Below, one piece after another: positions 1-64,000 of a DNA stretch of 64,000 nt. The stretch covers positions 2,702,501 to 2,766,500 of the forward strand of contig NZ_CP116902.1 of the NCBI RefSeq assembly GCF_028471905.1, written 5' to 3'. Numbering within the stretch: position 1 is the stretch's first letter; every line of letters starts with the position of its first letter. The translations under genes were made by a program, and so were the position numbers. The notes beneath the pieces are model-generated. The model was not told the origin of the DNA. It searched no databases and saw only the letters and a list, made by a program, of their open reading frames with translations. The DNA comes from Aneurinibacillus uraniidurans. GTDB taxonomy: Bacteria; Bacillota; Bacilli; Aneurinibacillales; Aneurinibacillaceae.

Positions 1-320
1 CCATGGTCTGTTACTTCTTCCCACGTATGCTCGGCTTCTGCCATCTCATCCGTAATAAATGTCGTCATCGTGCCGACAATCTCCTCTTCATACTCGGCAC
101 AAAGCGCTCCTTCTTCAAACACATCAATATGACTTTGCAGCTGCTCTACACTCCAAAGATCATCTTGCGGCCACGGCGGTGGATACACCACTTTTTCCAT
201 TTCTTTAATGCCTTCAAAATCATCCTGTGAATACGTACGAATGACAAGGTCGTGTTCGTCCTTTACTTCCTGCTTCCATGTTAACCTGTCAGCTTCATCA
301 TTCTGAGAGCTAACAAACAT
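1..320 (-). CDS. GNAT family N-acetyltransferase, N-terminal part (runs off left edge)
   Basis: About 106 residues are readable from an ATG at 318-320 with a GGAGG ribosome binding site just upstream; the 3' end lies outside the window. The visible part has the start of a GNAT fold: a VIRTYSQDDFEGIKEME segment (beta1-alpha1), then a GALCAEYEEEIVGTMTTF segment typical of beta2-beta3 in acetyl-CoA-dependent N-acyltransferases. The acetyl-CoA binding motif would be in the missing part, so the family call rests on the N-terminal pattern only and the substrate is unknown. Confidence 0.6.
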   Translation of the reverse strand, partial: MFVSSQNDEADRLTWKQEVKDEHDLVIRTYSQDDFEGIKEMEKVVYPPPWPQDDLWSVEQLQSHIDVFEEGALCAEYEEEIVGTMTTFITDEMAEAEHTWEEVTDH

Positions 321-412
321 AAAAATAACCTCCTATTTTTCCCATCTCGCTATATAAGCAATGAGAATGGTACCTATAGTATACCACAGATGAGCGAGAC
401 AAATTAGGTTAC

Positions 413-456
413 GAAAAAAGCCGTCCCGTTCGCCATATTCTGGCTTTTGGGACAGC
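413..456 (-). terminator. Rho-independent terminator of fur
   Basis: Read on the minus strand, an 8-bp stem (GCTGTCCC/GGGACGGC, with one G-U pair) encloses a second small stem (GCCA/TGGC) and is followed by a run of six T. It lies 10 bp past the fur stop codon. Confidence 0.75.
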
Positions 457-466
457 TTCACTTTGT

Positions 467-946
467 CTACATTTGTGGTTTTGGTTTGCTAACTTCGTCC
501 AGGTCAACATTGTCGATACAGCGGTGACATACACCATGAAATGACAAACGATGATCCAAAATATGAAAGTGAAACTTTTCACTGACAGCCTGCTCCACTT
601 CGCCAAGAAGATCTTCATGAATCTCATCTACTGTGCCGCATTCCACACATATTAAATGATGATGATGATGTTCAGCATCTTCATTACGGAAATCGTAACG
701 TACCGCGCCATCACCAAAATTCACTTTATCGAGAATGCCAAGCTCACTCATTAGCTCTAACGTACGGTATACAGTCGCAAGGCCGGTTTCCGGAGCTTTC
801 TGTTTGACAAGCAGCCAGACTTCTTCGGCGGATAGATGCTTTTCTTCATTTTCGAGCAACACCCGAAGTGTCGCTTCCCGCTGCGGAGTCAGCTTATAAC
901 TACTTTCATGCAATTGCTGTCTGATTCTCTCAATTCGTTCTTCCAT
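467..946 (-). CDS. fur: Fur family ferric uptake regulator
   Basis: 159 residues with a winged-helix N-terminus (SSYKLTPQREATLRVL, then GLATVYRTLELM) and a C-terminal dimerisation and metal domain. The metal features are the AEHHHHHLICVECGTVDE stretch (His cluster plus CxxC) and a second CHRC pair near the C-terminus. Together they match the Zn/Fe(II)-binding Fur family, which represses iron uptake genes when loaded with Fe(II). The ATG at 944-946 follows a GAGGG ribosome binding site; an upstream in-frame start would add nine residues without one. In B. subtilis, fur sits near spoIIM and nudF as here, which supports Fur over PerR or Zur, though the paralogues are hard to separate by eye. Confidence 0.88.
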   Translation of the reverse strand: MEERIERIRQQLHESSYKLTPQREATLRVLLENEEKHLSAEEVWLLVKQKAPETGLATVYRTLELMSELGILDKVNFGDGAVRYDFRNEDAEHHHHHLICVECGTVDEIHEDLLGEVEQAVSEKFHFHILDHRLSFHGVCHRCIDNVDLDEVSKPKPQM

Positions 947-981
947 CACAGACCCTCCCCGAGCAGCTTTCATACATGATT

Positions 982-1010
982 ATTATAGTGGAGGGTGTAT
1001 ACTGAGTCAA
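982..1010 (-). promoter_or_regulatory. Sigma-A promoter of fur
   Basis: On the minus strand TTGACT and TATAAT are separated by exactly 17 bp. Transcription would start near 975, giving a leader of about 30 nt before the fur ATG. Confidence 0.75.
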
Positions 1011-1019
1011 ATATAATTC

Positions 1020-1682
1020 TTATTTAATAATAACTATTATAAATTTCATCACTGCTGCACTTGCATGCTTCATCAGTGCAGGTGAGATAAATGCTTCAAA
1101 AGCTGCTGCCACCGTCATCACTCCACCCATGATGAGAATGAGCAGACTATACATGAGAAACCGTGGATAAATAGCTCCACCCCGCTTCATAAATCGTGAC
1201 TGAATCAACTGCATCGAAAACGATACACCCGCTGTCGCTACAATAATGACAACTGGAATCACCAGCAGGTTTTGCGGAAGTACAGACACCACAGCAAAAT
1301 ACAAACCTTCCCAGTGAAGCTGGTTCACTAAAAATCCAACAGTAAAGCCAAGTACTACTCCTTTGAGGAAGACCATTAACAGAATGAGCGGCAGCCCGAT
1401 GACAGACAGGCCGAGCAGCCACATAAACCCAAGGTACTTCAAGTAATGACCGAGCGAATTTTGAAAACTGCGCACAGGCTCAGCAATGTTGTCCGTTTTT
1501 AGTTCATGAAAAAACTGACTTACATACATGTACAGTTCCTGCTTTTGCGTCAACCCAAGTGAATTAACTACGACTGCCCCAAAACCAAGCCCCATCACAA
1601 ACAGCACGGTCGTAAACAAATAAAGCGATGAATTCTCGCGCAGATTTTGCTGGAATGTTTGTCCCCATTTACCGCGTGCCAT
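1020..1682 (-). CDS. spoIIM: Stage II sporulation protein M
   Basis: 220 residues, almost entirely membrane-spanning. There is a short basic N-terminus, a first hydrophobic helix (LYLFTTVLFVMGLGFGAVVV), an extracellular-type loop, and then about four further helices. This is the SpoIIM/DUF95 pattern and the normal family length. SpoIIM acts with SpoIID and SpoIIP in septal peptidoglycan removal and engulfment during sporulation. It lies between nudF and fur, as in other Bacillales. The ATG is preceded by GGGGAG, which sits in the 3' arm of an inverted repeat (see 1694-1735). Confidence 0.9.
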   Translation of the reverse strand: MARGKWGQTFQQNLRENSSLYLFTTVLFVMGLGFGAVVVNSLGLTQKQELYMYVSQFFHELKTDNIAEPVRSFQNSLGHYLKYLGFMWLLGLSVIGLPLILLMVFLKGVVLGFTVGFLVNQLHWEGLYFAVVSVLPQNLLVIPVVIIVATAGVSFSMQLIQSRFMKRGGAIYPRFLMYSLLILIMGGVMTVAAAFEAFISPALMKHASAAVMKFIIVIIK

Positions 1683-1693
1683 CGGATTTCTCC

Positions 1694-1735
1694 CCTCTGT
1701 TCAACTTACCGTCATATATATGACGAACAGAGAGG
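1694..1735 (-). promoter_or_regulatory. Inverted repeat in the spoIIM leader, touching its ribosome binding site
   Basis: Arms CTCTGTTC (1695-1702) and GAACAGAG (1725-1732) flank a perfect 14-bp palindrome, GTCATATATATGAC (1711-1724). In the minus-strand RNA the GAACAGAGGGG arm runs into the spoIIM Shine-Dalgarno. It could be a weak terminator after nudF or a translation-limiting hairpin. Confidence 0.45.
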
Positions 1736-1750
1736 ACTTATGCATAACGA

Positions 1751-2281
1751 TTATGCGTGTGTTTCAATCTGCCAGGCATACACAGCCATGATGGTTTTCG
1801 CATCACAAATCTCACCAGCCGCAATGAGCTGCTGGGCTTCTTCAATGGTGATGTGCATCAACTCGACGAATTCATCCTCATCCGGCTTTGCTTCTCCCGC
1901 TATCAAGCCATTCGTACGATACAGATGAATGATTTCATTTGCAAAACCAGGTGATGTATAACACGAAGCTACATGCTGCATTGTCTGCGTCGTATAGCCT
2001 GTCTCTTCTTCTAGCTCACGGTGCGCACATACGACAGGTTCCTCTCCTGGCTCCAGCTTCCCGGCCGGAATCTCCACAATGGTACGCTCAAGCGGCTTGC
2101 GGAACTGGCGCACAACGACTAGGCGATTGTCGTCTGTAATCGCCATCACCGCAACCGCCCCCGGATGAGTGACAATTTCACGGGATGCTGTTTTTCCATT
2201 TGGAAGTTCTACCTCGTCCACTTTTAAGGTGATCACTTTTCCTTCATAAATCGTTTGACTGCTAACTGTTTTCTCGTTCAT
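1751..2281 (-). CDS. nudF: NUDIX hydrolase, ADP-ribose pyrophosphatase type
   Basis: 176 residues. The NUDIX box is intact: G-x5-E-x7-REL-x2-EE-x-GY within residues of the form GKLEPGEEP...RELEEETGY. The upstream VVVRQFRKPLERTIVEIPAG segment is typical of ADP-ribose pyrophosphatases (NudF/YqkG). The enzyme should hydrolyse ADP-ribose to AMP and ribose 5-phosphate in the cytosol using Mg2+. It sits directly upstream of spoIIM, the same order as B. subtilis. Confidence 0.87.
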   Translation of the reverse strand: MNEKTVSSQTIYEGKVITLKVDEVELPNGKTASREIVTHPGAVAVMAITDDNRLVVVRQFRKPLERTIVEIPAGKLEPGEEPVVCAHRELEEETGYTTQTMQHVASCYTSPGFANEIIHLYRTNGLIAGEAKPDEDEFVELMHITIEEAQQLIAAGEICDAKTIMAVYAWQIETHA

Positions 2282-2326
2282 ATTCTATCCTCATTTCCGA
2301 CAAATAGTATTCTCCTGTTTATTGAA

Positions 2327-3424
2327 TCATAACAAGGAAGAGAAATCCATTGTCTGAAGAAAGCGGGCTGCGTAATACATATGAGCAAAAAAAAGAGCAT
2401 CCTCCTCTATCCCTCGTTTCATCGTCGTAAGCGGAATAGCATAGTCATCTGTAATTTCTCCCCATATTTTCACCGGAAGTGTCTCATGCAAAATAATAGT
2501 ATGAGACACCGATTGTTCTCCCCACTCATCTGCCAACTCCTGCGCCGTATTAATGACAAGCGATGTATCCCGTAAAAAACGCAGAACCGTTCGTGTATGA
2601 TGACTAACCCCTTGATGCCGGGTGCGCTTATCTGCTTTGCTTACGCGTGGAAGCAAAATCGGAAGGCCACCGAGACTGCGTATAGCTTGCACAATTGCGA
2701 TCTGCTCCATGCCGCTAAAACCAAATGGCGTTGCCGTTCCAACCGTTCCCGGCCCTGGTGCCACAATCACAATATCAGCCTGCCACACCAATCTTGCAGC
2801 CACTAATGCCGTGTACAGATTGATACATTCACTATCTCCACCAAACACATGTCCATATGTAATCACTGCGCTTATTTTTCCCGCTTGTCGCAGCGCTCGT
2901 ACATGCTCACTAAGCGCAAGTGGCTGCGCCCCACCTTCACTCATGATATACACAAGTCGATATGGACTTCTGCTTTTATCATGATGTAAGGCTAATGCAA
3001 AAGCCGGCAGCATACTATGCAGCTCTCCAACTACGACCGGCATGCCTTTCAATGCGTCTTCCCTTACTGCAGAAAACTGTTCATGATATGGGCTCCCCGG
3101 CTCTTCTACCGCCAGGACTGCATGCTGAAATGGGGTGTACCGCCCTTTCATAATATGTCCGTTTTTCCGATGTAGCGGCTGTTGTGGTATATCAATGTCC
3201 TTATCTCCAGATCGTGCCGCGACGAAATGATACCCTCCGCTTCCAAGTCCGAGCAGAACGGCTGTCGTATTTAGAAGCACCCGCTCGCCTGCTTCTATCT
3301 TCCCAAGCCAGTGCGGATAATGCAGCGCCCGCGCTTCTTCTCCCGCAATCTCTACTTCGACTTCCTGTATATCATTCTCGGTTCGTACAATACGCAGTAC
3401 GGTTCCGTATGCCCATGTGATCAT
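2327..3424 (-). CDS. DUF3866 family protein
   Basis: 365 residues starting at an ATG after a strong AAAGGAGGG. It contains the N-terminal MITWAYGTVLRI...VE beta-barrel-like segment, a YPHWLGKIEAGERVLLNTTA motif and glycine-rich GLGSGGYHFV, which I recognise as the DUF3866 family. This family is conserved near nudF and spoIIM in Bacillales and has no established function. No signal peptide is visible; there is only one moderately hydrophobic stretch. The GPGTVGTATPFGFSG segment looks like a ligand-binding loop, but no reaction can be assigned. Confidence 0.75.
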   Translation of the reverse strand: MITWAYGTVLRIVRTENDIQEVEVEIAGEEARALHYPHWLGKIEAGERVLLNTTAVLLGLGSGGYHFVAARSGDKDIDIPQQPLHRKNGHIMKGRYTPFQHAVLAVEEPGSPYHEQFSAVREDALKGMPVVVGELHSMLPAFALALHHDKSRSPYRLVYIMSEGGAQPLALSEHVRALRQAGKISAVITYGHVFGGDSECINLYTALVAARLVWQADIVIVAPGPGTVGTATPFGFSGMEQIAIVQAIRSLGGLPILLPRVSKADKRTRHQGVSHHTRTVLRFLRDTSLVINTAQELADEWGEQSVSHTIILHETLPVKIWGEITDDYAIPLTTMKRGIEEDALFFAHMYYAARFLQTMDFSSLL

Positions 3425-3483
3425 CCGTTTTCCCTCCTTTCAGTTAAAGAAGGTTATGCAGACTTTTGGTGAAAAAGCACGCT

Positions 3484-3514
3484 AAAAAGGATGCCTCGAT
3501 CATGCGAGACATCC
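3484..3514 (-). terminator. Rho-independent terminator after the M20 peptidase gene
   Basis: Minus-strand stem GGATGTCTCG/CGAGGCATCC (10 bp with one G-U) followed by TTTTT, 11 bp beyond the stop codon. Confidence 0.8.
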
Positions 3515-3524
3515 CTACATACAG

Positions 3525-4646
3525 TTATGATTCAGCTACCGTTTCCTTACAAAGTGCTACCACAAGTTCGGCTGTTTTGACGAGCTCTTCTACCGGAATT
3601 TTTTCTTTCGTTGTGTGAATGTTTTCGTACCCAATCGCCAGATTCGCCGTTGGAATGCCATAGCCAGACAAAACGTTCGCGTCACTTCCACCACCGCTTG
3701 CCAACAGATTCGGCTTACGCCCGACTGCTTTCACACCCACTACTGCGCGCTGGACCACTTCATCCGCTTCTGAGAATTTGAAACCCGGATATGCGATCTC
3801 AATCTCAATGTCCACACTTGCTCCAAATTCAGCCGCTGTCCCTTCAAACGCCTGTTTCATTTTTTCGAGTTGGGCATCCAGATTCTCACGCACCAGACTG
3901 CGTGCCTCTGCATGTACGATCGCTTTCTCGCATACAATGTTTGTCGGTCCCACACCTTCAAAGCTGCCGACGTTCGCTGTCGTCTCACGATCAATCCGGC
4001 CAAGCGGCATGCGAGAAATCGCTTTGCTTGCCACCTGGATCGCACTAATACCTGCTTCTGGATTTACACCCGCATGCGCGGAACGACCGTGGATGACCGC
4101 TGTAAATTTAGCCTGATTCGGCGCAGCAATAATAATGTCACCTACTTTTCCATTGCTGTCGAGTGCGAAGCCATACTTTGCCGTAAGCAGGGTCGGGTCT
4201 AATACTTTAACACCTTGCAAGCCTGACTCTTCCCCAACCGTGATAAGGAATTGAATCGTCGCATGCGGCGTATTCGTTTCTTGCAAAACTCGCACCGCTT
4301 CAAACATCGCGGCAATCCCGGCTTTATCATCGCTTCCTAGAATGGTTGTACCATCTGAGACGATATAGCCATCCTGAATGCTCGGCTTAATGCCTGTACC
4401 CGGCACGACTGTGTCCATATGACATGTAAAATAAATCGTCGTTCCTTCCGCTGTTCCCTGAAGTGTCGCCACGATGTTCCCGGCTTCATGGTCGGTTTTG
4501 GATGCAGCATCGTCCTCAACAACCGTAAGCCCAAGCTCTGTAAACTTTGCTTTCAGCACATCACAAATCGCTCGTTCATGCTTAGTTTCACTATCTACTT
4601 GAACGAGTTCCATAAACTCGGTTACAATCCGTTCCTTATGTACCAT
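3525..4646 (-). CDS. M20 family metallopeptidase, YqjE / PepT-like
   Basis: 373 residues with the di-zinc exopeptidase signatures in order: CHMDTVVPG (metal ligands and catalytic Asp), SDDKAG (bridging Asp), GEESGL (catalytic Glu and ligand), SNGKVG and GGGSDANV. These fit the peptidase T-like M20 family, close to B. subtilis YqjE. It lies downstream of the acyl-CoA carboxyltransferase gene, as yqjE lies after yqjD. The likely role is cytosolic di- or tripeptide hydrolysis; the physiological substrate is not known. Its ribosome binding site lies within a long-range inverted repeat (4651-4725). Confidence 0.82.
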   Translation of the reverse strand: MVHKERIVTEFMELVQVDSETKHERAICDVLKAKFTELGLTVVEDDAASKTDHEAGNIVATLQGTAEGTTIYFTCHMDTVVPGTGIKPSIQDGYIVSDGTTILGSDDKAGIAAMFEAVRVLQETNTPHATIQFLITVGEESGLQGVKVLDPTLLTAKYGFALDSNGKVGDIIIAAPNQAKFTAVIHGRSAHAGVNPEAGISAIQVASKAISRMPLGRIDRETTANVGSFEGVGPTNIVCEKAIVHAEARSLVRENLDAQLEKMKQAFEGTAAEFGASVDIEIEIAYPGFKFSEADEVVQRAVVGVKAVGRKPNLLASGGGSDANVLSGYGIPTANLAIGYENIHTTKEKIPVEELVKTAELVVALCKETVAES

Positions 4647-4650
4647 AAAA

Positions 4651-4725
4651 AAACACCCTCCTATGTTGTATAAAAGACACGTACAACTATACGGTGTCTA
4701 TTATACATAACAGCAGAGGGTGTTT
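4651..4725 (-). promoter_or_regulatory. Two-tier inverted repeat covering the peptidase ribosome binding site
   Basis: Outer arms AAACACCCTC and GAGGGTGTTT are perfect 10-bp complements (4716-4725 and 4651-4660). Between them an inner pair AGACAC/GTGTCT can also fold. In the minus-strand RNA the 3' outer arm contains the AGGAGGG ribosome binding site and runs into seven T just before the ATG. The structure is therefore both terminator-like and able to hide the start signal. Confidence 0.55.
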
Positions 4726-4742
4726 CCACTAATTACATATCG

Positions 4743-5018
4743 TTATCTTGGTGTGCGACGCATGCGGGCCAGTCGCTCCGCCCCTGCATCGCGTGCCGGG
4801 AATGTGCGCATATACAACTGATTGTATGCGCGATTCTGAACGACCTTGCGCGTATTCATAAGCGCATGACGACCAGCCTGCTTCCAGTTCAGCGTCCCAG
4901 TATCTTCTGTCGAAAAAGCTTGGCTACCTTCATCCACTAGCTGCGTGCTAGCTGTATCTTCTACAGCTACCGCAGCCTCCATAACTGCTACTACTTCGCG
5001 TTCAAGTGTCTGATTCAT
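4743..5018 (-). CDS. Small hypothetical protein in the methylmalonyl-CoA gene block
   Basis: 91 residues, starting 13 bp after the carboxyltransferase stop codon. The N-terminal half is acidic (MNQTLEREVVAVMEAAVAVEDT) and the C-terminal half is basic (NTRKVVQNRAYNQLYMRTF...RLARMRRTPR). There is no membrane segment, so it does not resemble the membrane subunits of sodium-pumping decarboxylases. I do not recognise a family. The tight spacing suggests co-transcription and perhaps a role tied to the carboxyltransferase complex. Confidence 0.55.
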   Translation of the reverse strand: MNQTLEREVVAVMEAAVAVEDTASTQLVDEGSQAFSTEDTGTLNWKQAGRHALMNTRKVVQNRAYNQLYMRTFPARDAGAERLARMRRTPR

Positions 5019-5031
5019 GCTACCCTACCCC

Positions 5032-6588
5032 TTACAGCGGAATATTTCCGTGTTTTTTCGCCGGGCGCATTTCTCGCTTGTTGCGCAGCATTTCCAGTGC
5101 TTCCTGAAGCTTCTGGCGCGTTTCGCGTGGGTCGATAACATCGTCAACCATACCGCGGCGTGCTGCTACATACGGATTTGAGAACTGGTCGCGATATTCC
5201 GCGATTTTTGCCTGGCGTGTTTCCGCCGGGTTCTCGCTGTTTTCGATCTCACGGGCAAAGATGATATTCGCTGCACCTTCCGCACCCATTACCGCGATTT
5301 CTGCATTCGGCCATGCGTATACAATGTCCGCGCCGATCGCTTTCGAGTTCAGGGCTACATACGCGCCACCAAATGCTTTGCGAAGAATAACAGTAATCTT
5401 CGGAACAGTTGCTTCCGAGTACGCGTACAGAATTTTTGCACCGTGACGAATGATTCCGCCGTGCTCCTGGTTAATACCAGGGAAGAAGCCTGATACGTCT
5501 TCAAATGTAATAAGCGGAATATTAAACGCATCACAGAAACGGATAAAACGGGACAGCTTGTCAGACGAGTTAATATCAAGTCCACCCGCCATGAATTTCG
5601 GTTGGTTCGCAATCAGACCAACGGAATGACCGTCAATGCGACCAAAGCCGATTACGATGTTTTTCGCGAAATCTGGCTGGATTTCCATGAAATCACCGTT
5701 ATCAACAATACGCTCAATTACTTTGCGCACATCGTATACTTTCGTAGTGGCAATCGGCACAATCTCAGCAAGCTCGTCATCCCAGCCATCATTTTTCTTG
5801 CGCTCATACGGCACAGCTGGCGCGTCTTCCATGTTATTCTGCGGCAGGAAGCTAAGCAGACGGCGAATTTCTTCGAGCATTTCTGGCTCGGATGGAGATG
5901 TAAGATGTGCGTTTCCGCTGATCGAAGCGTGTACTTTTGCTCCGCCAAGGTTTTCAGATGAAATCTTTTCACCGGTTACAGCTTCGATTACTTTTGGTCC
6001 GGTAATGAACATCTGACTTGTTTTTTCTACCATGCAGACAAAGTCAGTAATGGCCGGAGAATACACCGCACCACCCGCGCACGGTCCCATAATTACCGAG
6101 ATCTGCGGAATTACACCGGAATAAACAGAGTTGCGATAGAATACATGGCCATAGCCATCAAGCGATTCTACCCCCTCCTGAATACGTGCACCACCGGAAT
6201 CATTCAAGCCGATCATCGGTGCGCCGTTTTTCGCAGCAAGGTCCATTACTTTCGCAATCTTCTGTGCGTGCATCTCTCCAAGTGCACCACCGAATACTGT
6301 AAAGTCCTGCGAGAAGATGAATACGAGGCGACCGTTTACTTTACCGTATCCAGTTACAACACCTTCGCCTGGTCCTTCCATTTTTTCCATACCAAAATTC
6401 GTGGTACGGTGCTCGATAAACGGATTCAGTTCTACGAATGTATTCGGGTCAAGAAAAATATCAATCCGCTCGCGTGCGGTTAACTTGCCCCGGTTATGCT
6501 GGGCGTCAATCCGCTTATCGCCACCGCCGAGTTCAACTTTGCGGCGGCGTTCGTACATCTCATCGATTTTGTCATACATCGTGCTCAT
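5032..6588 (-). CDS. Acyl-CoA carboxylase, carboxyltransferase subunit (propionyl-CoA / methylmalonyl-CoA)
   Basis: 518 residues, the usual length of PccB, MmdA and YqjD. It shows the carboxyltransferase landmarks: ERIDIFLDP, GGALGEMHAQKI, the first oxyanion region GGARIQEGVESL, GPCAGGAVYSPAITDF, then FEDVSGFFPG, RKAFGGAYVALNSK and PNAEIAVMGAEGAANIIF. It should transfer carboxyl from carboxybiotin to propionyl-CoA, or run in reverse on methylmalonyl-CoA. No biotin carboxylase or biotin carrier gene is in the window, so the partner subunit must be elsewhere. Downstream of the mutase genes, its role in the propionyl-CoA to succinyl-CoA route is well supported. Confidence 0.88.
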   Translation of the reverse strand: MSTMYDKIDEMYERRRKVELGGGDKRIDAQHNRGKLTARERIDIFLDPNTFVELNPFIEHRTTNFGMEKMEGPGEGVVTGYGKVNGRLVFIFSQDFTVFGGALGEMHAQKIAKVMDLAAKNGAPMIGLNDSGGARIQEGVESLDGYGHVFYRNSVYSGVIPQISVIMGPCAGGAVYSPAITDFVCMVEKTSQMFITGPKVIEAVTGEKISSENLGGAKVHASISGNAHLTSPSEPEMLEEIRRLLSFLPQNNMEDAPAVPYERKKNDGWDDELAEIVPIATTKVYDVRKVIERIVDNGDFMEIQPDFAKNIVIGFGRIDGHSVGLIANQPKFMAGGLDINSSDKLSRFIRFCDAFNIPLITFEDVSGFFPGINQEHGGIIRHGAKILYAYSEATVPKITVILRKAFGGAYVALNSKAIGADIVYAWPNAEIAVMGAEGAANIIFAREIENSENPAETRQAKIAEYRDQFSNPYVAARRGMVDDVIDPRETRQKLQEALEMLRNKREMRPAKKHGNIPL

Positions 6589-6639
6589 AATACAAAAATC
6601 CTCCTATCCAAATCCAATCTCTATTTATATACGTAGCGG

Positions 6640-6664
6640 AAAAAGGCGGACTGGAATCCGCCTT
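6640..6664 (-). terminator. Terminator-like hairpin between the mutase/epimerase and carboxyltransferase genes
   Basis: Minus-strand stem AAGGCGGA/TCCGCCTT followed by TTTTCC. It probably attenuates expression of the carboxyltransferase and downstream genes relative to the mutase genes. Confidence 0.65.
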
Positions 6665-6684
6665 ATTTCCTCATTATTCCATAT

Positions 6685-7545
6685 TTAGTGTTTGTCTTCG
6701 TGTCCTGTTGGCGCAGTAGCTTCTGCTTTCTGACACAGCTCAAGCAAGACACCGCCCGTTGCTTTCGGATGCAGGAATGCAACCATGTTGTTATGCGCAC
6801 CAAGTTTCGGTGTTTCCGTAATCAGCTTTACGCCTGCTTCTTTCAGAGTAGCAAGGCGCTCTGTCTGATTGTCTACTTTGAGCGCAACATGGTGGATGCC
6901 TTCGCCCTTCTTCTCAATGAATTTCGCAATCGCACTTTCCGGGCTTGTCGGCTCTAACAGTTCAATGTGAGTTTCTCCGATTTCAAGAAATGCCACACGA
7001 ACATGTTCGCTTTCTACTGTTTCAAAGCCTGTTAACTTCAGGCCGAGCACTTGCGTATAGAACTTCACAGATTCATCGAGGTTTTTTACAGCGATGCCGA
7101 TATGCTCGATTTTTTCTGGAGATGACATAAGCGGCTCTGTACCCGCATCCGCTACATTAAGCTTGTGACGGATAAAATCTGCCGCATCTTTTGTGTTTGT
7201 TCCTGGTGTAAACACCTGCGCCACGCCGCTCTCTTCAAGGAACGGAATATCCTCATCCGGAATTACACCGCCGCCGATTACAAGAATGTCATCTGCCCCT
7301 TGCTCTTTGAGCAGACGGATTACTTCCGGGAACAACTCATTATGTGCACCAGACAAGCAGGACAGACCGATTACACTTACGTCTTCCTGAATCGCACTCG
7401 CTACGATCTGCGCCGGTGTTTGACGCAGGCCTGTGTAGATTACTTCCATACCTTCATCACGCAGCGCCTGGGCGATAACCAGTGCGCCACGATCATGTCC
7501 ATCTAGACCTGGCTTAGCTACTAATACGCGAATTTTCTTCTCCAT
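6685..7545 (-). CDS. Methylmalonyl-CoA mutase small (B12-binding) subunit fused to methylmalonyl-CoA epimerase
   Basis: 286 residues in two domains. Residues about 1-130 form a cobalamin-binding Rossmann domain with the base-off signature DGHDRG ([13 protein letters not shown]), GLSCLSG and [11 protein letters not shown]. Residues about 145-275 are a vicinal-oxygen-chelate epimerase: [23 protein letters not shown] and [11 protein letters not shown], with the His and Glu metal ligands in place. The first half pairs with the adjacent large mutase subunit; the second interconverts (R)- and (S)-methylmalonyl-CoA, the step just before the mutase. The linker (about residues 130-145) is short and polar. 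The two activities are separate proteins in many organisms. Confidence 0.87.
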
Positions 7546-7563
7546 CTGTCTTGTTCCTCCCCG

Positions 7564-9216
7564 TTATACAGCCCGGTACTCGCCGAATTCTTCACGCAGC
7601 ACACCACAAATCTCGCCGATTGTTGCATATACACGCACCGCATCGAGAATAAGTGGCATCAGGTTATCCGTACCTTGTGCACCAGCTCGAAGCGCTTCGA
7701 GCGCTGTCTGCACTTTGTCGTTGTCCCGGCGTGCACGCAGCTCTTCTAATTTGGCACGCTGTACTTTGCCGAGGCTTGGGTCTACGCGGAGCAGTTCCGG
7801 CTGCTTCTCGCCTTCGATGCGGAACTTGTTCACGCCGACCACAACTTCTTCGCCGCTTTCCACTTGCTTTTGGAACTCATATGCTTTCTCGTGAATTTCA
7901 CGCTGCATGTAGCCTTGCTCAACCGCTGCAACAGCACCGCCAATGTCCTCGATCTTTTTCATGTAATCGAGTACTTGCTGCTCAATCTGATCTGTCAGAC
8001 TTTCCACAAAGTATGAACCAGCCAGTGGATCAACCGTATCGGTTACACCTGTTTCGTATGCAATGATCTGCTGCGTACGCAGAGCAATACGTGCTGATTC
8101 TTCTGTTGGAAGCGCAAGTGCTTCGTCACGGGAGTTCGTGTGCAAGCTCTGTGTACCGCCAAGAACGGCCGCAAGCGCCTGCACGGTAACGCGAACAATA
8201 TTATTATCCGGCTGCTGGGCTGTCAGCGTAGAACCGCCTGTTTGCGTGTGTACGCGGAACTGCCAGGACTTCGGATTTTTCGCACCATACTTCTCTTTCA
8301 TCAGGCGAGACCAGATGCGGCGTGCCGCACGGAACTTCGCGATTTCTTCAAAGAAGTTGTTATGACCGTTAAAGAAGAACGAAAGCTGCGGCGCGAAATC
8401 ATCAACATCAAGACCAGCCTTGATCGCCGCTTCTACATATGCCACAGCATCCGCAAGCGTAAACGCTACTTCCTGCACAGCTGTAGAACCGGCTTCACGA
8501 ATGTGATAGCCGCTGATGCTAATCGTGTTCCATTTCGGAACATTGTTCGCGCAGTATTCAAAAATATCAGTAATCAATCGCATCGACGGCTTTGGTGGGA
8601 AAATGTATGTGCCGCGTGCAATGTATTCTTTAAGAATGTCATTCTGAATGGTTCCAGACAGTTTCTCAGACGGTACGCCTTGCTTCTCGCCGACTGCAAT
8701 GTACATCGCAAGCAGGACAGATGCCGGGGCATTGATCGTCATTGACGTACTTACTTTGTCAAGTGGGATACCATTGAGTAGTAATTCCATATCTTCAAGT
8801 GAATCAATCGCTACGCCTACTTTCCCTACCTCGCCGGTAGACATCGCATCATCGGAATCGTAGCCGATCTGTGTTGGCAGGTCGAACGCACAGCTTAAGC
8901 CAGTCTGACCTTGCTCCAACAAATATTTGAAACGCTTATTTGTTTCTTCTGCAGAACCGAAGCCTGCATACTGACGCATCGTCCAAAAACGACCACGGTA
9001 CATCGTTGGCTGTACGCCACGTGTGTACGGATATTCACCCGGAAGACCTGATTTCTCCATGTACTCTTCTGTCAACTCATCTGGTAAATAAACCCGTTCC
9101 ACTTCCATACCGGAAGAATTCGTAAATGTTTCTTTGCGCTCGGGTACTTTAGCAAGGCGTGCTTCTACCTTCTCCTGCCAGCTTTGTAGCGCTTTTTTTC
9201 CTTTGTTTTTACCCAT
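7564..9216 (-). CDS. mcmA: Methylmalonyl-CoA mutase, large (catalytic) subunit
   Basis: 550 residues, the length of mutases that lack their own B12 domain. The TIM-barrel substrate-binding signatures are present: [57 protein letters not shown] and [17 protein letters not shown]. With the cobalamin subunit encoded 18 bp downstream it should convert methylmalonyl-CoA to succinyl-CoA. The ATG follows GGAGGG. It is first in this block, after the terminator that ends the bkd operon. Confidence 0.92.
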
Positions 9217-9357
9217 GGTTTTCCCTCCTCGCAGAACACTCCGTTATTATGTCTCTCTCTGTAACTCTGGATATGGAACTCTGCAATTGTTCCAATCTTT
9301 CTACATATTCGATTCCCGTCCGCAAAATCCTTCTTATTTCGACAATTTTTCTTCAGG

Positions 9358-9389
9358 AAAAAAGCGGGCATTTTCGCCCGCTTTTTTGT
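9358..9389 (-). terminator. Terminator of the bkd operon
   Basis: A 7-bp GC-rich stem, AGCGGGC/GCCCGCT, with a TTTTTT tail on either strand; it follows the bkdB stop codon by about 10 bp. Confidence 0.85.
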
Positions 9390-9397
9390 GTTTATCC

Positions 9398-10744
9398 TTA
9401 GTATATACTTGTATCTAAACTGTATGCTTCAAGTTTCTGCTTCACACTTTGTAAGAATCGTCCACAAACAAGGCCATCTAATACGCGATGATCAAGCGAC
9501 AGGCATATATTGGCCATATCACGAATCGCAATCATATCATCAATAACAACCGGACGCTTTACAATCGATTCGATACTGACAATGGCTGCCTGCGGATGGT
9601 TGATGATCGGTGCAGAAAGTACCGAGCCAAATGATCCGGTATTGTTTACCGTAAAAGTACCGCCTGCCATGTCATCTGGAGTCAGCTTTCCGGCACGAGT
9701 TTTTGCTGCTAGTTCATCGACTGCACGAGCAATTCCATAAATACTCTTCTGATCCGCATCTTTTATAACGGGAACGTACAACGCATCATCTGTTGCTACG
9801 GCAATCGAGATGTTAATGTTTTTACGGAGAACGATATGGTCACCCGCCCATACTGAATTCATGACCGGGTACTCCTTGATCGACTCAACAACGGCCTTAA
9901 TAAAGAATGGCAGGAACGTAATGTTGAAGCCTTCTTTCGCCTTGAATTCTCCTTTGATACGATTGCGCAGCTTCACCAGATTCGTCATATCGACTTCCAT
10001 CATCGTCCAGGCGTGCGGTGCCTCATGCTTGCTCTGCGTCATCCGATTCGCAATCGCACGGCGTACCGGCGTAACTGGAATTTGTGTATCACCTGGATAC
10101 GACGGCACAGATACAGGCTGCGGGCGGGATACTGGAGCAGATGGCTGTGCGACTGGCGGAGCGGACACAGCTATTGTTTGAACAGATGGCATCTCTTCTT
10201 CTGCGGTCTGGGCCGCAATCTGCGGGGATGCTGCAACCGTTCCCGGAGCGGCGGCTGTCCCACCATTTTCGATGAAGGCGAGCACATCCTTGCGCGTAAT
10301 ACGTCCTTCACTTCCGGTTCCATTTACTTGATTCAGGTCAATTCCGTGTTCCTGCGCAAGTCGCATAACAGCTGGAGAATAACGTTTACCCGAGGCTTTA
10401 GCTGCTGCAGGAGCACCTGCTGCCTGCTGCGGCACAGATGGAGCAGGTGCTAGCTGTGCTGCTGGCGTTGTCGCCTGTGGTTTTACTTCTGGCGCTGGAG
10501 CGTCCCCTTCCACCTCGATATAGCAGATGAGCGCGCCAACTGCGAGTGTATCGCCTTCTTCGGCGACAAGCTGCGTCACTTTTCCTTCTACAGTCGAAGG
10601 AACTTCCGCGTTTACTTTATCAGTTGTCACTTCACAAAGCGGTTCGTATTTTTTTACGTAATCACCCGGTTTCACGAGCCAGCGGGCGATTGTGCCTTCT
10701 GTTACGGATTCCCCAAGTTGGGGCATGAGTACTTCTGTTGCCAT
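9398..10744 (-). CDS. bkdB: Branched-chain 2-oxoacid dehydrogenase E2 (dihydrolipoamide acyltransferase)
   Basis: 448 residues from the ATG at 10742-10744, which lies 9 nt after AGGAAGGAG; a GTG nine bases earlier lacks spacing. Domains in order: a lipoyl domain (residues about 1-78, lipoyl Lys in the CEVTTDKVNAEVPS motif), an Ala/Pro-rich linker, a peripheral-subunit binding domain (KRYSPAVMRLAQEHGIDLN), a second Ala/Pro-rich linker, and the catalytic acyltransferase core ending with the active-site LSLDHRVLDGLVCGRF. It is the core of the complex that moves the branched acyl group to CoA. Confidence 0.92.
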   Translation of the reverse strand: MATEVLMPQLGESVTEGTIARWLVKPGDYVKKYEPLCEVTTDKVNAEVPSTVEGKVTQLVAEEGDTLAVGALICYIEVEGDAPAPEVKPQATTPAAQLAPAPSVPQQAAGAPAAAKASGKRYSPAVMRLAQEHGIDLNQVNGTGSEGRITRKDVLAFIENGGTAAAPGTVAASPQIAAQTAEEEMPSVQTIAVSAPPVAQPSAPVSRPQPVSVPSYPGDTQIPVTPVRRAIANRMTQSKHEAPHAWTMMEVDMTNLVKLRNRIKGEFKAKEGFNITFLPFFIKAVVESIKEYPVMNSVWAGDHIVLRKNINISIAVATDDALYVPVIKDADQKSIYGIARAVDELAAKTRAGKLTPDDMAGGTFTVNNTGSFGSVLSAPIINHPQAAIVSIESIVKRPVVIDDMIAIRDMANICLSLDHRVLDGLVCGRFLQSVKQKLEAYSLDTSIY

Positions 10745-10759
10745 TACACCCACTCCTTC

Positions 10760-11743
10760 CTAGAATGCTGCCAGCTCGCGCATCGCGGCGGCTACTTTGT
10801 CCGGGTTTAGCATAAAGAATTTTTCCATCGGCGGGCTGTACGGCATCGCTGGCACATCAGGTCCTGCTAGTCGCTGAATTGGTGCATCAAGGTCAAACAG
10901 GCAGTGCTCCGCAATTACAGCCGCCACTTCCCCACCGACACCGCCGGATTTGTTATCTTCATGAATAATGAGTACCTTACCTGTTTTCTTCGCGGCTTCC
11001 ACAATGCCTTCCACGTCAAGCGGGTACAACGTGCGCAGGTCCAGAATATGAGCGCTAATTCCTTCTTCCGCCAGCTTCTCGGCTGCCTGCAATGCAAAGT
11101 GGAGCGTCAGCCCGTAGCTGATTACGGTAATATCCGTTCCTTCTCGTTTAACATCGGACTTGCCGAGCGGAACTACATAATCGGTTTCTGGCACTTCGCC
11201 TTTAATCAACCGGTAGCAGCGCTTATGTTCAAAGAATAGAACCGGATCCTCATCGCGAATCGCTGCTTTCAGCATACCCTTCACATCATACGGTGTGGAC
11301 GGTGCAACCACTTTCAGGCCCGGCGTGCTTGTAAACAACGCTTCCACGCTCTGGGAGTGATACAACGCACCGTGTACACCCCCACCATACGGAGCACGGA
11401 TCACGAGCGGACAGTGCCAGTCGTTATTCGAGCGATAGCGCATTTTCGCTGCCTCGCTTATAATCTGATTGAACGCTGGCATGATAAAATCGGCAAATTG
11501 CATTTCAGCAACCGGACGCATGCCGTATGCGGCAGCTCCAATCGCCACACCGGCAATCGCTGACTCTGCAAGCGGTGTATCAATAACACGCTGCTCACCG
11601 AACTCTTCATATAAGCCGCTCGTTGCACGGAATACACCGCCACGAACGCCGACATCCTCGCCAAGCACGAATACTTTCGGGTCGCGCTGCATTTCCTCGC
11701 GCAGCGCCTGGGTGACCGCATCGATGTATGAAATAACTGCCAT
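10760..11743 (-). CDS. bkdAB: Branched-chain 2-oxoacid dehydrogenase E1 beta subunit
   Basis: 327 residues from the ATG at 11741-11743, preceded by AAGGGGGAAG. An upstream extension of 30 Arg/Thr-rich residues overlaps the end of bkdAA and is unlikely to be translated. Family landmarks are VFVLGEDVGVRGGVFRAT, RVIDTPLAESAIAG, RAPYGGGVHGALYHSQSVEA and the C-terminal transketolase domain (VISYGLTLHFALQAA). It forms the thiamine-diphosphate heterotetramer with BkdAA. Confidence 0.92.
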   Translation of the reverse strand: MAVISYIDAVTQALREEMQRDPKVFVLGEDVGVRGGVFRATSGLYEEFGEQRVIDTPLAESAIAGVAIGAAAYGMRPVAEMQFADFIMPAFNQIISEAAKMRYRSNNDWHCPLVIRAPYGGGVHGALYHSQSVEALFTSTPGLKVVAPSTPYDVKGMLKAAIRDEDPVLFFEHKRCYRLIKGEVPETDYVVPLGKSDVKREGTDITVISYGLTLHFALQAAEKLAEEGISAHILDLRTLYPLDVEGIVEAAKKTGKVLIIHEDNKSGGVGGEVAAVIAEHCLFDLDAPIQRLAGPDVPAMPYSPPMEKFFMLNPDKVAAAMRELAAF

Positions 11744-11756
11744 TTTCGCTTCCCCC

Positions 11757-12749
11757 TTATTCCGCGTATACGTGACGCAGCGTGTCTTCCGGTGCCGGAT
11801 ACGGTGCGTTCTCCGCGTATTCTGTCGCTTCATCTACTTCGTGCGCTACCCGTTCGCCTATTTCCTTCTCGGTTGCGTCATCAAGCAGACCGACTTCACG
11901 GAGATAGCTTGCAAAACGAAGCAGCGGATCTTTCTTCTTCGCGTCTTCCACTTCTTCACGCGAGCGATATGCACGATCGTCGTCATCACTAGAGTGCGGC
12001 ACCAGACGGTATGTTACCGCCTCGATGAGCGTCGCTCCTTCGCCACGACGTGCACGGTCTACTGCTTCTTTCGTTGCTTTATATACTTCAATCGGGTCGT
12101 TTCCGTCCACTGAGATGCCCGGGAAACCGTAGCCAAGTGCCCGGTCAGCTACACTGTTGCAGGCAAGCTGCTTCGTGATCGGAACCGAAATCGCATACTT
12201 ATTGTTTTCGCAGAAGAAAATAACAGGTAATTTATGCACACCGGCAAAGTTCGCTCCTTCATGGAAATCCCCCTGATTGCTGGAGCCTTCGCCAAACGAT
12301 GTAAACACCGCCAGGTCCTTGCCTTCCATCCGTCCTGCAAGCGCCAGACCAACCGCATGCGGTACCTGGGTCGTTACCGGGCTTGATCCTGTGAGAATGT
12401 TATGCTTGCGACCGCCGAAATGTCCCGGCATTTGTCGTCCACCGCTGTTCGGATCTTCTGCCTTCGCAAACGCGGACAGCATCATGTCACGTGCTGTCTG
12501 ACCGAATACGAGCACAAGACCCATATCGCGATAGTACGGGCACGCATAGTCTTTCTGCGGATCAAACGCGAACGCAGCCCCAATTTGTGCTGCCTCCTGT
12601 CCCTGGCAGGAGATTACAAACGGAATTTTACCTGCCCGATTCAACAACCACATGCGCTCATCTACTTTACGCGCGAGTAGCATGTAGTAATACATATCAA
12701 GTACTTGCTTATCCGTTAACCCGGCTTCCTGGTGACGAAGTTGTGCCAT
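11757..12749 (-). CDS. bkdAA: Branched-chain 2-oxoacid dehydrogenase E1 alpha subunit
   Basis: 330 residues. The thiamine-diphosphate motif begins FTSFGEGSSNQGDFHEG and ends NNKYAIS, and the phosphorylation-loop region RLVPHSSDDDDRAYRS is typical of E1 alpha. It decarboxylates the 2-oxoacids from Leu, Ile and Val. The stop codon is 13 bp from the bkdAB start. Confidence 0.92.
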   Translation of the reverse strand: MAQLRHQEAGLTDKQVLDMYYYMLLARKVDERMWLLNRAGKIPFVISCQGQEAAQIGAAFAFDPQKDYACPYYRDMGLVLVFGQTARDMMLSAFAKAEDPNSGGRQMPGHFGGRKHNILTGSSPVTTQVPHAVGLALAGRMEGKDLAVFTSFGEGSSNQGDFHEGANFAGVHKLPVIFFCENNKYAISVPITKQLACNSVADRALGYGFPGISVDGNDPIEVYKATKEAVDRARRGEGATLIEAVTYRLVPHSSDDDDRAYRSREEVEDAKKKDPLLRFASYLREVGLLDDATEKEIGERVAHEVDEATEYAENAPYPAPEDTLRHVYAE

Positions 12750-12767
12750 CGTAAGGTCCCTCCCTGC

Positions 12768-14189
12768 TTATGAATGAATCGCTTTGCCGTCGACAGCAAG
12801 TGCTGCCTCGCCCATAATTTCCGACAATGTTGGGTGTGGGTGAATCGTATGTCCGATCTCCCACGGGGTAGCGTCAAGTACGCGGGCAAGCGCTCCTTCT
12901 GCGATCAGATCGGTCACATGCGGTCCGATCATATGCACACCGAGCACATCATTTGTGTCCGCATCTGCAACAATTTTGACGAATCCGTCCGGCTCCCCGT
13001 ATACGAGCGCCTTTCCAATGGCACGGAAATGGAACGTCCCTGTTTTTACGTTATGCCCTTTGTCTTTCGCTTCCGTTTCCGTCAGGCCGACATTCGCCAC
13101 CTCTGGACGGCTGTATGTGCATTTCGGAACCATTGTATAATCAATCGCATGCGGATTTTGCCCCGCCATATGTTCTACTGCGACAATTCCTTCGTGTGAC
13201 GCAACGTGTGCAAGCTGCAGACCGCCGATCACATCGCCAATCGCGTAAATATGCGCTTCTCCTGTCTGATACATGCTGTTGACTTGAATGACGCCGTGTT
13301 CCACTTTCGCTTCTACATTGTTCAATCCGATATCTTCAATGTTCGCCTGACGTCCAACCGAGACGAGAATTTTCTCTGCCTCAAATGTCACTGTGGAGCC
13401 ATTCTGTTCTGCCTGAATGGTCACACCGTCATCCGTGCTGGCAAACGTATCCGCCAGCACGCGAGCACTCGTATGCACCTTAATTTTCCGCTTTTTCAGT
13501 AGACGCTCCATTTCTTTGCTAATCGCTTCATCTTCAAGCGGTAAAATGCGGTTCGCATATTCCACAACGTGCACATCCACACCGAGATCATTCAGCAAGG
13601 ACGCCCACTCAATGCCAATCACTCCACCGCCGATAATGAGCATCGACTTCGGTAATTCTGTCATCGCGAGCGCTTCGTCGCTCGTCAGTACGAACTCTCC
13701 ATCAACCGCAAGACCTGGCAGCGAACGAGGACGGGAACCGGTCGCAATGAGCACGAACTTCGGCAGCAAAATTTCTGCGTTGCCATCCGGGTATTCGATA
13801 TTGATCGCTCCTGCCTGCGGCGAGAAAATAGACGGCCCCATAATGCGGCCTGTTCCGTGATACACATCGATTTTCCCCTGCTTCATTAGATGCTGAACAC
13901 CTTTATGAAGCTGGTCAACAATACCCTGCTTTCGCTCCTGCATGCGAGTGAAGTTAACCCCGATCTCGCCGGTTTCAACTCCGTATTCAGCTCCATTTTT
14001 AAGCGTATGGTATACCTCAGCACTGCGCAGCAGCGCCTTACTTGGAATACAGCCACGATGCAGGCATGTTCCACCGAGCTTATCTTTTTCGACTATTGCT
14101 GTTTTCATTCCGAGTTGAGCGGCGCGGATCGCGGCTACATAACCGCCTGTGCCCCCGCCGAGAACGACTACATCATACTCGTTCGACAT
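12768..14189 (-). CDS. lpdV: Dihydrolipoyl dehydrogenase (E3) of the branched-chain complex
   Basis: 473 residues from the ATG at 14187-14189 (GGAGG nine bases upstream; an earlier GTG is only three bases away). Landmarks are the FAD motif VVVLGGGTGGYVAAIRAAQ, the redox-active disulfide GGTCLHRGCIPSKALL, the NAD motif LIIGGGVIGIEWASLL, YAIGDVIGG and the C-terminal HIHPHPTLSE base. It reoxidises the lipoyl group of BkdB with NAD+. Confidence 0.93.
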   Translation of the reverse strand: MSNEYDVVVLGGGTGGYVAAIRAAQLGMKTAIVEKDKLGGTCLHRGCIPSKALLRSAEVYHTLKNGAEYGVETGEIGVNFTRMQERKQGIVDQLHKGVQHLMKQGKIDVYHGTGRIMGPSIFSPQAGAINIEYPDGNAEILLPKFVLIATGSRPRSLPGLAVDGEFVLTSDEALAMTELPKSMLIIGGGVIGIEWASLLNDLGVDVHVVEYANRILPLEDEAISKEMERLLKKRKIKVHTSARVLADTFASTDDGVTIQAEQNGSTVTFEAEKILVSVGRQANIEDIGLNNVEAKVEHGVIQVNSMYQTGEAHIYAIGDVIGGLQLAHVASHEGIVAVEHMAGQNPHAIDYTMVPKCTYSRPEVANVGLTETEAKDKGHNVKTGTFHFRAIGKALVYGEPDGFVKIVADADTNDVLGVHMIGPHVTDLIAEGALARVLDATPWEIGHTIHPHPTLSEIMGEAALAVDGKAIHS

Positions 14190-14209
14190 GTTCACGTTCC
14201 TCCATTACT

Positions 14210-15313
14210 TTATTTATGATGGATACGGGATAAAGCATGCTTGCCATCGCGCAGGAATGTGCTGCGGGAGCGCTGGACACGAGCGATGCGCTCTTCACAC
14301 ATGCGGTCCGCCGCTTTATATGTTGGAATGCCGTCCCGTTTGGAAATCTCAATAACCGCCTGAATGTTTCCATAAATCGTTTCTACCTTTTTCATTGCGC
14401 GGTCCCGGTTGTAGCCTTCAAGCTCATCCGCCACATTGATCAGGCCGCCCGCATTAATGATATAGTCAGGTGCATACACAATGCCTCTCTCCTGCAAAAT
14501 ATCTCCATGACGGTCTTCTTTCAATTGATTGTTAGCTGCACCTGCCACGACGCGTGCTGTAAGCTGTGGAATGGTTTCATCATTAATGATGGCTCCAAGC
14601 GCACACGGGGAAAAGATGTCGCACGTCTGGCTGTAAATGTCACCCGGATCAACCGCTTTCGCTCCAAAATCGTCGACCGCACGCTGTACGTTATCTTTAT
14701 TAATGTCCGTAACAATCAGATGTGCACCTTCTTCATGCAGATGGCGGCATAAATTATACGCTACATTTCCCACGCCCTGGACGGCAATAGTTTTACCGCT
14801 TAAGTCGTCTGTACCAAACGCCGCTTTAGCTGCTGCCTTCATTCCTCGATACACACCATATGCTGTAACCGGGGACGGATTGCCGCTGCTGCCAAATGCC
14901 GGAGATACACCGGTTACATAATCTGTTTCGAGATGAATCAGGTCCATATCGGCCACCGTTGTTCCTACATCCTCGGCTGTAATATAGCGACCATTCAATC
15001 CCTGGATATAACGACCAAATGCACGAAACATTTCCGGATTTTTGTCGGTGCGCGGATTGCCGATGATAACCGCTTTACCTCCACCGAGATTCAGGCCTGC
15101 ACCTGCTGCCTTGTATGTCATGCCGCGCGCTAAGCGCAGTGCATCTTCAATTGCTTCCGATTCGGAGGCGTATGTCCACATACGCGTACCACCAAGTGCT
15201 GGACCAAGTGTTGTGTCATGAATGGCAATAATTGCTTTCAATCCAGAGTTTGCGTCCTGGCAAAAAACAAGCTGTTCATAATCATAGTTTTCCATGTATG
15301 AAAAAATGTTCAT
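14210..15313 (-). CDS. bcd: Leucine dehydrogenase (branched-chain amino acid dehydrogenase)
   Basis: 367 residues from the ATG at 15311-15313, nine bases after AGGAGG; the longer open frame upstream runs through the sigma-54 promoter and is not coding. The substrate Lys region [15 protein letters not shown]...[18 protein letters not shown] and the Rossmann motif [15 protein letters not shown] identify the Glu/Leu/Phe/Val dehydrogenase family, and the length fits leucine dehydrogenase. It deaminates Leu, Ile and Val to the 2-oxoacids used by the following bkd genes. The B. subtilis companions ptb and buk are absent here. Confidence 0.92.
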
Positions 15314-15385
15314 GGTGTTTTCCTCCTGATGTGGGTTACTCTTCCCAATTAAGAATAGAGAGTATCTTCTACACAATTTGTTTAA

Positions 15386-15402
15386 TGCAATATGCATGCC
15401 AA
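15386..15402 (-). promoter_or_regulatory. Sigma-54 (-24/-12) promoter of the bcd-bkd operon
   Basis: The minus strand reads TTGGCATGCATATTGCA: GG and GC elements separated by exactly 10 bp, the sigma-54 rule. It sits about 73 bp upstream of the bcd ATG, next to a sigma-54 activator gene. Confidence 0.82.
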
Positions 15403-15442
15403 ACACCCACATCGGAAAGCGCTTACAAAATACACTGATTTT

Positions 15443-15490
15443 GCGCATGTCTCTCTGCAAAAACATGCGCACCCTGCAAAAATATGCAGG
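15443..15490 (-). promoter_or_regulatory. Palindromic upstream activator sites, probably for BkdR
   Basis: Two perfect inverted repeats lie 40-105 bp upstream of the -24/-12 element: GCGCATGT-N12-ACATGCGC (15443-15470) and CCTGCA-N6-TGCAGG (15473-15490). They also share a direct repeat, CTGCAAAAA-Y-ATGC, at 15455 and 15474, about two helical turns apart. Spacing and symmetry fit an enhancer for a Fis-type HTH activator. Confidence 0.6.
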
Positions 15491-15500
15491 CAATTCTTTG

Positions 15501-16892
15501 CTATAATCCGTATTTTTCAATTTTATAGTATAAATTACGAACCGATAAACCGAGATCACGAGCTGTCGCTGTTTTATTGCCGTCTCGCTTACGCAGAGCA
15601 CGACGAATAATTTCCGCTTCTACTTCTTCGATCTGCTGATTCAATGTTTTTTCTTCTGCTGGTAGCATGTGATTTGTAGATAAGAGATGTATTCCTTCTC
15701 CTCCAGCATTCCCAGAAATACCTGCTAACTCCGGTACATGATACGGCTGAATAATCGTTTCCTGAAACCGCATGTTAATCATGGAACGGCTAATTACATT
15801 CTCTAGTTCCCGTACATTACCAGGCCAATTGTACCGACCTAACTGCTCCAGTGCAGCAGGCGCTACCTCCTGCACATTGCGTCCATACTCTTCATTATAT
15901 TTCTGAATCAAATGTCCCGTTAACTCTGGCAGGTCCAGCAGTCGGTCACGAAGCGGGGGAATACGTATCGGCAATACATTTATGCGGTAATACAAATCTT
16001 CCCGAAACGTTCCCTTTTGAATCGCCTGTTCCAGATTGACATGAGTGGCCGCAATTATACGAACATTAACAGCAATCGCTTTGGTCCCACCGATGCGAAC
16101 GATTTCTTTCTCCTGTAACACCCGCAACAGCTTCGCCTGCATGCTCATCGATAACTCACCAATCTCATCTAGAAAAATCGTGCCGCCGCTCGCTTCTTCA
16201 AAAAGCCCTTTCTTTCCCCCACGCTTCGCCCCAGTAAATGCCCCTTCTTCATAGCCGAATAATTCACTCTCAAGAAGCGATTCCGGGATTGCTGCACAGT
16301 TCACACGGACAAATTCATTATATTTACGACTGCTTTCATTATGAATCGCATGCGCGAATAATTCCTTCCCTGTGCCTGACTCCCCGCGCAACAGCACCGT
16401 AACCGGGGTTTCCGCCGCCTTACACCCTTGCTCCACCGCAATCTGCATCTCGTCGCTTCGTCCGACAATATCAGCAAACGTGTACCGTGCTCGCAATGTT
16501 CGTACAAGCCGCTTTACCCGTTCTAGTTCCTCGGTCGCCTTCTTCATATCAGATATATCATGAATGACACCCACACTTCCCTTAAGCACACCATCCACAA
16601 TAATCGGGGCGACATTAACAATGACATCTTTCTTACGCGGCCCAACTTTGATCGGGACACCACGTACCGCCTTCCCGGTTCGCAGCACTTGCATATGCAT
16701 GCTTTCCCCTTCCGAAATATCCACATCAGCCGGTTTACCGATCACATCTTTCTCCGTTAGTCCTGTCAAACGTGTATACGCCGGATTAATGATTAACCCA
16801 TTTCCATCGGCATCTACAACGGAGATTGCATCATTCGATGAATGAATGATAGCCTGTAACATACTTTTGGCATCTTCCATCAAGTTTTCCAC
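15501..16892 (-). CDS. bkdR: Sigma-54-dependent transcriptional activator, BkdR type
   Basis: 463 residues. Domains: one PAS sensor (about 10-120), a linker helix, the AAA+ sigma-54 interaction domain (about 145-375) with Walker A GESGTGKE, the sigma-54 contact loop GAFTGA, Walker B FLDEIGEL and the R-finger region, then a C-terminal Fis-type HTH ([20 protein letters not shown]). It starts at a GTG after GGGGGG. Adjacency to the bcd-bkd operon and its -24/-12 promoter makes BkdR the natural assignment. The ligand of the PAS domain is unknown. Confidence 0.9.
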
Positions 16893-16969
16893 CGAATCCC
16901 CCCACTCTGAAAAAACTTGCAGACTCTCCTTTCATTTAATCAAACTTCCTGCATCGAGGCAATGCTTCC

Positions 16970-17788
16970 TCAGTTTCTCCCCCACTCATCGAGCCTGCGC
17001 AACAGCCGATTTCGTTCAATATAAGCTGTAATAGAAAACCGCTCCGCATACAGATGCAGAGCGCCGAACAGCACGAGCAAACCAACTTTTATCAATAACC
17101 CAAGACTATACATACAGAATACGCCACCTAGAAAACCGAGTGCATTCGCTCCTGTATCGCCAAGCATAGCCCACCCACGGAGATCATCCCGGGCGACCGC
17201 TGCCATACAGCCCATTACACATGCCCATACAAGCACGCCTTCTAACGGAAGCGTGCCAACTGCTGCGATCATAAAGAGCAACCCACTTCCTTTCAGCGCT
17301 CGCCCCGGACGGAGATCCAATAAATTAATAAGATTCGTTGCCAACATAATAAGCAAGACATCGACTGCCATCTCCGGCCAAGAGACAGATCGCACACGAG
17401 CCGCCAGCAATGCCAAACAACATGCAGCCAGCGCTTTCACCATTCCCGTTGTGACCACTCCATTCCTTATAGCACAGACATGATCTCGCAGTCCTTTCGG
17501 TCCATTTGCTCCGAAGCGATCATCAACCCAGCCAGCCAGGCCCATCCCTGCCCCTGCTAGCACCCCAACTGCAAGTCCGACTGTCTGCTGCGCTGTCGCT
17601 AGCCAAACTCCCATACTCAGAAACAGAGGCACAAACAGCAAACCATACCCGAGCGGAATCTTATTTCCCCGGTAATTCAACGCTGTCCAGCCACATACTC
17701 GAAATAAAAACCGGACACCAACCATTGCAACTATGCCCCATAGCCAGCCCACTCCTGTAGCGACTATGACTTCCCTTATCATCATCAT
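16970..17788 (-). CDS. MraY/WecA-like glycosyl-1-phosphate transferase homologue in the SteA cluster
   Basis: About 272 residues with roughly eight to ten membrane helices. It retains the polyprenyl-phosphate sugar-1-phosphate transferase landmarks: a DD pair in GLAGWVDDRFG, the Asn/Asp motif in NLINLLDLRPGRALKG (degenerate compared with the usual NxxNxxDGLDG) and GDTGANALGFLGG. Its start overlaps the preceding stop as ATGA, and three consecutive ATG codons are possible. It is probably an integral membrane enzyme loading a sugar phosphate onto a lipid carrier; the sugar and product are unknown. Confidence 0.7.
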   Translation of the reverse strand: MMMIREVIVATGVGWLWGIVAMVGVRFLFRVCGWTALNYRGNKIPLGYGLLFVPLFLSMGVWLATAQQTVGLAVGVLAGAGMGLAGWVDDRFGANGPKGLRDHVCAIRNGVVTTGMVKALAACCLALLAARVRSVSWPEMAVDVLLIMLATNLINLLDLRPGRALKGSGLLFMIAAVGTLPLEGVLVWACVMGCMAAVARDDLRGWAMLGDTGANALGFLGGVFCMYSLGLLIKVGLLVLFGALHLYAERFSITAYIERNRLLRRLDEWGRN

Positions 17789-18468
17789 GCCTTTGCTCGC
17801 TTCGATTGTAAAATGCGCCGAATGGCTGTATACTGCCGACCTCGATGCCTGAAACCTGACCATGTTTTACCAAGTTCCCGATGACAAAACGGCAGCATCA
17901 GCTCTTCAACGACAAGTCCAGCCCGCAGCACATCAATTGTCATAGCCGCTTCAATCCCAAATCCACAGTTCCAGTCACGCACAGCTTCGATAGCACGCTG
18001 AGAAAGGGCGCGCTGCCCGGATAAAGGCTGAGTAATGTACTGACCTGTCATCCGATAAATCTCCCGACAGGCTAACCACTTCACCAGGCCAAAGCCACCC
18101 CGCTGCGGCTTAGGAAGGCTGCCAATTATCATATCGGCACAACTATTTTCAAAGCGGGTTAGAAGCTTTGCCGCATAAACAGCTGTACCACCTGTGTCCG
18201 CATCAATAAACATGTACACATCACTGTTATTTGCCGCTGCAATCCCATAACATAATGCCTGTCCCTTGCCCTTGTTTTCTGTAAGTCGGATCACCGTATC
18301 CGCATATTCATCGGCAATAATAGCGGTACGGTCTGTACTCCCATCATCTACGACAATCAGATGTGCCCCCTCCAATGCCGGGATGTTTCGCAACGCCTCA
18401 AGAGTATGCCTGATGTAAGCCGCTTCATTATAAGCCGGAACAATAATCGTAACCTCTCTCTTCATCAT
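17785..18468 (-). CDS. Family 2 glycosyltransferase (DPM1-like)
   Basis: About 227 residues with the GT-A features VTIIVPAYNEAAYI, LIVVDDGSTDRT and the FIDADTGG metal motif. No membrane helix follows the catalytic domain, so it is likely a cytosolic or peripheral enzyme moving a sugar from a nucleotide donor to a lipid carrier. It overlaps both neighbours by ATGA junctions: its start lies in the steA stop and its stop lies in the start of the MraY-like gene. The three proteins are therefore probably made in fixed ratio. Confidence 0.82.
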   Translation of the reverse strand: MMKREVTIIVPAYNEAAYIRHTLEALRNIPALEGAHLIVVDDGSTDRTAIIADEYADTVIRLTENKGKGQALCYGIAAANNSDVYMFIDADTGGTAVYAAKLLTRFENSCADMIIGSLPKPQRGGFGLVKWLACREIYRMTGQYITQPLSGQRALSQRAIEAVRDWNCGFGIEAAMTIDVLRAGLVVEELMLPFCHRELGKTWSGFRHRGRQYTAIRRILQSKRAKA

Positions 18469-19526
18469 CTCCACTTTACCAGCCAGTGCGGCAGGGTCAG
18501 ACTACGAGCTTTAACCGGATAAATATGACTCATTCCTTTAGCGTCAACCAGTCGATCCCCAACCTTCATTCGTACAAGCCATGTACTTCCCATGCCAGCC
18601 CTTCCTTTCGCAATACAGTCCGCCATACTTGCATGTGTTCCAACCGCTACTAAGAGGGACGCATGCTGTTCATAGGCATACAAAAGTGCCGCATCTTCAC
18701 TCGTTCCAAATGACGGAAGCACATGCGCCATGAGCCCAAGCTCCTGGATGCGGGCAATACCAGGCGCCCGCCCATCTACATACGCATGAACAATTCGATC
18801 TGTAGCAACCTTAAGCGCTTCATCGCTTACACTGTCCATATCTCCTAGCACAATATCCGGTCGAAATCCTTCTGCTAGCAATGCATCGGCCCCACCATCC
18901 ACTCCGATCAGTACAGGACGATACGTTCGAATGTAGGGAACAAGCGCACGCAGGTCTTCCCGATACGTACGCCCGCGCACAACAATAACCGCATGCCGAC
19001 CAGCAAGCGGTGTACGAAGCGGAAGAGTCGGCAGCGGGTGCAGCAACTCCTGTTTTTCATGGGCCGCATACCAGAGTGTATTATCTATAAAATGCATCAT
19101 CCGTTCCTGAGCCTGTCTCACCGTGTCATATCGTACAGCCTGCCACTGTTCATGTGTCACAGGATGCAAGCGGGCAAGTAAGGTACGTTCCCGGTGACGG
19201 AGCAGACGGCAATCTTCAATCACAACATACTCCCCACTTACAAGGGATTGATATAAGTCAGGTCGTTCCAGACAATCATACAGCGGAACTCCCTGTTCAA
19301 TCAGCAGGCGAGCTCCTTCTCCCGTATGCACAAGAGACGGCTCGCAATTTACAACTGCCCGCACCTTGCGCTCAATTAAACTTTGGGCCGCCAGTTCATC
19401 AATTCCGGCATGGGCAATGACCGCAATATCGCCCGGCTGAATGTGTGGCAACATGCGCTTGGTTATATTTCCGCACCGAACCGGACCACGAGCAGTATAT
19501 TTATGCCGCATCAGGCGGGTCAACAT
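18465..19526 (-). CDS. steA: SteA-like protein (putative cytokinetic ring protein)
   Basis: 353 residues. The central part (about 175-300) resembles a thiamin-pyrophosphokinase-like Rossmann fold: VDGGADALLAEG and DIVLGDMDSVSD, the hallmark of the SteA family. The N-terminal part has GNITKRMLPHIQPGDIAVIAHAGIDE. In Corynebacterium SteA works with the membrane protein SteB at the septum; in Bacillales its role is not established. The ATG at 19524-19526 is nine bases after AAAGGAG, better than the ATG three codons upstream. Confidence 0.78.
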   Translation of the reverse strand: MLTRLMRHKYTARGPVRCGNITKRMLPHIQPGDIAVIAHAGIDELAAQSLIERKVRAVVNCEPSLVHTGEGARLLIEQGVPLYDCLERPDLYQSLVSGEYVVIEDCRLLRHRERTLLARLHPVTHEQWQAVRYDTVRQAQERMMHFIDNTLWYAAHEKQELLHPLPTLPLRTPLAGRHAVIVVRGRTYREDLRALVPYIRTYRPVLIGVDGGADALLAEGFRPDIVLGDMDSVSDEALKVATDRIVHAYVDGRAPGIARIQELGLMAHVLPSFGTSEDAALLYAYEQHASLLVAVGTHASMADCIAKGRAGMGSTWLVRMKVGDRLVDAKGMSHIYPVKARSLTLPHWLVKWR

Positions 19527-19565
19527 ACGGATCATCTCCTTTTTTCCCTAGTATGTACAACCGGA

Positions 19566-19597
19566 CAAAAAAAATGAGCCGCACATCGCGACTCATT
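19566..19597 (-). terminator. Terminator after the rhodanese gene
   Basis: Stem AATGAGTCGC/GCGGCTCATT on the minus strand with a long T tract; it separates the rhodanese gene from steA. Confidence 0.8.
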
Positions 19598-19607
19598 CAT
19601 ATCAACC

Positions 19608-19988
19608 TTATTTTTTTATCACTTTTCCTGTCCAGCGCTTCATCCCGCCTGACAGGTTGTATAAATTCTGTACCCCGTGCTTTTTAAGAATACGCGCGGC
19701 CTGTGCACTGCGCACCCCGGTCTCACAAATCAGGTACGTATCCTTGTCTTTTTGAATGCCGCCCACTGCTGATTTCACCTGCATAAGCGGAATATTGCGG
19801 GCTTGCTGAATATGACCTTGACGATATTCATCGACCTCACGCACGTCGATGAACTGCTTGCCTTTCGGATTTTTCAAGGCTTCACTTAGTTCGTCTGCCG
19901 TGATTTTTTTTACACCACGCGGCGGCAGCATCCGATAGACGAAAAAGCCAAGTAGAAGTACAAGCAGCGCTAAGCTTAACCAATCCAT
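19608..19988 (-). CDS. Membrane-anchored rhodanese-domain protein
   Basis: 126 residues. The N-terminal helix (LALLVLLLGFFVYRML) should anchor it in the membrane. The rest is a single rhodanese domain with FIDVREVDEYRQGHI and the active-site Cys loop CETGVRSA, followed by the NLSGGMKRW ending. The loop Cys supports sulfur-transfer or thiol-handling activity at the membrane. It is similar in plan to Bacillus YqhL-type proteins; the physiological acceptor is unknown. Confidence 0.85.
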   Translation of the reverse strand: MDWLSLALLVLLLGFFVYRMLPPRGVKKITADELSEALKNPKGKQFIDVREVDEYRQGHIQQARNIPLMQVKSAVGGIQKDKDTYLICETGVRSAQAARILKKHGVQNLYNLSGGMKRWTGKVIKK

Positions 19989-20031
19989 ATCTCTGTCTCT
20001 CCTTTTCCAAAATACCTATAAAGGTATCGTA

Positions 20032-21402
20032 CTATACGTTTTCATTTGTTGCAATACGTGTTGCCTCCCGCCGCTGAATAAAGCGAAGGCGAAGCAAGAA
20101 ACAAGAAGCGCCGCATGTCAGCCCGACAATCAATCCAATCCAGTATCCGAACGCCTGCAAATCCGTATAGTTCGCCAACGCATAGCCGAGCGGTAAGCCG
20201 ATGACCCAGTACGCTGCAAAAGCAATGACAGACGGCACCGTAACATCCTTATAGCCGCGCAGCACTCCTTGAATCGGTGTAGCCAGCGCATCTGATAGCT
20301 GGAAGAAAATTGCGTACATCAGAAACTGCTGGGCGAGTACGAAAACAGCCGCATCTGTTGTATACAACGCTGCGACCTGCCGGTTAAACAACCAAATGCC
20401 GAGCGCACAGACAAATGCCATTCCAACCGCAAACGTAAGCCCCAGTCGGCTATACGAACGCGCATCCTGATACCGCTTCGCCCCTACCTCGAATCCAACT
20501 ACAATTGTCAGAGCGGACGCAATGCTCATCGGTACCATATACAAAAAGGAGGCAAAATTAATCGCCGCCTGATGCGCCGCAATTGTGATGGTACCAAATC
20601 GACTCATCAGCAGCGTAACCGCCGAGAAAATACTAACTTCAAAAAAAATCGCAAACCCAATCGGCAAACCGAGCTTCAGCTGCTCCACCCAGGCTGACAC
20701 AGATACACGGTATAATCGTTTCCCCACCTCATAAGATGCGAACTGAGGCAGACGCCGAACAACGTATAGTGCAAGCAAAAAAATGACCCATTCGGTTACC
20801 GCTGTTGCATAGCCAGTCCCCACACCGCCCAGGCGCGGAAAGCCAAGCTTGCCATAAATCAACACATAATTAAGTGCCACATTAATCGGAAGCGATACAA
20901 GTGTAATCAACATCGTAATCCGCGTCTGTCCAAGCGCATCCATAAATGAACGCAGCACCGTATACATCAAAAGAGGGAGAATGCCGAACGAAATCCCAAT
21001 CAAGTACCGTCCGGCAATATCATGGACGACAGGCTCAAGCTTCATCGCATCAAGCAATGGCGTAACCACAAACACCCCGGCTACAATGACGAGTGCTGTA
21101 ATAGCAACCGATAAATATACTCCCTGTATCACCGTCGATGCTACCTTTTCTTTACGCCCGGCTCCCATTAGATGGGCAACGATCGGCGTGATAGCCAATA
21201 GCACCCCATTAATGCCCGTAAAAAGCGGCATCCAAAGATTCACTCCAATCGCTACACCAGCGAGATCATTTGCACTGGCATGACCAGACATTACCGTATC
21301 AAAAAAACTCATCGAGAAAATCCCAAGCTGTGTCACGAGGATCGGCAGCAAAAGAATGATAAACTGGCGCAGCCGCTCTCGTGTAGAATACGTTTGTTTC
21401 AT
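20032..21402 (-). CDS. MATE family efflux transporter
   Basis: 456 residues from the ATG at 21400-21402 after GGAG; the preceding 16 codons lack a start signal. It has about twelve membrane helices in two homologous halves, with the N-terminal PILVTQLGIFSMSFFDTVMSGHASANDLAGVAIG pattern split over TM1-TM2 that is diagnostic of NorM-like MATE proteins. Expected role: cation-driven drug or metabolite export. Confidence 0.87.
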   Translation of the reverse strand: MKQTYSTRERLRQFIILLLPILVTQLGIFSMSFFDTVMSGHASANDLAGVAIGVNLWMPLFTGINGVLLAITPIVAHLMGAGRKEKVASTVIQGVYLSVAITALVIVAGVFVVTPLLDAMKLEPVVHDIAGRYLIGISFGILPLLMYTVLRSFMDALGQTRITMLITLVSLPINVALNYVLIYGKLGFPRLGGVGTGYATAVTEWVIFLLALYVVRRLPQFASYEVGKRLYRVSVSAWVEQLKLGLPIGFAIFFEVSIFSAVTLLMSRFGTITIAAHQAAINFASFLYMVPMSIASALTIVVGFEVGAKRYQDARSYSRLGLTFAVGMAFVCALGIWLFNRQVAALYTTDAAVFVLAQQFLMYAIFFQLSDALATPIQGVLRGYKDVTVPSVIAFAAYWVIGLPLGYALANYTDLQAFGYWIGLIVGLTCGASCFLLRLRFIQRREATRIATNENV

Positions 21403-21573
21403 TATGTAAAGTCTCCACCGTTTTATTGAGAATGAATAGCAAGATTTCATTATAACATAACTGGCATATACTCATAACCTCAAACTTGTTTACCCTCCTT
21501 TAAAGCCCGATATAATGCCATTTTTAAGAGGAAAAAAGGAGTGTTGAGTATTTGTTTTATAGACTGGCACCGT

Positions 21574-21759
21574 TCACCTAGAAGACAATACCTCTCTTCT
21601 CTTCTTTCTCTGCTCTGGAAAGGTCTGCAAATATATCTTGGTCAGAACGGCAATGGAAATAGCTTCAAATGGTGTTGGTTCTATTCCATACTGACGGATA
21701 CCAGCTACATACAATGTACCGGCTACTAAACTTACTAGCCATTGACTCATGTTGTTCAT
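21574..21759 (-). CDS. Small phage-like membrane protein
   Basis: 61 residues with one hydrophobic N-terminal helix (WLVSLVAGTLYVAGI) and a charged tail (FPEQRKKRREVLSS). A good AAAGGAG lies eight bases before the ATG. No family is recognised. A terminator hairpin ends only about 7 nt before the ribosome binding site, so no promoter fits between them. Confidence 0.55.
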   Translation of the reverse strand: MNNMSQWLVSLVAGTLYVAGIRQYGIEPTPFEAISIAVLTKIYLQTFPEQRKKRREVLSSR

Positions 21760-21778
21760 CCGCCTGTCTCCTTTCCAA

Positions 21779-21804
21779 AATAAAAAGCCACTCCGTAGAG
21801 TGAC
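21779..21804 (-). terminator. Intrinsic terminator, GTCACTC-type hairpin (copy 1)
   Basis: Minus strand GTCACTC-TACG-GAGTGGC followed by TTTTTATTTT. Near-identical hairpins recur at 22430 and 23280. Confidence 0.8.
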
Positions 21805-21933
21805 TCATCATCCATGCAGCCCAAGTGCTACACCACCGATTACGGAAGGAACAGTGTTCTTCCGCGAGAGTTAAATAATAAAAATATAACCCGTCAATTC
21901 GGATATCAAAGAAAAATGTTTAGAAAGCTTCTA

Positions 21934-22182
21934 TTATTGCTCATAATTCTTGTTCTCGACAAAAGTAATTGATTTCATTACTTTTTTAATTCCCTTAGGT
22001 AAAAGGTATGCAATTGGAAAGGCACATAAAAACGCCTCAAACCACATTTTCATCCATGTTTTTATAAACAGATTACTATAACCAAAATTTATTGAAACCA
22101 ATATAAATGAAATTAAAAATGACATACCGAAGGCCATTAAAAAAGTAAATATTATCTGCTCATATTTTTTATTAATTTTCAA
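21934..22182 (-). CDS. DUF2798 family small membrane protein
   Basis: 82 residues, two membrane helices (IIFTFLMAFGMSFLISFILV and FEAFLCAFPIAYLLPKGI) with the family pattern KYEQIIFTFLMAFGMS. The likely start is a TTG seven bases after AAGGTGG, giving the usual MKINKKYEQ-type N-terminus; an ATG seven codons upstream overlaps the ribosome binding site. Function of the family is unknown. A strong sigma-A promoter precedes it. Confidence 0.72.
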   Translation of the reverse strand: MKINKKYEQIIFTFLMAFGMSFLISFILVSINFGYSNLFIKTWMKMWFEAFLCAFPIAYLLPKGIKKVMKSITFVENKNYEQ

Positions 22183-22232
22183 AATTAACCACCTTAGCAC
22201 CATAAATTAATTTGATTTTATTAACTTATAAA

Positions 22233-22261
22233 AGTTTACTAACTTATGAAAAACAAGTCAA
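22233..22261 (-). promoter_or_regulatory. Sigma-A promoter of the DUF2798 gene with repeated operator-like motif
   Basis: TTGACT-N17-TAAACT on the minus strand. An ATAAGTTA motif occurs twice, 18 bp apart, in the spacer and just after the -10, and could be a repressor site. Confidence 0.7.
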
Positions 22262-22371
22262 CATTTTTTATCTGATTAAAACCACTTGTGACCTAAACTT
22301 GATTAAACAGTTCTTTCACCAGATTCAGGACATTCCACGAAATTGTCCGCTAGTGGAACAACTTAATTGAC

Positions 22372-22453
22372 GCAAATAAAACTGCCCTACTACTTCGACA
22401 GTAGGGATATATTACCTGCTTATCTATAAGAAAAAGCCCCTCCGTAGAGTGAC
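22372..22453 (-). terminator. Two tandem terminator hairpins after the zinc-ribbon gene
   Basis: First, GTCACTC-TACG-GAGGGGC plus TTTTT (22427-22453, copy 2 of the repeated hairpin). Second, CCCTACT/AGTAGGG with a downstream TTTTATTT (22375-22406). Confidence 0.7.
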
Positions 22454-22467
22454 TGATAAATATTAGC

Positions 22468-22809
22468 TTATGGCATCCACTTATGTCCACAATTCATACA
22501 ACCATTTACAAGTTTACTTCTACCTATGAATCCACTCAGGATTGCTACTGGAATAGTTAGTATGAAGAGTAAAAATGAAATTATAGCCATTCCTCCAGAA
22601 AAATTCGTATTAAATCGCCAAAAATATGAACTCAATGCGGTACAGGCCAACGATCCTATAACCATGATAACTAATCCTAAGAACATATTTAAGAAGTTGT
22701 ACCCTCGCTTATTTGCTACTACTTGAGTGGATTTACACTTTCTGCAAGTTACCATGCTATTGGTATTTGCTGTGGATGTCTTTTGCACCTGTTGGGCTGT
22801 TCCTTTCAT
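22468..22809 (-). CDS. Zinc-ribbon membrane protein, function unknown
   Basis: 113 residues. CRKC near residue 22 and CMNC near residue 105 can form a split zinc ribbon; between them lie two membrane helices (FLGLVIMVIGSLACTAL and IISFLLFILTIPVAILSGF). The start has a strong AAGGAGG. Similar architectures occur in phage-associated and host genes of Bacillota; no function can be assigned. Confidence 0.65.
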   Translation of the reverse strand: MKGTAQQVQKTSTANTNSMVTCRKCKSTQVVANKRGYNFLNMFLGLVIMVIGSLACTALSSYFWRFNTNFSGGMAIISFLLFILTIPVAILSGFIGRSKLVNGCMNCGHKWMP

Positions 22810-22985
22810 GATTTCCTCCTTAGCATATCTGGTAAATTTATCATGGATATTTTAGCATAGTAACGGCCTAATAACCATAAAATGTATCTCGCTTTTCTGA
22901 TTTATATAACTGAACCTGTCATGCCAGTCATATCTCCTCGTTTTACCGCTTTGTTTTCTTTCATCAGTTAACACCATCCTTATAT

Positions 22986-23234
22986 TTATTTATAGAAGAG
23001 ATTATTTTTCCGCTTGGACACTGCTACGCCTTCCTCTCTGCTCCCGAAAGTGCTCACCCCATTCTTCCATACGCTTATGCTGGCTACGGATATATGCTGT
23101 ATTACGCTTGTATGCCTGTTCTTCTCTACGCCAGCCTTTGTAGAACTCCATGCTAATACACCAAACACAATTGCTCCAATGATCATCAGGACTGTGTATA
23201 CAGCTATATAGGAGGAGCCTAGAATAGTGATCAC
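22986..23234 (-). CDS. Small one-helix membrane protein, probably frameshifted
   Basis: 82 residues from a GTG eight bases after AAAGGAG. Residues about 5-30 form one membrane helix (IAVYTVLMIIGAIVFGVLAW). After LAW the frame gives a low-complexity Ser/Val tail, while the next frame (23002-23151) gives a convincing charged helix, FYKGWRREEQAYKR and onward. The simplest reading is one ancestral gene broken by a single-base change near 23150. Confidence 0.5.
   Translation of the reverse strand: MITILGSSYIAVYTVLMIIGAIVFGVLAWSSTKAGVEKNRHTSVIQHISVASISVWKNGVSTFGSREEGVAVSKRKNNLFYK
23002..23151 (-). pseudogene. Out-of-frame C-terminal half of the preceding small membrane protein
   Basis: 49 codons from an ATG overlapping the membrane protein frame, with a stop codon four bases upstream. 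The product is strongly charged and helical (RREEQAYKRNTAYIRSQHKR, then MEEWGEHFREQRGRR) and looks more like real protein than the annotated frame over the same bases. It has no convincing ribosome binding site of its own. Confidence 0.45.
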
Positions 23235-23277
23235 ACTTCTTCCTCTCCTTTCTTTCCTCCTTAACTTTTTATCAAAG

Positions 23278-23301
23278 AAAAAAGCCACTCCAGAGAGTGA
23301 C
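23278..23301 (-). terminator. Intrinsic terminator, GTCACTC-type hairpin (copy 3)
   Basis: GTCACTC-TCTG-GAGTGGC then TTTTTTCTTT on the minus strand, about 15-30 nt upstream of the next ribosome binding site. Confidence 0.8.
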
Positions 23302-23312
23302 TTCTAATTTCC

Positions 23313-23609
23313 TTATCGCATATTACCGATGATTGAACTTCTGCTATCCTGCATCTTTTTAATGAAATTCGTCATCACATCAAAGGCTTCATTTCGCTTG
23401 TCTGTCATACTTTGGAGACGTAGCATATCCATTTGTTGAGACATTTGTGATCGTTGCGATTCAACCTGCTTTAAAGCTGTCTCGATATCCATACTACTTA
23501 AATCAATACTATTTACACTGCTAATACCAGCAGCAGATACCACTCCTGCTCCGGAAAACGCCATAGCTGCTACCATAAGTCCACCAATAAGTTTCTTTTT
23601 CATAATCAT
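23313..23609 (-). CDS. Small secreted protein with a coiled-coil tail
   Basis: 98 residues. A classical signal peptide (MKKK, hydrophobic core LIGGLMVAAMAFSGAGVV, cleavage near SAAG) is followed by a Met/Gln-rich, probably helical segment (ETALKQVESQRSQMSQQMDM and onward). No enzymatic motif is present. It should be exported and may be periplasm-side or cell-wall associated. Confidence 0.6.
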   Translation of the reverse strand: MIMKKKLIGGLMVAAMAFSGAGVVSAAGISSVNSIDLSSMDIETALKQVESQRSQMSQQMDMLRLQSMTDKRNEAFDVMTNFIKKMQDSRSSIIGNMR

Positions 23610-23703
23610 TCATTCCTACCTTTCATCAACCATTAAGATATATTTGATTATATTCTTAGGAAAGGTTAGTATCTGTGACTTGAATTACATTTTCAGAATG
23701 AAT

Positions 23704-23844
23704 TTACTTAGTGATCTTCTTTCCTGCCTTACTGTTCACACCCCGTCAATACTGGACTACGCTTATTTGATCGTAACCGTCATAACATACTGATAGGGTG
23801 TCAACACCAGGCAGGAAGCCTAGTGTACACTGAAAAACTGACCA
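23704..23844 (-). pseudogene. Decayed small gene fragment
   Basis: One minus-strand frame reads LGFLPGVDTLSVCYDGYDQI, then SVVQY, a TGA, and RGVNSKAGKKITK before TAA. The composition is protein-like on both sides of the TGA. The likely start signal (AAAGGTAGG near 23870) feeds a different frame, so a frameshift plus a stop have broken it. No family is recognised. Confidence 0.35.
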
Positions 23845-23890
23845 TTAACCGCAAACGTATGTTTAGTCCTACCTTTGTTTAGCACAACGC

Positions 23891-23916
23891 AAAAAAGCCA
23901 GCTCCGTAAGCTACCT
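23891..23916 (-). terminator. Intrinsic terminator after the Tad2-like gene
   Basis: Stem AGCT/AGCT with flanking G-U pairs and a TTTTTT tail on the minus strand; weaker than its neighbours. Confidence 0.5.
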
Positions 23917-23955
23917 TTACTCTACGATCATCCAATCTTCTGCTAGTACATCTGT

Positions 23956-24204
23956 TTAACTTGCGAGCCACGGAACGAACTTGTTGTCCGCTGTTTTCAT
24001 TTCGATCCACGGCAGCAACCCTTTATATTCTCCTTCTGGAGTGTCCTCCCCATTGTGTGGAGGTGCGATAATTACGTAATTGTCCGATTTCACAAGGGAT
24101 AGCCACATACCTTTTCCGTTCCAGCCGGTTCGTGCGATCTTATGCCCCTCTTTCATAAGATCGATGGCCATGCCAAAATCGAATTTCGCACCCATCTCTT
24201 TCAT
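23956..24204 (-). CDS. DUF2829 / Tad2 (Thoeris anti-defence 2) family protein, truncated by an in-frame stop
   Basis: 82 residues from the ATG at 24202-24204, next to GGGAGGGG. The family pattern is clear: FGMAIDLMKEGHKIARTGWNG, KGMWLSLV, YKGLLPWIEMKTADNKFVPW. DUF2829 members normally continue as WLASQTD-x-LAEDW. Here WLAS is followed by TAA and then in the same frame TDVLAEDWMIVE and a second TAA at 23917-23919. One CAA-to-TAA change would explain this. Characterised phage Tad2 proteins sequester the nucleotide signals of Thoeris defence; that activity is known for the family, not shown for this copy. Confidence 0.8.
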   Translation of the reverse strand: MKEMGAKFDFGMAIDLMKEGHKIARTGWNGKGMWLSLVKSDNYVIIAPPHNGEDTPEGEYKGLLPWIEMKTADNKFVPWLAS

Positions 24205-24233
24205 TTCCCCTCCCAACTAAAAAAGCAACCTTA

Positions 24234-24347
24234 TTAGCGACTACCTATATGCTTATAAGGATGTTTTCTGTGATACTCTTCATTTCTTTCGATCCCGGCA
24301 ATAAACCCGATTAGTAATGCAGGAACTAGCCACCATGCACTAATCAC
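24234..24347 (-). CDS. Very small membrane protein
   Basis: 37 residues from a GTG nine bases after AGGAG. One hydrophobic helix (WWLVPALLIGFIAGI) is followed by a charged tail (ERNEEYHRKHPYKHIGSR). The plan is that of tiny phage-encoded membrane proteins. The stop lies in the remnant of a hairpin just before the Tad2-like gene. Confidence 0.5.
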   Translation of the reverse strand: MISAWWLVPALLIGFIAGIERNEEYHRKHPYKHIGSR

Positions 24348-24369
24348 GAGTAATCACTCCTATTCAAAA

Positions 24370-24396
24370 TAAAAAAGCAACCAGGTTATGGCTGCT
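24370..24396 (-). terminator. Intrinsic terminator directly upstream of the 37-residue gene
   Basis: AGCAGCC/GGTTGCT stem with TTTTTTATTTT on the minus strand, ending about 6 nt before the next ribosome binding site. Confidence 0.75.
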
Positions 24397-24583
24397 TAAC
24401 CTATTGTTTATACAGTTGTTTAATTTCGACACATACTAGCAAGCTTGTTCATTTACTATACAGAAAGTGTCGGACGGTTATTACCCAACGCCATTCTAAT
24501 TACTGGTAATATTATAGATGACCCTATGTTTGCACTATTTTCAAATCTCTCCTTTACGCGTCTGTATGGATGCTATTTTTTTG

Positions 24584-24629
24584 CAGTAAGATAATCTGAT
24601 AGATTCATATTTTTTCAGTAAGATAATCT
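24584..24629. repeat. Direct repeat, CAGTAAGATAATCT, period 32 bp
   Basis: Two copies at 24584-24597 and 24616-24629 within otherwise non-coding sequence; similarity extends into flanking T-rich and TTCATA segments. The surrounding 24400-24930 stretch holds no gene that I can support. Confidence 0.6.
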
Positions 24630-24724
24630 AGCTGGTTCATATATTTTTGTTTTGTAACGGGGTACCATATTGATAAGTGATATATTTGGCTTCACACCCC
24701 AAATAACCATAATCTCCTCTCGTG

Positions 24725-24754
24725 GCACTCTGATAGGTAGAGTGCTTATTTTTT
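24725..24754 (+). terminator. Orphan plus-strand terminator
   Basis: GCACTCT/AGAGTGC perfect 7-bp stem followed by TTATTTTTT on the plus strand. No plus-strand gene lies upstream. Confidence 0.65.
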
Positions 24755-24842
24755 ACTAGTTATCGTTTTGTGAAGTCCAACTGTCTCTCTCTACAACATG
24801 GCAGGAGAGCGAAATATCACTACAAATTTGAAATTAAATAGA

Positions 24843-24876
24843 TTTTCGGAATAAATAAACTGTCTTTTCGGAATAA
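24843..24876. repeat. Direct repeat TTTTCGGAATAA, spacing 22 bp
   Basis: Two exact 12-bp copies (24843-24854 and 24865-24876), two helical turns apart, about 60-90 bp upstream of the Cys-rich small gene; position suits an operator. Confidence 0.5.
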
Positions 24877-24932
24877 TTCGCCATTATTATTAAAGAAATC
24901 ATTTCATCTAGATTATTGCAAAGGGGTTAGAT

Positions 24933-25151
24933 ATGAACGCAACAAGAGAATACAGAAGCTGTGAAAACTGCTGGTGGGCCAAAGACGAAGGCTGTATAAG
25001 GAAACTCTGTTGTTTTAATCACTGTTGGATAGGAAATCCTCAATATTTATGCTATGGATGGCGTCCTATCAACATTGAAGAGAAGCATGCATATCTAGAG
25101 AAATACGGTTACGAGCACCAGCGCGTAGGTATTATACCTAAATTGACTTAA
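24933..25151 (+). CDS. Small cysteine-rich protein
   Basis: 72 residues, preceded by AAAGGGG. Seven Cys occur in the first 40 residues (CENC, then C, CC, C and C), with several Trp, suggesting a compact zinc-binding or disulfide fold. Family not recognised. It is the only plus-strand gene in this patch and has its own terminator. Confidence 0.55.
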   Translation: MNATREYRSCENCWWAKDEGCIRKLCCFNHCWIGNPQYLCYGWRPINIEEKHAYLEKYGYEHQRVGIIPKLT

Positions 25152-25156
25152 CCATC

Positions 25157-25192
25157 AGCAGTAGTTCCTTTGTGTAAAAGGGACTGCTTTTT
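25157..25192 (+). terminator. Terminator of the Cys-rich gene
   Basis: AGCAGT...ACTGCT stem with an inner TTCC/GGGA pairing and TTTTT on the plus strand. Confidence 0.7.
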
Positions 25193-25397
25193 AATTTGCC
25201 TCATATTCCACTTCTTCCGTTCCCAGCGTATCTTTTCCCTTTGTCGGTAGGCTACTACGCTGTCTTCCCAGCTTGATTGAGGATCTGGAAGAGTAATAAC
25301 CACTAGACGAGCAGATAATTTTTTCTCCATATAACAAGACCCCACATTTTTCATGTAGCCATGCAATTGATTTAATACGAGCTAACCATTCAAACAT
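25191..25397 (-). CDS. Small phage-like protein, probably frameshifted at an A6 run
   Basis: 68 residues from an ATG seven bases after AAGGAGG. The N-terminal part (MFEWLARIKSIAWLHEKCGV) is sound. After YGEK the frame turns Ser-rich, while the adjacent frame continues as LSARLVVITLPDPQSSWEDS and VVAYRQREKIRWERKK, which is much more protein-like. The switch point is the homopolymer GAGAAAAAATT; removing one A would join the two into a protein of about 83 residues. Confidence 0.5.
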   Translation of the reverse strand: MFEWLARIKSIAWLHEKCGVLLYGEKIICSSSGYYSSRSSIKLGRQRSSLPTKGKDTLGTEEVEYEAN

Positions 25398-25423
25398 GTG
25401 TCAGCCTCCTTATGTTTTGGGCC

Positions 25424-25453
25424 AATAAAAAGAGCGCAACGTTATGCTGCGCC
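25424..25453 (-). terminator. Intrinsic terminator upstream of the frameshifted gene
   Basis: GCGCAG/TTGCGC stem followed by TCTTTTTATT on the minus strand, about 13 nt before the AAGGAGG of the next gene. Confidence 0.75.
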
Positions 25454-25508
25454 ATCTAAATATTAACCTTATGTGGTGATTATATTCCCGCTTCATACCT
25501 TACCCCTC

Positions 25509-25537
25509 GGCATCCTTTATGGGTGTCTTTTTTTGTT
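25509..25537 (+). terminator. Orphan plus-strand terminator
   Basis: GGCATCC/GGGTGTC stem (two G-U pairs) followed by TTTTTTTGTTTT on the plus strand; no plus-strand gene ends here. Confidence 0.6.
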
Positions 25538-25553
25538 TTCAGGAGTCCCTGAT

Positions 25554-25733
25554 TTACTTCGGCATCAAGGAGCCGCTACGGTACAAGCCCTTTGCGGAAT
25601 GTCTTATTTCCGCCGCCCCGCGGGTACCTTCAGACTCCAACCGCTCCTCCCGTCTTAGTTTTCGCTCAGTCGCACGGTCTTCATAGTCATCCAGTTTCAA
25701 CCCCGAGTACGCCCTTGATATGGGAAAGGTGCT
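25554..25733 (-). pseudogene. C-terminal fragment of an unidentified protein
   Basis: The minus frame reads LKLDDYEDRATERKLRREER and continues to KGLYRSGSLMPK before TAA: charged, helical and protein-like. Upstream the frame is closed by TGA, and there is no good ribosome binding site (a TTG at 25698-25700 is the best start). The upper part of the gene seems to be lost. Confidence 0.35.
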
Positions 25734-25760
25734 TCAAACATTGATATTCAATTGATGAAA

Positions 25761-25795
25761 TAATGAAGGTCACCTTTAACAGGTGACCTTCATTA
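25761..25795. terminator. Long perfect hairpin, probable bidirectional terminator of the aldo-keto reductase gene
   Basis: TAATGAAGGTCACCT and AGGTGACCTTCATTA are perfect 15-bp complements around a 5-nt loop, about 60 bp past the reductase stop. Confidence 0.7.
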
Positions 25796-25857
25796 TTAAA
25801 AATTACATAAGACATGTTGCTACTATTTTATTTGGTAAGTTTATTTAAGTAGTTTTA

Positions 25858-26700
25858 TTAAAAATCAAAATTATCCGGGTCAGGACCGACTCGATGATTC
25901 TGATTCAAGCCATCCATTCGTTCCATATCTTCTTTCGTTAACTCAAAATCAAACACGGTAGAGTTTTCAATAATTCGATGTTCTTTTGTAGACTTCGGAA
26001 TAGTCACAACACCATTTTGCAAATCCCAACGCAAAATGACTTGAGCTACAGATTTGTTATACTTCCTTGCAATCTCTGTTAGAACCTCATTCTCTAGTAA
26101 TTGTCCTTGCATTAATGGAGACCATGCCTCTAACTGAATTCCATGTTCTTGGCAGAACGACTGAAGTTCTTTTTGAGTTAAACGTGGATGGAATTCCACT
26201 TGATTCACCATCGGTTTAATTTCTGCGTCTTTCATCAAGTCTTCAAGATGATGGGTTTGGAAATTACTTACCCCTATTGCTTTTACCCGCCCTTCTTTAT
26301 AAAGGGTCTCTAACGCTTTCCATGCGTCTTTATATTTACCTTCTACAGGCCAGTGAATGAGGTATAAGTCTAGATATTCTAAACCAAGTTTCTTTAAACT
26401 TGTTTCGTATGCTGCTATTGTAGACTCATATCCTAAATCAGCATTCCAAACTTTAGAAGTCACAAACAAATCTTCTCTTAAAATTCCAGCTTCTTGAATT
26501 CCTTCACGGATGCCTTGTCCGACTCCTTCTTCATTTCCATAGATAGCTGCAGTATCAACACTACGATAACCATTCCTAATAGCTGCTTTTACCGCATTAA
26601 CTAACTCAGGTCCCTCTTCTACTTTAAATACTCCTATACCAAACCAAGGCATTTTTACACCGTTATGCAACATAGTTGTATCCTGTAAATTTTTAACCAT
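25858..26700 (-). CDS. Aldo/keto reductase
   Basis: 280 residues from the ATG at 26698-26700 (GGAGG eight bases upstream). The catalytic set is intact: Asp and Tyr in SVDTAAIYGNE, Lys in VTSKVWNADLG, His in LIHWPV; the NADPH-binding IPKSTKEHRIIEN segment is near the C-terminus. It should reduce aldehydes or ketones in the cytosol. It belongs to an AT-rich module with a tautomerase, an MFS exporter and an HxlR regulator. Confidence 0.9.
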   Translation of the reverse strand: MVKNLQDTTMLHNGVKMPWFGIGVFKVEEGPELVNAVKAAIRNGYRSVDTAAIYGNEEGVGQGIREGIQEAGILREDLFVTSKVWNADLGYESTIAAYETSLKKLGLEYLDLYLIHWPVEGKYKDAWKALETLYKEGRVKAIGVSNFQTHHLEDLMKDAEIKPMVNQVEFHPRLTQKELQSFCQEHGIQLEAWSPLMQGQLLENEVLTEIARKYNKSVAQVILRWDLQNGVVTIPKSTKEHRIIENSTVFDFELTKEDMERMDGLNQNHRVGPDPDNFDF

Positions 26701-26753
26701 TAAAATTACCTCCATTATTATCTATTTGAATTTTTATTCGAATGCGTGCGTTT

Positions 26754-27227
26754 TTAAAATGTCCGACTTTTGGAAAGAAAGTCTTTATCTGCTCCCGTTA
26801 CACCACTTTGTCCCCAATTTCCTGGAATCATTTCACGAATGACGATAAGTACTTTATCCAAAGGTGCATGAGTAAATTTAGATGTTATTTGTGTAAGTTG
26901 GTTTACCCACTTATCCTTTGTATCTTGATCAAATGTATTCCATATATCAATCGTGATGATAGCCATTCCATCTATGTTACTATCCGGCGTATGATAAGAC
27001 TCTTTTGTATCCCAATTGATCACTCTACTCTTCTCAGCAAAGGTAGCATCGATTGCTACAGCTCCTGCTTTCCCCAAATTTTCTTTCTCAAGTTCATGTA
27101 TCAATACTTGAATTTTATCAGGGACAATCTTTAATACCTTAGTTGTAAGATCTGTTACCTCATAAATGAATTCCTTTTTCTCTTCCTTTGATATTGTAGG
27201 CCACGTATTCAGTACAATTAATGGCAT
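26754..27227 (-). CDS. Tandem-domain tautomerase family protein
   Basis: 157 residues made of two 4-oxalocrotonate-tautomerase-like units. Unit 1 starts MPLIVLNTWPTISKEEKKEF, with the catalytic N-terminal Pro after Met removal; unit 2 (about residues 83-150) starts AIITIDIWNTFDQDTKDKW and ends IREMIPGNWGQSG. Each ends with the IRE/IHE beta strand. The second unit has no N-terminal Pro, so only one active site per subunit is expected. Confidence 0.75.
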   Translation of the reverse strand: MPLIVLNTWPTISKEEKKEFIYEVTDLTTKVLKIVPDKIQVLIHELEKENLGKAGAVAIDATFAEKSRVINWDTKESYHTPDSNIDGMAIITIDIWNTFDQDTKDKWVNQLTQITSKFTHAPLDKVLIVIREMIPGNWGQSGVTGADKDFLSKSRTF

Positions 27228-27239
27228 GGTATCACCTCT

Positions 27240-27456
27240 TTAAAAATTAATATTAATTACTATTCCGATCACACCACCACCTTTCACTAGGATAGGAAAG
27301 GCACCCCCAAATGCTGCATATTTTGATGCATCCAGACGATATTCCTCGTGATAAGGGATTCCGTGTATTTGACTTTGTTGTTCCTGTCATCATAAGGTGG
27401 AACAATTGCACTCCGTTTTTTGATATATCAACAGCAATCTGTTTCCCTGCTTGCTC
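27240..27456 (-). pseudogene. Remnant of a UPF0303 / heme-degrading-domain gene
   Basis: One frame reads [20 protein letters not shown] and then TGTT. After a frame change the next reads [20 protein letters not shown] and [16 protein letters not shown] before a stop. Both match the UPF0303 pattern (NGxQLFH, then FGGxFPIxVKGxGVIG), but the middle and the C-terminal end are missing. It lies between the MFS and tautomerase genes. Confidence 0.65.
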
Positions 27457-27464
27457 TTATTTCA

Positions 27465-28688
27465 TCAATGCTTGGTGCACTCATAATATTTCGCCCCATT
27501 GACATATTCAGCATGTTGCTCTCTTTTCTCTAAAGCCATACTCCAACGAGTAAGGATCACAGCCCCGAGAACCATTAATGCACCTATCCAAGGCGTATGA
27601 ATAAGTCCAATGGAGTCAGTGATCACACCACCAAGGTATGATCCCAGTGTAATTCCCGCGTTAAAGGCTGCAATATTGATCGCTGATGCCACATCCACTG
27701 CCTCAGGAACAAATCGTTCCGCCAACATTACGACATAGACTTGGAGACCTGGTACGTTCATGAAATGGAATAATCCCATAAGTAAGATCGTAACTAAGGC
27801 GGCAACCTTAAACGGAGCTGTAAAGGTTAAGATCAAGAGCACAATGGCTTGTACGATAAACATATAAAACAAGGCCTCGATCGGTTTACGGTTCGAAACT
27901 TTTCCTCCAATTACGTTTCCAATTGCTATAGCAACTCCGTAAACAAGTAAAATGACCGCAATCGCCCCTTCCTTAAAACCTGTAATTTGCTGCAATAATG
28001 GAGATAAATAAGTAAAGACAACAAACGTACCTCCATACCCTAAGGCTGTAATCATAAATACAAGTAGTAGACGACCATTGGCTATTGGTTTGAATTGACC
28101 GCGCAAGGATGTACTCGTACCTTTTCGCAGATTGGACGGAACAAGAATACTATTTGCGACAAAAGCAATGATTCCAACTATGACAATGACAATGAAGGCT
28201 TCTCTCCATCCTAATTGTTGACCAATAAACGTACCTAAAGGTACACCAGTGACGATTGCTACTGTTAGTCCTGTGAACATAAAGGAAATGGCGCTGGCTC
28301 TGCGATTTTCAGGGACCACATCAGCAGCAATAGTAGAACCAATTGACATAAACACCCCGTGTGAAAAAGCAGTAATGACACGAGCAACCAGCAACACGGC
28401 AAAACTCGTCGCACTTGCAGCCATACTGTTTCCAACAATAAAGGTGATCATAATCCAAAGCAACAAAGCTTTGCGTGATATACCCGATGTTAAAGGGGTA
28501 AGAATCGGTGCTCCAAAAGTTACCCCAAGAGCATAAAAAGAAACGGTCAGCCCTGCTGTTGTAACTGAAATATGCATGTCTTGTGAAATGAGGGGCAATA
28601 AACCGACACTAATAAATTCTGTCGTTCCTATGGCAAATGCGCTTACTGCTAATGCTAGCAGCGCCCATGTACTATTTTTGTTTTCCAT
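27465..28688 (-). CDS. MFS transporter (drug/metabolite exporter)
   Basis: 407 residues, twelve predicted helices, with the DHA1-type opening ALAVSAFAIGTTEFISVGLLPLI and LGVTFGAPILTPL. The closest plan I recognise is the AraJ/YdhP/NepI-like exporters. It diverges from an HxlR regulator, suggesting inducible efflux. Confidence 0.85.
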   Translation of the reverse strand: MENKNSTWALLALAVSAFAIGTTEFISVGLLPLISQDMHISVTTAGLTVSFYALGVTFGAPILTPLTSGISRKALLLWIMITFIVGNSMAASATSFAVLLVARVITAFSHGVFMSIGSTIAADVVPENRRASAISFMFTGLTVAIVTGVPLGTFIGQQLGWREAFIVIVIVGIIAFVANSILVPSNLRKGTSTSLRGQFKPIANGRLLLVFMITALGYGGTFVVFTYLSPLLQQITGFKEGAIAVILLVYGVAIAIGNVIGGKVSNRKPIEALFYMFIVQAIVLLILTFTAPFKVAALVTILLMGLFHFMNVPGLQVYVVMLAERFVPEAVDVASAINIAAFNAGITLGSYLGGVITDSIGLIHTPWIGALMVLGAVILTRWSMALEKREQHAEYVNGAKYYECTKH

Positions 28689-28775
28689 GGATTTTTAGGT
28701 CTCCTTTCTAGTGATTACATTTTTACAAGGGCATTCAACTTTAAAAAAGTTTGGCAAGAACCGCCCGCAAAATGT

Positions 28776-28804
28776 ATTATAGGTGGGGTAATTCATTAAA
28801 GTAA
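28776..28804 (-). promoter_or_regulatory. Sigma-A promoter of the MFS gene
   Basis: TTACTT-N17-TATAAT on the minus strand, next to the tandem operator-like repeat. Confidence 0.6.
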
Positions 28805-28820
28805 GTACGCACTTTTTTGT

Positions 28821-28858
28821 TATATAGATACTTGAAAGTTATATAGGTACTTTTAAGT
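28821..28858. promoter_or_regulatory. Tandem 19-bp repeat, probable HxlR operator
   Basis: TATATAGATACTTGAAAGT and TATATAGGTACTTTTAAGT lie head to tail (28821-28839 and 28840-28858) with two differences (A/G and G/T); each ends in a near-palindrome (ACTT-N2-AAGT type). They lie between the MFS promoter and the HxlR start. Confidence 0.6.
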
Positions 28859-28887
28859 GCCTATGGAAATGAGCAAGGAGGAATAGT

Positions 28888-29250
28888 ATGTCTACAAAGA
28901 AGTACAATATATCGGTGGAAGCCACATTGGAAGTTATAGGAGGGAAATGGAAATGCGTCATCCTTTGTCATCTAACCCACGGCAGAAGGCGAACAAGTGA
29001 ATTGAAACGCCTAATGCCTGCCATCACACAAAAAATGTTAACCCAGCAGCTGCGTGAGTTGGAAGAAGACGGAATCATTAACCGAATTAGTTATAATGAA
29101 GTTCCACCAAGAGTGGAGTATGAGCTTAGTGAATACGGCTGGAGTTTGAAGAGTATTTTAGATTGCTTATGTGCCTGGGGAGAAAAGCACATTGTCAAAG
29201 TTTATGGTGACAAAGCATCTGTCTTAGAGGACAACATCTTAAACAAATAG
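28888..29250 (+). CDS. HxlR family transcriptional regulator
   Basis: 120 residues with the HxlR winged-helix pattern: VEATLEVIGGKWKCVILCHL, RRTSELKRLMPAITQKMLTQ and QLRELEEDGIINR. It starts after AAGGAGG. No N-terminal Cys pair of the redox type is present; Cys at VILC and in the C-terminal ILDCLCAWG could sense electrophiles, fitting the nearby reductase and tautomerase. It probably controls the divergent MFS gene. Confidence 0.87.
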   Translation: MSTKKYNISVEATLEVIGGKWKCVILCHLTHGRRRTSELKRLMPAITQKMLTQQLRELEEDGIINRISYNEVPPRVEYELSEYGWSLKSILDCLCAWGEKHIVKVYGDKASVLEDNILNK

Positions 29251-29372
29251 ATTGATTTTGTAACATAATTTATCTACATTACTAACTGACAAATTAACCA
29301 TGGAATAGATGAACCAAGATTAAAGGGCGAGTTCTCCGCGTTCAAAATGTTCAAAAATATTAGAGGTACCCT

Positions 29373-29425
29373 AATAAACATCTCTGATTTTTCTACATAG
29401 CGAAGAAAAATTAGAGATGTTTATT
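29373..29425. repeat. 22-bp inverted repeat in the gene-poor stretch
   Basis: Arms starting AATAAACATCTCT and ending AGAGATGTTTATT (22 bp each, one G-U in RNA) around a 9-nt loop. No adjacent T tract, so not an ordinary terminator. Confidence 0.65.
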
Positions 29426-29546
29426 CCGGAAACTGTATGCCATGCCGTCGTAACGTAAAATAGCCCAGCAACAATCGCAAAACTATCGGGCAGCTCCCTT
29501 ATCAGCTAGTTATGATAGGACACTTTTATGGAGTAATGAAAAAGAA

Positions 29547-29586
29547 CCCAGTTTCTCTATTTTAATACAGAGAAATTGGGCTTTTT
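29547..29586. terminator. Bidirectional terminator
   Basis: CCCAGTTTCTCT/AGAGAAATTGGG (12 bp, one G-U) with CTTTTT on the plus side and TTCTTTTTC on the minus side. Confidence 0.75.
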
Positions 29587-29650
29587 AGTATTGAAATTTC
29601 CTTAGCATGTGAAATCCTCATTTTGTTGGCGGTACCCCGCGTAAATCTAA

Positions 29651-29749
29651 TTAGACAATACCGAGCGCTGTTGCAATACGAAAAAACGTAGTGCGTTTCT
29701 TTTCATAATACTTTCCTTTTTTAGGCCCGAGCTCTGTATAAATGTGCAT
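29651..29749 (-). pseudogene. HTH-like gene remnant
   Basis: A 32-codon frame on the minus strand ends KKGKYYEKKRTTFFRIATAL, GIV, stop. FFRIATALGI is the typical last helix of Cro/CI-type HTH domains. There is no ribosome binding site or upstream HTH, so it reads as a fragment. The rest of 29251-30131 holds only inverted repeats and terminators. Confidence 0.3.
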
Positions 29750-29861
29750 GTCCGTTAATTCAGTAGAGTTGAGGTATTTTTATTCGATAATGGTCAATTC
29801 CGTTGCATCTAGGCTATTTTTTTAACGCTCAATCAATCTGCTTTACCTTCAACACATTAAT

Positions 29862-29948
29862 CTTTTCTGGCTGGCGTAGCGAAGGGAACAGGTCAATGAC
29901 GCCAGCTTCTTTCTCATTGACCTCTGCAAGAAAAGTGAGTTGCTACGC
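29862..29948. repeat. Cluster of interleaved inverted repeats
   Basis: Four perfect complementary pairs share 87 bp: CTTTTCT/AGAAAAG (29862, 29929), GCTGGCGT/ACGCCAGC (29870, 29899), AGGTCAATGA/TCATTGACCT (29890, 29914) and GCGTAGC/GCTACGC (29874, 29942). The second and third pairs interleave in pseudoknot order. Confidence 0.5.
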
Positions 29949-30131
29949 TCCCATATATCTTTTCCCCTCTCTATAATTTATTTTGAATAGCGTGTTTGAC
30001 GAATGGCACCGCCCCGGCCACGTTGGAAGGCATTACTCGCATCATATTAGCCTAAATTTGACAAATGATGGATCATCCTCTTAGGCATATACATAGGATG
30101 TGACTGTTGAAATAAGAAGGGAGATGACAGT

Positions 30132-30602
30132 ATGCATTATCCAAATTATCCTGTACTAGGTGAAATGGCTCCAATGCCAAATGCTCCGGTGATGGGCGAA
30201 ACAGCGCCAATGCCGAACGCCCCGGTGATGGGTGCAACAGCGCCGATGCCAAATGCCCCGGTGATGGGTGCAACAGCGCCAATGCCAAATGCCCCGGTGA
30301 TGGGCGCAATGTATCCTATGCATGGAGGAATGCACCACATGCACCATGTTCACTACGTAGCTCCTGTAAATCCGTCTTTCGTGCACTTACTGTGTAAACT
30401 GATTGGACATAAGGTAGTAGTTGAAACTGTCCGTGATAAATGCGTAGGAAAACTTATAGATGTGAAGCCAGATCACATCGTACTTGAGTCTATGCATACA
30501 GTTTTCTTTATTCGGATTGAAGAAATTGTTGCGATTATGCCAATTAAACATTGTCATCATTGCAAGAAGCATCATCACTACAGAGAAGCTCAAGATGAAT
30601 AA
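30132..30602 (+). CDS. DUF2642 protein with N-terminal 12-residue repeats (spore-coat type)
   Basis: 156 residues. Residues 13-60 are four copies of APMPNAPVMG-x-T; residues 1-12 look like a diverged fifth copy. A His/Met-rich linker (GGMHHMHHVHYV) follows, then a DUF2642 domain (about 78-140) with GHKVVVETVRDKCVGKLIDV and a HCHHCKKHHHY tail. DUF2642 proteins in Bacillales are often spore-associated. The His/Cys tail could bind metal. It is preceded by GAAGGGAG. Confidence 0.75.
   Translation: MHYPNYPVLGEMAPMPNAPVMGETAPMPNAPVMGATAPMPNAPVMGATAPMPNAPVMGAMYPMHGGMHHMHHVHYVAPVNPSFVHLLCKLIGHKVVVETVRDKCVGKLIDVKPDHIVLESMHTVFFIRIEEIVAIMPIKHCHHCKKHHHYREAQDE
30168..30311 (+). repeat. Four in-frame 36-bp tandem repeats
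   Basis: Each unit encodes APMPNAPVMG plus two residues (ET, AT, AT, AM). The period is a multiple of three, so unit gain or loss keeps the frame. Confidence 0.85.
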
Positions 30603-30649
30603 AAGTATTGAATTTCTTCCTTTAACGATTTAAAATGTATATTAAAAAA

Positions 30650-30760
30650 TTGTATAGTATAACCTTATAGATATGGTATAAGGGTCTCTACCAGGAACCG
30701 TAAAATCCTGATTACAAAAAGTGTGTGTTTAACATTTATTTGTAATCAGGATTTTTTTAT
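30650..30760 (+). promoter_or_regulatory. Purine riboswitch, adenine type, with expression-platform terminator
   Basis: The aptamer core shows TATAACC, loop L2 GATATGG, the TCTACC junction, loop L3 ACCGTAAAA and the J3/1 strand GATTAC. The base at the discriminating position (30712) is T, which specifies adenine rather than guanine. AATCCTGATTACAAA (30704-30718), part of the aptamer, is perfectly complementary to 30739-30753, which is followed by seven T. Ligand binding should therefore prevent termination and turn the gene on, as in pbuE. Confidence 0.88.
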
Positions 30761-30779
30761 TTTTAAAAGGAGTGATTTC

Positions 30780-32531
30780 GTGAATATGTGTGATTCAATA
30801 CTCAAAAAGAGAATTTTAGTAGCTGGAAAAACGATTCCTGCGGATGTAGTTGTTAAGCAAGGTAAAATTTTAAATGTTTTCACAGGAGAGTTTATGGAAG
30901 GTGATATTGCCATTGTTGATGGAATCATTGCAGGAATCGGCTCTTATGAAGGAAATGAAATCATTGATGCACAAGGTAAACTCATCGTTCCAGGATTTAT
31001 TGACGCCCATGTCCATATCGAAAGCGCGATGCTGACTCCTCAGGAATTTGCAAAAGTTGTTCTTCAGCATGGAGTAACTACTGTCATGACTGATCCCCAT
31101 GAGATCGCAAACGTGGCAGGTGCAGATGGAATTCAATATATGCTCGATAGCGCTAAGGATCTGCCTTTAGATATATTTGTAATGCTGCCTTCTTGTGTTC
31201 CAGCAACTCCGTTCGAAACAAGTGGTGCAAAGTTAGATGCGGAACAATTACTTCCCTTCATGTCTGATCCCAAAGTTTTGGGACTTGCTGAAGTCATGGA
31301 TTTTCCCGCTGTATCATCTGGGGATAAGGTTATGCTGGATAAAATTTGTATGACCCAATCACATGGTGGCATAATTGATGGTCATGCAGCTGGGCTTAAA
31401 AGAGAAGAGTTAAACATCTACATGGCGGCAGGTATTCGAACCGACCATGAAAGTATCAATAGTAAAGAAGCAAAAGACCGTTTAGAGCTTGGCATGTATC
31501 TGATGGTTAGGGAAGGAACTGTAGCAAAAGACTTAGAAGCATTACTTCCTGTTATTACACAACAAAATTCAAGACGATGCTTATTTGTTACAGACGATAA
31601 GCTCGTAGACGATTTGATTGAAGAAGGAAGTGTAGACCATATCGTAAGACAAGCTATTCAGAAGGGGTTAGACCCTGTCATTGCGATTCAAATGGTGACT
31701 TTGAACGCAGCAGAGTGCTTTGGCCTTCGTAATATAGGGGCTGTTGCACCTGGGTATCAGGCAGATTTTCTTCTTCTTGATGATTTGAATACCATAGCCA
31801 TTCATCAGGTTTATAAAAAAGGCACGTGTATCGTCGATAACGGAAGAATTGTGGAAGAATCCTTTCCGAAAATGCAAACTGCTCAAGATTTATCACATGT
31901 ACTACCTAAAATGAATCCGAAAGAAGTGAAATTGGAGGATTTAGAAATCCCTTTGTCTTCGGATGTTTGTAATGTGATTGAAATCATTCCCAATAGTTTA
32001 GTTACCTATCATCGAAAAGAAAAAGTAAACGTGCAGAATCGACTTTTTTGTTCTTCTACTGAAAATGATCAGTTAAAATTAGCTGTAATCGAAAGGCATA
32101 AAGCTACAGGAAATGTTGGATTAGGAATTGTAAAAGGATTTCAGTTACAAAAAGGGGCAATCGCTAGTACAGTAGCCCATGATTCTCATAATATTGTAGT
32201 CATAGGAACGTCTGATGAAGAAATGCTGCTTGCAGTCGAACAAGTAATCAAGACAAATGGTGGATTAGCCGTTGTTGCGGGAAAAGAAGTTTTGGCTTCC
32301 TTATCACTTCCCGTTGCAGGATTAATGTCGGAAGAAAAGTATGAGACCGTCTATCAATCGCTGAAAAAATTAAATGAATCTCTTTCGATAATTGGTTCGC
32401 CAAAAACATTTAACCCTTTTTTGACGTTATCGTTTTTGACACTTCCTGTCATACCGCAACTTAAATTAACAGATAAAGGATTATTTCAATTTTCTTCTTT
32501 TTCCCATATAAACGTCCAGGTTGATGAATGA
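30780..32531 (+). CDS. adeC: Adenine deaminase
   Basis: 583 residues from the GTG at 30780-30782, seven bases after AAAGGAG; upstream codons are part of the riboswitch. Amidohydrolase features: [19 protein letters not shown] (metal His pair), [22 protein letters not shown] and TDDKLVDDL (catalytic Asp), then the AdeC C-terminal domain. It converts adenine to hypoxanthine and ammonia. Control by an adenine-on riboswitch matches the substrate. Confidence 0.93.
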
Positions 32532-32556
32532 TTCATTCTCTGCATTCATTGTGAAC

Positions 32557-32597
32557 ATAAAAAAGGAGCAGACACCAATAAGTCTGCTCCTTTTATT
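32557..32597. terminator. Bidirectional terminator between adeC and the chemoreceptor gene
   Basis: AAAAGGAGCAGAC/GTCTGCTCCTTTT, a perfect 13-bp stem with A/T tracts on both sides. Confidence 0.85.
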
Positions 32598-32608
32598 ACA
32601 GTTACACG

Positions 32609-34588
32609 CTACCCATGAATCCGGAACCGATTCACAACATCCTGCAGCTGGGTAGACAGTTCCTTAAGCTTGTGGCTGTCGTTGAGAATTTCCTGTGCCG
32701 ACGCCGCCTGCTGCTCGCTTGACGCACTCACTTCTTCTGTGCTTGCCGACGCCTGTTCCGTAACGGCTGCGATATGCTCCATCGCCTGTCCAACAGATAC
32801 ACTTGTCGACTCAACGCGCTTAAGCTCCTGCGCAATGCGATTCGTCTGCTCAGTCAACTCCGTAATCATGCTATCAATCTCACTAAAATGAACACCAGTC
32901 GACTCAACCATAGACCGTCCATCGAGCACTGTACGCACTCCACCTTCAATCGAACTTGCAGCACGATTCGCTTCCCGCTGCGTATCTAGGATAAGCGTCT
33001 GAATCTGGTTAGTCGCCTGATTCGTCTGCTCAGCAAGCTTACGTACCTCATTTGCTACGACAGCAAAGCCCTTCCCATGCTCACCTGCCCGTGCCGCTTC
33101 AATGCTTGCATTCAATGCCAGCAGATTCGTTTGCTCCGCAATGTTGGAAATGAGTGTAACGATGCTGCCAATCTCATTTGTTTTCCCTTGTAGATCTTGC
33201 ATTACCTGGTATGATTCATTAATATTCGTATCAATTTCCTTCATGCTGGTCACAGCACGCTCTGAAGAAATCCGTCCTTCACGGGAGAGGTCAGACATAT
33301 GATGGAACGATTCCGCCATCGCATGTGCTTCTGTAGAAACCGCATCGATCGCTCCTTTCATGACCCCCATCTCTCCACTTACTTCTACTACCGAGTCAGC
33401 AATATCCATCGCACCCGTTGCCATCTCCTGAATCGTACCCGCAACTTCTTCTGCCGCTTGCTTCGTCTCGGCACTTGCGATTGTCATATTGGCCGAAGAG
33501 TTCTCCAAATGCGTGGATGTTTTCTTCATCGTGTCAATAATGCCACTCATATTTTCAATCATGGTATCAAAATTCTCGCCAAGGCGCCCCAGTTCATCTG
33601 TGCTCCGCAAATTCGAACGCACCGTTAAATTGCCCTGTGCCAGCTCATTTGTCACATGACTAAGCATCTGGATCGGTCGCACAAAACGGGAAGCAAACAA
33701 AATCAAGATGATAACTGTAAACAGCAGCACCCCAAGCGCTGTGGCAAACGAGATTTTAGCCAGATAGGAAAGCTGTTCGGTTGCTTCACTAGCCGGTGCG
33801 GTAATAAACAGCGACCAATGCGTACGCGGCACCATTGTATAGTAGCCAAGCTTATCGATCCCCTCATATGTATACCGATGTGAGCCAGACTCCCCTTTCT
33901 GCGAATCTTTCGCCATCTGCACAAGTGCCGGGTTCGGGTTCTCAAACAAGTTTTCTTTTAAAATTTTTTCTCGGTTCGGATGAGCAACTAGCAATCCATT
34001 GCTTTGCATCATAAAAGCATAACCGGTCTTGCCAAGCTTCTCTCCCGTAATAATATTCGTCAGATAATCTGCTGTAATAATCCCGCCGAGTACCCCTTTA
34101 CGGTTTCCCGCAGCGTCTAGAATCGGCACGGCCATTACAACAATTTTCTTTCCTGTTGTTTTCGCGATGACAACGTCAGAAATCGCATTTTTTCCTTCCA
34201 TTGCTTCTTTAAAATACGCACGGTCACTTACATTCGAACGATTTCCGTCTGTTGTTAGTATATTCCCCTGCGCATCACTTACGTATAAATAATCGAATTC
34301 TCGATTGATTTTTAACAAATTGCGTAAATAAGGCATCGCTTGTTCTGGCGTACCATCCCGTAAGATATCAGCCTGTCCAATCGTCGAAAGTATGCTTTCT
34401 CGAACAGAAATCCACGTGCTAATCTCTTTCTTTAAATTGTTGATTTGCAGCGTCGCTTTTTCATCAAAGTTCTGTTCTAGGAACTCTGTAGCTTTCACAT
34501 GATTAATCCAAGCGATAATGGACAATGACGCAATTAAGATTGGTAGCACCATCCACAATAACTTGCTTCGTAATGATTTCACACCCAT
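32609..34588 (-). CDS. Methyl-accepting chemotaxis protein
   Basis: About 659 residues from the ATG at 34586-34588 (AGGAAGGGGAG upstream; a GTG two codons later is also possible). Order: TM1 ([19 protein letters not shown]), an extracytoplasmic double-Cache sensor ([31 protein letters not shown]), TM2 near residue 290, HAMP, then the signalling domain with the conserved hairpin tip [20 protein letters not shown]. The ligand is unknown. Confidence 0.92.
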
Positions 34589-34742
34589 TTCTCCCCTTCC
34601 TGCTGTCACAACTCTCTACCCAAACAAACTAAACAACTATTTCTACTATATAATTTTTCTGCATGATTCGACAATATATGGGAAGAAATTTTATGCTTCT
34701 TGCTAATTATGATACAGTAAAAAGAAAAAGGACTGGGAATTT

Positions 34743-35756
34743 ATGCTCGAACAAGAATTTTTTCAGCACTTGACCGATGGGGTAGTCATTATGGACAAAC
34801 AGCGCATCATTCAAGAAATGAACCCTGCTGCTGTTCGACTAACAGGATGGAATATCGGAGAGCGAGCTCCCTATTGTATCTTCTGCCAAAAACGCGTCAT
34901 CCAGGAAGGCGAGCAGCGCTGCCTTTTAATGGGCCATAATCCACCTCCCTACTTCGAGTCAGAGATGCCCACGATGTACGGCGAAACCATTCCTGTGTCA
35001 TTTAGCACAACATATCTTTCCGGGGCTCCTGATGAAGAGGGCAAAACAGTTTTAATGTTGCGGGATTTGTCCCAGAAGAAAAAAGAAGACGAGATTCGCA
35101 TGGCGAAACTGCTGGCTCGTCAGACAATCGAGGCACAGGAGGCAGAGCGAAAACGAATCGCACTTGAACTGCATGACGGTGTCGGGCAGTCACTTTTTAG
35201 CGTATCCATGGCGCTGCAAGTGCTTGCCCGTCAGACCGATCCTTCTACAGCTTCTTTTATTACCGACACGCTGCCTGTGCTGCAGGATGCGATGCAGGAA
35301 GTGAAGCGGCTGTCTGCTGACTTGCGTCCACCCGCTCTCGATATGCTCGGACTCAACGCTGCGCTTACCTCGTTAATTCGGCGCATCGAGCAGCATTTTC
35401 CACTTGCCGTTACGCTACATTCTAACGTGGACGCGGATACACGCTTTACGCCACAGCTTGAGCTCAATGTGTACCGTATCATTCAAGAAGCCTTGCATAA
35501 CATTGCCAAACACGCGCATAGCCCACAAGCGATCGTGGAGGTTATACATGATCGCAAAAAAAATCGGCTCACTGTCACCATTACCGATCAGGGCACAGGC
35601 TTTGACACCGAAGTGGTTCACCATGGAGGAGGACTCGGGCTGCGCCATATGACAGAGCGAACCCGCCTGCTTGACGGCACGATTCGCATTTTATCTGTAC
35701 CTGGCGGTGGCACGACCATCCATGTTAGTATTCCGTGTACCAACAAGGATATGTAG
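34743..35756 (+). CDS. NarL-type sensor histidine kinase with an N-terminal PAS domain
   Basis: 337 residues, no membrane segment. A PAS domain (about 1-115) contains YCIFCQKR and ERCLL, a Cys-x2-Cys-x11-Cys arrangement. A coiled coil leads to the HisKA_3 box RKRIALELHDGVGQSLFS (phospho-His in LHD) and an HATPase domain with NIAKHA, DQGTGFD and GGGLGLRHM. It is a cytosolic sensor kinase; the Cys set recalls redox or Fe-S sensing PAS proteins but has only three Cys. Its partner regulator is at 37238, now separated by an insertion element. Confidence 0.88.
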   Translation: MLEQEFFQHLTDGVVIMDKQRIIQEMNPAAVRLTGWNIGERAPYCIFCQKRVIQEGEQRCLLMGHNPPPYFESEMPTMYGETIPVSFSTTYLSGAPDEEGKTVLMLRDLSQKKKEDEIRMAKLLARQTIEAQEAERKRIALELHDGVGQSLFSVSMALQVLARQTDPSTASFITDTLPVLQDAMQEVKRLSADLRPPALDMLGLNAALTSLIRRIEQHFPLAVTLHSNVDADTRFTPQLELNVYRIIQEALHNIAKHAHSPQAIVEVIHDRKKNRLTVTITDQGTGFDTEVVHHGGGLGLRHMTERTRLLDGTIRILSVPGGGTTIHVSIPCTNKDM

Positions 35757-35800
35757 AACGGTTCTTAAAAACGTAGACAACCATCTACAAACATAGAAAA

Positions 35801-35824
35801 ACCACTCCATTATTTCGGAGTGGT
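35801..35824. repeat. Left-end subterminal hairpin of the IS605-type element
   Basis: ACCACTCC/GGAGTGGT around an 8-nt loop; on the minus strand it is followed by TTTTT and may also act as a terminator. Confidence 0.6.
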
Positions 35825-35924
35825 GCAATTTTGAAGCAACGTCATAATGTAATTGGATAAAGACCTGTGTTCCTTTTTCGCCTTTTCCTGCAATTATGTA
35901 TAATAATGTGAGAGGTGAAAGTAG

Positions 35925-37082
35925 ATGTTGCGTGGATGTAAGACAGAAATCTACCCTACACCAGAGCAAGTGGACAAGATCAACCGAACCATTGGAACAT
36001 GTCGCTTTATCTACAATCTGTATCTTTCCAAGAATAAAGTGCAGTACGAGAAAGATAAGACGTTCCTTACAGCCAACGACTTTTCCAAACTTGTAAATCA
36101 TGATATTTCTAAGCAAGATGAATACAAGTGGATTAAGGAAGTATCATCTAAAGCGGTTAAACAGGCGATGGTGAACGGGGAGAAAGCGTTCAAAAAGTTC
36201 TTTAAGGGATTAGCCAAGTATCCACGATCCAAGAAGAAAAAGAATCAGGATGTAAAAGCTTATTTCCCTAAGAACAACAAAACAGACTGGGCGATAGAAC
36301 GACATCGTATAAAGATTCCTACGCTTGGATGGGTACGCCTAAAAGAAAAGGGCTATATCCCGGTAAACGCAACGGTACGAAGTGGCACCGTATCACAAAA
36401 AGCAGGTCGATATTTTGTCAGTGTATTGGTTGAAATACAGAAGAGTTACGAACAAGCAAAACGAGGAGACGGCATTGGAATTGACGTGGGAGTAAGTGAT
36501 TTTGTGATTGCAAGTGACGGGCAGATATTTGGTAATCTCAACAAAACCTCCGCAGTCAGGCGCACGGAAAAGCGACTGAAACGAGCGCAACGTGCGTTAT
36601 CAAGAAAATATGAGCAACGAAAGAGAGGTGAAACATCTGCCACTTATCGCAGGAGTAACATACGCAAAGCTGTGTTGAGAGTGCAAGCGTTGCACATGCG
36701 ATTGGCTAACATGCGTTCAGCGTACCGTTCCTATGTCGTGAGTATGTTGGTGAAAACCAAGCCAGCCTTTATCACATTGGAGAAATTGAATATAAAAGGA
36801 ATGGTCAAGAATCGGCATGTGGCAAGAGCCGTTTCCAATCAGGGATTCTATGATTTCAAGTTGAAACTTCTATCCGCATGTAGGAAGTACGGGATTGAAG
36901 TGCGAGAAGTCAGTACGTTTTATCCATCATCTAAGCTATGCAGTTGCTGTGGGCATAAAAAGGTACAACTTTCCCTAAGGGAGCGTACTTTCATCTGTGA
37001 AAACTGCGGAACAAGCTTAGACCGTGACTTCAACGCATCCCTAAATTTGAAACAAGCAACGGAATATACCGTAGTAATCTAA
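35925..37082 (+). CDS. tnpB: TnpB RNA-guided endonuclease
   Basis: 385 residues. N-terminal helical part MLRGCKTEIYPTPEQVDKIN and TCRFIYNLYL; the RuvC-like nuclease is intact with Asp in GIGIDVGVSDF, Glu in ITLEKLNIKGM and Asp in SLDRDFNASLNL; the zinc finger CSCCG...CENCG lies between the last two. The length is typical for TnpB. Family members cut DNA guided by an omega-RNA from the right end of the element. All catalytic residues I can check are present. Start after AGAGGTG. Confidence 0.93.
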   Translation: MLRGCKTEIYPTPEQVDKINRTIGTCRFIYNLYLSKNKVQYEKDKTFLTANDFSKLVNHDISKQDEYKWIKEVSSKAVKQAMVNGEKAFKKFFKGLAKYPRSKKKKNQDVKAYFPKNNKTDWAIERHRIKIPTLGWVRLKEKGYIPVNATVRSGTVSQKAGRYFVSVLVEIQKSYEQAKRGDGIGIDVGVSDFVIASDGQIFGNLNKTSAVRRTEKRLKRAQRALSRKYEQRKRGETSATYRRSNIRKAVLRVQALHMRLANMRSAYRSYVVSMLVKTKPAFITLEKLNIKGMVKNRHVARAVSNQGFYDFKLKLLSACRKYGIEVREVSTFYPSSKLCSCCGHKKVQLSLRERTFICENCGTSLDRDFNASLNLKQATEYTVVI

Positions 37083-37198
37083 CGAAGCGGTGTATATGTA
37101 CCGATGGCTAGTCGGGAATTTACGCCTGTGGACTGTCAAACAAACCGTAGTAGCGGGCAAGTGGCGAGATGGGGCAGGATGAAACAGGAAAACTCTTA
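37000..37198 (+). ncRNA. Predicted omega-RNA (reRNA) scaffold of the tnpB element
   Basis: In this family the guide RNA overlaps the end of tnpB and ends at the element's right boundary. The 37083-37198 stretch is non-coding and GC-richer, with conserved-looking segments such as GTAGTAGCGGGCAAGTGGCG and GATGGGGCAGGATGAAACAG. The guide would be the first bases after the right end (starting ACATAGACG or nearby). The 5' limit is an estimate. Confidence 0.6.
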
Positions 37199-37237
37199 AC
37201 ATAGACGTTTGTCTATGTTTTAAGTGGCAGGCTTTAC

Positions 37238-37897
37238 ATGCAGACGATTAACATTTTACTAATTGAAGATCATGTCATTGTTCGCTCCGGGCTGACCCTA
37301 TTCTTACATAGCCAGCCTTCTATCAAAGTGATCGGTGAAGCGGCTGACGGACAGGAAGGACTCAAGCTTCTTCATGTCATCCAGCCTGATCTAATTATTA
37401 CCGATCTGTCCATGCCCAAAGGAATGGACGGATTCACAGCCTTACAAGAAATTAGGCGCTCGTTTCCTGACATTCCCGTGCTAATTCTGACCATGCATGA
37501 TGACGAAATTTACGTAAAACAAGCAATACGACTTGGAGCAGACGGTCTCGTCCTCAAACAGACCGATACGCAGCAATTACTGGAAGCTATTTATGCCATT
37601 ACACAAGGTCACAAATACTTTGATACGACGTTCCCTGCTGACCTCATCGCCCAATTTCAGCGTGAAGTAACGGAAGAAGGCAATAAAAAAACCCTGACAG
37701 CTCGCGAAGAAGAAATCGTTCGCTTAACAGCCAGGGGCTATACAAACAAGGAAATTTCCGAGCAGCTGTTCATCAGTGTGAAAACTGTCGAAAATCATAA
37801 AACAAGTGCCATGAAAAAATTGCAGCTTACGACACGGGCTGATCTTGTCCAGTACGCGATTGAACATGGGATGCTTAACGTATACAAACCGACCTGA
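37238..37897 (+). CDS. NarL/LuxR-type response regulator
   Basis: 219 residues: receiver domain with acidic pocket IEDH, phospho-Asp in IITDLSMP and Lys in LVLKQTD, then a LuxR-type HTH (LTAREEEIVRLTARGYTNKE, ISVKTVENHKT). It is the natural partner of the kinase at 34743. Its ATG is 38 bp from the inferred right end of the tnpB element; the upstream GGCAGG is a weak ribosome binding site, so its expression may have changed. Confidence 0.9.
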   Translation: MQTINILLIEDHVIVRSGLTLFLHSQPSIKVIGEAADGQEGLKLLHVIQPDLIITDLSMPKGMDGFTALQEIRRSFPDIPVLILTMHDDEIYVKQAIRLGADGLVLKQTDTQQLLEAIYAITQGHKYFDTTFPADLIAQFQREVTEEGNKKTLTAREEEIVRLTARGYTNKEISEQLFISVKTVENHKTSAMKKLQLTTRADLVQYAIEHGMLNVYKPT

Positions 37898-37900
37898 TCA

Positions 37901-38104
37901 CTACGGTCCAGCATAATGGGACAACTGCGGCAGCATACGATTTTCCATGTTCATCCGAGACTGACAGAGCGGGCAATCCGGTTGTGCAATGAATGAATAA
38001 TCCTGGCGCATCCAGCCGTTACAAGATTCATTTTCACAGCTCCATACCACTATTTCAAATAACGGCACTTCTTCCAACTGCTGACGCGCACGCATGAATG
38101 CCAT
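37901..38104 (-). CDS. YdjO-type cold-inducible zinc-ribbon protein
   Basis: 67 residues with two metal-binding pairs, WSCENESCNGWMR and DCPLCQSRM, plus the ending MENRMLPQL, matching the small YdjO family of Bacillales. Good AAGGGGG before the ATG. Role unknown beyond cold induction reported for the B. subtilis protein. Confidence 0.75.
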   Translation of the reverse strand: MAFMRARQQLEEVPLFEIVVWSCENESCNGWMRQDYSFIAQPDCPLCQSRMNMENRMLPQLSHYAGP

Positions 38105-38280
38105 ACAAAATCCCCCTTTTTTCAGGAATATCCATAGTATTCCTTAGGATGTATGCTTTATGCATCTGTCGAAATATCGAATTTACACTTGTTTTGATAA
38201 CCTTTGTCGATACAGTAGGAAGTTGTCCCGTTATGCCGTATTCTTAATGATAAGCGATAACCGATGAGGAGGAATACGTG

Positions 38281-38937
38281 ATGCAAAGCAATAGCATGTG
38301 GATGACCTCGAAAGACGTAGCCGAAAAACTCGATGTAAGCGTACGTACTATTCGCAACTGGATCGAAAACTTCAGCGCCTATATGGTACTCCAGAAAAAC
38401 AGTCAGGGACACTTCCTCCTAAGCGAACAGGCATTTGCACTACTTGTAGAAATTAAACGCATGAAAGATTCCGGTGTCCCGACTCTGCGTGAAGTGGAAG
38501 AATTGCTTGTGCTCGAAAAAATCGTACCCGAACACCGATCGGTTGAATTTTCCGATCATACGTTTGAGGAAGAGGATCTACTTCCCAATCACGTTTCAAG
38601 TCGCCTCAACGAAATCGAAACCAAACTCGCCCGCCAGCTAGCGGACGTCTCACGTGAGATCACAGATGTATTCAATCAATCTGTTTCGGAGCTGTCCAAG
38701 CCGCATGCAGAAGAGCTGTCTCCTGCTCCAGCCCCTGATCTGCTGGTGACACAGTACTATAAAGAAATCCTCCGTAAAATGGACGAAATGGAGAAAAAGC
38801 AAGAAGATCTCCGCCTTGAAATGCGCAAAATGAACTTCGAAATTCAAATGGTCGGAGCCATTCAAAAACAGGAAGAAAAAAAGAAAAAACGTTTCCGCTG
38901 GCCGCTGTTTAGCTTCGCTAAATCAGCTGTGAAATAG
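38281..38937 (+). CDS. MerR-type HTH protein with coiled-coil C-terminus
   Basis: 218 residues from the ATG at 38281 (GGAGG eight bases upstream; a GTG one codon earlier is possible). The MerR-like HTH (MTSKDVAEKLDVSVRTIRNW) occupies about residues 7-75. The C-terminal half is a long charged coiled coil (about 145-195) ending in a basic stretch, KKKKRFRWPLFSF. This resembles RacA-type chromosome-binding proteins in plan, but the identity is not clear. Not next to an obvious target. Confidence 0.7.
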   Translation: MQSNSMWMTSKDVAEKLDVSVRTIRNWIENFSAYMVLQKNSQGHFLLSEQAFALLVEIKRMKDSGVPTLREVEELLVLEKIVPEHRSVEFSDHTFEEEDLLPNHVSSRLNEIETKLARQLADVSREITDVFNQSVSELSKPHAEELSPAPAPDLLVTQYYKEILRKMDEMEKKQEDLRLEMRKMNFEIQMVGAIQKQEEKKKKRFRWPLFSFAKSAVK

Positions 38938-38983
38938 AAAAAGGAGGGAATCAGGAAATATCCTGCCCCTCCTTTTTCTATTT
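38932..38983. terminator. Bidirectional terminator
   Basis: AAATAGAAAAAGGAGGG and its complement CCCTCCTTTTTCTATTT flank a short loop that contains a second small stem (CAGGA/TCCTG). Confidence 0.85.
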
Positions 38984-38995
38984 CGACTTGCCACA

Positions 38996-40360
38996 CTACT
39001 CATGCGTTTCGGCAGCATAGACACGATCTTCGTCCGTTTCTTCCTGATTCACTTCCTCTTCAAGCTTACGCAGGGCTAAACGTACAATACGCAGATGGTC
39101 TACTTCACTCACCTGGAATTCGTAACCGTGACCGTATACAGTTTGCCCGACCTGCGGCGGAAATTCTACTTGCGAAAATACCCATCCACCAATCGTATCA
39201 TAATCATCTGATTCTACATCAAGACCGAAGCGATCATTCACTTCTTCAATCAGCAGACGTCCATCAACCGAGTATGACGTATCAGCCCGCAACTCAATAT
39301 GCGGCCGCTCCTCATCAAATTCATCCTGAATCTCACCGACGATTTCTTCGAGAATGTCTTCTACCGTGACAAGTCCAGCCGTTCCACCGTATTCATCAAT
39401 CACAATGGCCATCTGTGATTTATTGCGCTGCATCTGCTTAAGCAGATCGCTAATATGAATGGATTCTGGTACTCTCTCAACCGGTCGAATTACGGCAGAC
39501 AGGTCATTCTTACGGTCACTCATATACATTTTATAAATGTCCTTAATATGAACAAACCCGATAATGTTATCCTTATCTTCGGCCGCTACCGGATAACGAG
39601 TGTGCATTTCTTCCATTACCAGCTGGAAGTTCTCATCGAATGAGTTATCTTTAAATACACATACCATATCGGTCCGTGGAATCATAATTTCGCGTGCATT
39701 ACGCTCTGCAAATTCAAACACATTATCCACAAGCGTCAGTTCCGTCTGGTCAATCAGACCGCTCTGATGACTCTGCTTCATCAAAATTCTGATTTCTTCC
39801 TCCGTATGAGCAGAATCATGGTCTTTCGACTGTTCGATTCCAATAAAATGCAGGAAGAAAAATGCGGCTTTGTTCAGCATCCAGATAAACGGATACATAA
39901 CTTTATGGAACAGCATAAGAGGTGGTGCTGTCCACAGTGTCATTGACTCTGCTTTTTGAATTGCCAGTGACTTCGGGGCAAGCTCCCCAAGCACGATATG
40001 CAAGAATGTAATGAGCAGGAAAGAAATAGCGATCGATACGGTATGCATCACTGTATCCGGCATATTTAGCATATGCATCAGTGGTGCAATCATATTTGCA
40101 ATCGCCGGTTCCCCGATCCAGCCAAGCGCAAGCGAGGCAAGCGTAATGCCAAGCTGTGTTGCTGACAAGTATGCATCAAGATTATCTGTCATTTTTTTCG
40201 CCAGACTCGCACGCTTGTTCCCTTCCATCACAAGCTGATTCAGCCGTGTGCTCCGCACTTTAACAATGGCAAATTCTGCTGCCACGAAAAAGCCATTTAA
40301 AAATACAAGCAGAAAAACGGCAGCAATATAAAGTAAGCCAGACAATGGGTCAGTACTCAA
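38996..40360 (-). CDS. CNNM / HlyC-CorC family transport protein (DUF21-CBS-CorC)
   Basis: 454 residues. An N-terminal DUF21 membrane domain (LNGFFVAAEFAIVKVRSTRL, about 1-190), a pair of CBS domains (IPRTDMVCV, DEYGGTAGLVTVEDILEEIV) and a C-terminal CorC_HlyC domain (VFSQVEFPPQVGQTV). Such proteins are linked to Mg2+ or other cation efflux. Translation starts at a TTG directly after a TAG; the ribosome binding site is 34 bases away but a hairpin lies between (see 40367-40402). Confidence 0.88.
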   Translation of the reverse strand: MSTDPLSGLLYIAAVFLLVFLNGFFVAAEFAIVKVRSTRLNQLVMEGNKRASLAKKMTDNLDAYLSATQLGITLASLALGWIGEPAIANMIAPLMHMLNMPDTVMHTVSIAISFLLITFLHIVLGELAPKSLAIQKAESMTLWTAPPLMLFHKVMYPFIWMLNKAAFFFLHFIGIEQSKDHDSAHTEEEIRILMKQSHQSGLIDQTELTLVDNVFEFAERNAREIMIPRTDMVCVFKDNSFDENFQLVMEEMHTRYPVAAEDKDNIIGFVHIKDIYKMYMSDRKNDLSAVIRPVERVPESIHISDLLKQMQRNKSQMAIVIDEYGGTAGLVTVEDILEEIVGEIQDEFDEERPHIELRADTSYSVDGRLLIEEVNDRFGLDVESDDYDTIGGWVFSQVEFPPQVGQTVYGHGYEFQVSEVDHLRIVRLALRKLEEEVNQEETDEDRVYAAETHE

Positions 40361-40366
40361 CTAGTT

Positions 40367-40402
40367 TCTGTCACTCATGAGAATGACAGATACACCTCCT
40401 TT
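40367..40402 (-). promoter_or_regulatory. Hairpin between ribosome binding site and TTG start
   Basis: Minus strand order: AAAGGAGG, TGTA, TCTGTCA-TTCTCATGAG-TGACAGA (perfect 7-bp stem), AACTAG, TTG. Folding would bring the ribosome binding site within about ten bases of the start. A five-codon frame (ATG...TAG) in the hairpin also ends directly at the TTG. Confidence 0.5.
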
Positions 40403-40491
40403 GTAGGTAAAAAAAATTCAAGAAACTACGCTTCTGTAATACATTCTATTATTAGTTATACCACATCTTGCCTGATTTATGAACACCTGCA

Positions 40492-41178
40492 CTAGTCTTC
40501 GTCACGATTACCCACAAAAAGCCATACGTATTCAAGCAACTGAAGGACAGACATAAGCGCCGCCGCCACATACGTTAGTGCCGCAGCTCCGAGCACGTTG
40601 CTTACGCCACCTTTTTCATCTTCAGTCACGATTCCTTCTGCAAGCATGAGACGCTTTGCGCGTGCACTTGCATTAAACTCGACAGGCAATGTCACCACCT
40701 GGAACAAAACCGCTGCGCTGAACAAGATAATCCCAAGCAAAAGCAGATTTGACATTTTGAAGAAAATGCCGCCCATCAGTAAAAACGGAGCGATCCCTGA
40801 TGAAAAATTTACAACCGGAAACATCCGATGGCGCAGCACGAGCATGCTGTATCCTTCCTTGTGTTGAATTGCATGCCCTACCTCATGAGATGCAACCGAA
40901 ACAGATGCAATGGAACTGCCATAATATACGTCTTCTGACAGGCGTACCGTATTAGCGATCGGGTCAAAATGGTCACTTAATGTACCCGGAACCGGCTCAA
41001 TCGGCACATGATACAGTCCATTATCATCGAGAATCCGACGCGCTGCTTCCGCTCCTGTTATGCCAGAGCGCACAGGTACTTCAGAATAGCGATTGAAGTT
41101 TCCTTTTACTTTAAACTGCGCCCACAATGATAACCCGAAAGCAGCTAGAATTAAAATCGTAAACGGCGTGAACCACAC
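40492..41178 (-). CDS. yugP: YugP-type membrane zinc metallopeptidase
   Basis: 228 residues with the zinc motif SHEVGHAIQH, one N-terminal helix and several further hydrophobic segments. Begins at GTG six bases after GGAGGAG. The family (Peptidase_Mx/YugP) is membrane-bound with unknown substrates. Confidence 0.88.
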   Translation of the reverse strand: MWFTPFTILILAAFGLSLWAQFKVKGNFNRYSEVPVRSGITGAEAARRILDDNGLYHVPIEPVPGTLSDHFDPIANTVRLSEDVYYGSSIASVSVASHEVGHAIQHKEGYSMLVLRHRMFPVVNFSSGIAPFLLMGGIFFKMSNLLLLGIILFSAAVLFQVVTLPVEFNASARAKRLMLAEGIVTEDEKGGVSNVLGAAALTYVAAALMSVLQLLEYVWLFVGNRDED

Positions 41179-41251
41179 AGCTTACTCCTCCTCTAACTTA
41201 TGATGTTATAGTGTTAATACGATAAAATAGGCTCAATAGTTTCATATCTGT

Positions 41252-42340
41252 TTATAATTCCTCTTCAAGCATGTCGCGGTACGGATTGAATCCTGCTTGT
41301 GGATAAGCCGTATCGTACACAGAAGCAATGCGCTCCACCGCTGCTTTATCCCAGTCAATATGAAGAAGCTCGCCATTTACATAGCCAATAATCGGCAAAT
41401 ACCCGAGCGCAAGCGGCTCTTCTTCCTCAAGCATTTGATATTCCGTAATGGACATTAACATCGTCGCCAGTGGGTTCGCGTCGAGCTCACTCATATTGAC
41501 GATCTGGTATACATCAAGAAGCTGTGGCGTCATCGTAATACCCAGCAGATGCGTATCCTCACCCGCCCGATTTTGTCCGTTTCCTTCCCCTACCCAAATG
41601 TAAAGTTCAGCAGCTCGTGCCTGTGGATTCGGATGCCTACGCATCATCCATAACGCTCGATACACCGCTCCCATGACCTGCTCTTGCGCTGCTTCTTCCC
41701 CAAAACGACGTAACAGGGCACTGTAGTCAAAATAAAACGTCAGACCCTTATCAACAAAACGTGCCGAATCTATCGTATTTCCACTTACAATACGAGCAGG
41801 AACTTCTTCTTCCGCCTCCGTCTGTGGGTCATTTCGATATGCCGCCAGAAGATGCTGAATCGCGTCGTCTTTTTCCTCATCAGGAAACGAAATCGATTCC
41901 GAATAAATATGCATGATCCCTTCGTCCGTCGGAGCAAGATGGTGCACCCAGATGATATCTTGTTCCAGCAGACGAATCGCCAAATACCGCCCTGTATCTT
42001 CTTCGACAGAAAAGGAAAACGGAAAGCCAAGTGGATGGTCCGGGTCATCCACGATCCAGAGTACCGCAATCCATGTTTGCTTATGACGCGTAAAATCAAT
42101 GTATACATCCGCTTCTGCCAGATCACCAAAGCTGTCAATATCGTCATGCACAATCACAGCTTCCACATCACCTGTATCGGTTAGACGCGGAAAGTACGTC
42201 TGCCCTTCCTCATCAAACTGCTCATATATATCCGCAAACATCTGCGGATCAAGGATATGACCCATCGTTGCCTCATCCGGTGACAGCCGTCCGTCCGGCA
42301 GCGCGACTGCCGGCTTCATATCCTGGAGTTCTTTTCTCAC
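41252..42340 (-). CDS. Uncharacterised acidic protein translationally coupled to surE
   Basis: 362 residues, strongly acidic, no signal peptide or membrane helix. GTG start overlaps the surE stop (GTGA), with GGAGGGG upstream. Visible features: a FGDLAEADVYIDFTRHKQTW segment, Trp-rich VLWIVDDPDHPLGFPFSF, a second half with FYFDYSALLRRFGEE and an LGYLPIIGYVNGELLHIDWD stretch, possibly two related beta-rich halves. I do not recognise the family firmly. The overlap suggests joint expression with SurE. Confidence 0.6.
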   Translation of the reverse strand: MRKELQDMKPAVALPDGRLSPDEATMGHILDPQMFADIYEQFDEEGQTYFPRLTDTGDVEAVIVHDDIDSFGDLAEADVYIDFTRHKQTWIAVLWIVDDPDHPLGFPFSFSVEEDTGRYLAIRLLEQDIIWVHHLAPTDEGIMHIYSESISFPDEEKDDAIQHLLAAYRNDPQTEAEEEVPARIVSGNTIDSARFVDKGLTFYFDYSALLRRFGEEAAQEQVMGAVYRALWMMRRHPNPQARAAELYIWVGEGNGQNRAGEDTHLLGITMTPQLLDVYQIVNMSELDANPLATMLMSITEYQMLEEEEPLALGYLPIIGYVNGELLHIDWDKAAVERIASVYDTAYPQAGFNPYRDMLEEEL

Positions 42341-43146
42341 TGATTCCCCTCCGTCGGGCTATCTGTACGCCCGTTCTTTTTGATGACACTCCATGTCTCC
42401 ATTTGCGCAAGAAAGGCATGGTCGGTTGAATCAATATGAATGGGCGTCAATGCGATATACCCGTTGCGCACCATGTGATAGTCATTATTCTCGATAATTG
42501 TTGTCTTACCATATTCTCGCTCTAGCCAGTATTCCGTAACGCCGGTCTTTCCTTGTTTCTCATCGATCCGATCACGGTAATGATGAATATCAAGTCCTGT
42601 TACAACCGTGCCTTTTACTTGATCAGCCGGGATATGTGGAATGTTAATATTAATCATCACATCTCGCGGAATGTCGTGAATGTTAATTTCTTCCCAGATG
42701 GGGCGCACCATTTTTTCCACATCACCAAAATCATGTTTATGGAAATGGTTTTCATACGAGACCGCAATGGCCGGTACTTCGTAGATCACGGCCTCACGTG
42801 CCGCACTTACCGTCCCGGAATAGTATACGTCCTTCCCAATATTAAGGCCTGCGTTAATACCGGAGATCACAACATCTGGCCGTTCCTTACAGATCACATT
42901 AAGCGCCATTTTTACGCAGTCAGCCGGCGTCCCGTTCACAGCCCACGCCTGCACATGATCCATGCCATGAAAGTCTACCTTTTGCACAGTCAGCCCTTCC
43001 CGCACAGTAATACGGTGCCCTTCTGCACTTCGCTCAGTGTCAGGTGCAACGACAATCACTTCCGCTAGTCCGGCAAGCGAACGAACGAGCTTATGAATGC
43101 CAAGCGCGTGAATCCCGTCATCATTCGTTACGACTACTTTGTACAT
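42337..43146 (-). CDS. surE: 5'/3'-nucleotidase SurE
   Basis: 269 residues. N-terminal VVVTNDDGIHALG carries the metal Asp pair; VVAPDTERSAEGHRIT, VNGTPADCVKMAL and SGINAGLNIGKDVYYSGTVSAA follow, all SurE signatures. It dephosphorylates nucleoside monophosphates using a divalent metal. Confidence 0.92.
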   Translation of the reverse strand: MYKVVVTNDDGIHALGIHKLVRSLAGLAEVIVVAPDTERSAEGHRITVREGLTVQKVDFHGMDHVQAWAVNGTPADCVKMALNVICKERPDVVISGINAGLNIGKDVYYSGTVSAAREAVIYEVPAIAVSYENHFHKHDFGDVEKMVRPIWEEINIHDIPRDVMININIPHIPADQVKGTVVTGLDIHHYRDRIDEKQGKTGVTEYWLEREYGKTTIIENNDYHMVRNGYIALTPIHIDSTDHAFLAQMETWSVIKKNGRTDSPTEGNQ

Positions 43147-43241
43147 ACATGCCTGTCCTCCACGTCTATGGTTTTGTTTCTACTATTTTACTCGCTATCC
43201 TGCAAAAAAGCACGCATCCTGCCAGCGAATACGGTTGATGG

Positions 43242-44066
43242 CTATGCTTTCCTTTTCATTTTTTCTTTTGTCCAAACTACCATGATCCCTAATGAGACCC
43301 ACAGTACACAAAGAAAAATAACGCCCCCTAGCAACGGGATATTAACCGCTGCCATTACAAGCAAGGCACCAACAAGCGCCTGCAGCCAGATGTTCATCGG
43401 ACCATTAATAGGGATCCATTCCGCTACCCTGATGCTGATCGAGGCAAGACCAATCACCAAAAAGAGGAGGACAAAAAGCAGGAGCAGAACAACAAACGGA
43501 ATGCCAATGACCGTAATGGATAACAAAATGCTAATCGCACTAACCAGCAAACTTGCGACAAATCCAATCGTAAGGAGTTGAGTAAGCGAATGACGTATTT
43601 GTGTAACAAACGGATCGAGTCGATGTTTGAGTATGAATGCAGCAAGAACCGGCAAAAGAATCAGCAGTAAACTCAGCACGATTTGGATCAACCAAATGCC
43701 AAGCACAGCCACACCCGCAACAAACAAGCTATTCTTAACCGCATTATCAAATGCAATATTTACCACGTAGTCTTGTAATTGCGCCCCTGTTTCCTGCTTG
43801 ATTTTCCCACCCACTACAACGATAATGCCCCCGACTTGGGCTGATTTTCGTAATGTAAGATCTCCGTTAAAAACAATAATCGCATCCCGTACATGTCCGG
43901 AAACGTCGGCATCTCCTCCCGTTACAATCACATTTTCAACGGTTTGCCCAACCGGAATAACGGTATCCTGATGCATAAATAGCGCTTGATTTGCAGCAAA
44001 GACAAAAGAATGCGTACTAAGCGTTACCGTAATCATGATAAAAAAAACAGCCAGTAACTTTTTCAT
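43242..44066 (-). CDS. Polymer-forming (bactofilin-like) domain fused to membrane helices, in the ECF sigma operon
   Basis: 274 residues. A signal peptide is followed by a beta-helix-like stretch with regular IVTGGDADVSG, IIVFNGDLTL, IIVVVGGKI repeats (about 35-95) resembling bactofilin-type domains. About five membrane helices then run to a basic C-terminus. It ends the sigma/anti-sigma operon 4 bp after the anti-sigma stop. The exported repeat domain could sense or contact the envelope; the role is unknown. Confidence 0.65.
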   Translation of the reverse strand: MKKLLAVFFIMITVTLSTHSFVFAANQALFMHQDTVIPVGQTVENVIVTGGDADVSGHVRDAIIVFNGDLTLRKSAQVGGIIVVVGGKIKQETGAQLQDYVVNIAFDNAVKNSLFVAGVAVLGIWLIQIVLSLLLILLPVLAAFILKHRLDPFVTQIRHSLTQLLTIGFVASLLVSAISILLSITVIGIPFVVLLLLFVLLFLVIGLASISIRVAEWIPINGPMNIWLQALVGALLVMAAVNIPLLGGVIFLCVLWVSLGIMVVWTKEKMKRKA

Positions 44067-44070
44067 GTCC

Positions 44071-44583
44071 CTACATCACTCCATTTTCTGATCCCACTAT
44101 TCTTACCGAAAGCAATTTGCGTAAGAACCAGATCGATAGCAATAAAAGAAAAATTGCAAAGCCTGCCAGTCCACTTACAAAAGACGGAGTGTTTGACATA
44201 ACCAGCATTCCTGTTTTCCATATCACTACCACAATCGCTACAAAAGAGGAAAATAAGTTCGATCCAATCGCACCTGCATACAGTAAGATCGGGGTAAAAA
44301 ATATAACGGATACGCTGGCGAAAATCGCCGCCAGTTTCGCATAATTTCTATTTTCTGTTACACCTGTATTGGCACGGATCGCCTCCATGATTTTGTCGGT
44401 TACAGAGTCAGGTACAGCGATAAATTGATATGTATCAAACGTCTGCTGTTTGATAAAAGATAATTCATCCACTAAATCCCGGCACTCCTCGCAAGCTTCG
44501 ATATGCTCTTCAACCGCGCTATATTCCTCTGCCGATAATTCATGATCCAAATAAGCAGATAGCATGTCCTCCATATGTTCCAT
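44071..44583 (-). CDS. Zinc-finger anti-sigma factor, YlaD-like
   Basis: 170 residues from the second ATG (seven bases from AGGAGG). An N-terminal ZAS domain (MLSAYLDHELSAEE; H-x3-CxxC in HIEACEECRDL) is followed by two or three membrane helices. It should hold the co-encoded ECF sigma factor at the membrane. The intact zinc motif suggests redox or envelope-stress control. Confidence 0.85.
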   Translation of the reverse strand: MEHMEDMLSAYLDHELSAEEYSAVEEHIEACEECRDLVDELSFIKQQTFDTYQFIAVPDSVTDKIMEAIRANTGVTENRNYAKLAAIFASVSVIFFTPILLYAGAIGSNLFSSFVAIVVVIWKTGMLVMSNTPSFVSGLAGFAIFLLLLSIWFLRKLLSVRIVGSENGVM

Positions 44584-44601
44584 GCCCATCCCTCCTTTTT
44601 T

Positions 44602-45135
44602 TCAATCAGTAAGCTCCTTACGCAACGCAAGTCTGGCTGCATGAATGCGTGATTTTACCGTTCCAACAGGCACGTTAATGATTTCGGCCATCTCATCATA
44701 CGAAAACCCCTGAACATCACGTAAAATAATGACCATTCGATGTTCAGGAGAAAGTTTTTTCATGGCTTCTTCAATATTCAATTGTACATGCTTTTGTTCA
44801 ACGGAACTTGGAGCCTGTGTAAAAAAACTTTGTTTTTCGATATCCTCTTCAGTGACCGTATTCTCCCGCTTCTTTTTTCGAATACGGTCATAGCATAATC
44901 GAGACACAATTTGAGTTAACCAGGGAACAAAGGCATACACTTGCTCTAGCTTGGCTAACGAAGAGTATACTTTCAGAAAAGCCTCTTGCGATACATCCTC
45001 GGCCTCCATTCGATCATGCAGCATCGCATATGCCTGCCGAAAAACTGCCCCCTTATAACGATTGATCAATTGTACGAACGCTTCCTGCTCCCCCTGCCTT
45101 GCTCGTCCAATTAATACGTAAAGTTCATCATCCAA
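44602..45135 (-). CDS. ECF RNA polymerase sigma factor, YlaC-like
   Basis: 177 residues with region 2 (QAYAMLHDRMEAEDVSQEAF, LTQIVSRLCYDRIRKKKRE) and region 4 (LSPEHRMVIILRDVQGFSYD, VPVGTVKSRIHAARLALRKE). TTG start. Gene order sigma, anti-sigma, membrane protein parallels the B. subtilis yla operon. Confidence 0.88.
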   Translation of the reverse strand: MDDELYVLIGRARQGEQEAFVQLINRYKGAVFRQAYAMLHDRMEAEDVSQEAFLKVYSSLAKLEQVYAFVPWLTQIVSRLCYDRIRKKKRENTVTEEDIEKQSFFTQAPSSVEQKHVQLNIEEAMKKLSPEHRMVIILRDVQGFSYDEMAEIINVPVGTVKSRIHAARLALRKELTD

Positions 45136-45225
45136 CTGCTTTCACCACCCAACCGCTCGAACATTCCATTTCCTGATTTTTTACTGTTTGGCATGTCCTA
45201 ATTAAAAGGACAGCTACATGTATAC

Positions 45226-45268
45226 AAAAGTTCAGCAAAAAAATTTTTTCTTACGCTGAACTTTTTTT
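45226..45268. terminator. Terminator-like hairpin between divergent genes
   Basis: AGTTCAGC/GCTGAACT with T tracts on both strands, in the region between the ECF sigma and PAP2 starts. Nearby at 45194-45212 TGTCC-N9-GGACA forms a second inverted repeat, a possible operator. Confidence 0.55.
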
Positions 45269-45321
45269 CGATTTGTTAGTCCTTTTACTTATGAAAAGAG
45301 AAAATACGGAGGAAACTACTC

Positions 45322-45921
45322 ATGTCATTACTTAATCTCGATTACAATTTGTTTCAGTTGATTAATCATCTCGCTGTCGTTTATCCTTTCCTAAATCCTA
45401 TCATGCGTTTTTTAGCGCAAGAAGGGGAATATGTATTTTACGTAGGCATCATTTTTTACTGGTTTACGCGCAAGGAGCAAAATCGCTGGATGGTCATTCA
45501 CTCGTTAGTCTCTGCGTGTGTGGCGCTTGGAATTAGCGGGCTAATCGGTGACTTCTTCTACCGAGATCGCCCATTTGTGTCTCATCATGTCAATCAGTTA
45601 ATTCCGCATGCTATGAATGCTTCTTTTCCAAGTGATCATGCTACCGGCGCTTTTGTAATTGCTACTTCCATCTTCCTTTTCCGTAAACAAGAAGGACGAG
45701 CTTGGTTAGTCCTGGCTGCTGGCGTAGCCTTTTCACGTATTTGGGTAGGCGTACATTATCCGTTAGATGTGCTTGCCGGAACGTTACTCGGTTGCGGCAC
45801 TGCAATCGCTATGTATAAATGGATCCCAAAATGGAAAATGGTTGCCAACCTGCTACAACAAGGACTCCTTGTCTACGAAAAAATGGAACGCCGCATTTTA
45901 CCGACCAAAAGCCCACAATAA
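45322..45921 (+). CDS. PAP2 family phosphatase (undecaprenyl-diphosphatase type)
   Basis: 199 residues, about five helices. The three acid phosphatase motifs are present: FFYRDRP (KxxxxxxRP-like), PSDHATG and SRIWVGVHYPLD. Probably recycles undecaprenyl pyrophosphate or dephosphorylates a related lipid at the outer face of the membrane. Followed 16 bp later by a deacetylase gene. Confidence 0.87.
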   Translation: MSLLNLDYNLFQLINHLAVVYPFLNPIMRFLAQEGEYVFYVGIIFYWFTRKEQNRWMVIHSLVSACVALGISGLIGDFFYRDRPFVSHHVNQLIPHAMNASFPSDHATGAFVIATSIFLFRKQEGRAWLVLAAGVAFSRIWVGVHYPLDVLAGTLLGCGTAIAMYKWIPKWKMVANLLQQGLLVYEKMERRILPTKSPQ

Positions 45922-45937
45922 TAAGGGGGAAACACGC

Positions 45938-46726
45938 ATGCGAAAGGGTATCATCATACTTGCTTTCTTTCTCACAGTAAGTTCGCTAACATACGCAAGC
46001 CAAAGCCCTGATTATACCAAAGAGCAACGTGTTCCTGTGCTGTTATATCACCATATTTTACGAAAAGAAGAAAATAAGAAATTTAAACATAACTCAGGTG
46101 TGATTACACCTGAGTTATTTGCACAACAAATGAAACTATTACACGATAACGGATATAAAACCGTAACCCTGCAACAACTTGAACAATTTATCACAAGAAA
46201 AATTACGCTGCCCAAAAAAAGTATCGTCATTACGTTTGATGATGGTTACTTAAGTAACCTTACATATGCTTACCCCATTTTGAAAAAATATAACTATACA
46301 GCCGCTCTTTTCCTCATCACAGGAAACATGAAAACACAACCAGAAAAATTTAACCCGGATAAACTGAATTATATTAGTTGGTCCGAACTCCCCATATACT
46401 CAGACGTATTTCAATATGAAAGTCATACAAATGAGTTCCATCGAATGGTTGGTAACAAAAGCTTTTTACTGGCTAAACCTGCCGAAGATGTACTCATCGA
46501 TCTTGAGTTGTCTAAAATGCTGTTACAGTCTCGTTACTTCGCCTATCCGTATGGTAAATATAATAAAAACACAATACAATTAGTCAAAAAAGCGGGCTAC
46601 GCCATGGCGTTTACGACTCGTCCCCGCAAAGCATGCCCAGGAACTTCCTTACTCGAAGTTCCGCGCTATGGAATTCTGCCCACTACAACCATGCAGCAAT
46701 TCAAAAATATCATCGGAATTCCATGA
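45938..46726 (+). CDS. Secreted polysaccharide deacetylase family protein
   Basis: 262 residues from the ATG at 45938 (AAGGGGG upstream). Signal peptide, then the NodB homology domain: VLLYHHIL, ITFDDGYLSN (catalytic Asp and metal Asp), ESHTNEFH (metal His), FAYPYGKYN. Closest in plan to YadE/PgaB-like deacetylases acting on cell-wall or matrix polysaccharide. A perfect 11-bp inverted repeat (46091-46116) lies in the coding sequence. Confidence 0.87.
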   Translation: MRKGIIILAFFLTVSSLTYASQSPDYTKEQRVPVLLYHHILRKEENKKFKHNSGVITPELFAQQMKLLHDNGYKTVTLQQLEQFITRKITLPKKSIVITFDDGYLSNLTYAYPILKKYNYTAALFLITGNMKTQPEKFNPDKLNYISWSELPIYSDVFQYESHTNEFHRMVGNKSFLLAKPAEDVLIDLELSKMLLQSRYFAYPYGKYNKNTIQLVKKAGYAMAFTTRPRKACPGTSLLEVPRYGILPTTTMQQFKNIIGIP

Positions 46727-46770
46727 CATTTCCCAAAACATCGGCATGTACGTGCTAAAAATAGTACCTG

Positions 46771-48279
46771 TTAGAAAAAAATCGTAAGTCCATTCCGTTT
46801 CACAAACCGAAGTCCCATATAACTAACTAATCCACCATAAAACAAAACCATCTTTTCGATTTCCTGAACATATATCGGCCATGTATAAAAAAACAACTCA
46901 TTAACCGCTCCAATTACCCAGAAGCATCCAATTCCAATCATAACAATATGAAAAGCCTCCCACAAAGCAGGCATAAATAGAAAGATTCGGTTCACACTCT
47001 TCTTTATTTGCTTCATATTCCATACTACTGAAACAAGCTCTAACGAGAGAATACTTATGACTGTCCCTTCATAACCGAATCCAGGAATAGCGATTAGCAA
47101 GTATCCCAAAACTACCGAACAAGCACTTCCAAATAACAAGCCTTTCACTGGTTCCTGCTCTCTTTCTTGTGCCCATAAAATAGTCGTTGTTACCTCCCGA
47201 AGTCCCGTAAGCAGAGGAATCGCGCACAAATAACGAATCGCCCCCCCTACTTCCTCCTTATTGAATAACAGCATCGACACATCTCGGGCATAGAAAAAAA
47301 GAAACAGCGTGGAAACAACACCTAATCCCCAGGTTAGTTGTAAAGCAAGATGTGACCTTCTTACAAAAATTTTATTTTTTTTATCCTTCCAATCTTCTGT
47401 TATTTTCGCAGACAACGTGTGTGAAATCGCGGCCGTCATAATCGTTGGAAAATAAACAGCCGTTACTGCCATTCCGGCAATCTCACCAAAAACAGCGATG
47501 GCTTGATCAGCGCTCATCCCTCCATCTTGCAGACGATGCGGGACGATAAGTGCATCCAAAAATTCAGATACTGGAACAACAAGACGAGTCGCCAAAATGG
47601 TAACCGAGCTGTACAGAAAGACGGGAAGCCCAATTGAAATCGTCTGCTCCAACCTTTCTCCATTAATCACTCGCAGCGACATACGCAGGGGTATGATTAA
47701 GAACAACAAAGCACACACCGCTCCCGTGAAAGCCCCAAAAACAGCTCCACTAACTGCCCATACTTTTCCATGTACGGCCCATACGGTTGCGAATCCAAGC
47801 ATCGTACATACACGAACTAACTGTTCAATCACTTCAGAACTTGCAATCGATCCGTACGATTCAATTCCTTGTAAATATCCACGAACGAGATGAAGCAGGG
47901 GAACGACAACTAAAGCAGGTGCTATATATTGAATAGGTACAGTAAGATTCTGATCTCCCATAAATAAAGCAATATCTGGTGCTAACCGATAAGAGAGATA
48001 TCCAATCCCCCCCCCGATTACCGCCAAGCAAACAAGCATCATGACTACGAGATTTTTACCTCGCTGTGCATCTTTTGCCGTCATCAAAAATAATGCCGTT
48101 GGAAATCCAGCCGTAATAATCGTGAGAATCAGTCCATAAAAAGAATAGGCCATCTGGTACAGCCCGACTCCTTCTGCCCCCAGCAACCGAAACAGTGGAA
48201 TACGAGCAAGCGCTCCCATCAACTTAACAATAAAAATGGCACTTGAGCGAAGTGCCATTTGTTTTAAAAAAACAGGCAT
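46771..48279 (-). CDS. SpoVB/MurJ-type polysaccharide flippase
   Basis: 502 residues, about fourteen helices, with the opening ALRSSAIFIVKLMGALARIPLFRLLGAEGVGLYQMAYS split across TM1-TM2 and the central GYLQGIESYGSIASSEVIEQ, as in SpoVB and YkvU. It should move lipid-linked oligosaccharides or precursors across the membrane, possibly during sporulation. Confidence 0.85.
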   Translation of the reverse strand: MPVFLKQMALRSSAIFIVKLMGALARIPLFRLLGAEGVGLYQMAYSFYGLILTIITAGFPTALFLMTAKDAQRGKNLVVMMLVCLAVIGGGIGYLSYRLAPDIALFMGDQNLTVPIQYIAPALVVVPLLHLVRGYLQGIESYGSIASSEVIEQLVRVCTMLGFATVWAVHGKVWAVSGAVFGAFTGAVCALLFLIIPLRMSLRVINGERLEQTISIGLPVFLYSSVTILATRLVVPVSEFLDALIVPHRLQDGGMSADQAIAVFGEIAGMAVTAVYFPTIMTAAISHTLSAKITEDWKDKKNKIFVRRSHLALQLTWGLGVVSTLFLFFYARDVSMLLFNKEEVGGAIRYLCAIPLLTGLREVTTTILWAQEREQEPVKGLLFGSACSVVLGYLLIAIPGFGYEGTVISILSLELVSVVWNMKQIKKSVNRIFLFMPALWEAFHIVMIGIGCFWVIGAVNELFFYTWPIYVQEIEKMVLFYGGLVSYMGLRFVKRNGLTIFF

Positions 48280-48379
48280 GGCTCCCCTTCTTCCTTTTCT
48301 AAGCTTCTAAGCGCCTTGTCCTGTTTATACTGTATGAACGTACATGCTCCCCTATAACCTATGCCCCTCGATATTTTGC

Positions 48380-49513
48380 TTAATCCCGTATATGGATCAG
48401 TACAAATTTTGTATACTTATCCCAGCCTAAATCCCATGGAACACGATAGCGATCACCTGTATGAGAGTTCACGAGTGCATATCCATTCTCATCCCGGCCT
48501 ACAACGATGGAGAAATGGTCAATATCGCCATTCATTTCATACCCGATTAAATCTCCTGGTTGTAAGCGGGCAATCGCCCCTGTAGGATTCTTCATCGTAG
48601 GTTTTACCACATCGCTATACACCCCGCGTGCGATCACTTTCCCATATCCACTGTACACCAGAAAATTCTTAAAGGAATCGGTTCGCACCCATGCAGTGCT
48701 TCCCCCCTGTTTATAGCGATAGTACCAACCACCACGCATAGGAAGTCCTCCCCCTTCTTCTGGATCACCAAGAACTTGCGAAGCAAAGTTCGTACAATCC
48801 CCTCCTATGTAATTGTAATCCTTATATTTTGGATTATACCGGTGATCATTCCCGGCTCCCCATGCTGCTCCTGCATACTTATTCGCATACGCGACCGCCT
48901 TTTCGCGGTTATACTTCTTCGTTCGTGTGACTGGTTCAGACTTATCCACCGCTGCATTCAGAATAAGCGCATGAATATACGGCATGTCCTTCACCGAATC
49001 AGACGGAATCGTATCCGGATTCTCTTCAATCGGATCTGAATACCATTCCCTAATAACATGCCAACCTGTTTCGTTTTTTTCTAGGCGAATTCCATGGCGC
49101 GTACCGATTCCGAACGAGTGGGAACTCATATTTTTACCCGTATATCTATATGTAAGCTTTAATGTATGTAAGAGTGATACAGTAGCTGTATTTCCCTTTA
49201 CTTTCGTACGTGAAATCCTAATATTTCCTTTTGCTTCAGTAAATGTTACCCCTCTTGTTTCTGCCCACTTTTGAATGTAATTCGCTCGCTTATTCTCCTG
49301 CTGTAGCGCATAACGACTTGTTTTCTGCTGGAGATTGTAATATTTTTCGATAATGTGCGGGTTATTCTCAATCAACAATTGTGTCCGTGCTTCAAATAGC
49401 TTATTAAGAAAAACAGTAAGATCTGTCTCACCATCACGCCCTGTAGTATAACCACGATGAGGAATTACCAATAGACATACACACAAGTAATATACCATTA
49501 TTTGTTTCATCAT
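48380..49513 (-). CDS. Secreted amidase-domain protein (YhbB-like, Amidase_6)
   Basis: About 377 residues if started at the MMKQ codons at 49513; upstream ATGs exist and none has a strong ribosome binding site. Signal peptide (IMVYYLCVCLLVIP), a middle region related to peptidoglycan-binding or YhbB N-terminal parts, then a putative amidase domain (about 230-377): YANKYAGAAW, GGDCTNFASQVL (catalytic Cys), GDIDHFSIVVG (His) and VNSHTGDR. Probably acts on peptidoglycan or spore cortex. Confidence 0.8.
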   Translation of the reverse strand: MMKQIMVYYLCVCLLVIPHRGYTTGRDGETDLTVFLNKLFEARTQLLIENNPHIIEKYYNLQQKTSRYALQQENKRANYIQKWAETRGVTFTEAKGNIRISRTKVKGNTATVSLLHTLKLTYRYTGKNMSSHSFGIGTRHGIRLEKNETGWHVIREWYSDPIEENPDTIPSDSVKDMPYIHALILNAAVDKSEPVTRTKKYNREKAVAYANKYAGAAWGAGNDHRYNPKYKDYNYIGGDCTNFASQVLGDPEEGGGLPMRGGWYYRYKQGGSTAWVRTDSFKNFLVYSGYGKVIARGVYSDVVKPTMKNPTGAIARLQPGDLIGYEMNGDIDHFSIVVGRDENGYALVNSHTGDRYRVPWDLGWDKYTKFVLIHIRD

Positions 49514-49730
49514 CCGTTTATCGCCTGCCATACCATATACATCGCGGTCGCTCCCTTCTGCGCATAGTATGTGCATCCATCTCTTTTCTCATAGAAGAAA
49601 CTTCAGGAATAATAAAAAAACCTATTTACCACCACAATCAATCCATGTATATTGAGTGAAGAATACATTTATTGTCATCCATACACTCTGTCAGACAATC
49701 AGGGTAGAAGACGGATGGAAAGGAAAAGGG

Positions 49731-50183
49731 ATGGAGCTTTTACGCAAAATTGGGCAGATACTCGAAGCCAATGACATTCCGTATCAGTTGGAAAATCCAG
49801 CAGAAGGTCATTATTTGTATCGGACAGTTGAGGAAATGCGTGATGCCGGAATGACGCCAGATAATGTTGTACTTGATCTGTTTTTTGATTTCAAAAACGA
49901 GGCGGTGTTCCTCGGCATGATCCGTATTCCGCATAAGCTGCGCGGCCGAAACATCGGAGCTGACATCGTGCGCTTGATGAAAGAATATGCTATCGAGAAT
50001 CACTGGGTCGTAATCCTCGAAAGTGCCCCGGAGAATCTGCTTTTCTGGCAAAAGATGCACTTCTCAAGCTTTATGTACGAAACGTATGGCTTCTGGATGA
50101 TGGGCTATGGAGCGAAAAGTAAATTAATCTTCAAAGTAAAATGGACACAAATGAAAAAACATCTATATGCCAATGTGGAATAA
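49731..50183 (+). CDS. GNAT-like acetyltransferase
   Basis: 150 residues from the ATG at 49731 after AAAGGAAAAGGG. Central GMIRIPHKLRGRNIGADIVR is the acetyl-CoA loop (R-G-x-N-I-G), followed by VVILESAPENLLFWQKMHF. Substrate unknown. A hairpin terminator follows. Confidence 0.7.
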   Translation: MELLRKIGQILEANDIPYQLENPAEGHYLYRTVEEMRDAGMTPDNVVLDLFFDFKNEAVFLGMIRIPHKLRGRNIGADIVRLMKEYAIENHWVVILESAPENLLFWQKMHFSSFMYETYGFWMMGYGAKSKLIFKVKWTQMKKHLYANVE

Positions 50184-50232
50184 AACAGAGGGGAGAAAAA
50201 CAGGAGAGAAAACACGAGTCCGATTACAAGGT

Positions 50233-50258
50233 GGAAAAAGGCGAATGCCTTTTCCTTC
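50233..50258. terminator. Hairpin terminator, GGAAAAGGC-GAAT-GCCTTTTCC type
   Basis: Nine-bp stem around GAAT, same sequence family as the terminator after trpS at 60252. Confidence 0.6.
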
Positions 50259-50312
50259 CGTAGATCGTCCTTATGTTTTCTCTCCTTTTCATCTTTCCTC
50301 ATCCTTTTCTTT

Positions 50313-50822
50313 TTAGCGAACCTCATGCGTACGGTCAAGCGGATAAAATACATACTCGGCTCGACCGACCACATTACTACGCGCAATAAAACCAATCTCC
50401 CGACTATCCATACTTCGATTTCGGTTATCCCCCATCACAAAATACGAATCCTTCGGTACAACAATTCGTTCAAATCCTGACAATGTTGCTTCCGCCAAGT
50501 ATGGTTCACTTGCCACACTTCCATTCCGGTACAAGATACCATCTTTCAATTCCAGTTCATCCCCTGGAATGCCAATAATGCGCTTAATGTAATCATCTTC
50601 TTTTGTAGCATGTAACACGATTATATCGCCTCGCTGTGGGTTTTCTGCATAGTACACCCATTTGTTCACTAAGATGCGTTCATTATTGGCAAGTGTCGGC
50701 TCCATCGATACACCTTTCACAACATACGGGGCAAATAAGAAGAGCCGAACGGCTAGTACCCCTCCTACAATAAGCAAAAAATAGCGGCTCCATATCACAA
50801 GTCCGGACTGCTGCTTCATCAT
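50313..50822 (-). CDS. sipS: Signal peptidase I
   Basis: 169 residues with one N-terminal membrane anchor (FLLIVGGVLAVRLFLF), catalytic Ser in GVSMEPTL, catalytic Lys in YIKRIIGIPGD and the GDNRNRSMDSR box. Length and single anchor match Gram-positive SipS/SipT. GGAGG before the double ATG. Confidence 0.92.
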   Translation of the reverse strand: MMKQQSGLVIWSRYFLLIVGGVLAVRLFLFAPYVVKGVSMEPTLANNERILVNKWVYYAENPQRGDIIVLHATKEDDYIKRIIGIPGDELELKDGILYRNGSVASEPYLAEATLSGFERIVVPKDSYFVMGDNRNRSMDSREIGFIARSNVVGRAEYVFYPLDRTHEVR

Positions 50823-50932
50823 ATCGCCCTCCTCCCCTATGCTTTTTTATCTCCTAATAGTGCGGTCTGTACAAACGAGGAAAAGCGCATCCCTCAACGG
50901 GACACGCTTCCTTCTAGCTGTCTGACGCTTAC

Positions 50933-52423
50933 CTAGCGCGTATTAATCCATACGCTCTTCACTTCTGTATACAGTTCAAGCGCATAGCTGCCCATCTCTC
51001 GACCAATACCGCTCTGTTTGTAGCCGCCGAACGGAGAGGCCGCATCGAATACGTTGTAGCAATTTACCCATACAGTGCCCGCACGAATGCGATCCGCAAG
51101 TTTATGTGCGGTAGACAGATTCTGTGTCCACACACCTGCTGCCAATCCGTAATTCGTACGATTCGCACGCTCAATTACATCCTCAATGTCATCAAACGGC
51201 ATCGCCGCAAGCACCGGGCCGAAGATTTCTTCCTGCGCAATTGTCATGTCATCCGATACGTCAGAGAATACTGTCGGCGTTACAAAGTAACCATTCGCCA
51301 GCTCTTCTGCGCTTTCCACTGCGGTAACGCGCTGTGCGCCTTCCTTCAGACCAACATCGATATAATCGCTAACACGGCTGAACTGCTCCGCTGATACGAG
51401 CGGTCCCATCTCCGTATCCGCAAGCAGACCGTTGCCCACTTTAATTTTTTTCGCATGATCTACCATGTCACTTAACACGTTGTCGTACACTTTTTTGTGC
51501 ACGTACAGACGAGATCCTGCGCAGCATACCTGTCCCTGGTTAAAGAAAATACCGCTGAGCGCTCCCGGAATCGCACGGGACATATCCGCATCTGGCAAAA
51601 TAATATTTGGCGATTTACCGCCAAGCTCAAGGGAGATCTTCTTCAGCGTGCCAGCAGCCTGACGCATGATCAGACGACCAACATCGGTTGAACCGGTGAA
51701 CGCAATCTTGTCGACATCGTAATGATCAACAAGCGGCTGCCCTGCCGTCTCACCAAATCCAGTCACAATGTTTACTACGCCATCTGGGAATCCCGCTTCC
51801 ATAATGAGTTCGCCAAGACGCAGTGCTGATAACGGCGTCTGCTCTGCCGGTTTCAAGACTACTGTATTGCCGCATGCGAGAGCCGCACCCAGCTTCCACG
51901 CCGCCATAAGAAGCGGGAAGTTCCACGGGATGATCTGACCAACTACGCCAACCGGCTCACGTTTTGTATAGTTAAAGAAATTCGGAATGGATACCGGGAT
52001 TGTTTGTCCGTAAATCTTTGTCGCCCATCCGGCATAATAACGGAAATGATCTACTGTAAGTGGGACATCAGCATTCGCCGTTTCACGAATCGGCTTACCA
52101 TTATCCAATGTCTCCAACTGAGCCAGTTCTTCTGTATGTTGTTCAATGAGCTCAGCCAATCGATACAGAAGCTTGCCGCGTGCCGAAGGGGTCATTCGTC
52201 CCCACTTGCCATTGAGAGCTGCTCGTGCCGCTTTAACCGCCTTATCAATATCTTCCGCGTTTCCATCCGCTACCTGACATAGAACTTGTGTCGTAGCCGG
52301 GTTAATGGTCTCGAACGTTTTTCCAGAGGAAGACTCCACCCACTGCCCGTTAATGAGCAATTTTTTCGGGCCTTTCAGGAATGATTCTACATTCGGGTTT
52401 AACGATGGCGAAGCGAGTTGCAT
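50933..52423 (-). CDS. NAD-dependent aldehyde dehydrogenase
   Basis: 496 residues from the ATG at 52421-52423 (GGAGG nine bases upstream). Signatures: IPWNFPLLMAAWKLGAAL, the Rossmann loop FTGSTDVGR, catalytic Glu in LELGGKSPN and catalytic Cys in FNQGQVCCAGSR. Resembles the DhaS/ALDH1-2 class with broad aldehyde substrates. A likely cre site overlaps its promoter. Confidence 0.9.
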   Translation of the reverse strand: MQLASPSLNPNVESFLKGPKKLLINGQWVESSSGKTFETINPATTQVLCQVADGNAEDIDKAVKAARAALNGKWGRMTPSARGKLLYRLAELIEQHTEELAQLETLDNGKPIRETANADVPLTVDHFRYYAGWATKIYGQTIPVSIPNFFNYTKREPVGVVGQIIPWNFPLLMAAWKLGAALACGNTVVLKPAEQTPLSALRLGELIMEAGFPDGVVNIVTGFGETAGQPLVDHYDVDKIAFTGSTDVGRLIMRQAAGTLKKISLELGGKSPNIILPDADMSRAIPGALSGIFFNQGQVCCAGSRLYVHKKVYDNVLSDMVDHAKKIKVGNGLLADTEMGPLVSAEQFSRVSDYIDVGLKEGAQRVTAVESAEELANGYFVTPTVFSDVSDDMTIAQEEIFGPVLAAMPFDDIEDVIERANRTNYGLAAGVWTQNLSTAHKLADRIRAGTVWVNCYNVFDAASPFGGYKQSGIGREMGSYALELYTEVKSVWINTR

Positions 52424-52478
52424 GAACAAATGCCTCCTTTTAAAGTTAAAATGGTGACCAACCACTTTTTACTATAAC

Positions 52479-52492
52479 TGAAAACGCTACCA
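52479..52492 (-). promoter_or_regulatory. Probable cre (CcpA) site over the aldehyde dehydrogenase promoter
   Basis: TGGTAGCGTTTTCA matches the cre consensus TGWNANCGNTNWCA at 13 of 14 positions. It lies just upstream of a TATAGT -10-like box (52471-52476), so CcpA binding would block the promoter. Confidence 0.5.
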
Positions 52493-52543
52493 TTTAAAAG
52501 AGTTTTTCGAATTAATAAAACATTTAATCTCTTACTAGTTTTT

Positions 52544-52557
52544 GGCATACACTTTGC
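52544..52557 (+). promoter_or_regulatory. Sigma-54-type promoter of the EamA transporter gene
   Basis: TTGGCATACACTTTGCTT holds GG (52544-52545) and GC (52556-52557) exactly 10 bp apart, 45 bp upstream of the start codon. Confidence 0.6.
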
Positions 52558-52601
52558 TTAACATATATAAACGAAAGCCAAACAAAATGAGGAGAGATAA
52601 A

Positions 52602-53528
52602 ATGTCTCACAAGAAACACATGCTGCTGGCGAATCTTGCTCTGCTTGGCATCGCAATTGCCTGGGGGTATACGTTCGTTCTAACGAAAGATTTGCTCGAA
52701 GAGATGGGGCCACTCTATTTCATCGGTACCCGCTTCTTGCTGGCAGCTCTGCTGTTGCTTCCGTTTTGCTGGAAGCATCTCAGACGTACCGACCGTGAAG
52801 TATGGAAGGCTGGGCTTACCTGCGGCTTGCTGCTGTGGGCTTCCTTCACCCTTCAAGTCGTCGGCATCAATCTGACAACACCAGGTAAAGCAGGAGTTCT
52901 CACAGGAACTATGGTGATTTTTGCTCCGCTTTTGTATTTTGTATGGGCACGGATTCCTGTACAGACAGGACCTTTGCTTGGCAGTCTATGCGCATTCTCC
53001 GGGCTGATTCTTCTCTCATGGGATGGCAATTGGTCTGGAGTAAACCTCGGTGATGGGCTCACACTCCTGTGCGCATTCTGCTTTGCCATCCACATGGTTA
53101 TGGTCGACCGGCTGTATCACAAAAACATTACATTTGACGCCCTTTTATTCGTCATGATTCAACTATTCGTAGTTGGCATCATTGATACTGCACTTGCTGT
53201 AGCTACCGAGCCTGTACCTAGCATGTTGTCTCCATATGGCTGGTTTGCCTATCTATTCGATCTGCTTATCGGTACAGCTCTTGCCTATGTCGTACAGATT
53301 AAAGCTCAGAAGTATTCACCACCAACACATGTCAGCTTGATTCTGGCGTTTGAGCCCGTATTCGCGTTCGTCTTTTCCTGGCTGTTATGGGGGGAAGCAG
53401 CTACATCGGCTGTCGTGGTCGGCATTGTACTCATTCTCGCAGGTATTTTCGTGACAGAAGGCTGGGAGATGGTACGTGCTCGCATAAAAGATGCGGCACT
53501 GTATGATGAGGAACGGGCATCTGGATAA
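52602..53528 (+). CDS. EamA/DMT family transporter
   Basis: 308 residues from the ATG at 52602 (GAGGAG upstream). Ten helices in two EamA repeats: AIAWGYTFVLTKDLLEEMGP, RFLLAALLLLPF, then PGKAGVLTG and in repeat 2 LLIGTALAYVVQIKAQKYSP and FEPVFAFVFSWLLWGE. Probable metabolite exporter. The sigma-54-type promoter suggests amino acid related control. Confidence 0.87.
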   Translation: MSHKKHMLLANLALLGIAIAWGYTFVLTKDLLEEMGPLYFIGTRFLLAALLLLPFCWKHLRRTDREVWKAGLTCGLLLWASFTLQVVGINLTTPGKAGVLTGTMVIFAPLLYFVWARIPVQTGPLLGSLCAFSGLILLSWDGNWSGVNLGDGLTLLCAFCFAIHMVMVDRLYHKNITFDALLFVMIQLFVVGIIDTALAVATEPVPSMLSPYGWFAYLFDLLIGTALAYVVQIKAQKYSPPTHVSLILAFEPVFAFVFSWLLWGEAATSAVVVGIVLILAGIFVTEGWEMVRARIKDAALYDEERASG

Positions 53529-53534
53529 CTTCAG

Positions 53535-53576
53535 AAAAAAGAGGCTAGCCTCAGTTTGAGGCAGCCTCTTCTTTTT
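53535..53576. terminator. Bidirectional terminator between EamA and agmatinase genes
   Basis: AAGAGGCT-x-GCCTCA and TGAGGC-x-GCCTCTT form a 14-bp stem with A and T tracts. Confidence 0.85.
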
Positions 53577-53577
53577 A

Positions 53578-54453
53578 TTATTCGTGCCAGAACGCTAGAA
53601 GTGCTTCCCGCACAAGCTTAGCCCCAAGCGCAGTCGTAATTCCCGCATGATCATTCGGCGGTGAAACTTCTACCAGATCCATGCCTACAATGTTCTGACC
53701 ACGCAGCAGGCGAAGGGCCTGTAGCATCTCCATTGCGGATACGCCTCCTGGCTCCTGAGTACCTGTTCCCGGTGCAAACGCTGGATCCACTACGTCAATA
53801 TCGAGCGTCACATAAATCGGACGGCCCGTAATTTCCGGTAGAATGCGCGTAAGCGGCTCCAATACGGTATCTTGTGTCAGATTGGTATGTGCCGCCGCAT
53901 ATTCAAATTCATCCTGTTCACCAGACCGTATGCCAAATTGATAAATATGCGAAGGAGACACGAACTTCGTGATGTGCTTAATAACGGTAGCATGGCTCAT
54001 TGCTTCTCCAAAAAATTCGTTACGCAAATCAGTATGCGCATCGAAATGCAGCAGCACAACATTCGGATACTTCTCAGCAACTGCGCGAACAGACGCATAG
54101 GTGACAAGATGCTCACCGCCCAGCATAAACGGAATCTGTCCTCGTCTTACAATGTCTCTCGTCGCCTCATAAATAACCTCAAGCGACTTATCCACATTGC
54201 CAAACGGAAGCACTAGATCTCCCATATCCGCAAATTTGACGGCGGATAAACGACGGTCAAGCGCTGGACTGTACTCTTCTAATCCTTGTGAGGCATGACG
54301 GATTCCCTGCGGACCAAAGCGGCTTCCTGCCTTGAAGCTAACTGTATAATCCATTGGTGCACCGTACAAGACCACCTGCGCCTGCTCTGGATTTTGCATC
54401 GCTTTAATAAAAGTACCCGGTTGAATGTACGAAACTGCATGTGCTGTATTCAT
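53578..54453 (-). CDS. speB: Agmatinase
   Basis: 291 residues. Ureohydrolase metal motifs GGEHL, HFDAHTDLR and DIDVVDPAFAPGTGTQEPGG are intact. The length and sequence fit SpeB, which converts agmatine to putrescine and urea. The usual partner speE is not adjacent; the 375 bases upstream hold only a tiny hydrophobic frame and a terminator. Confidence 0.9.
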   Translation of the reverse strand: MNTAHAVSYIQPGTFIKAMQNPEQAQVVLYGAPMDYTVSFKAGSRFGPQGIRHASQGLEEYSPALDRRLSAVKFADMGDLVLPFGNVDKSLEVIYEATRDIVRRGQIPFMLGGEHLVTYASVRAVAEKYPNVVLLHFDAHTDLRNEFFGEAMSHATVIKHITKFVSPSHIYQFGIRSGEQDEFEYAAAHTNLTQDTVLEPLTRILPEITGRPIYVTLDIDVVDPAFAPGTGTQEPGGVSAMEMLQALRLLRGQNIVGMDLVEVSPPNDHAGITTALGAKLVREALLAFWHE

Positions 54454-54481
54454 CTATAAACCCTCCATTTTTTATAAATGT

Positions 54482-54556
54482 TTAGATAACAAATGGAGAG
54501 TGAATAATCAGGACCATCGAAAGCAGTACTGCAATTAGAAATAGTTGATTTTGCAT
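54482..54556 (-). CDS. Possible 24-residue membrane peptide
   Basis: MQNQLFLIAVLLSMVLIIHS and PFVI before TAA; GGGGGCT four to five bases before the ATG. Almost wholly one helix. Position just upstream of speB suggests a leader or small membrane peptide; weak support. Confidence 0.3.
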   Translation of the reverse strand: MQNQLFLIAVLLSMVLIIHSPFVI

Positions 54557-54584
54557 AGGCAGCCCCCATTTCTGCAATGAGTCG

Positions 54585-54617
54585 GCGACAGCGAACTTGT
54601 CGCCGCTGTCGCTTTTT
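54585..54617 (+). terminator. Orphan plus-strand terminator upstream of speB
   Basis: GCGACAGCG/CGCTGTCGC perfect 9-bp stem followed by TTTTT on the plus strand; antisense to the speB leader region, with no plus-strand gene before it. Confidence 0.65.
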
Positions 54618-54828
54618 ACTACCAAGCAAATACTGCGCCAATTAAAGATAAGCCTACACGTACCGAAGCAAACAACTTCTCTCTTTACATGACTTCCGCT
54701 ATCTAGTTTGTCGATTCTACAAAAGTACATCCGGTCAAAAACAGACCGTAATACAACAATTTACATGCTAAACTGAATAATTTTATTCAATACAGAATAA
54801 AAATCTACTATATCAGGGGCTTATCATC

Positions 54829-55674
54829 CTATTCCACCGGACGATGCCTTTGTTTCGGATTACGCATTACCATATACGGTTCTACTTCCCCATCCACATA
54901 CATAAACGGAAGTGGCGTAATCGGCACATCCCCGCGCATCGAGAAATCGACCGCAATTTGTGCCAGCAAATACGCTCCCTTCGCATCCGCAAGATCGGCT
55001 ATAATCAAAACATCTTGATGCGGCACAGCAACGCCCATTTTTCCGCGTATACGCGCAGCCATATCTGCCATCAAGTCTGTGTTCAATACACGACTGGCAC
55101 TATAGCTGTCCGAAAACGCATAAAAATAAAACACATGATCTCCCACCTGATCGCGCTTTGGCTCCCCTTCAAGACGCGATAAATTACGAAGCGCATGTTC
55201 ATGCAGCTTCTCCGCCGACATCCCTGCTTCCGTTAGCATTTCCTCTGTCACGAGCGTGTACCCTGCCTCTAATTCCAGCGCATAAAGTATCACCGTCTCC
55301 GCTGTATGCTCCCGGTACACGAATGACTGACTTGCCTTTTCTTTCAAAAATGAAGGATGTCTAAGCACTGGATACAACTTCGCTTCCTGTCCTGTAAGAT
55401 GCGGGGTACTTCCCGTTTCTCGCACAGCTATCGCTACTCGGTCTGCAAATGCAAAGACAAGTGCTGCCTCCTCTGCTTCATTGCCTTCCACCTTTGCCAG
55501 TAGCGGCTTAAGCTGGATCGTCATATCCTCCCTACCTGAGCTAACCAGTGTTATTTCTGTATCTGCTTTTCCAGCAAGAGTCCGCCAGCCTGTCGGGAGC
55601 TTTTGTGCAAGCCTCTCGATTACAAGCTGCTGTATTCGCTGCTGAAATATCTGCTGTTCATTTTTCTGTGTCAT
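54829..55674 (-). CDS. ytpQ: DUF1444 family protein (YtpQ)
   Basis: 281 residues, cytosolic. The N-terminal part, LYPVLRHPSFL, YALELEAGYTLVTEEML and the C-terminal PITPLPFMYVDGEVEPYMVM are typical of DUF1444/YtpQ. Conserved in Bacillales; function not established. Confidence 0.82.
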   Translation of the reverse strand: MTQKNEQQIFQQRIQQLVIERLAQKLPTGWRTLAGKADTEITLVSSGREDMTIQLKPLLAKVEGNEAEEAALVFAFADRVAIAVRETGSTPHLTGQEAKLYPVLRHPSFLKEKASQSFVYREHTAETVILYALELEAGYTLVTEEMLTEAGMSAEKLHEHALRNLSRLEGEPKRDQVGDHVFYFYAFSDSYSASRVLNTDLMADMAARIRGKMGVAVPHQDVLIIADLADAKGAYLLAQIAVDFSMRGDVPITPLPFMYVDGEVEPYMVMRNPKQRHRPVE

Positions 55675-55712
55675 TTTAATCCGCCTTTGCTGTAGTCATC
55701 TACGTATCTATC

Positions 55713-56675
55713 TTATCCAATCAGGTGCAAACAAGCCTGTTTGTTCAGGCGCCCTCTTCGTCCTTTTTTCCTCGATTCGGACAATCGAAGTGCTGCCATT
55801 CCAGAAATATGCGCAGCAGCCATTGAGGTGCCGCTCAGCTTTTTATACGTATTACGAGGCCATGTGGACAAAATGTCCACACCAGGAGCCGTCACATCAA
55901 GTCCATATCCATGTGCGCTGAATGCTGCCAGCTCCCCCTGTTTCGTACTCGCCCCGACCGCGATCACCTCAGGATAGCGTGCCGGAAACTGAAGTTCTCC
56001 TCCATTATTCCCGGCCGACGCTATCAGGCAGATTCCTGCCGCAGATGCTCGCTTAATTGCTGCGTGCAGTGCCGGGCTGTCTCCCGTCATCCCAAAGCTC
56101 ATATTAATAATATCCATTTTATTCGTAATCGCCCAGTCAATCCCTTGCACAATCGTTGCGAGTTCCCCCTCTCCATCCGGGTTAAATGCTCGCACGTCAT
56201 ACAAAGACGCATTCGGCGCTACCCCTACGACACCAATCCGGTTGTTTACCGCAGCAATCGTACCGGCTACGTGAGTGCCATGTCCGCCGTTTCCCTTGCG
56301 ATCAACAATCGTTCCACCGACAAGATCCACACCGCCCTTCACACGCCCACGCAAATCAGGATGCGTACGTGCAATTCCGGTATCAATGACCGCTATTTTG
56401 ACGCCCTTACCGGTTGTTTCTGGCCAAAGTTTTGGAGCACCAATTTTTTTTACTCCCCATGGAATAACCTGGCCGCTGTGCACATGGACACGTGCATTTT
56501 CTTCCACCTGCGCTGCAGTAGGCAACAAATGTTGACACCGTCCGTACTGCTCATCCGGTATAAATAGACAAAGGACGCTATCACAGCGCCCGAATTTCAC
56601 CACTTCTCCCGCTTTTTCTAGTCTTTCTGCGGTCTTTTGAAACGCACGCCTCCGTGCAAATGAAATCACCTTCAT
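55713..56675 (-). CDS. Subtilisin-family serine protease, probably intracellular
   Basis: 320 residues from the ATG at 56673-56675 (GGAGG eight bases upstream). The S8 triad is intact: Asp in VIDTGIARTHPDL, His in GGHGTHVAGTIAA, Ser in LSGTSMAAAHISGMAAL. There is no signal peptide; a propeptide-like segment (about 1-75) precedes the catalytic domain, with a V-x-E-N-A region. The length and lack of export signal fit intracellular serine proteases, though a non-classical exported form is possible. Confidence 0.85.
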   Translation of the reverse strand: MKVISFARRRAFQKTAERLEKAGEVVKFGRCDSVLCLFIPDEQYGRCQHLLPTAAQVEENARVHVHSGQVIPWGVKKIGAPKLWPETTGKGVKIAVIDTGIARTHPDLRGRVKGGVDLVGGTIVDRKGNGGHGTHVAGTIAAVNNRIGVVGVAPNASLYDVRAFNPDGEGELATIVQGIDWAITNKMDIINMSFGMTGDSPALHAAIKRASAAGICLIASAGNNGGELQFPARYPEVIAVGASTKQGELAAFSAHGYGLDVTAPGVDILSTWPRNTYKKLSGTSMAAAHISGMAALRLSESRKKGRRGRLNKQACLHLIG

Positions 56676-56743
56676 ATGCCGTACCTCCGCTTTTTTCCTT
56701 ATCGTACGTAGAAGCAAGCGGAAGCGTATAGGCATTGGTATAA

Positions 56744-57814
56744 TTAGGCGAATAGACGAGACTCGAAGCGAGCGATCAAATCATTCGCATCTTCTCCGGT
56801 TTGCGCAGCTATTTGTGCCAGTACAGCATGGATGAATGCGGTGAATTCTGCCAGTTCTTCATCGTCAAATACAACCCGATCATTCTCCATACGAGATGTA
56901 ACAACCATCGATGTTACAAACTGCGTCATTGGCACATGCTCATCATTTAATACATAAAACACATAAGGATGCTGTTCCACAAGTTTGCCGGCCCACGCAT
57001 TAACAGCCGCATTGCTCATCATATCCTCAAGTTCCCCCGAAAAACCATAAAACGCAAAAACAAGCGACTCCTTCTGCCGTGCAAGAGCTTTTGTATCAGT
57101 GAGAAGCGGCGCAAAAAAAGCATCGATTTTTCCGATATCCTCACGTTCCACTTCCTCTCGCGAAATCTGAAGCGGAGTAATGTGTGAGACATCATCCGAG
57201 TCACGTTTTCTATCCGCTTCCTCTCCCGCTTCTTCCAATACAGCATCTGACATCTCAGCCAGCCAAGATTCAAACGAGACGAAATCATCCTCATACAACT
57301 CCCAGCCGATTGCCTCAGCAAACAAGCGGGCACGTGGGCGTGGCTTCATCCCAATCGCTTCGCACGTATCGTAAATCATCACCATCCGGCTCTGCACGAA
57401 GGTCTCCTGCTCTTCCTGATCTACCGGGAGTACATACGTACGGTACAGATGAGCTGTTTCTTCGTCTGCCCAATCCAGTAGCGCCGTTGCATCATATGTC
57501 TCTCGCTCAATGCGGTCGATCCAAGCATGAATTCGTTCCGAATCTAGGTCTCCCTCTCCGGCCCGTAGGCGAATCCATCCCCCTCGCTCTCCCGCTTCGA
57601 CCCGAGAGACTACTTCTTCTACCATGTCGGATGCTTCTTCACGCAGCACATCTTCCTCAAACGCGATCCGTGCAAGTGTCCATTCATAACGGCTTTTGGA
57701 CACGCTCTTTATATGTACATCGTCCACAGCTTGCGCAACGCTCTCTGCGGAATCGAGCGCTTCCCCGTTGTGCCTGCGCCCCGCAAATACTTTGCGCAAG
57801 AATCGTTTCATCAT
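56744..57814 (-). CDS. Uncharacterised acidic cytosolic protein
   Basis: 356 residues, start after GGAGGAG. Highly acidic and helical with few aromatic clusters; segments such as WTLARIAFEEDVLREEASDM, WADEETAHLYRTYVLPVDQE and TGEDANDLIARFESRLF. A short basic N-terminus (MMKRFLRKVFAGRR) could bind membrane or nucleic acid. No family recognised. It ends about 68 bp before the protease start and may be co-transcribed with it. Confidence 0.6.
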   Translation of the reverse strand: MMKRFLRKVFAGRRHNGEALDSAESVAQAVDDVHIKSVSKSRYEWTLARIAFEEDVLREEASDMVEEVVSRVEAGERGGWIRLRAGEGDLDSERIHAWIDRIERETYDATALLDWADEETAHLYRTYVLPVDQEEQETFVQSRMVMIYDTCEAIGMKPRPRARLFAEAIGWELYEDDFVSFESWLAEMSDAVLEEAGEEADRKRDSDDVSHITPLQISREEVEREDIGKIDAFFAPLLTDTKALARQKESLVFAFYGFSGELEDMMSNAAVNAWAGKLVEQHPYVFYVLNDEHVPMTQFVTSMVVTSRMENDRVVFDDEELAEFTAFIHAVLAQIAAQTGEDANDLIARFESRLFA

Positions 57815-57907
57815 GTGAACTCCTCCTGTTGTTCCTCTTTTCTTTCCTCTTTACATTGTACTGGTAAAACGTCTATGAAAAAAGTGAAAAAACACGGAGT
57901 CATCTGA

Positions 57908-57936
57908 TTGACAACGAGGAAACCGTGCATTATGAT
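57908..57936 (+). promoter_or_regulatory. Sigma-A promoter of the c-di-AMP riboswitch transcript
   Basis: TTGACA-N17-TATGAT; start expected near 57943, just before the aptamer. Confidence 0.85.
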
Positions 57937-57948
57937 GATTCAATCGTA

Positions 57949-58059
57949 ATTCAATTGCCGAGTCCATTATGGAGCGGGGGACCCGGAATTTGGGGTGAAT
58001 CGTACGATGCGTAGGGCGTCCTTTCGTCCGAACCCGTCAGCTAACCTCGTAGGCAGAAT
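57949..58059 (+). promoter_or_regulatory. ydaO/yuaA (c-di-AMP) riboswitch
   Basis: Conserved elements in order: TTGCCG, TCCATTATGGAGCGGGGGAC, GGGGTGAATCG, GTAGGGCGTCCTTTC, GTCCGAACCCGTCAGCTAAC and CTCGTAGGC. These match the ydaO consensus closely. P1 can form from ATTC (57949) plus GCC with GGC plus GAAT (58056-58059). The ribosome binding site AAGGAG starts at the next base, and no terminator lies between, so control is probably of translation. Confidence 0.9.
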
Positions 58060-58072
58060 AAGGAGAGGAATT

Positions 58073-58429
58073 ATGGTTCAATTTTTCAGGAGTGTACTGG
58101 CCAAAAAAGACAAGAAGCCAAAAACACACCAGGAACTGCAAGCAGATGTGCGTCTTATACTCAACCGTTTGGCCGGCAAAAAAATGAATGTTACCATTGA
58201 AACACCGAGCGAGACCAAACAAATTTCCGGTATTCTTAAAAAAGCAGCTGCTGAAATTATGGGGAGCCAGTATCAATGCCTTCATTTTTGTCTCGATATC
58301 GACACACACTGCATCGGCACGTTAGAACTTAGTTCTATTCATGAAGAAGCGGATCGAATTGTGATTCTTTGCGAACCAAACCATAGTCAGCCAGGACACT
58401 ACAACAAAATCATTACAATCAGGAAATAA
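58073..58429 (+). CDS. Uncharacterised small cytosolic protein under c-di-AMP riboswitch control
   Basis: 118 residues from the ATG at 58073 (AAGGAG upstream). The N-terminus is basic (MVQFFRSVLAKKDKKPKTHQ); the rest is a compact alpha/beta domain with VTIETPSETKQISGILKKAA, CLHFCLDIDTHCIGTLELSS and DRIVILCEPNHSQPGHYNKI. No signal peptide or membrane helix. I do not recognise it. The riboswitch class usually controls potassium transport, cell-wall hydrolases or osmolyte genes, so a turgor or wall role is an inference. Confidence 0.65.
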   Translation: MVQFFRSVLAKKDKKPKTHQELQADVRLILNRLAGKKMNVTIETPSETKQISGILKKAAAEIMGSQYQCLHFCLDIDTHCIGTLELSSIHEEADRIVILCEPNHSQPGHYNKIITIRK

Positions 58430-58438
58430 CCAGTCCCC

Positions 58439-58469
58439 ACCCCCGCGAAATCTCGCGGGGGTGTTTATT
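58439..58469 (+). terminator. Terminator of the riboswitch-controlled gene
   Basis: ACCCCCGCGA/TCGCGGGGGT, a perfect 10-bp GC-rich stem, followed by GTTTATTTT. Confidence 0.85.
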
Positions 58470-58682
58470 TTGATTGCGCATAAATACTTGTAATATAACA
58501 GACCTCCCACAACTATGCGTCATATTTTCATTACTCTAAAAATACGAAAAATAGCGTATGATTGAGAAATATGAAGAATATAAGCCATTCCTGTAAAAAA
58601 ACCACTCATTTATGATACAAAACACATTTGAATAATTATCTTCTGTTATAATACAATATAAACATCAAAGGAGGCGTTCAAC

Positions 58683-58820
58683 ATGATTCCAGTGTCTGAG
58701 TTCTATAACAACCTTCCAACGAAAACTTGTGCACGCTGTGGAGCCGAATTATCTGAGCAGGCTGAGTCTTATATGACTGAATGCGGCAGCAACGATACGT
58801 GCACTAACTTGCCTCACTAA
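58683..58820 (+). CDS. YhfH-like small zinc-ribbon peptide
   Basis: 45 residues after AAGGAGG. FYNNLPTKTCARCGAELSEQ followed by AESYMTEC matches the tiny YhfH-type proteins of Bacillales (NLP-x-K-x-C-x2-CG). CARCG and a later Cys pair could bind zinc. Function unknown. It has its own terminator. Confidence 0.72.
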   Translation: MIPVSEFYNNLPTKTCARCGAELSEQAESYMTECGSNDTCTNLPH

Positions 58821-58871
58821 GTGATGGCATTTTTGTAAACCTTGTTACGTTGAGAACCTTATCCCACACTT

Positions 58872-58907
58872 GAACACCTTTTGCCCTGTGCAGAGGTGTT
58901 CCTTTTT
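58872..58907 (+). terminator. Terminator of the YhfH-like gene
   Basis: GAACACCT/AGGTGTTC stem with CTTTTTT. Confidence 0.8.
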
Positions 58908-58921
58908 TATGACGTTGAGAC

Positions 58922-58950
58922 TTGCCACAATCAGAAAAATTGTATATCAT
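58922..58950 (+). promoter_or_regulatory. Sigma-A promoter of the trpS T-box transcript
   Basis: TTGCCA-N17-TATCAT, placing transcription start near 58957. Confidence 0.65.
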
Positions 58951-58964
58951 AATTTTCAATTCAA

Positions 58965-60243
<1,279 letters not shown>

Positions 60244-60251
60244 AAAGAAAA

Positions 60252-60285
60252 AAGGAAGGAAAAGGCGAATGCTTTTTCCTTCCTT
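60252..60285. terminator. Terminator between trpS and the TerB-like gene
   Basis: AAGGAAGGAAAAGGC-GAAT-GCTTTTTCCTTCCTT, a 15-bp stem with one G-U, usable by both convergent genes; related to the hairpin at 50233. Confidence 0.8.
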
Positions 60286-60294
60286 CAATCATTT

Positions 60295-60750
60295 TTATGT
60301 GCTTCCTTTGATATCCAATCGTGATTTTCCAGTAATGGCATCCCAGCGAGAAATCCATGCCACACCTTCCATAACCCACTGCTCGATTTCTTCTATTTTC
60401 TTATCCTGAATTCCAAGCTCACACCCAGTAATAAAAATCATTCGTCGTTCCTCGTTCGTCATCACCTTTTCCATCGCTACCAGTTTAAACATCTTGCGAA
60501 TCAGCATCATTTTTTCTTCGTCCGTAATATACGGGCTCAATTCGCTGGCCAGGTCTTTTGGATTTTTCGGATATTCCAGGTCATCATGAAAAATCTGACG
60601 TTCTCGTACAGAAAAAATATCAAGATTCACCTGACGAAAAATCTTCTCTTGCTCTATATCATCCAGATATCCGTCTGCCTGTGCAGCACAAATCAGCAGC
60701 CGAATTTCATATAATCTTGGATGGCTTGCTGCATCTAGCTTTTCATGCAT
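60295..60750 (-). CDS. TerB-like helical protein
   Basis: 151 residues, all helical. RLLICAAQADGYLDDIEQEKI and MTNEERRMIFITGCELGI carry the acidic turn pattern (ADG-x-LD-x-EQE and TNEE) of TerB/DUF533-like proteins, often metal-linked. Specific role unknown. Confidence 0.6.
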   Translation of the reverse strand: MHEKLDAASHPRLYEIRLLICAAQADGYLDDIEQEKIFRQVNLDIFSVRERQIFHDDLEYPKNPKDLASELSPYITDEEKMMLIRKMFKLVAMEKVMTNEERRMIFITGCELGIQDKKIEEIEQWVMEGVAWISRWDAITGKSRLDIKGST

Positions 60751-60848
60751 AATAAAGCCCCCTTTTGAAAACGCTTTACTAGCATTATACCATCTTTATT
60801 ACACTACAGATGTTGTGAAAATCGTAACTTTCTACTTTACAACATTGG

Positions 60849-60879
60849 AAAAAGGCGGCATCTCGCAACTGATGCCGCC
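60849..60879 (-). terminator. Terminator of the DUF1659-DUF2922-YvrJ operon
   Basis: GGCGGCATC/GATGCCGCC perfect 9-bp stem with TTTTT on the minus strand. Confidence 0.85.
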
Positions 60880-60887
60880 ATACAATA

Positions 60888-61034
60888 TTAGTCTCGCATT
60901 GCGTGAATGGTTTCCGTCAGCCTTGTAATGCATCCACTTAGCTGTTCTAACCGGGACTCCACCCGAACGAGCAAGTACAGCGTTACAGCAGCCGGAAAAC
61001 CTACATTCGAGAGCACGGGAATCCAATCTGTCAC
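60888..61034 (-). CDS. YvrJ family small membrane protein
   Basis: 48 residues from a GTG eight bases after AAGGAGG. WIPVLSNVGFPAAVTLYLLV followed by R-x-E-x-RL matches the YvrJ family (one helix plus a charged tail). Third gene of the trio; function unknown. Confidence 0.8.
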   Translation of the reverse strand: MTDWIPVLSNVGFPAAVTLYLLVRVESRLEQLSGCITRLTETIHAMRD

Positions 61035-61071
61035 TGTATTGTCCTCCTTCTGGCTCTTTCGTTACGTTTAG

Positions 61072-61287
61072 CTATGCCAGAGCAATGTCTGAGACCTGAT
61101 GATCTACAAGTCGCACACCTTTCTTTCCTACAATCGGGCCCGTTGGTGTATCAAAAATTCTGCGACTAATGATAACATCCATTGCCGTCGCTACACTCGC
61201 AGCATTTATCGGCATGATTGGATCTGCGACCGCTAACGTAACCATTCCACCACCTGCTGTTGTAAATTGAAGCTCCAATGTTTTCAC
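61072..61287 (-). CDS. DUF2922 family protein
   Basis: 71 residues: TLELQFTTAGGGMVTLAVAD and a short beta-rich remainder typical of DUF2922 (F-x-T-x2-G, then V-x-P at VADPIMPINAA). Follows the DUF1659 gene by 16 bp. Confidence 0.8.
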   Translation of the reverse strand: MKTLELQFTTAGGGMVTLAVADPIMPINAASVATAMDVIISRRIFDTPTGPIVGKKGVRLVDHQVSDIALA

Positions 61288-61303
61288 TTACAACCCTCCC
61301 ATC

Positions 61304-61528
61304 TTATACCTGGAATAATTGTGTCTGAGCTGCCTGCTCTACTCCAACCAACGGATGCTCCTGCAAACTTGCCAGTGCAGCTGCTGTCTCATAAATATCC
61401 TGTTGCGATGCAGTCTGACTAACGCCGCGATATACTTTGCGACGGATTTTTTTCTTGCCGTCTGTACCTAATCCATCCTCAAGCAGAAGGATTAGCTGCA
61501 TTCCTTTTGTTACACTTGAAACTGCCAT
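61304..61528 (-). CDS. DUF1659 family protein
   Basis: 74 residues: LILLLEDGLGTDGKKKIRRK and VYRGVSQTASQQDIYETAAA follow the DUF1659 pattern. DUF1659, DUF2922 and YvrJ commonly occur together in Bacillales; their shared function is not known. Confidence 0.8.
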   Translation of the reverse strand: MAVSSVTKGMQLILLLEDGLGTDGKKKIRRKVYRGVSQTASQQDIYETAAALASLQEHPLVGVEQAAQTQLFQV

Positions 61529-61719
61529 GCCTTTTCACCTCCTCCAAATCCGACTTGTATAATCATTCGGATTTGGCAAGAGAAATAGGGACAAAAAAAT
61601 GCGTTACTTTTGGACGTCATAAATCGGTTGAATAATACAAAAGAATCATGACCATATGAAAAAATTGAGTATAAAATAAAGAAGGCGTATAACATTTTAT
61701 GTAAAAGGAGGACAAACCA

Positions 61720-62193
61720 GTGAAGCAAAATCAAAGAGAACATTTTCGTCAGGTCTTCCAAAATCCACTGTGCGCCAATATGACTATTGTCAAGATTAAA
61801 GACAATCAAATTGATGCCAACCATACAAAAACATGTATCCTTGACATCGGGCCAGGTGGACTTCGCTTTTATACAAACCTCAAATTGCCTGTCAATCCAT
61901 ATATCGTGCTCGAATTTCAAACACGCATTATGGATCAGATCTTGTCACTCCCTGGCTATATTGTTCGCAAGATTGATACGGAAGAATTATATGAATACGG
62001 GGTACGCTTTGTACTTGATGAACAGCAAAAAATGGAACTATCATCCCTTTTGAACACGATGACAATCCGGATGCGTCGAAATCCAAATATCACCTCATGC
62101 TCTCTATGTGATAGTAAAGATCGTATGGCATGCATAAAAAAAATGGATGCCCCCTCCTCCGATGAGTCTAATTCCTCTTCTTCCTTTTTGTAA
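61720..62193 (+). CDS. PilZ-like domain protein
   Basis: 157 residues from a GTG after AAAGGAGG. The N-terminal QREHFR gives the RxxxR element and ILDIGPGGLRFY the D-x-S-x2-G-like element of c-di-GMP-binding PilZ domains, with Gly replacing Ser. The C-terminus holds a Cys trio in SCSLCDSKDRMAC and a Ser-rich tail. Ligand binding is uncertain because of the substituted motif. Confidence 0.65.
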   Translation: MKQNQREHFRQVFQNPLCANMTIVKIKDNQIDANHTKTCILDIGPGGLRFYTNLKLPVNPYIVLEFQTRIMDQILSLPGYIVRKIDTEELYEYGVRFVLDEQQKMELSSLLNTMTIRMRRNPNITSCSLCDSKDRMACIKKMDAPSSDESNSSSSFL

Positions 62194-62197
62194 TGAT

Positions 62198-63064
62198 CTA
62201 TTCGTTCAGAAGTTCCTGCAAGTGAGCAATGCGCTGCGGATCACGCAACTGACTTCGACATGCAGTCGAAAGCGTAAGCCGTCCAAGCGCTTGATAGTCC
62301 TCTAATAACTGTGGCGCCTGATTTGCAATCGCTTCCATATGTCGCACAACCGTGCCGATATCTCCACGGGCAATCGGGCCAGTCAACGCTTCTGCTACTC
62401 CTCTCTCCCGTATGTTTTGAACCGTTCCCTCCAATAGCGGGTACAGCGCCGAAAGCGCCAGCTGCTCTTCGATCTCGGCTGTCTGCAGTAAACGCAACGC
62501 AAAATCCACTACTCCAGTCAAGCTGTTAGAGACAACTGCAGCAGCTGCATGATACAGTGGCTTTTGTGCAGCTGTAATGACCAAATAACGGTTTCCTGTT
62601 ATCTCAAGCCATTCTTTAAGCATGGTAATAGCTACTTCTTCCCCTTCTATGCCGAACACCGAGGTCGCAAGCTTGTCCGCTCCAGATCGACCGTCTGCGA
62701 ACGACTGAAGTGGGTGCAGTGACGCCGTATAGGCCCCTGCCTGCTTTATCGGGAGCAATACGTCTGATGAAGCAGCACCACTCATATGAAACACAAGCTT
62801 CCCTTCCCATTCCCCTTCCACTGCTAGTAGACGAACAACCGCTGGAATCGCATCGTCCGGAACAGTCAGCACAATCCAGTCCGATTCGCGTATGAGCACA
62901 GCTACATCCTCGTATACCCGTCCTACCTCTCCGATAAGTGACACGGCTTCCCTTGCACTCGCCTGCGTGCGACTATAATACCCGACTTCCTCCGCTCCAT
63001 GTCGAGCCATATACAAACCAAAAGCAGAGCCTAGTCTTCCCGCTCCTATTATGCCGATTTTCAT
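62198..63064 (-). CDS. Rossmann-like and DUF2520 domain-containing protein
   Basis: 288 residues. N-terminal NAD(P) motif IGIIGAGRLGSAFGLYMA, then HMSGAASSDVLLPIKQ and LHPLQSFAD, and a helical DUF2520 C-terminal domain (YHAAAAVVSNSLTG). Related to 6-phosphogluconate/ketopantoate reductase folds; the substrate is unknown. Confidence 0.82.
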   Translation of the reverse strand: MKIGIIGAGRLGSAFGLYMARHGAEEVGYYSRTQASAREAVSLIGEVGRVYEDVAVLIRESDWIVLTVPDDAIPAVVRLLAVEGEWEGKLVFHMSGAASSDVLLPIKQAGAYTASLHPLQSFADGRSGADKLATSVFGIEGEEVAITMLKEWLEITGNRYLVITAAQKPLYHAAAAVVSNSLTGVVDFALRLLQTAEIEEQLALSALYPLLEGTVQNIRERGVAEALTGPIARGDIGTVVRHMEAIANQAPQLLEDYQALGRLTLSTACRSQLRDPQRIAHLQELLNE

Positions 63065-63154
63065 GTCGGATCCCTCCTTATTTTTCTACATTCAGTATAT
63101 CATGTCGTCTTTTTTCAGATCGTGTAGTGTATACTATAGGGGGCCCGTACAGTT

Positions 63155-63171
63155 TGTAAAGTTTGTGTAAA
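63155..63171. promoter_or_regulatory. Pho-box-like direct repeat
   Basis: TGTAAA at 63155 and 63166, an 11-bp period (TTTACA on the other strand), about 110 bp upstream of the DUF47 gene; resembles PhoP binding repeats in spacing. A TTTCAT-N17-TAAAAT promoter lies between it and the gene. Confidence 0.35.
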
Positions 63172-63281
63172 ATTTATTAGGTTTGCATTGTATGGCAGTA
63201 AATTTTTAATTAAGATTTCATTGTTCGACATGATTTGCTAAAATGGAGTTTGTATGAAAAAAATTTTGGAGGTTTTGATGC

Positions 63282-63902
63282 ATGATTTTCTCGGCGAAAC
63301 GAGATGTATTCCTGGATATGCTGACTTCAATAGCTGAAAATGTGAAAGAGTCCGCCCAATATTTTGTTGATTTTAAAATTCGAGATGAAGCGGACCTGAA
63401 AGAATTCGCTACGAGAATGAAAGAGTTTGAAACAAAAGGTGATACGTACATCCACGAGATCATTGTGGCTTTGAATAAAACGTTTATTACCCCTCTAGAA
63501 CGTGAAGATATCCTTGAGCTGGCTAATACAATGGATGACATTCTCGATGGTATGGAACAGTGTGCTTCCCGGTTTGAAATGTACAATATTACCGAAGCCG
63601 ACGAGTACATGATTACATTTGCCCAAAAGATTCTGGAAAGCACTGAAGAAGTAGCAAAATCGACCAAGCTTCTAAACAAGAAGAAGTTGATGGATATCCG
63701 TCCTCATGCCATTAAAATTAATGACATCGAATCCCAATGCGATGATCTACTGCGCATCTGCATTAAGGAATTATTTGCAAATGAAAAAGATCCAATTAAA
63801 ATTATTCAATACAAAGAACTATACGAGGTGTTAGAAAACATTTCGGACAGCTGCGAAGATGTAGCCGATACTCTCGAAACGATCATCATGCGAAACGCGT
63901 AA
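63282..63902 (+). CDS. DUF47 (PhoU-like) phosphate transport regulator
   Basis: 206 residues, all helical, with ENVKESAQYFVDF, the E-x2-GD metal-like motif in FETKGDTYIHEII, TPLEREDILELANTMDDILD and a second repeat near the C-terminus. Such proteins precede Pit phosphate transporters and modulate them, as the next gene indicates. Confidence 0.85.
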   Translation: MIFSAKRDVFLDMLTSIAENVKESAQYFVDFKIRDEADLKEFATRMKEFETKGDTYIHEIIVALNKTFITPLEREDILELANTMDDILDGMEQCASRFEMYNITEADEYMITFAQKILESTEEVAKSTKLLNKKKLMDIRPHAIKINDIESQCDDLLRICIKELFANEKDPIKIIQYKELYEVLENISDSCEDVADTLETIIMRNA

Positions 63903-63920
63903 GGAGATGCTCTTTATTTT

Positions 63921-64000
63921 ATGGATACCACTTTACTTCTGATTATTTGCATCGTACTGCTTGCGCTGGCGTTTGATTTTATTAACGGATTTCATGATAC
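63921..64000 (+). CDS. pit: Inorganic phosphate transporter Pit, N-terminal end (runs off right edge)
   Basis: Only 26 residues are visible: MDTTLLLIICIVLLALAFDF then INGFHD. FDFxNGFHD is the hallmark of the Pit family first helix. It starts 18 bp after the DUF47 stop, so both are in one operon. Confidence 0.8.
   Translation, partial: MDTTLLLIICIVLLALAFDFINGFHD

Follow-up and report, generated by a model that had tools for sequence, protein, structure and literature searches.

A putative c-di-AMP riboswitch with a Shine-Dalgarno sequence in its loop-pairing tail and a proposed start-codon helix, upstream of a lineage-specific gene of Aneurinibacillus uraniidurans

The ydaO-type c-di-AMP riboswitches described for Firmicutes act through transcription terminators in those parts of the cited literature that were available, and a single translational case appears there, for which the structural mechanism is a proposal. 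In that case, the ydaO-type switch of C. glutamicum nlpC, reporter protein was lowered and the transcript was unchanged, and a pseudoknot between a CTCC motif and the ribosome binding site was proposed in the sections of the report at hand (PMC9960051). For the crystallised ydaO RNA, the accessible portion of the paper mentions a stable pseudoknot, and the printed sequence contains CUCCUUCG ahead of the core and CGAAGGAG past P1 (PMC5393176); by our own reading of that portion, these two segments are the strands of the pseudoknot. Both the riboswitch class and its loop-tail pseudoknot are already known. At the gene described here, the tail that is complementary to the loop is the Shine-Dalgarno (SD) sequence itself.

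The window that was analysed is a stretch of 64,000 nt (contig NZ_CP116902.1) from the 3.85-Mb genome of A. uraniidurans. An Rfam covariance search placed a c-di-AMP (ydaO/yuaA) aptamer at 57946-58070 on the forward strand (RF00379, model positions 1-134, 100.7 bits against a gathering cut-off of 38, E 9.7e-23), which bears out the original prediction of such an aptamer, made from the sequence letters. The sigma-70-type promoter that had been proposed for it, TTGACA-N17-TATGAT at 57908-57936 (+), likewise held: it matches the consensus at 11 of 12 bases, and the boxes, TTGACA and TAT(G/T)AT, occupy the same position in all eight orthologous leaders, separated by a variable spacer with a mean pairwise identity of 46%. 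Judging from the -10 box, transcription would start near 57943. The gene, which encodes a protein of 118 aa, extends from its ATG at 58073 to 58429 (+). The scan of 57500-58800 detected one intrinsic-terminator-like site, at 58438-58463 (+), 3' of the gene, and none between aptamer and gene, as had been claimed; in the eight orthologues a hairpin-plus-T scan detected no terminator within 330 nt past P1.

The SD, AAGGAG at 58060-58065 (+), had been described as beginning at the very base after P1. The strands of P1 are 57955-57959 (+) and 58052-58056 (+), corresponding to 57956-57959 and 58052-58055 of the Rfam alignment plus one U.G pair; the proximity is thus real, and the SD begins 3-4 nt past the helix. 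A closer contact than adjacency to P1 was found in the tail that follows it: the apical loop preceding GAACCCGUCAGCUAACCUCG and the purine tract beyond P1, in which the SD lies, are complementary. Here the loop segment UCCUU at 58019-58023 (+), able to act as an anti-SD strand, can pair with AAGGA at 58060-58064, or UCCUUUC at 58019-58025 can pair with GAGAGGA at 58063-58069. The latter register has the lowest energy (-9.9) and also covers the SD; it would form at the expense of one hairpin pair and of the last two pairs of the start-codon helix described below. The SD falls within the loop-complementary tail in 8/8 orthologues, and the duplex is weak in G001 (-4.6 kcal/mol) and G007 (-5.4 kcal/mol).

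Seven RF00379 elements are present in the window's genome, ahead of four NlpC/P60 genes, kdpA, an MpsC gene followed by yunB, and the 118-aa gene, and a survey of 14 relatives yielded 71 more, giving 78 aptamers from 15 genomes. Over this set (72 unique loop-tail pairs), loops formed duplexes with their own tails at a mean of -9.23 kcal/mol, compared with -7.86 (sd 0.21) when tails were permuted among aptamers and -6.06 kcal/mol for shuffled tails, and not one of 20,000 permutations reached a mean as low as the natural one. When the set was reduced to 26 diverse representatives, 3/20,000 permutations were as low. Only 11 of 72 loops had their own tail as best or tied-best partner, and for 30 it lay in the top fifth, because many tails are alike.

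An aptamer was counted as SD-adjacent when a start codon that has an SD and opens a reading frame of at least 80 codons lay 14-28 nt past the end-of-P1 point, defined as 5 nt past the core CUCG. By script, 50 of the 78 aptamers have this layout; a hairpin with a T-run follows within 200 nt in 20, one aptamer belongs to both sets and nine to neither. The start codon lies 16-25 nt past the reference point across all 50 leaders, and 18-21 nt beyond it in the eight orthologues of the 118-aa gene. One of the 50 (L045) is uncertain, because translation may in fact begin at a later GTG that has an SD of its own. In product-family counts that may overlap, the 50 leaders precede NlpC/P60 (30), LysM (7), 3D (7), MpsC (2) and amino acid permease (1) genes. 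The SD-adjacent layout is therefore the commonest one in the surveyed genomes, found chiefly on wall hydrolases, and the 118-aa gene shares it. The layout is more ordinary than the original prediction supposed: such leaders are the majority in the survey, and four of the seven elements of the window's own genome, those ahead of NlpC/P60 genes, have it too.

Other arrangements of these elements came to light in the same genomes. Two divergent elements (L002 and L006, G000:C1:576411-576913) lie 207 nt apart, facing kdpA on one side and MpsC with yunB on the other; divergent pairs on one contig also occur in G001-G006 and G013, and in G002 they are 1.1 kb apart. The literature searches found nothing that joins a c-di-AMP riboswitch with Aneurinibacillus or with MpsC/DUF2294.

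Besides the SD, the start codon of the 118-aa gene has a potential partner. The segment AAUCGUAAUUC at 57942-57952 (+), at the predicted 5' end of the transcript, is complementary to GAAUUAUGGUU at 58068-58078 (+), which includes the AUG at 58073-58075. The proposed helix, P0, would extend P1 across an internal loop whose 3' side carries the SD. Its pairing is complete (11/11) in seven orthologues and 10/11 in one, and it appears in the minimum-energy fold of six of the eight leaders, being absent from G004 and G007. Among the 50 SD-adjacent leaders the eight orthologues rank 1-8 for the energy of this duplex (-10.3 to -11.9 kcal/mol), the next being L084 at -9.5. An 11-bp run was found in 0/1717 position pairs of the same geometry in the window and in 68/20,000 shuffles. 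Dinucleotide shuffles of the individual leaders equalled P0 in 0-7 of 200 cases, a rank that two other leaders share (L084, 3 of 200; L078, 6 of 200). Without ligand, P0 is predicted to form with a mean pair probability of 0.85 at 37 C, adding only 3.8 kcal/mol beyond P1. The AUG is unpaired with a probability of 0.06-0.08 in the free ensemble, and of 0.72-0.88 when P1 is forced and the 5' strand of P0 is excluded. Because the AUG is mostly closed in the free ensemble, P0 may act as a brake even without ligand. Folding and comparison of the leaders suggest a start-codon helix that would be peculiar to the 118-aa gene family among the leaders surveyed.

These findings are consistent with a mechanism in which binding of c-di-AMP would close P1 and allow the apical loop (UCCUU, 58019-58023) to dock on the SD, either at AAGGA (58060-58064) or in the register 58063-58069, and in which the 5' end of the transcript (57942-57952) would pair with 58068-58078 to hold the AUG in a P0 helix stacked on P1. 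Translation would be off with both SD and AUG blocked; ligand binding and response are themselves predicted. At low c-di-AMP the aptamer would open, and the YojF-like protein described below would be made alongside the Kdp potassium importer and the NlpC/P60 wall hydrolases under the same aptamer. The scheme builds on features that were computed directly, namely the aptamer, the promoter, the absence of terminator-like sites ahead of the gene, the loop-tail complementarity in relatives and the linkage to one protein family. With the SD as partner of the apical loop, in a pairing that the comparison of 78 aptamers supports, the most likely effect of c-di-AMP is to switch translation off. Control at the level of translation, already suggested in the original prediction, is the best reading of a leader whose SD partners the loop and whose start codon is part of a predicted helix, and we regard an OFF switch acting on this gene through loop-SD pairing together with a P0 block as probable. 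Its more specific form, a double lock in which ligand-closed P1 favours both the loop-SD pseudoknot and a coaxial helix of 5' end and AUG, imposed on a lineage-restricted YojF-like protein of a low-c-di-AMP programme of potassium and wall functions, is put forward tentatively.

The conservation of P0 invites a different explanation, namely that P0 stands outside the switch, that what is conserved between the -10 box and the aptamer serves as an operator or promoter element at the DNA level, and that loop-SD pairing alone regulates. The two strands of P0 have mean pairwise identities of 92% (5') and 98% (3', partly coding), as against 46% for the promoter spacer, and no compensatory change was seen in P0 among the eight orthologues, in which eight of the 11 pairs are invariant, two vary on one side and one departs by an unpaired cell. 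The lack of double-sided change suits an operator, as does AATCATGATT, a perfect palindrome (5/5) in six of the eight genomes, and as does a tandem ATGATTCAATC repeat that in several genomes overlaps with the -10 box; the shuffle ranks of P0, not being unique to the 118-aa gene family, point the same way. In the window this repeat, at 57933-57954, contains the -10 box and the 5' strand of P0; it is perfect in some orthologues and decayed here. Against an operator, two substitutions in G000 and G005, which represent a single lineage, break the palindrome (3/5) and leave P0 intact at 11/11, and the other 42 SD-adjacent leaders all lack a start-region duplex of such low energy. For the structure as a whole, 95.2% of cells in the alignment are paired, compared with 32-60% when it is slid by 1-3 columns, a result reached by 58/500 column shuffles for cells paired and by 39/500 for the covariation score, and whole-leader stability was no better than that of shuffles (z +1.29). 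On this evidence an operator is a possible but doubtful account of the conserved 5' segment.

The translational reading also has to be weighed against control that is mainly transcriptional, by way of pausing, Rho or RNA decay, and that translation would follow. There are precedents in the available text of one study, in which the C. glutamicum riboswitch sequence cut transcript levels at any level of c-di-AMP, and whose discussion refers to transcripts of a Streptomyces coelicolor switch that were terminated in vitro (PMC9960051). The lack of terminator-like sites, both between aptamer and gene here and over the 330 nt past P1 in the eight orthologues, argues against such control at this locus, and we consider it unlikely. 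An ON switch, in which core CCUC (58045-58048), freed without ligand, would pair with GAGG (58065-58068) of the SD region until c-di-AMP released the SD, is very unlikely: this pairing enters the minimum-energy fold once the 5' strand of P0 is kept unpaired, but CCUC lies in the conserved aptamer core, so that the pairing lacks specificity for this leader; in the free ensemble the SD stays mostly unpaired (0.55-0.97), and the bound state would set the SD against the loop.

The regulated protein, which the original prediction had called uncharacterised, has no Pfam family at E<=1, and two structural models now give it a predicted fold. NCBIfam gave one negligible match (MtsD, E 0.067, 11.3 bits against a cut-off of 800). 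Seven Pfam families matched one or two members each of the eight homologues at E 0.007-0.12, including the RimP C-terminal SH3 domain (two members, 0.096), and were judged unconvincing; polyubiquitin, the best solved structure by sequence (E 0.016), was taken as a chance match. Two AlphaFold models, built from the same eight sequences with either the window's protein (P0001) or the L013 homologue as first row, had mean pLDDT values of 75.8 and 74.1, and both show two helices followed by six strands. The best structural match of both was Bacillus subtilis YojF (PDB 1njh), with Z 10.7 (2.3 A over 92 residues) and Z 10.9 (2.6 A over 96), the next match reaching 5.7. Foldseek gave E values of 2.1e-3 and 1.9e-3 for YojF and nothing at E<=0.001; for the second model a RanBD1 domain was close behind by E value (2.5e-3), with a TM score of 0.33. 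Sm/Hfq, PH/EVH1 and ChuX/HutX-type folds scored Z 4-6, within the range of common arrangements, and were set aside.

The likeness to YojF (DUF1806, PF08830) is one of predicted fold, at 12-14% identity. PF08830 was not matched by P0001 at E<=1 or by any of the eight homologues at E<=5, and homology by profile comparison with 12 YojF sequences was not significant: local hhalign gave a probability of 5% and, as a single comparison, E 0.0074 over 24 columns (reversed control, E 0.19), and in global mode 13 columns were aligned, at E 0.65. No PF08830 protein over the cut-off was found in the seven genomes of the window's genus (G000-G006) or in G009, and one each was found in G007, G008 and G010; none of 14 PF08830 loci (12 clear and two weak matches) has an RF00379 element. 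The searches found no literature linking YojF with bacillithiol. The motif MV.FFR.VL at the N terminus is invariant in 8/8 homologues, and we would guess that the N-terminal helix binds a membrane or a partner. A sister family (G011-G014) encodes a small protein that weakly matches Sm-like Pfam families (E 7e-4, under the cut-off) and is present in nine copies over four genomes. Four of the nine copies follow a ydaO element at a distance of up to about 520 nt, one of these four after an MpsC-like gene (loci L045 1250-1504 (-), L067, L068 and L073), and the protein may be a further small beta-barrel of the c-di-AMP regulon. Kinship of the 118-aa protein with these small Sm/SH3-like proteins is not claimed, with no BLASTP alignment and 1.6% by hhalign.

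The distribution of the gene is narrow. Sequence search found the protein in 8 of 101 genomes, the window's own included, and profile search in 8 of the 11 genomes of the family, comprising Aneurinibacillus and close kin. A class-wide profile search of 398 genomes, these 11 among them, matched 13 at E<=0.05, namely the same eight and five others at 15.8-19.3 bits (best E 0.0032), with no confident copy among the 387 class genomes sampled beyond the family. The six weak matches in those five genomes (L016-L021) were treated as noise, three having internal stop codons and L016 having been inspected. A plasmid collection gave no match; in a genome-contig collection an alignment-based scan gave four Aneurinibacillus matches that added no new sequences. 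RF00379 lies directly upstream of the gene in 8/8 cases, the other seven orthologues scoring 96.5-103.8 bits, and these eight represent a single lineage, not eight independent events. As all eight homologues carry the same leader, the possibility raised at the outset that homologues are never linked to this RNA did not materialise. The downstream neighbour varies, being a YhfH gene in the window and a DUF948 gene in G006 and G007, with a terminator-like site before the latter gene in G006 and none in G007.

Several other features of the window were recorded. A T-box leader at 58966-59209 (114.2 bits) precedes a gene that we take to encode tryptophanyl-tRNA synthetase, and T-boxes also occur in L009, L010 and L014. 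The window further contains a purine riboswitch at 30635-30734 (69.8 bits) and a RAGATH-18 RNA at 37125-37190 (57 bits against a cut-off of 44.9), for which we know of no role. A divergent gene at 56744-57814 (-) encodes a 356-aa protein with relatives in 11/11 family genomes and weak, below-cut-off matches to the NdhI maturation factor CRR6.

Altogether, the models and comparisons point to a lineage-specific gene, YojF-like by predicted fold, under a real and conserved c-di-AMP riboswitch that is most likely translational and OFF, and the c-di-AMP regulon probably gains a new kind of protein through an SD-blocking switch. In the titles and abstract openings searched, and in passages of PMC6488665 and PMC7266159, no start-codon helix is described for this riboswitch class; as far as these searches go, the target gene and the proposed AUG lock are new. 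The P0 leader offers a mechanism that is open to testing by point mutation.

Among described systems, the B. subtilis kimA (ydaO) and B. thuringiensis kdp switches have the aptamer class in common with this leader and differ in that, in the parts of the reports available, an intrinsic terminator is described and the targets are potassium importers (PMC9960051, PMC6488665). The C. glutamicum nlpC switch is like the present one in having a ydaO-type aptamer without a canonical terminator and, by reporters, translational control that is OFF with c-di-AMP; in contrast, it controls a cell-wall peptidase, and the sections of that report covered here do not mention pairing between the 5' end and the start codon (PMC9960051). 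The ydaO leaders of NlpC/P60 genes in the same genome (L003, L004, L005 and L007) and in its relatives share the aptamer and a loop-complementary tail that holds the SD, whereas their start regions have no duplex of equally low energy and their products are wall hydrolases. The surveyed genomes supply natural SD-adjacent leaders by the dozen in which the same bases serve as SD and as loop-complementary tail.
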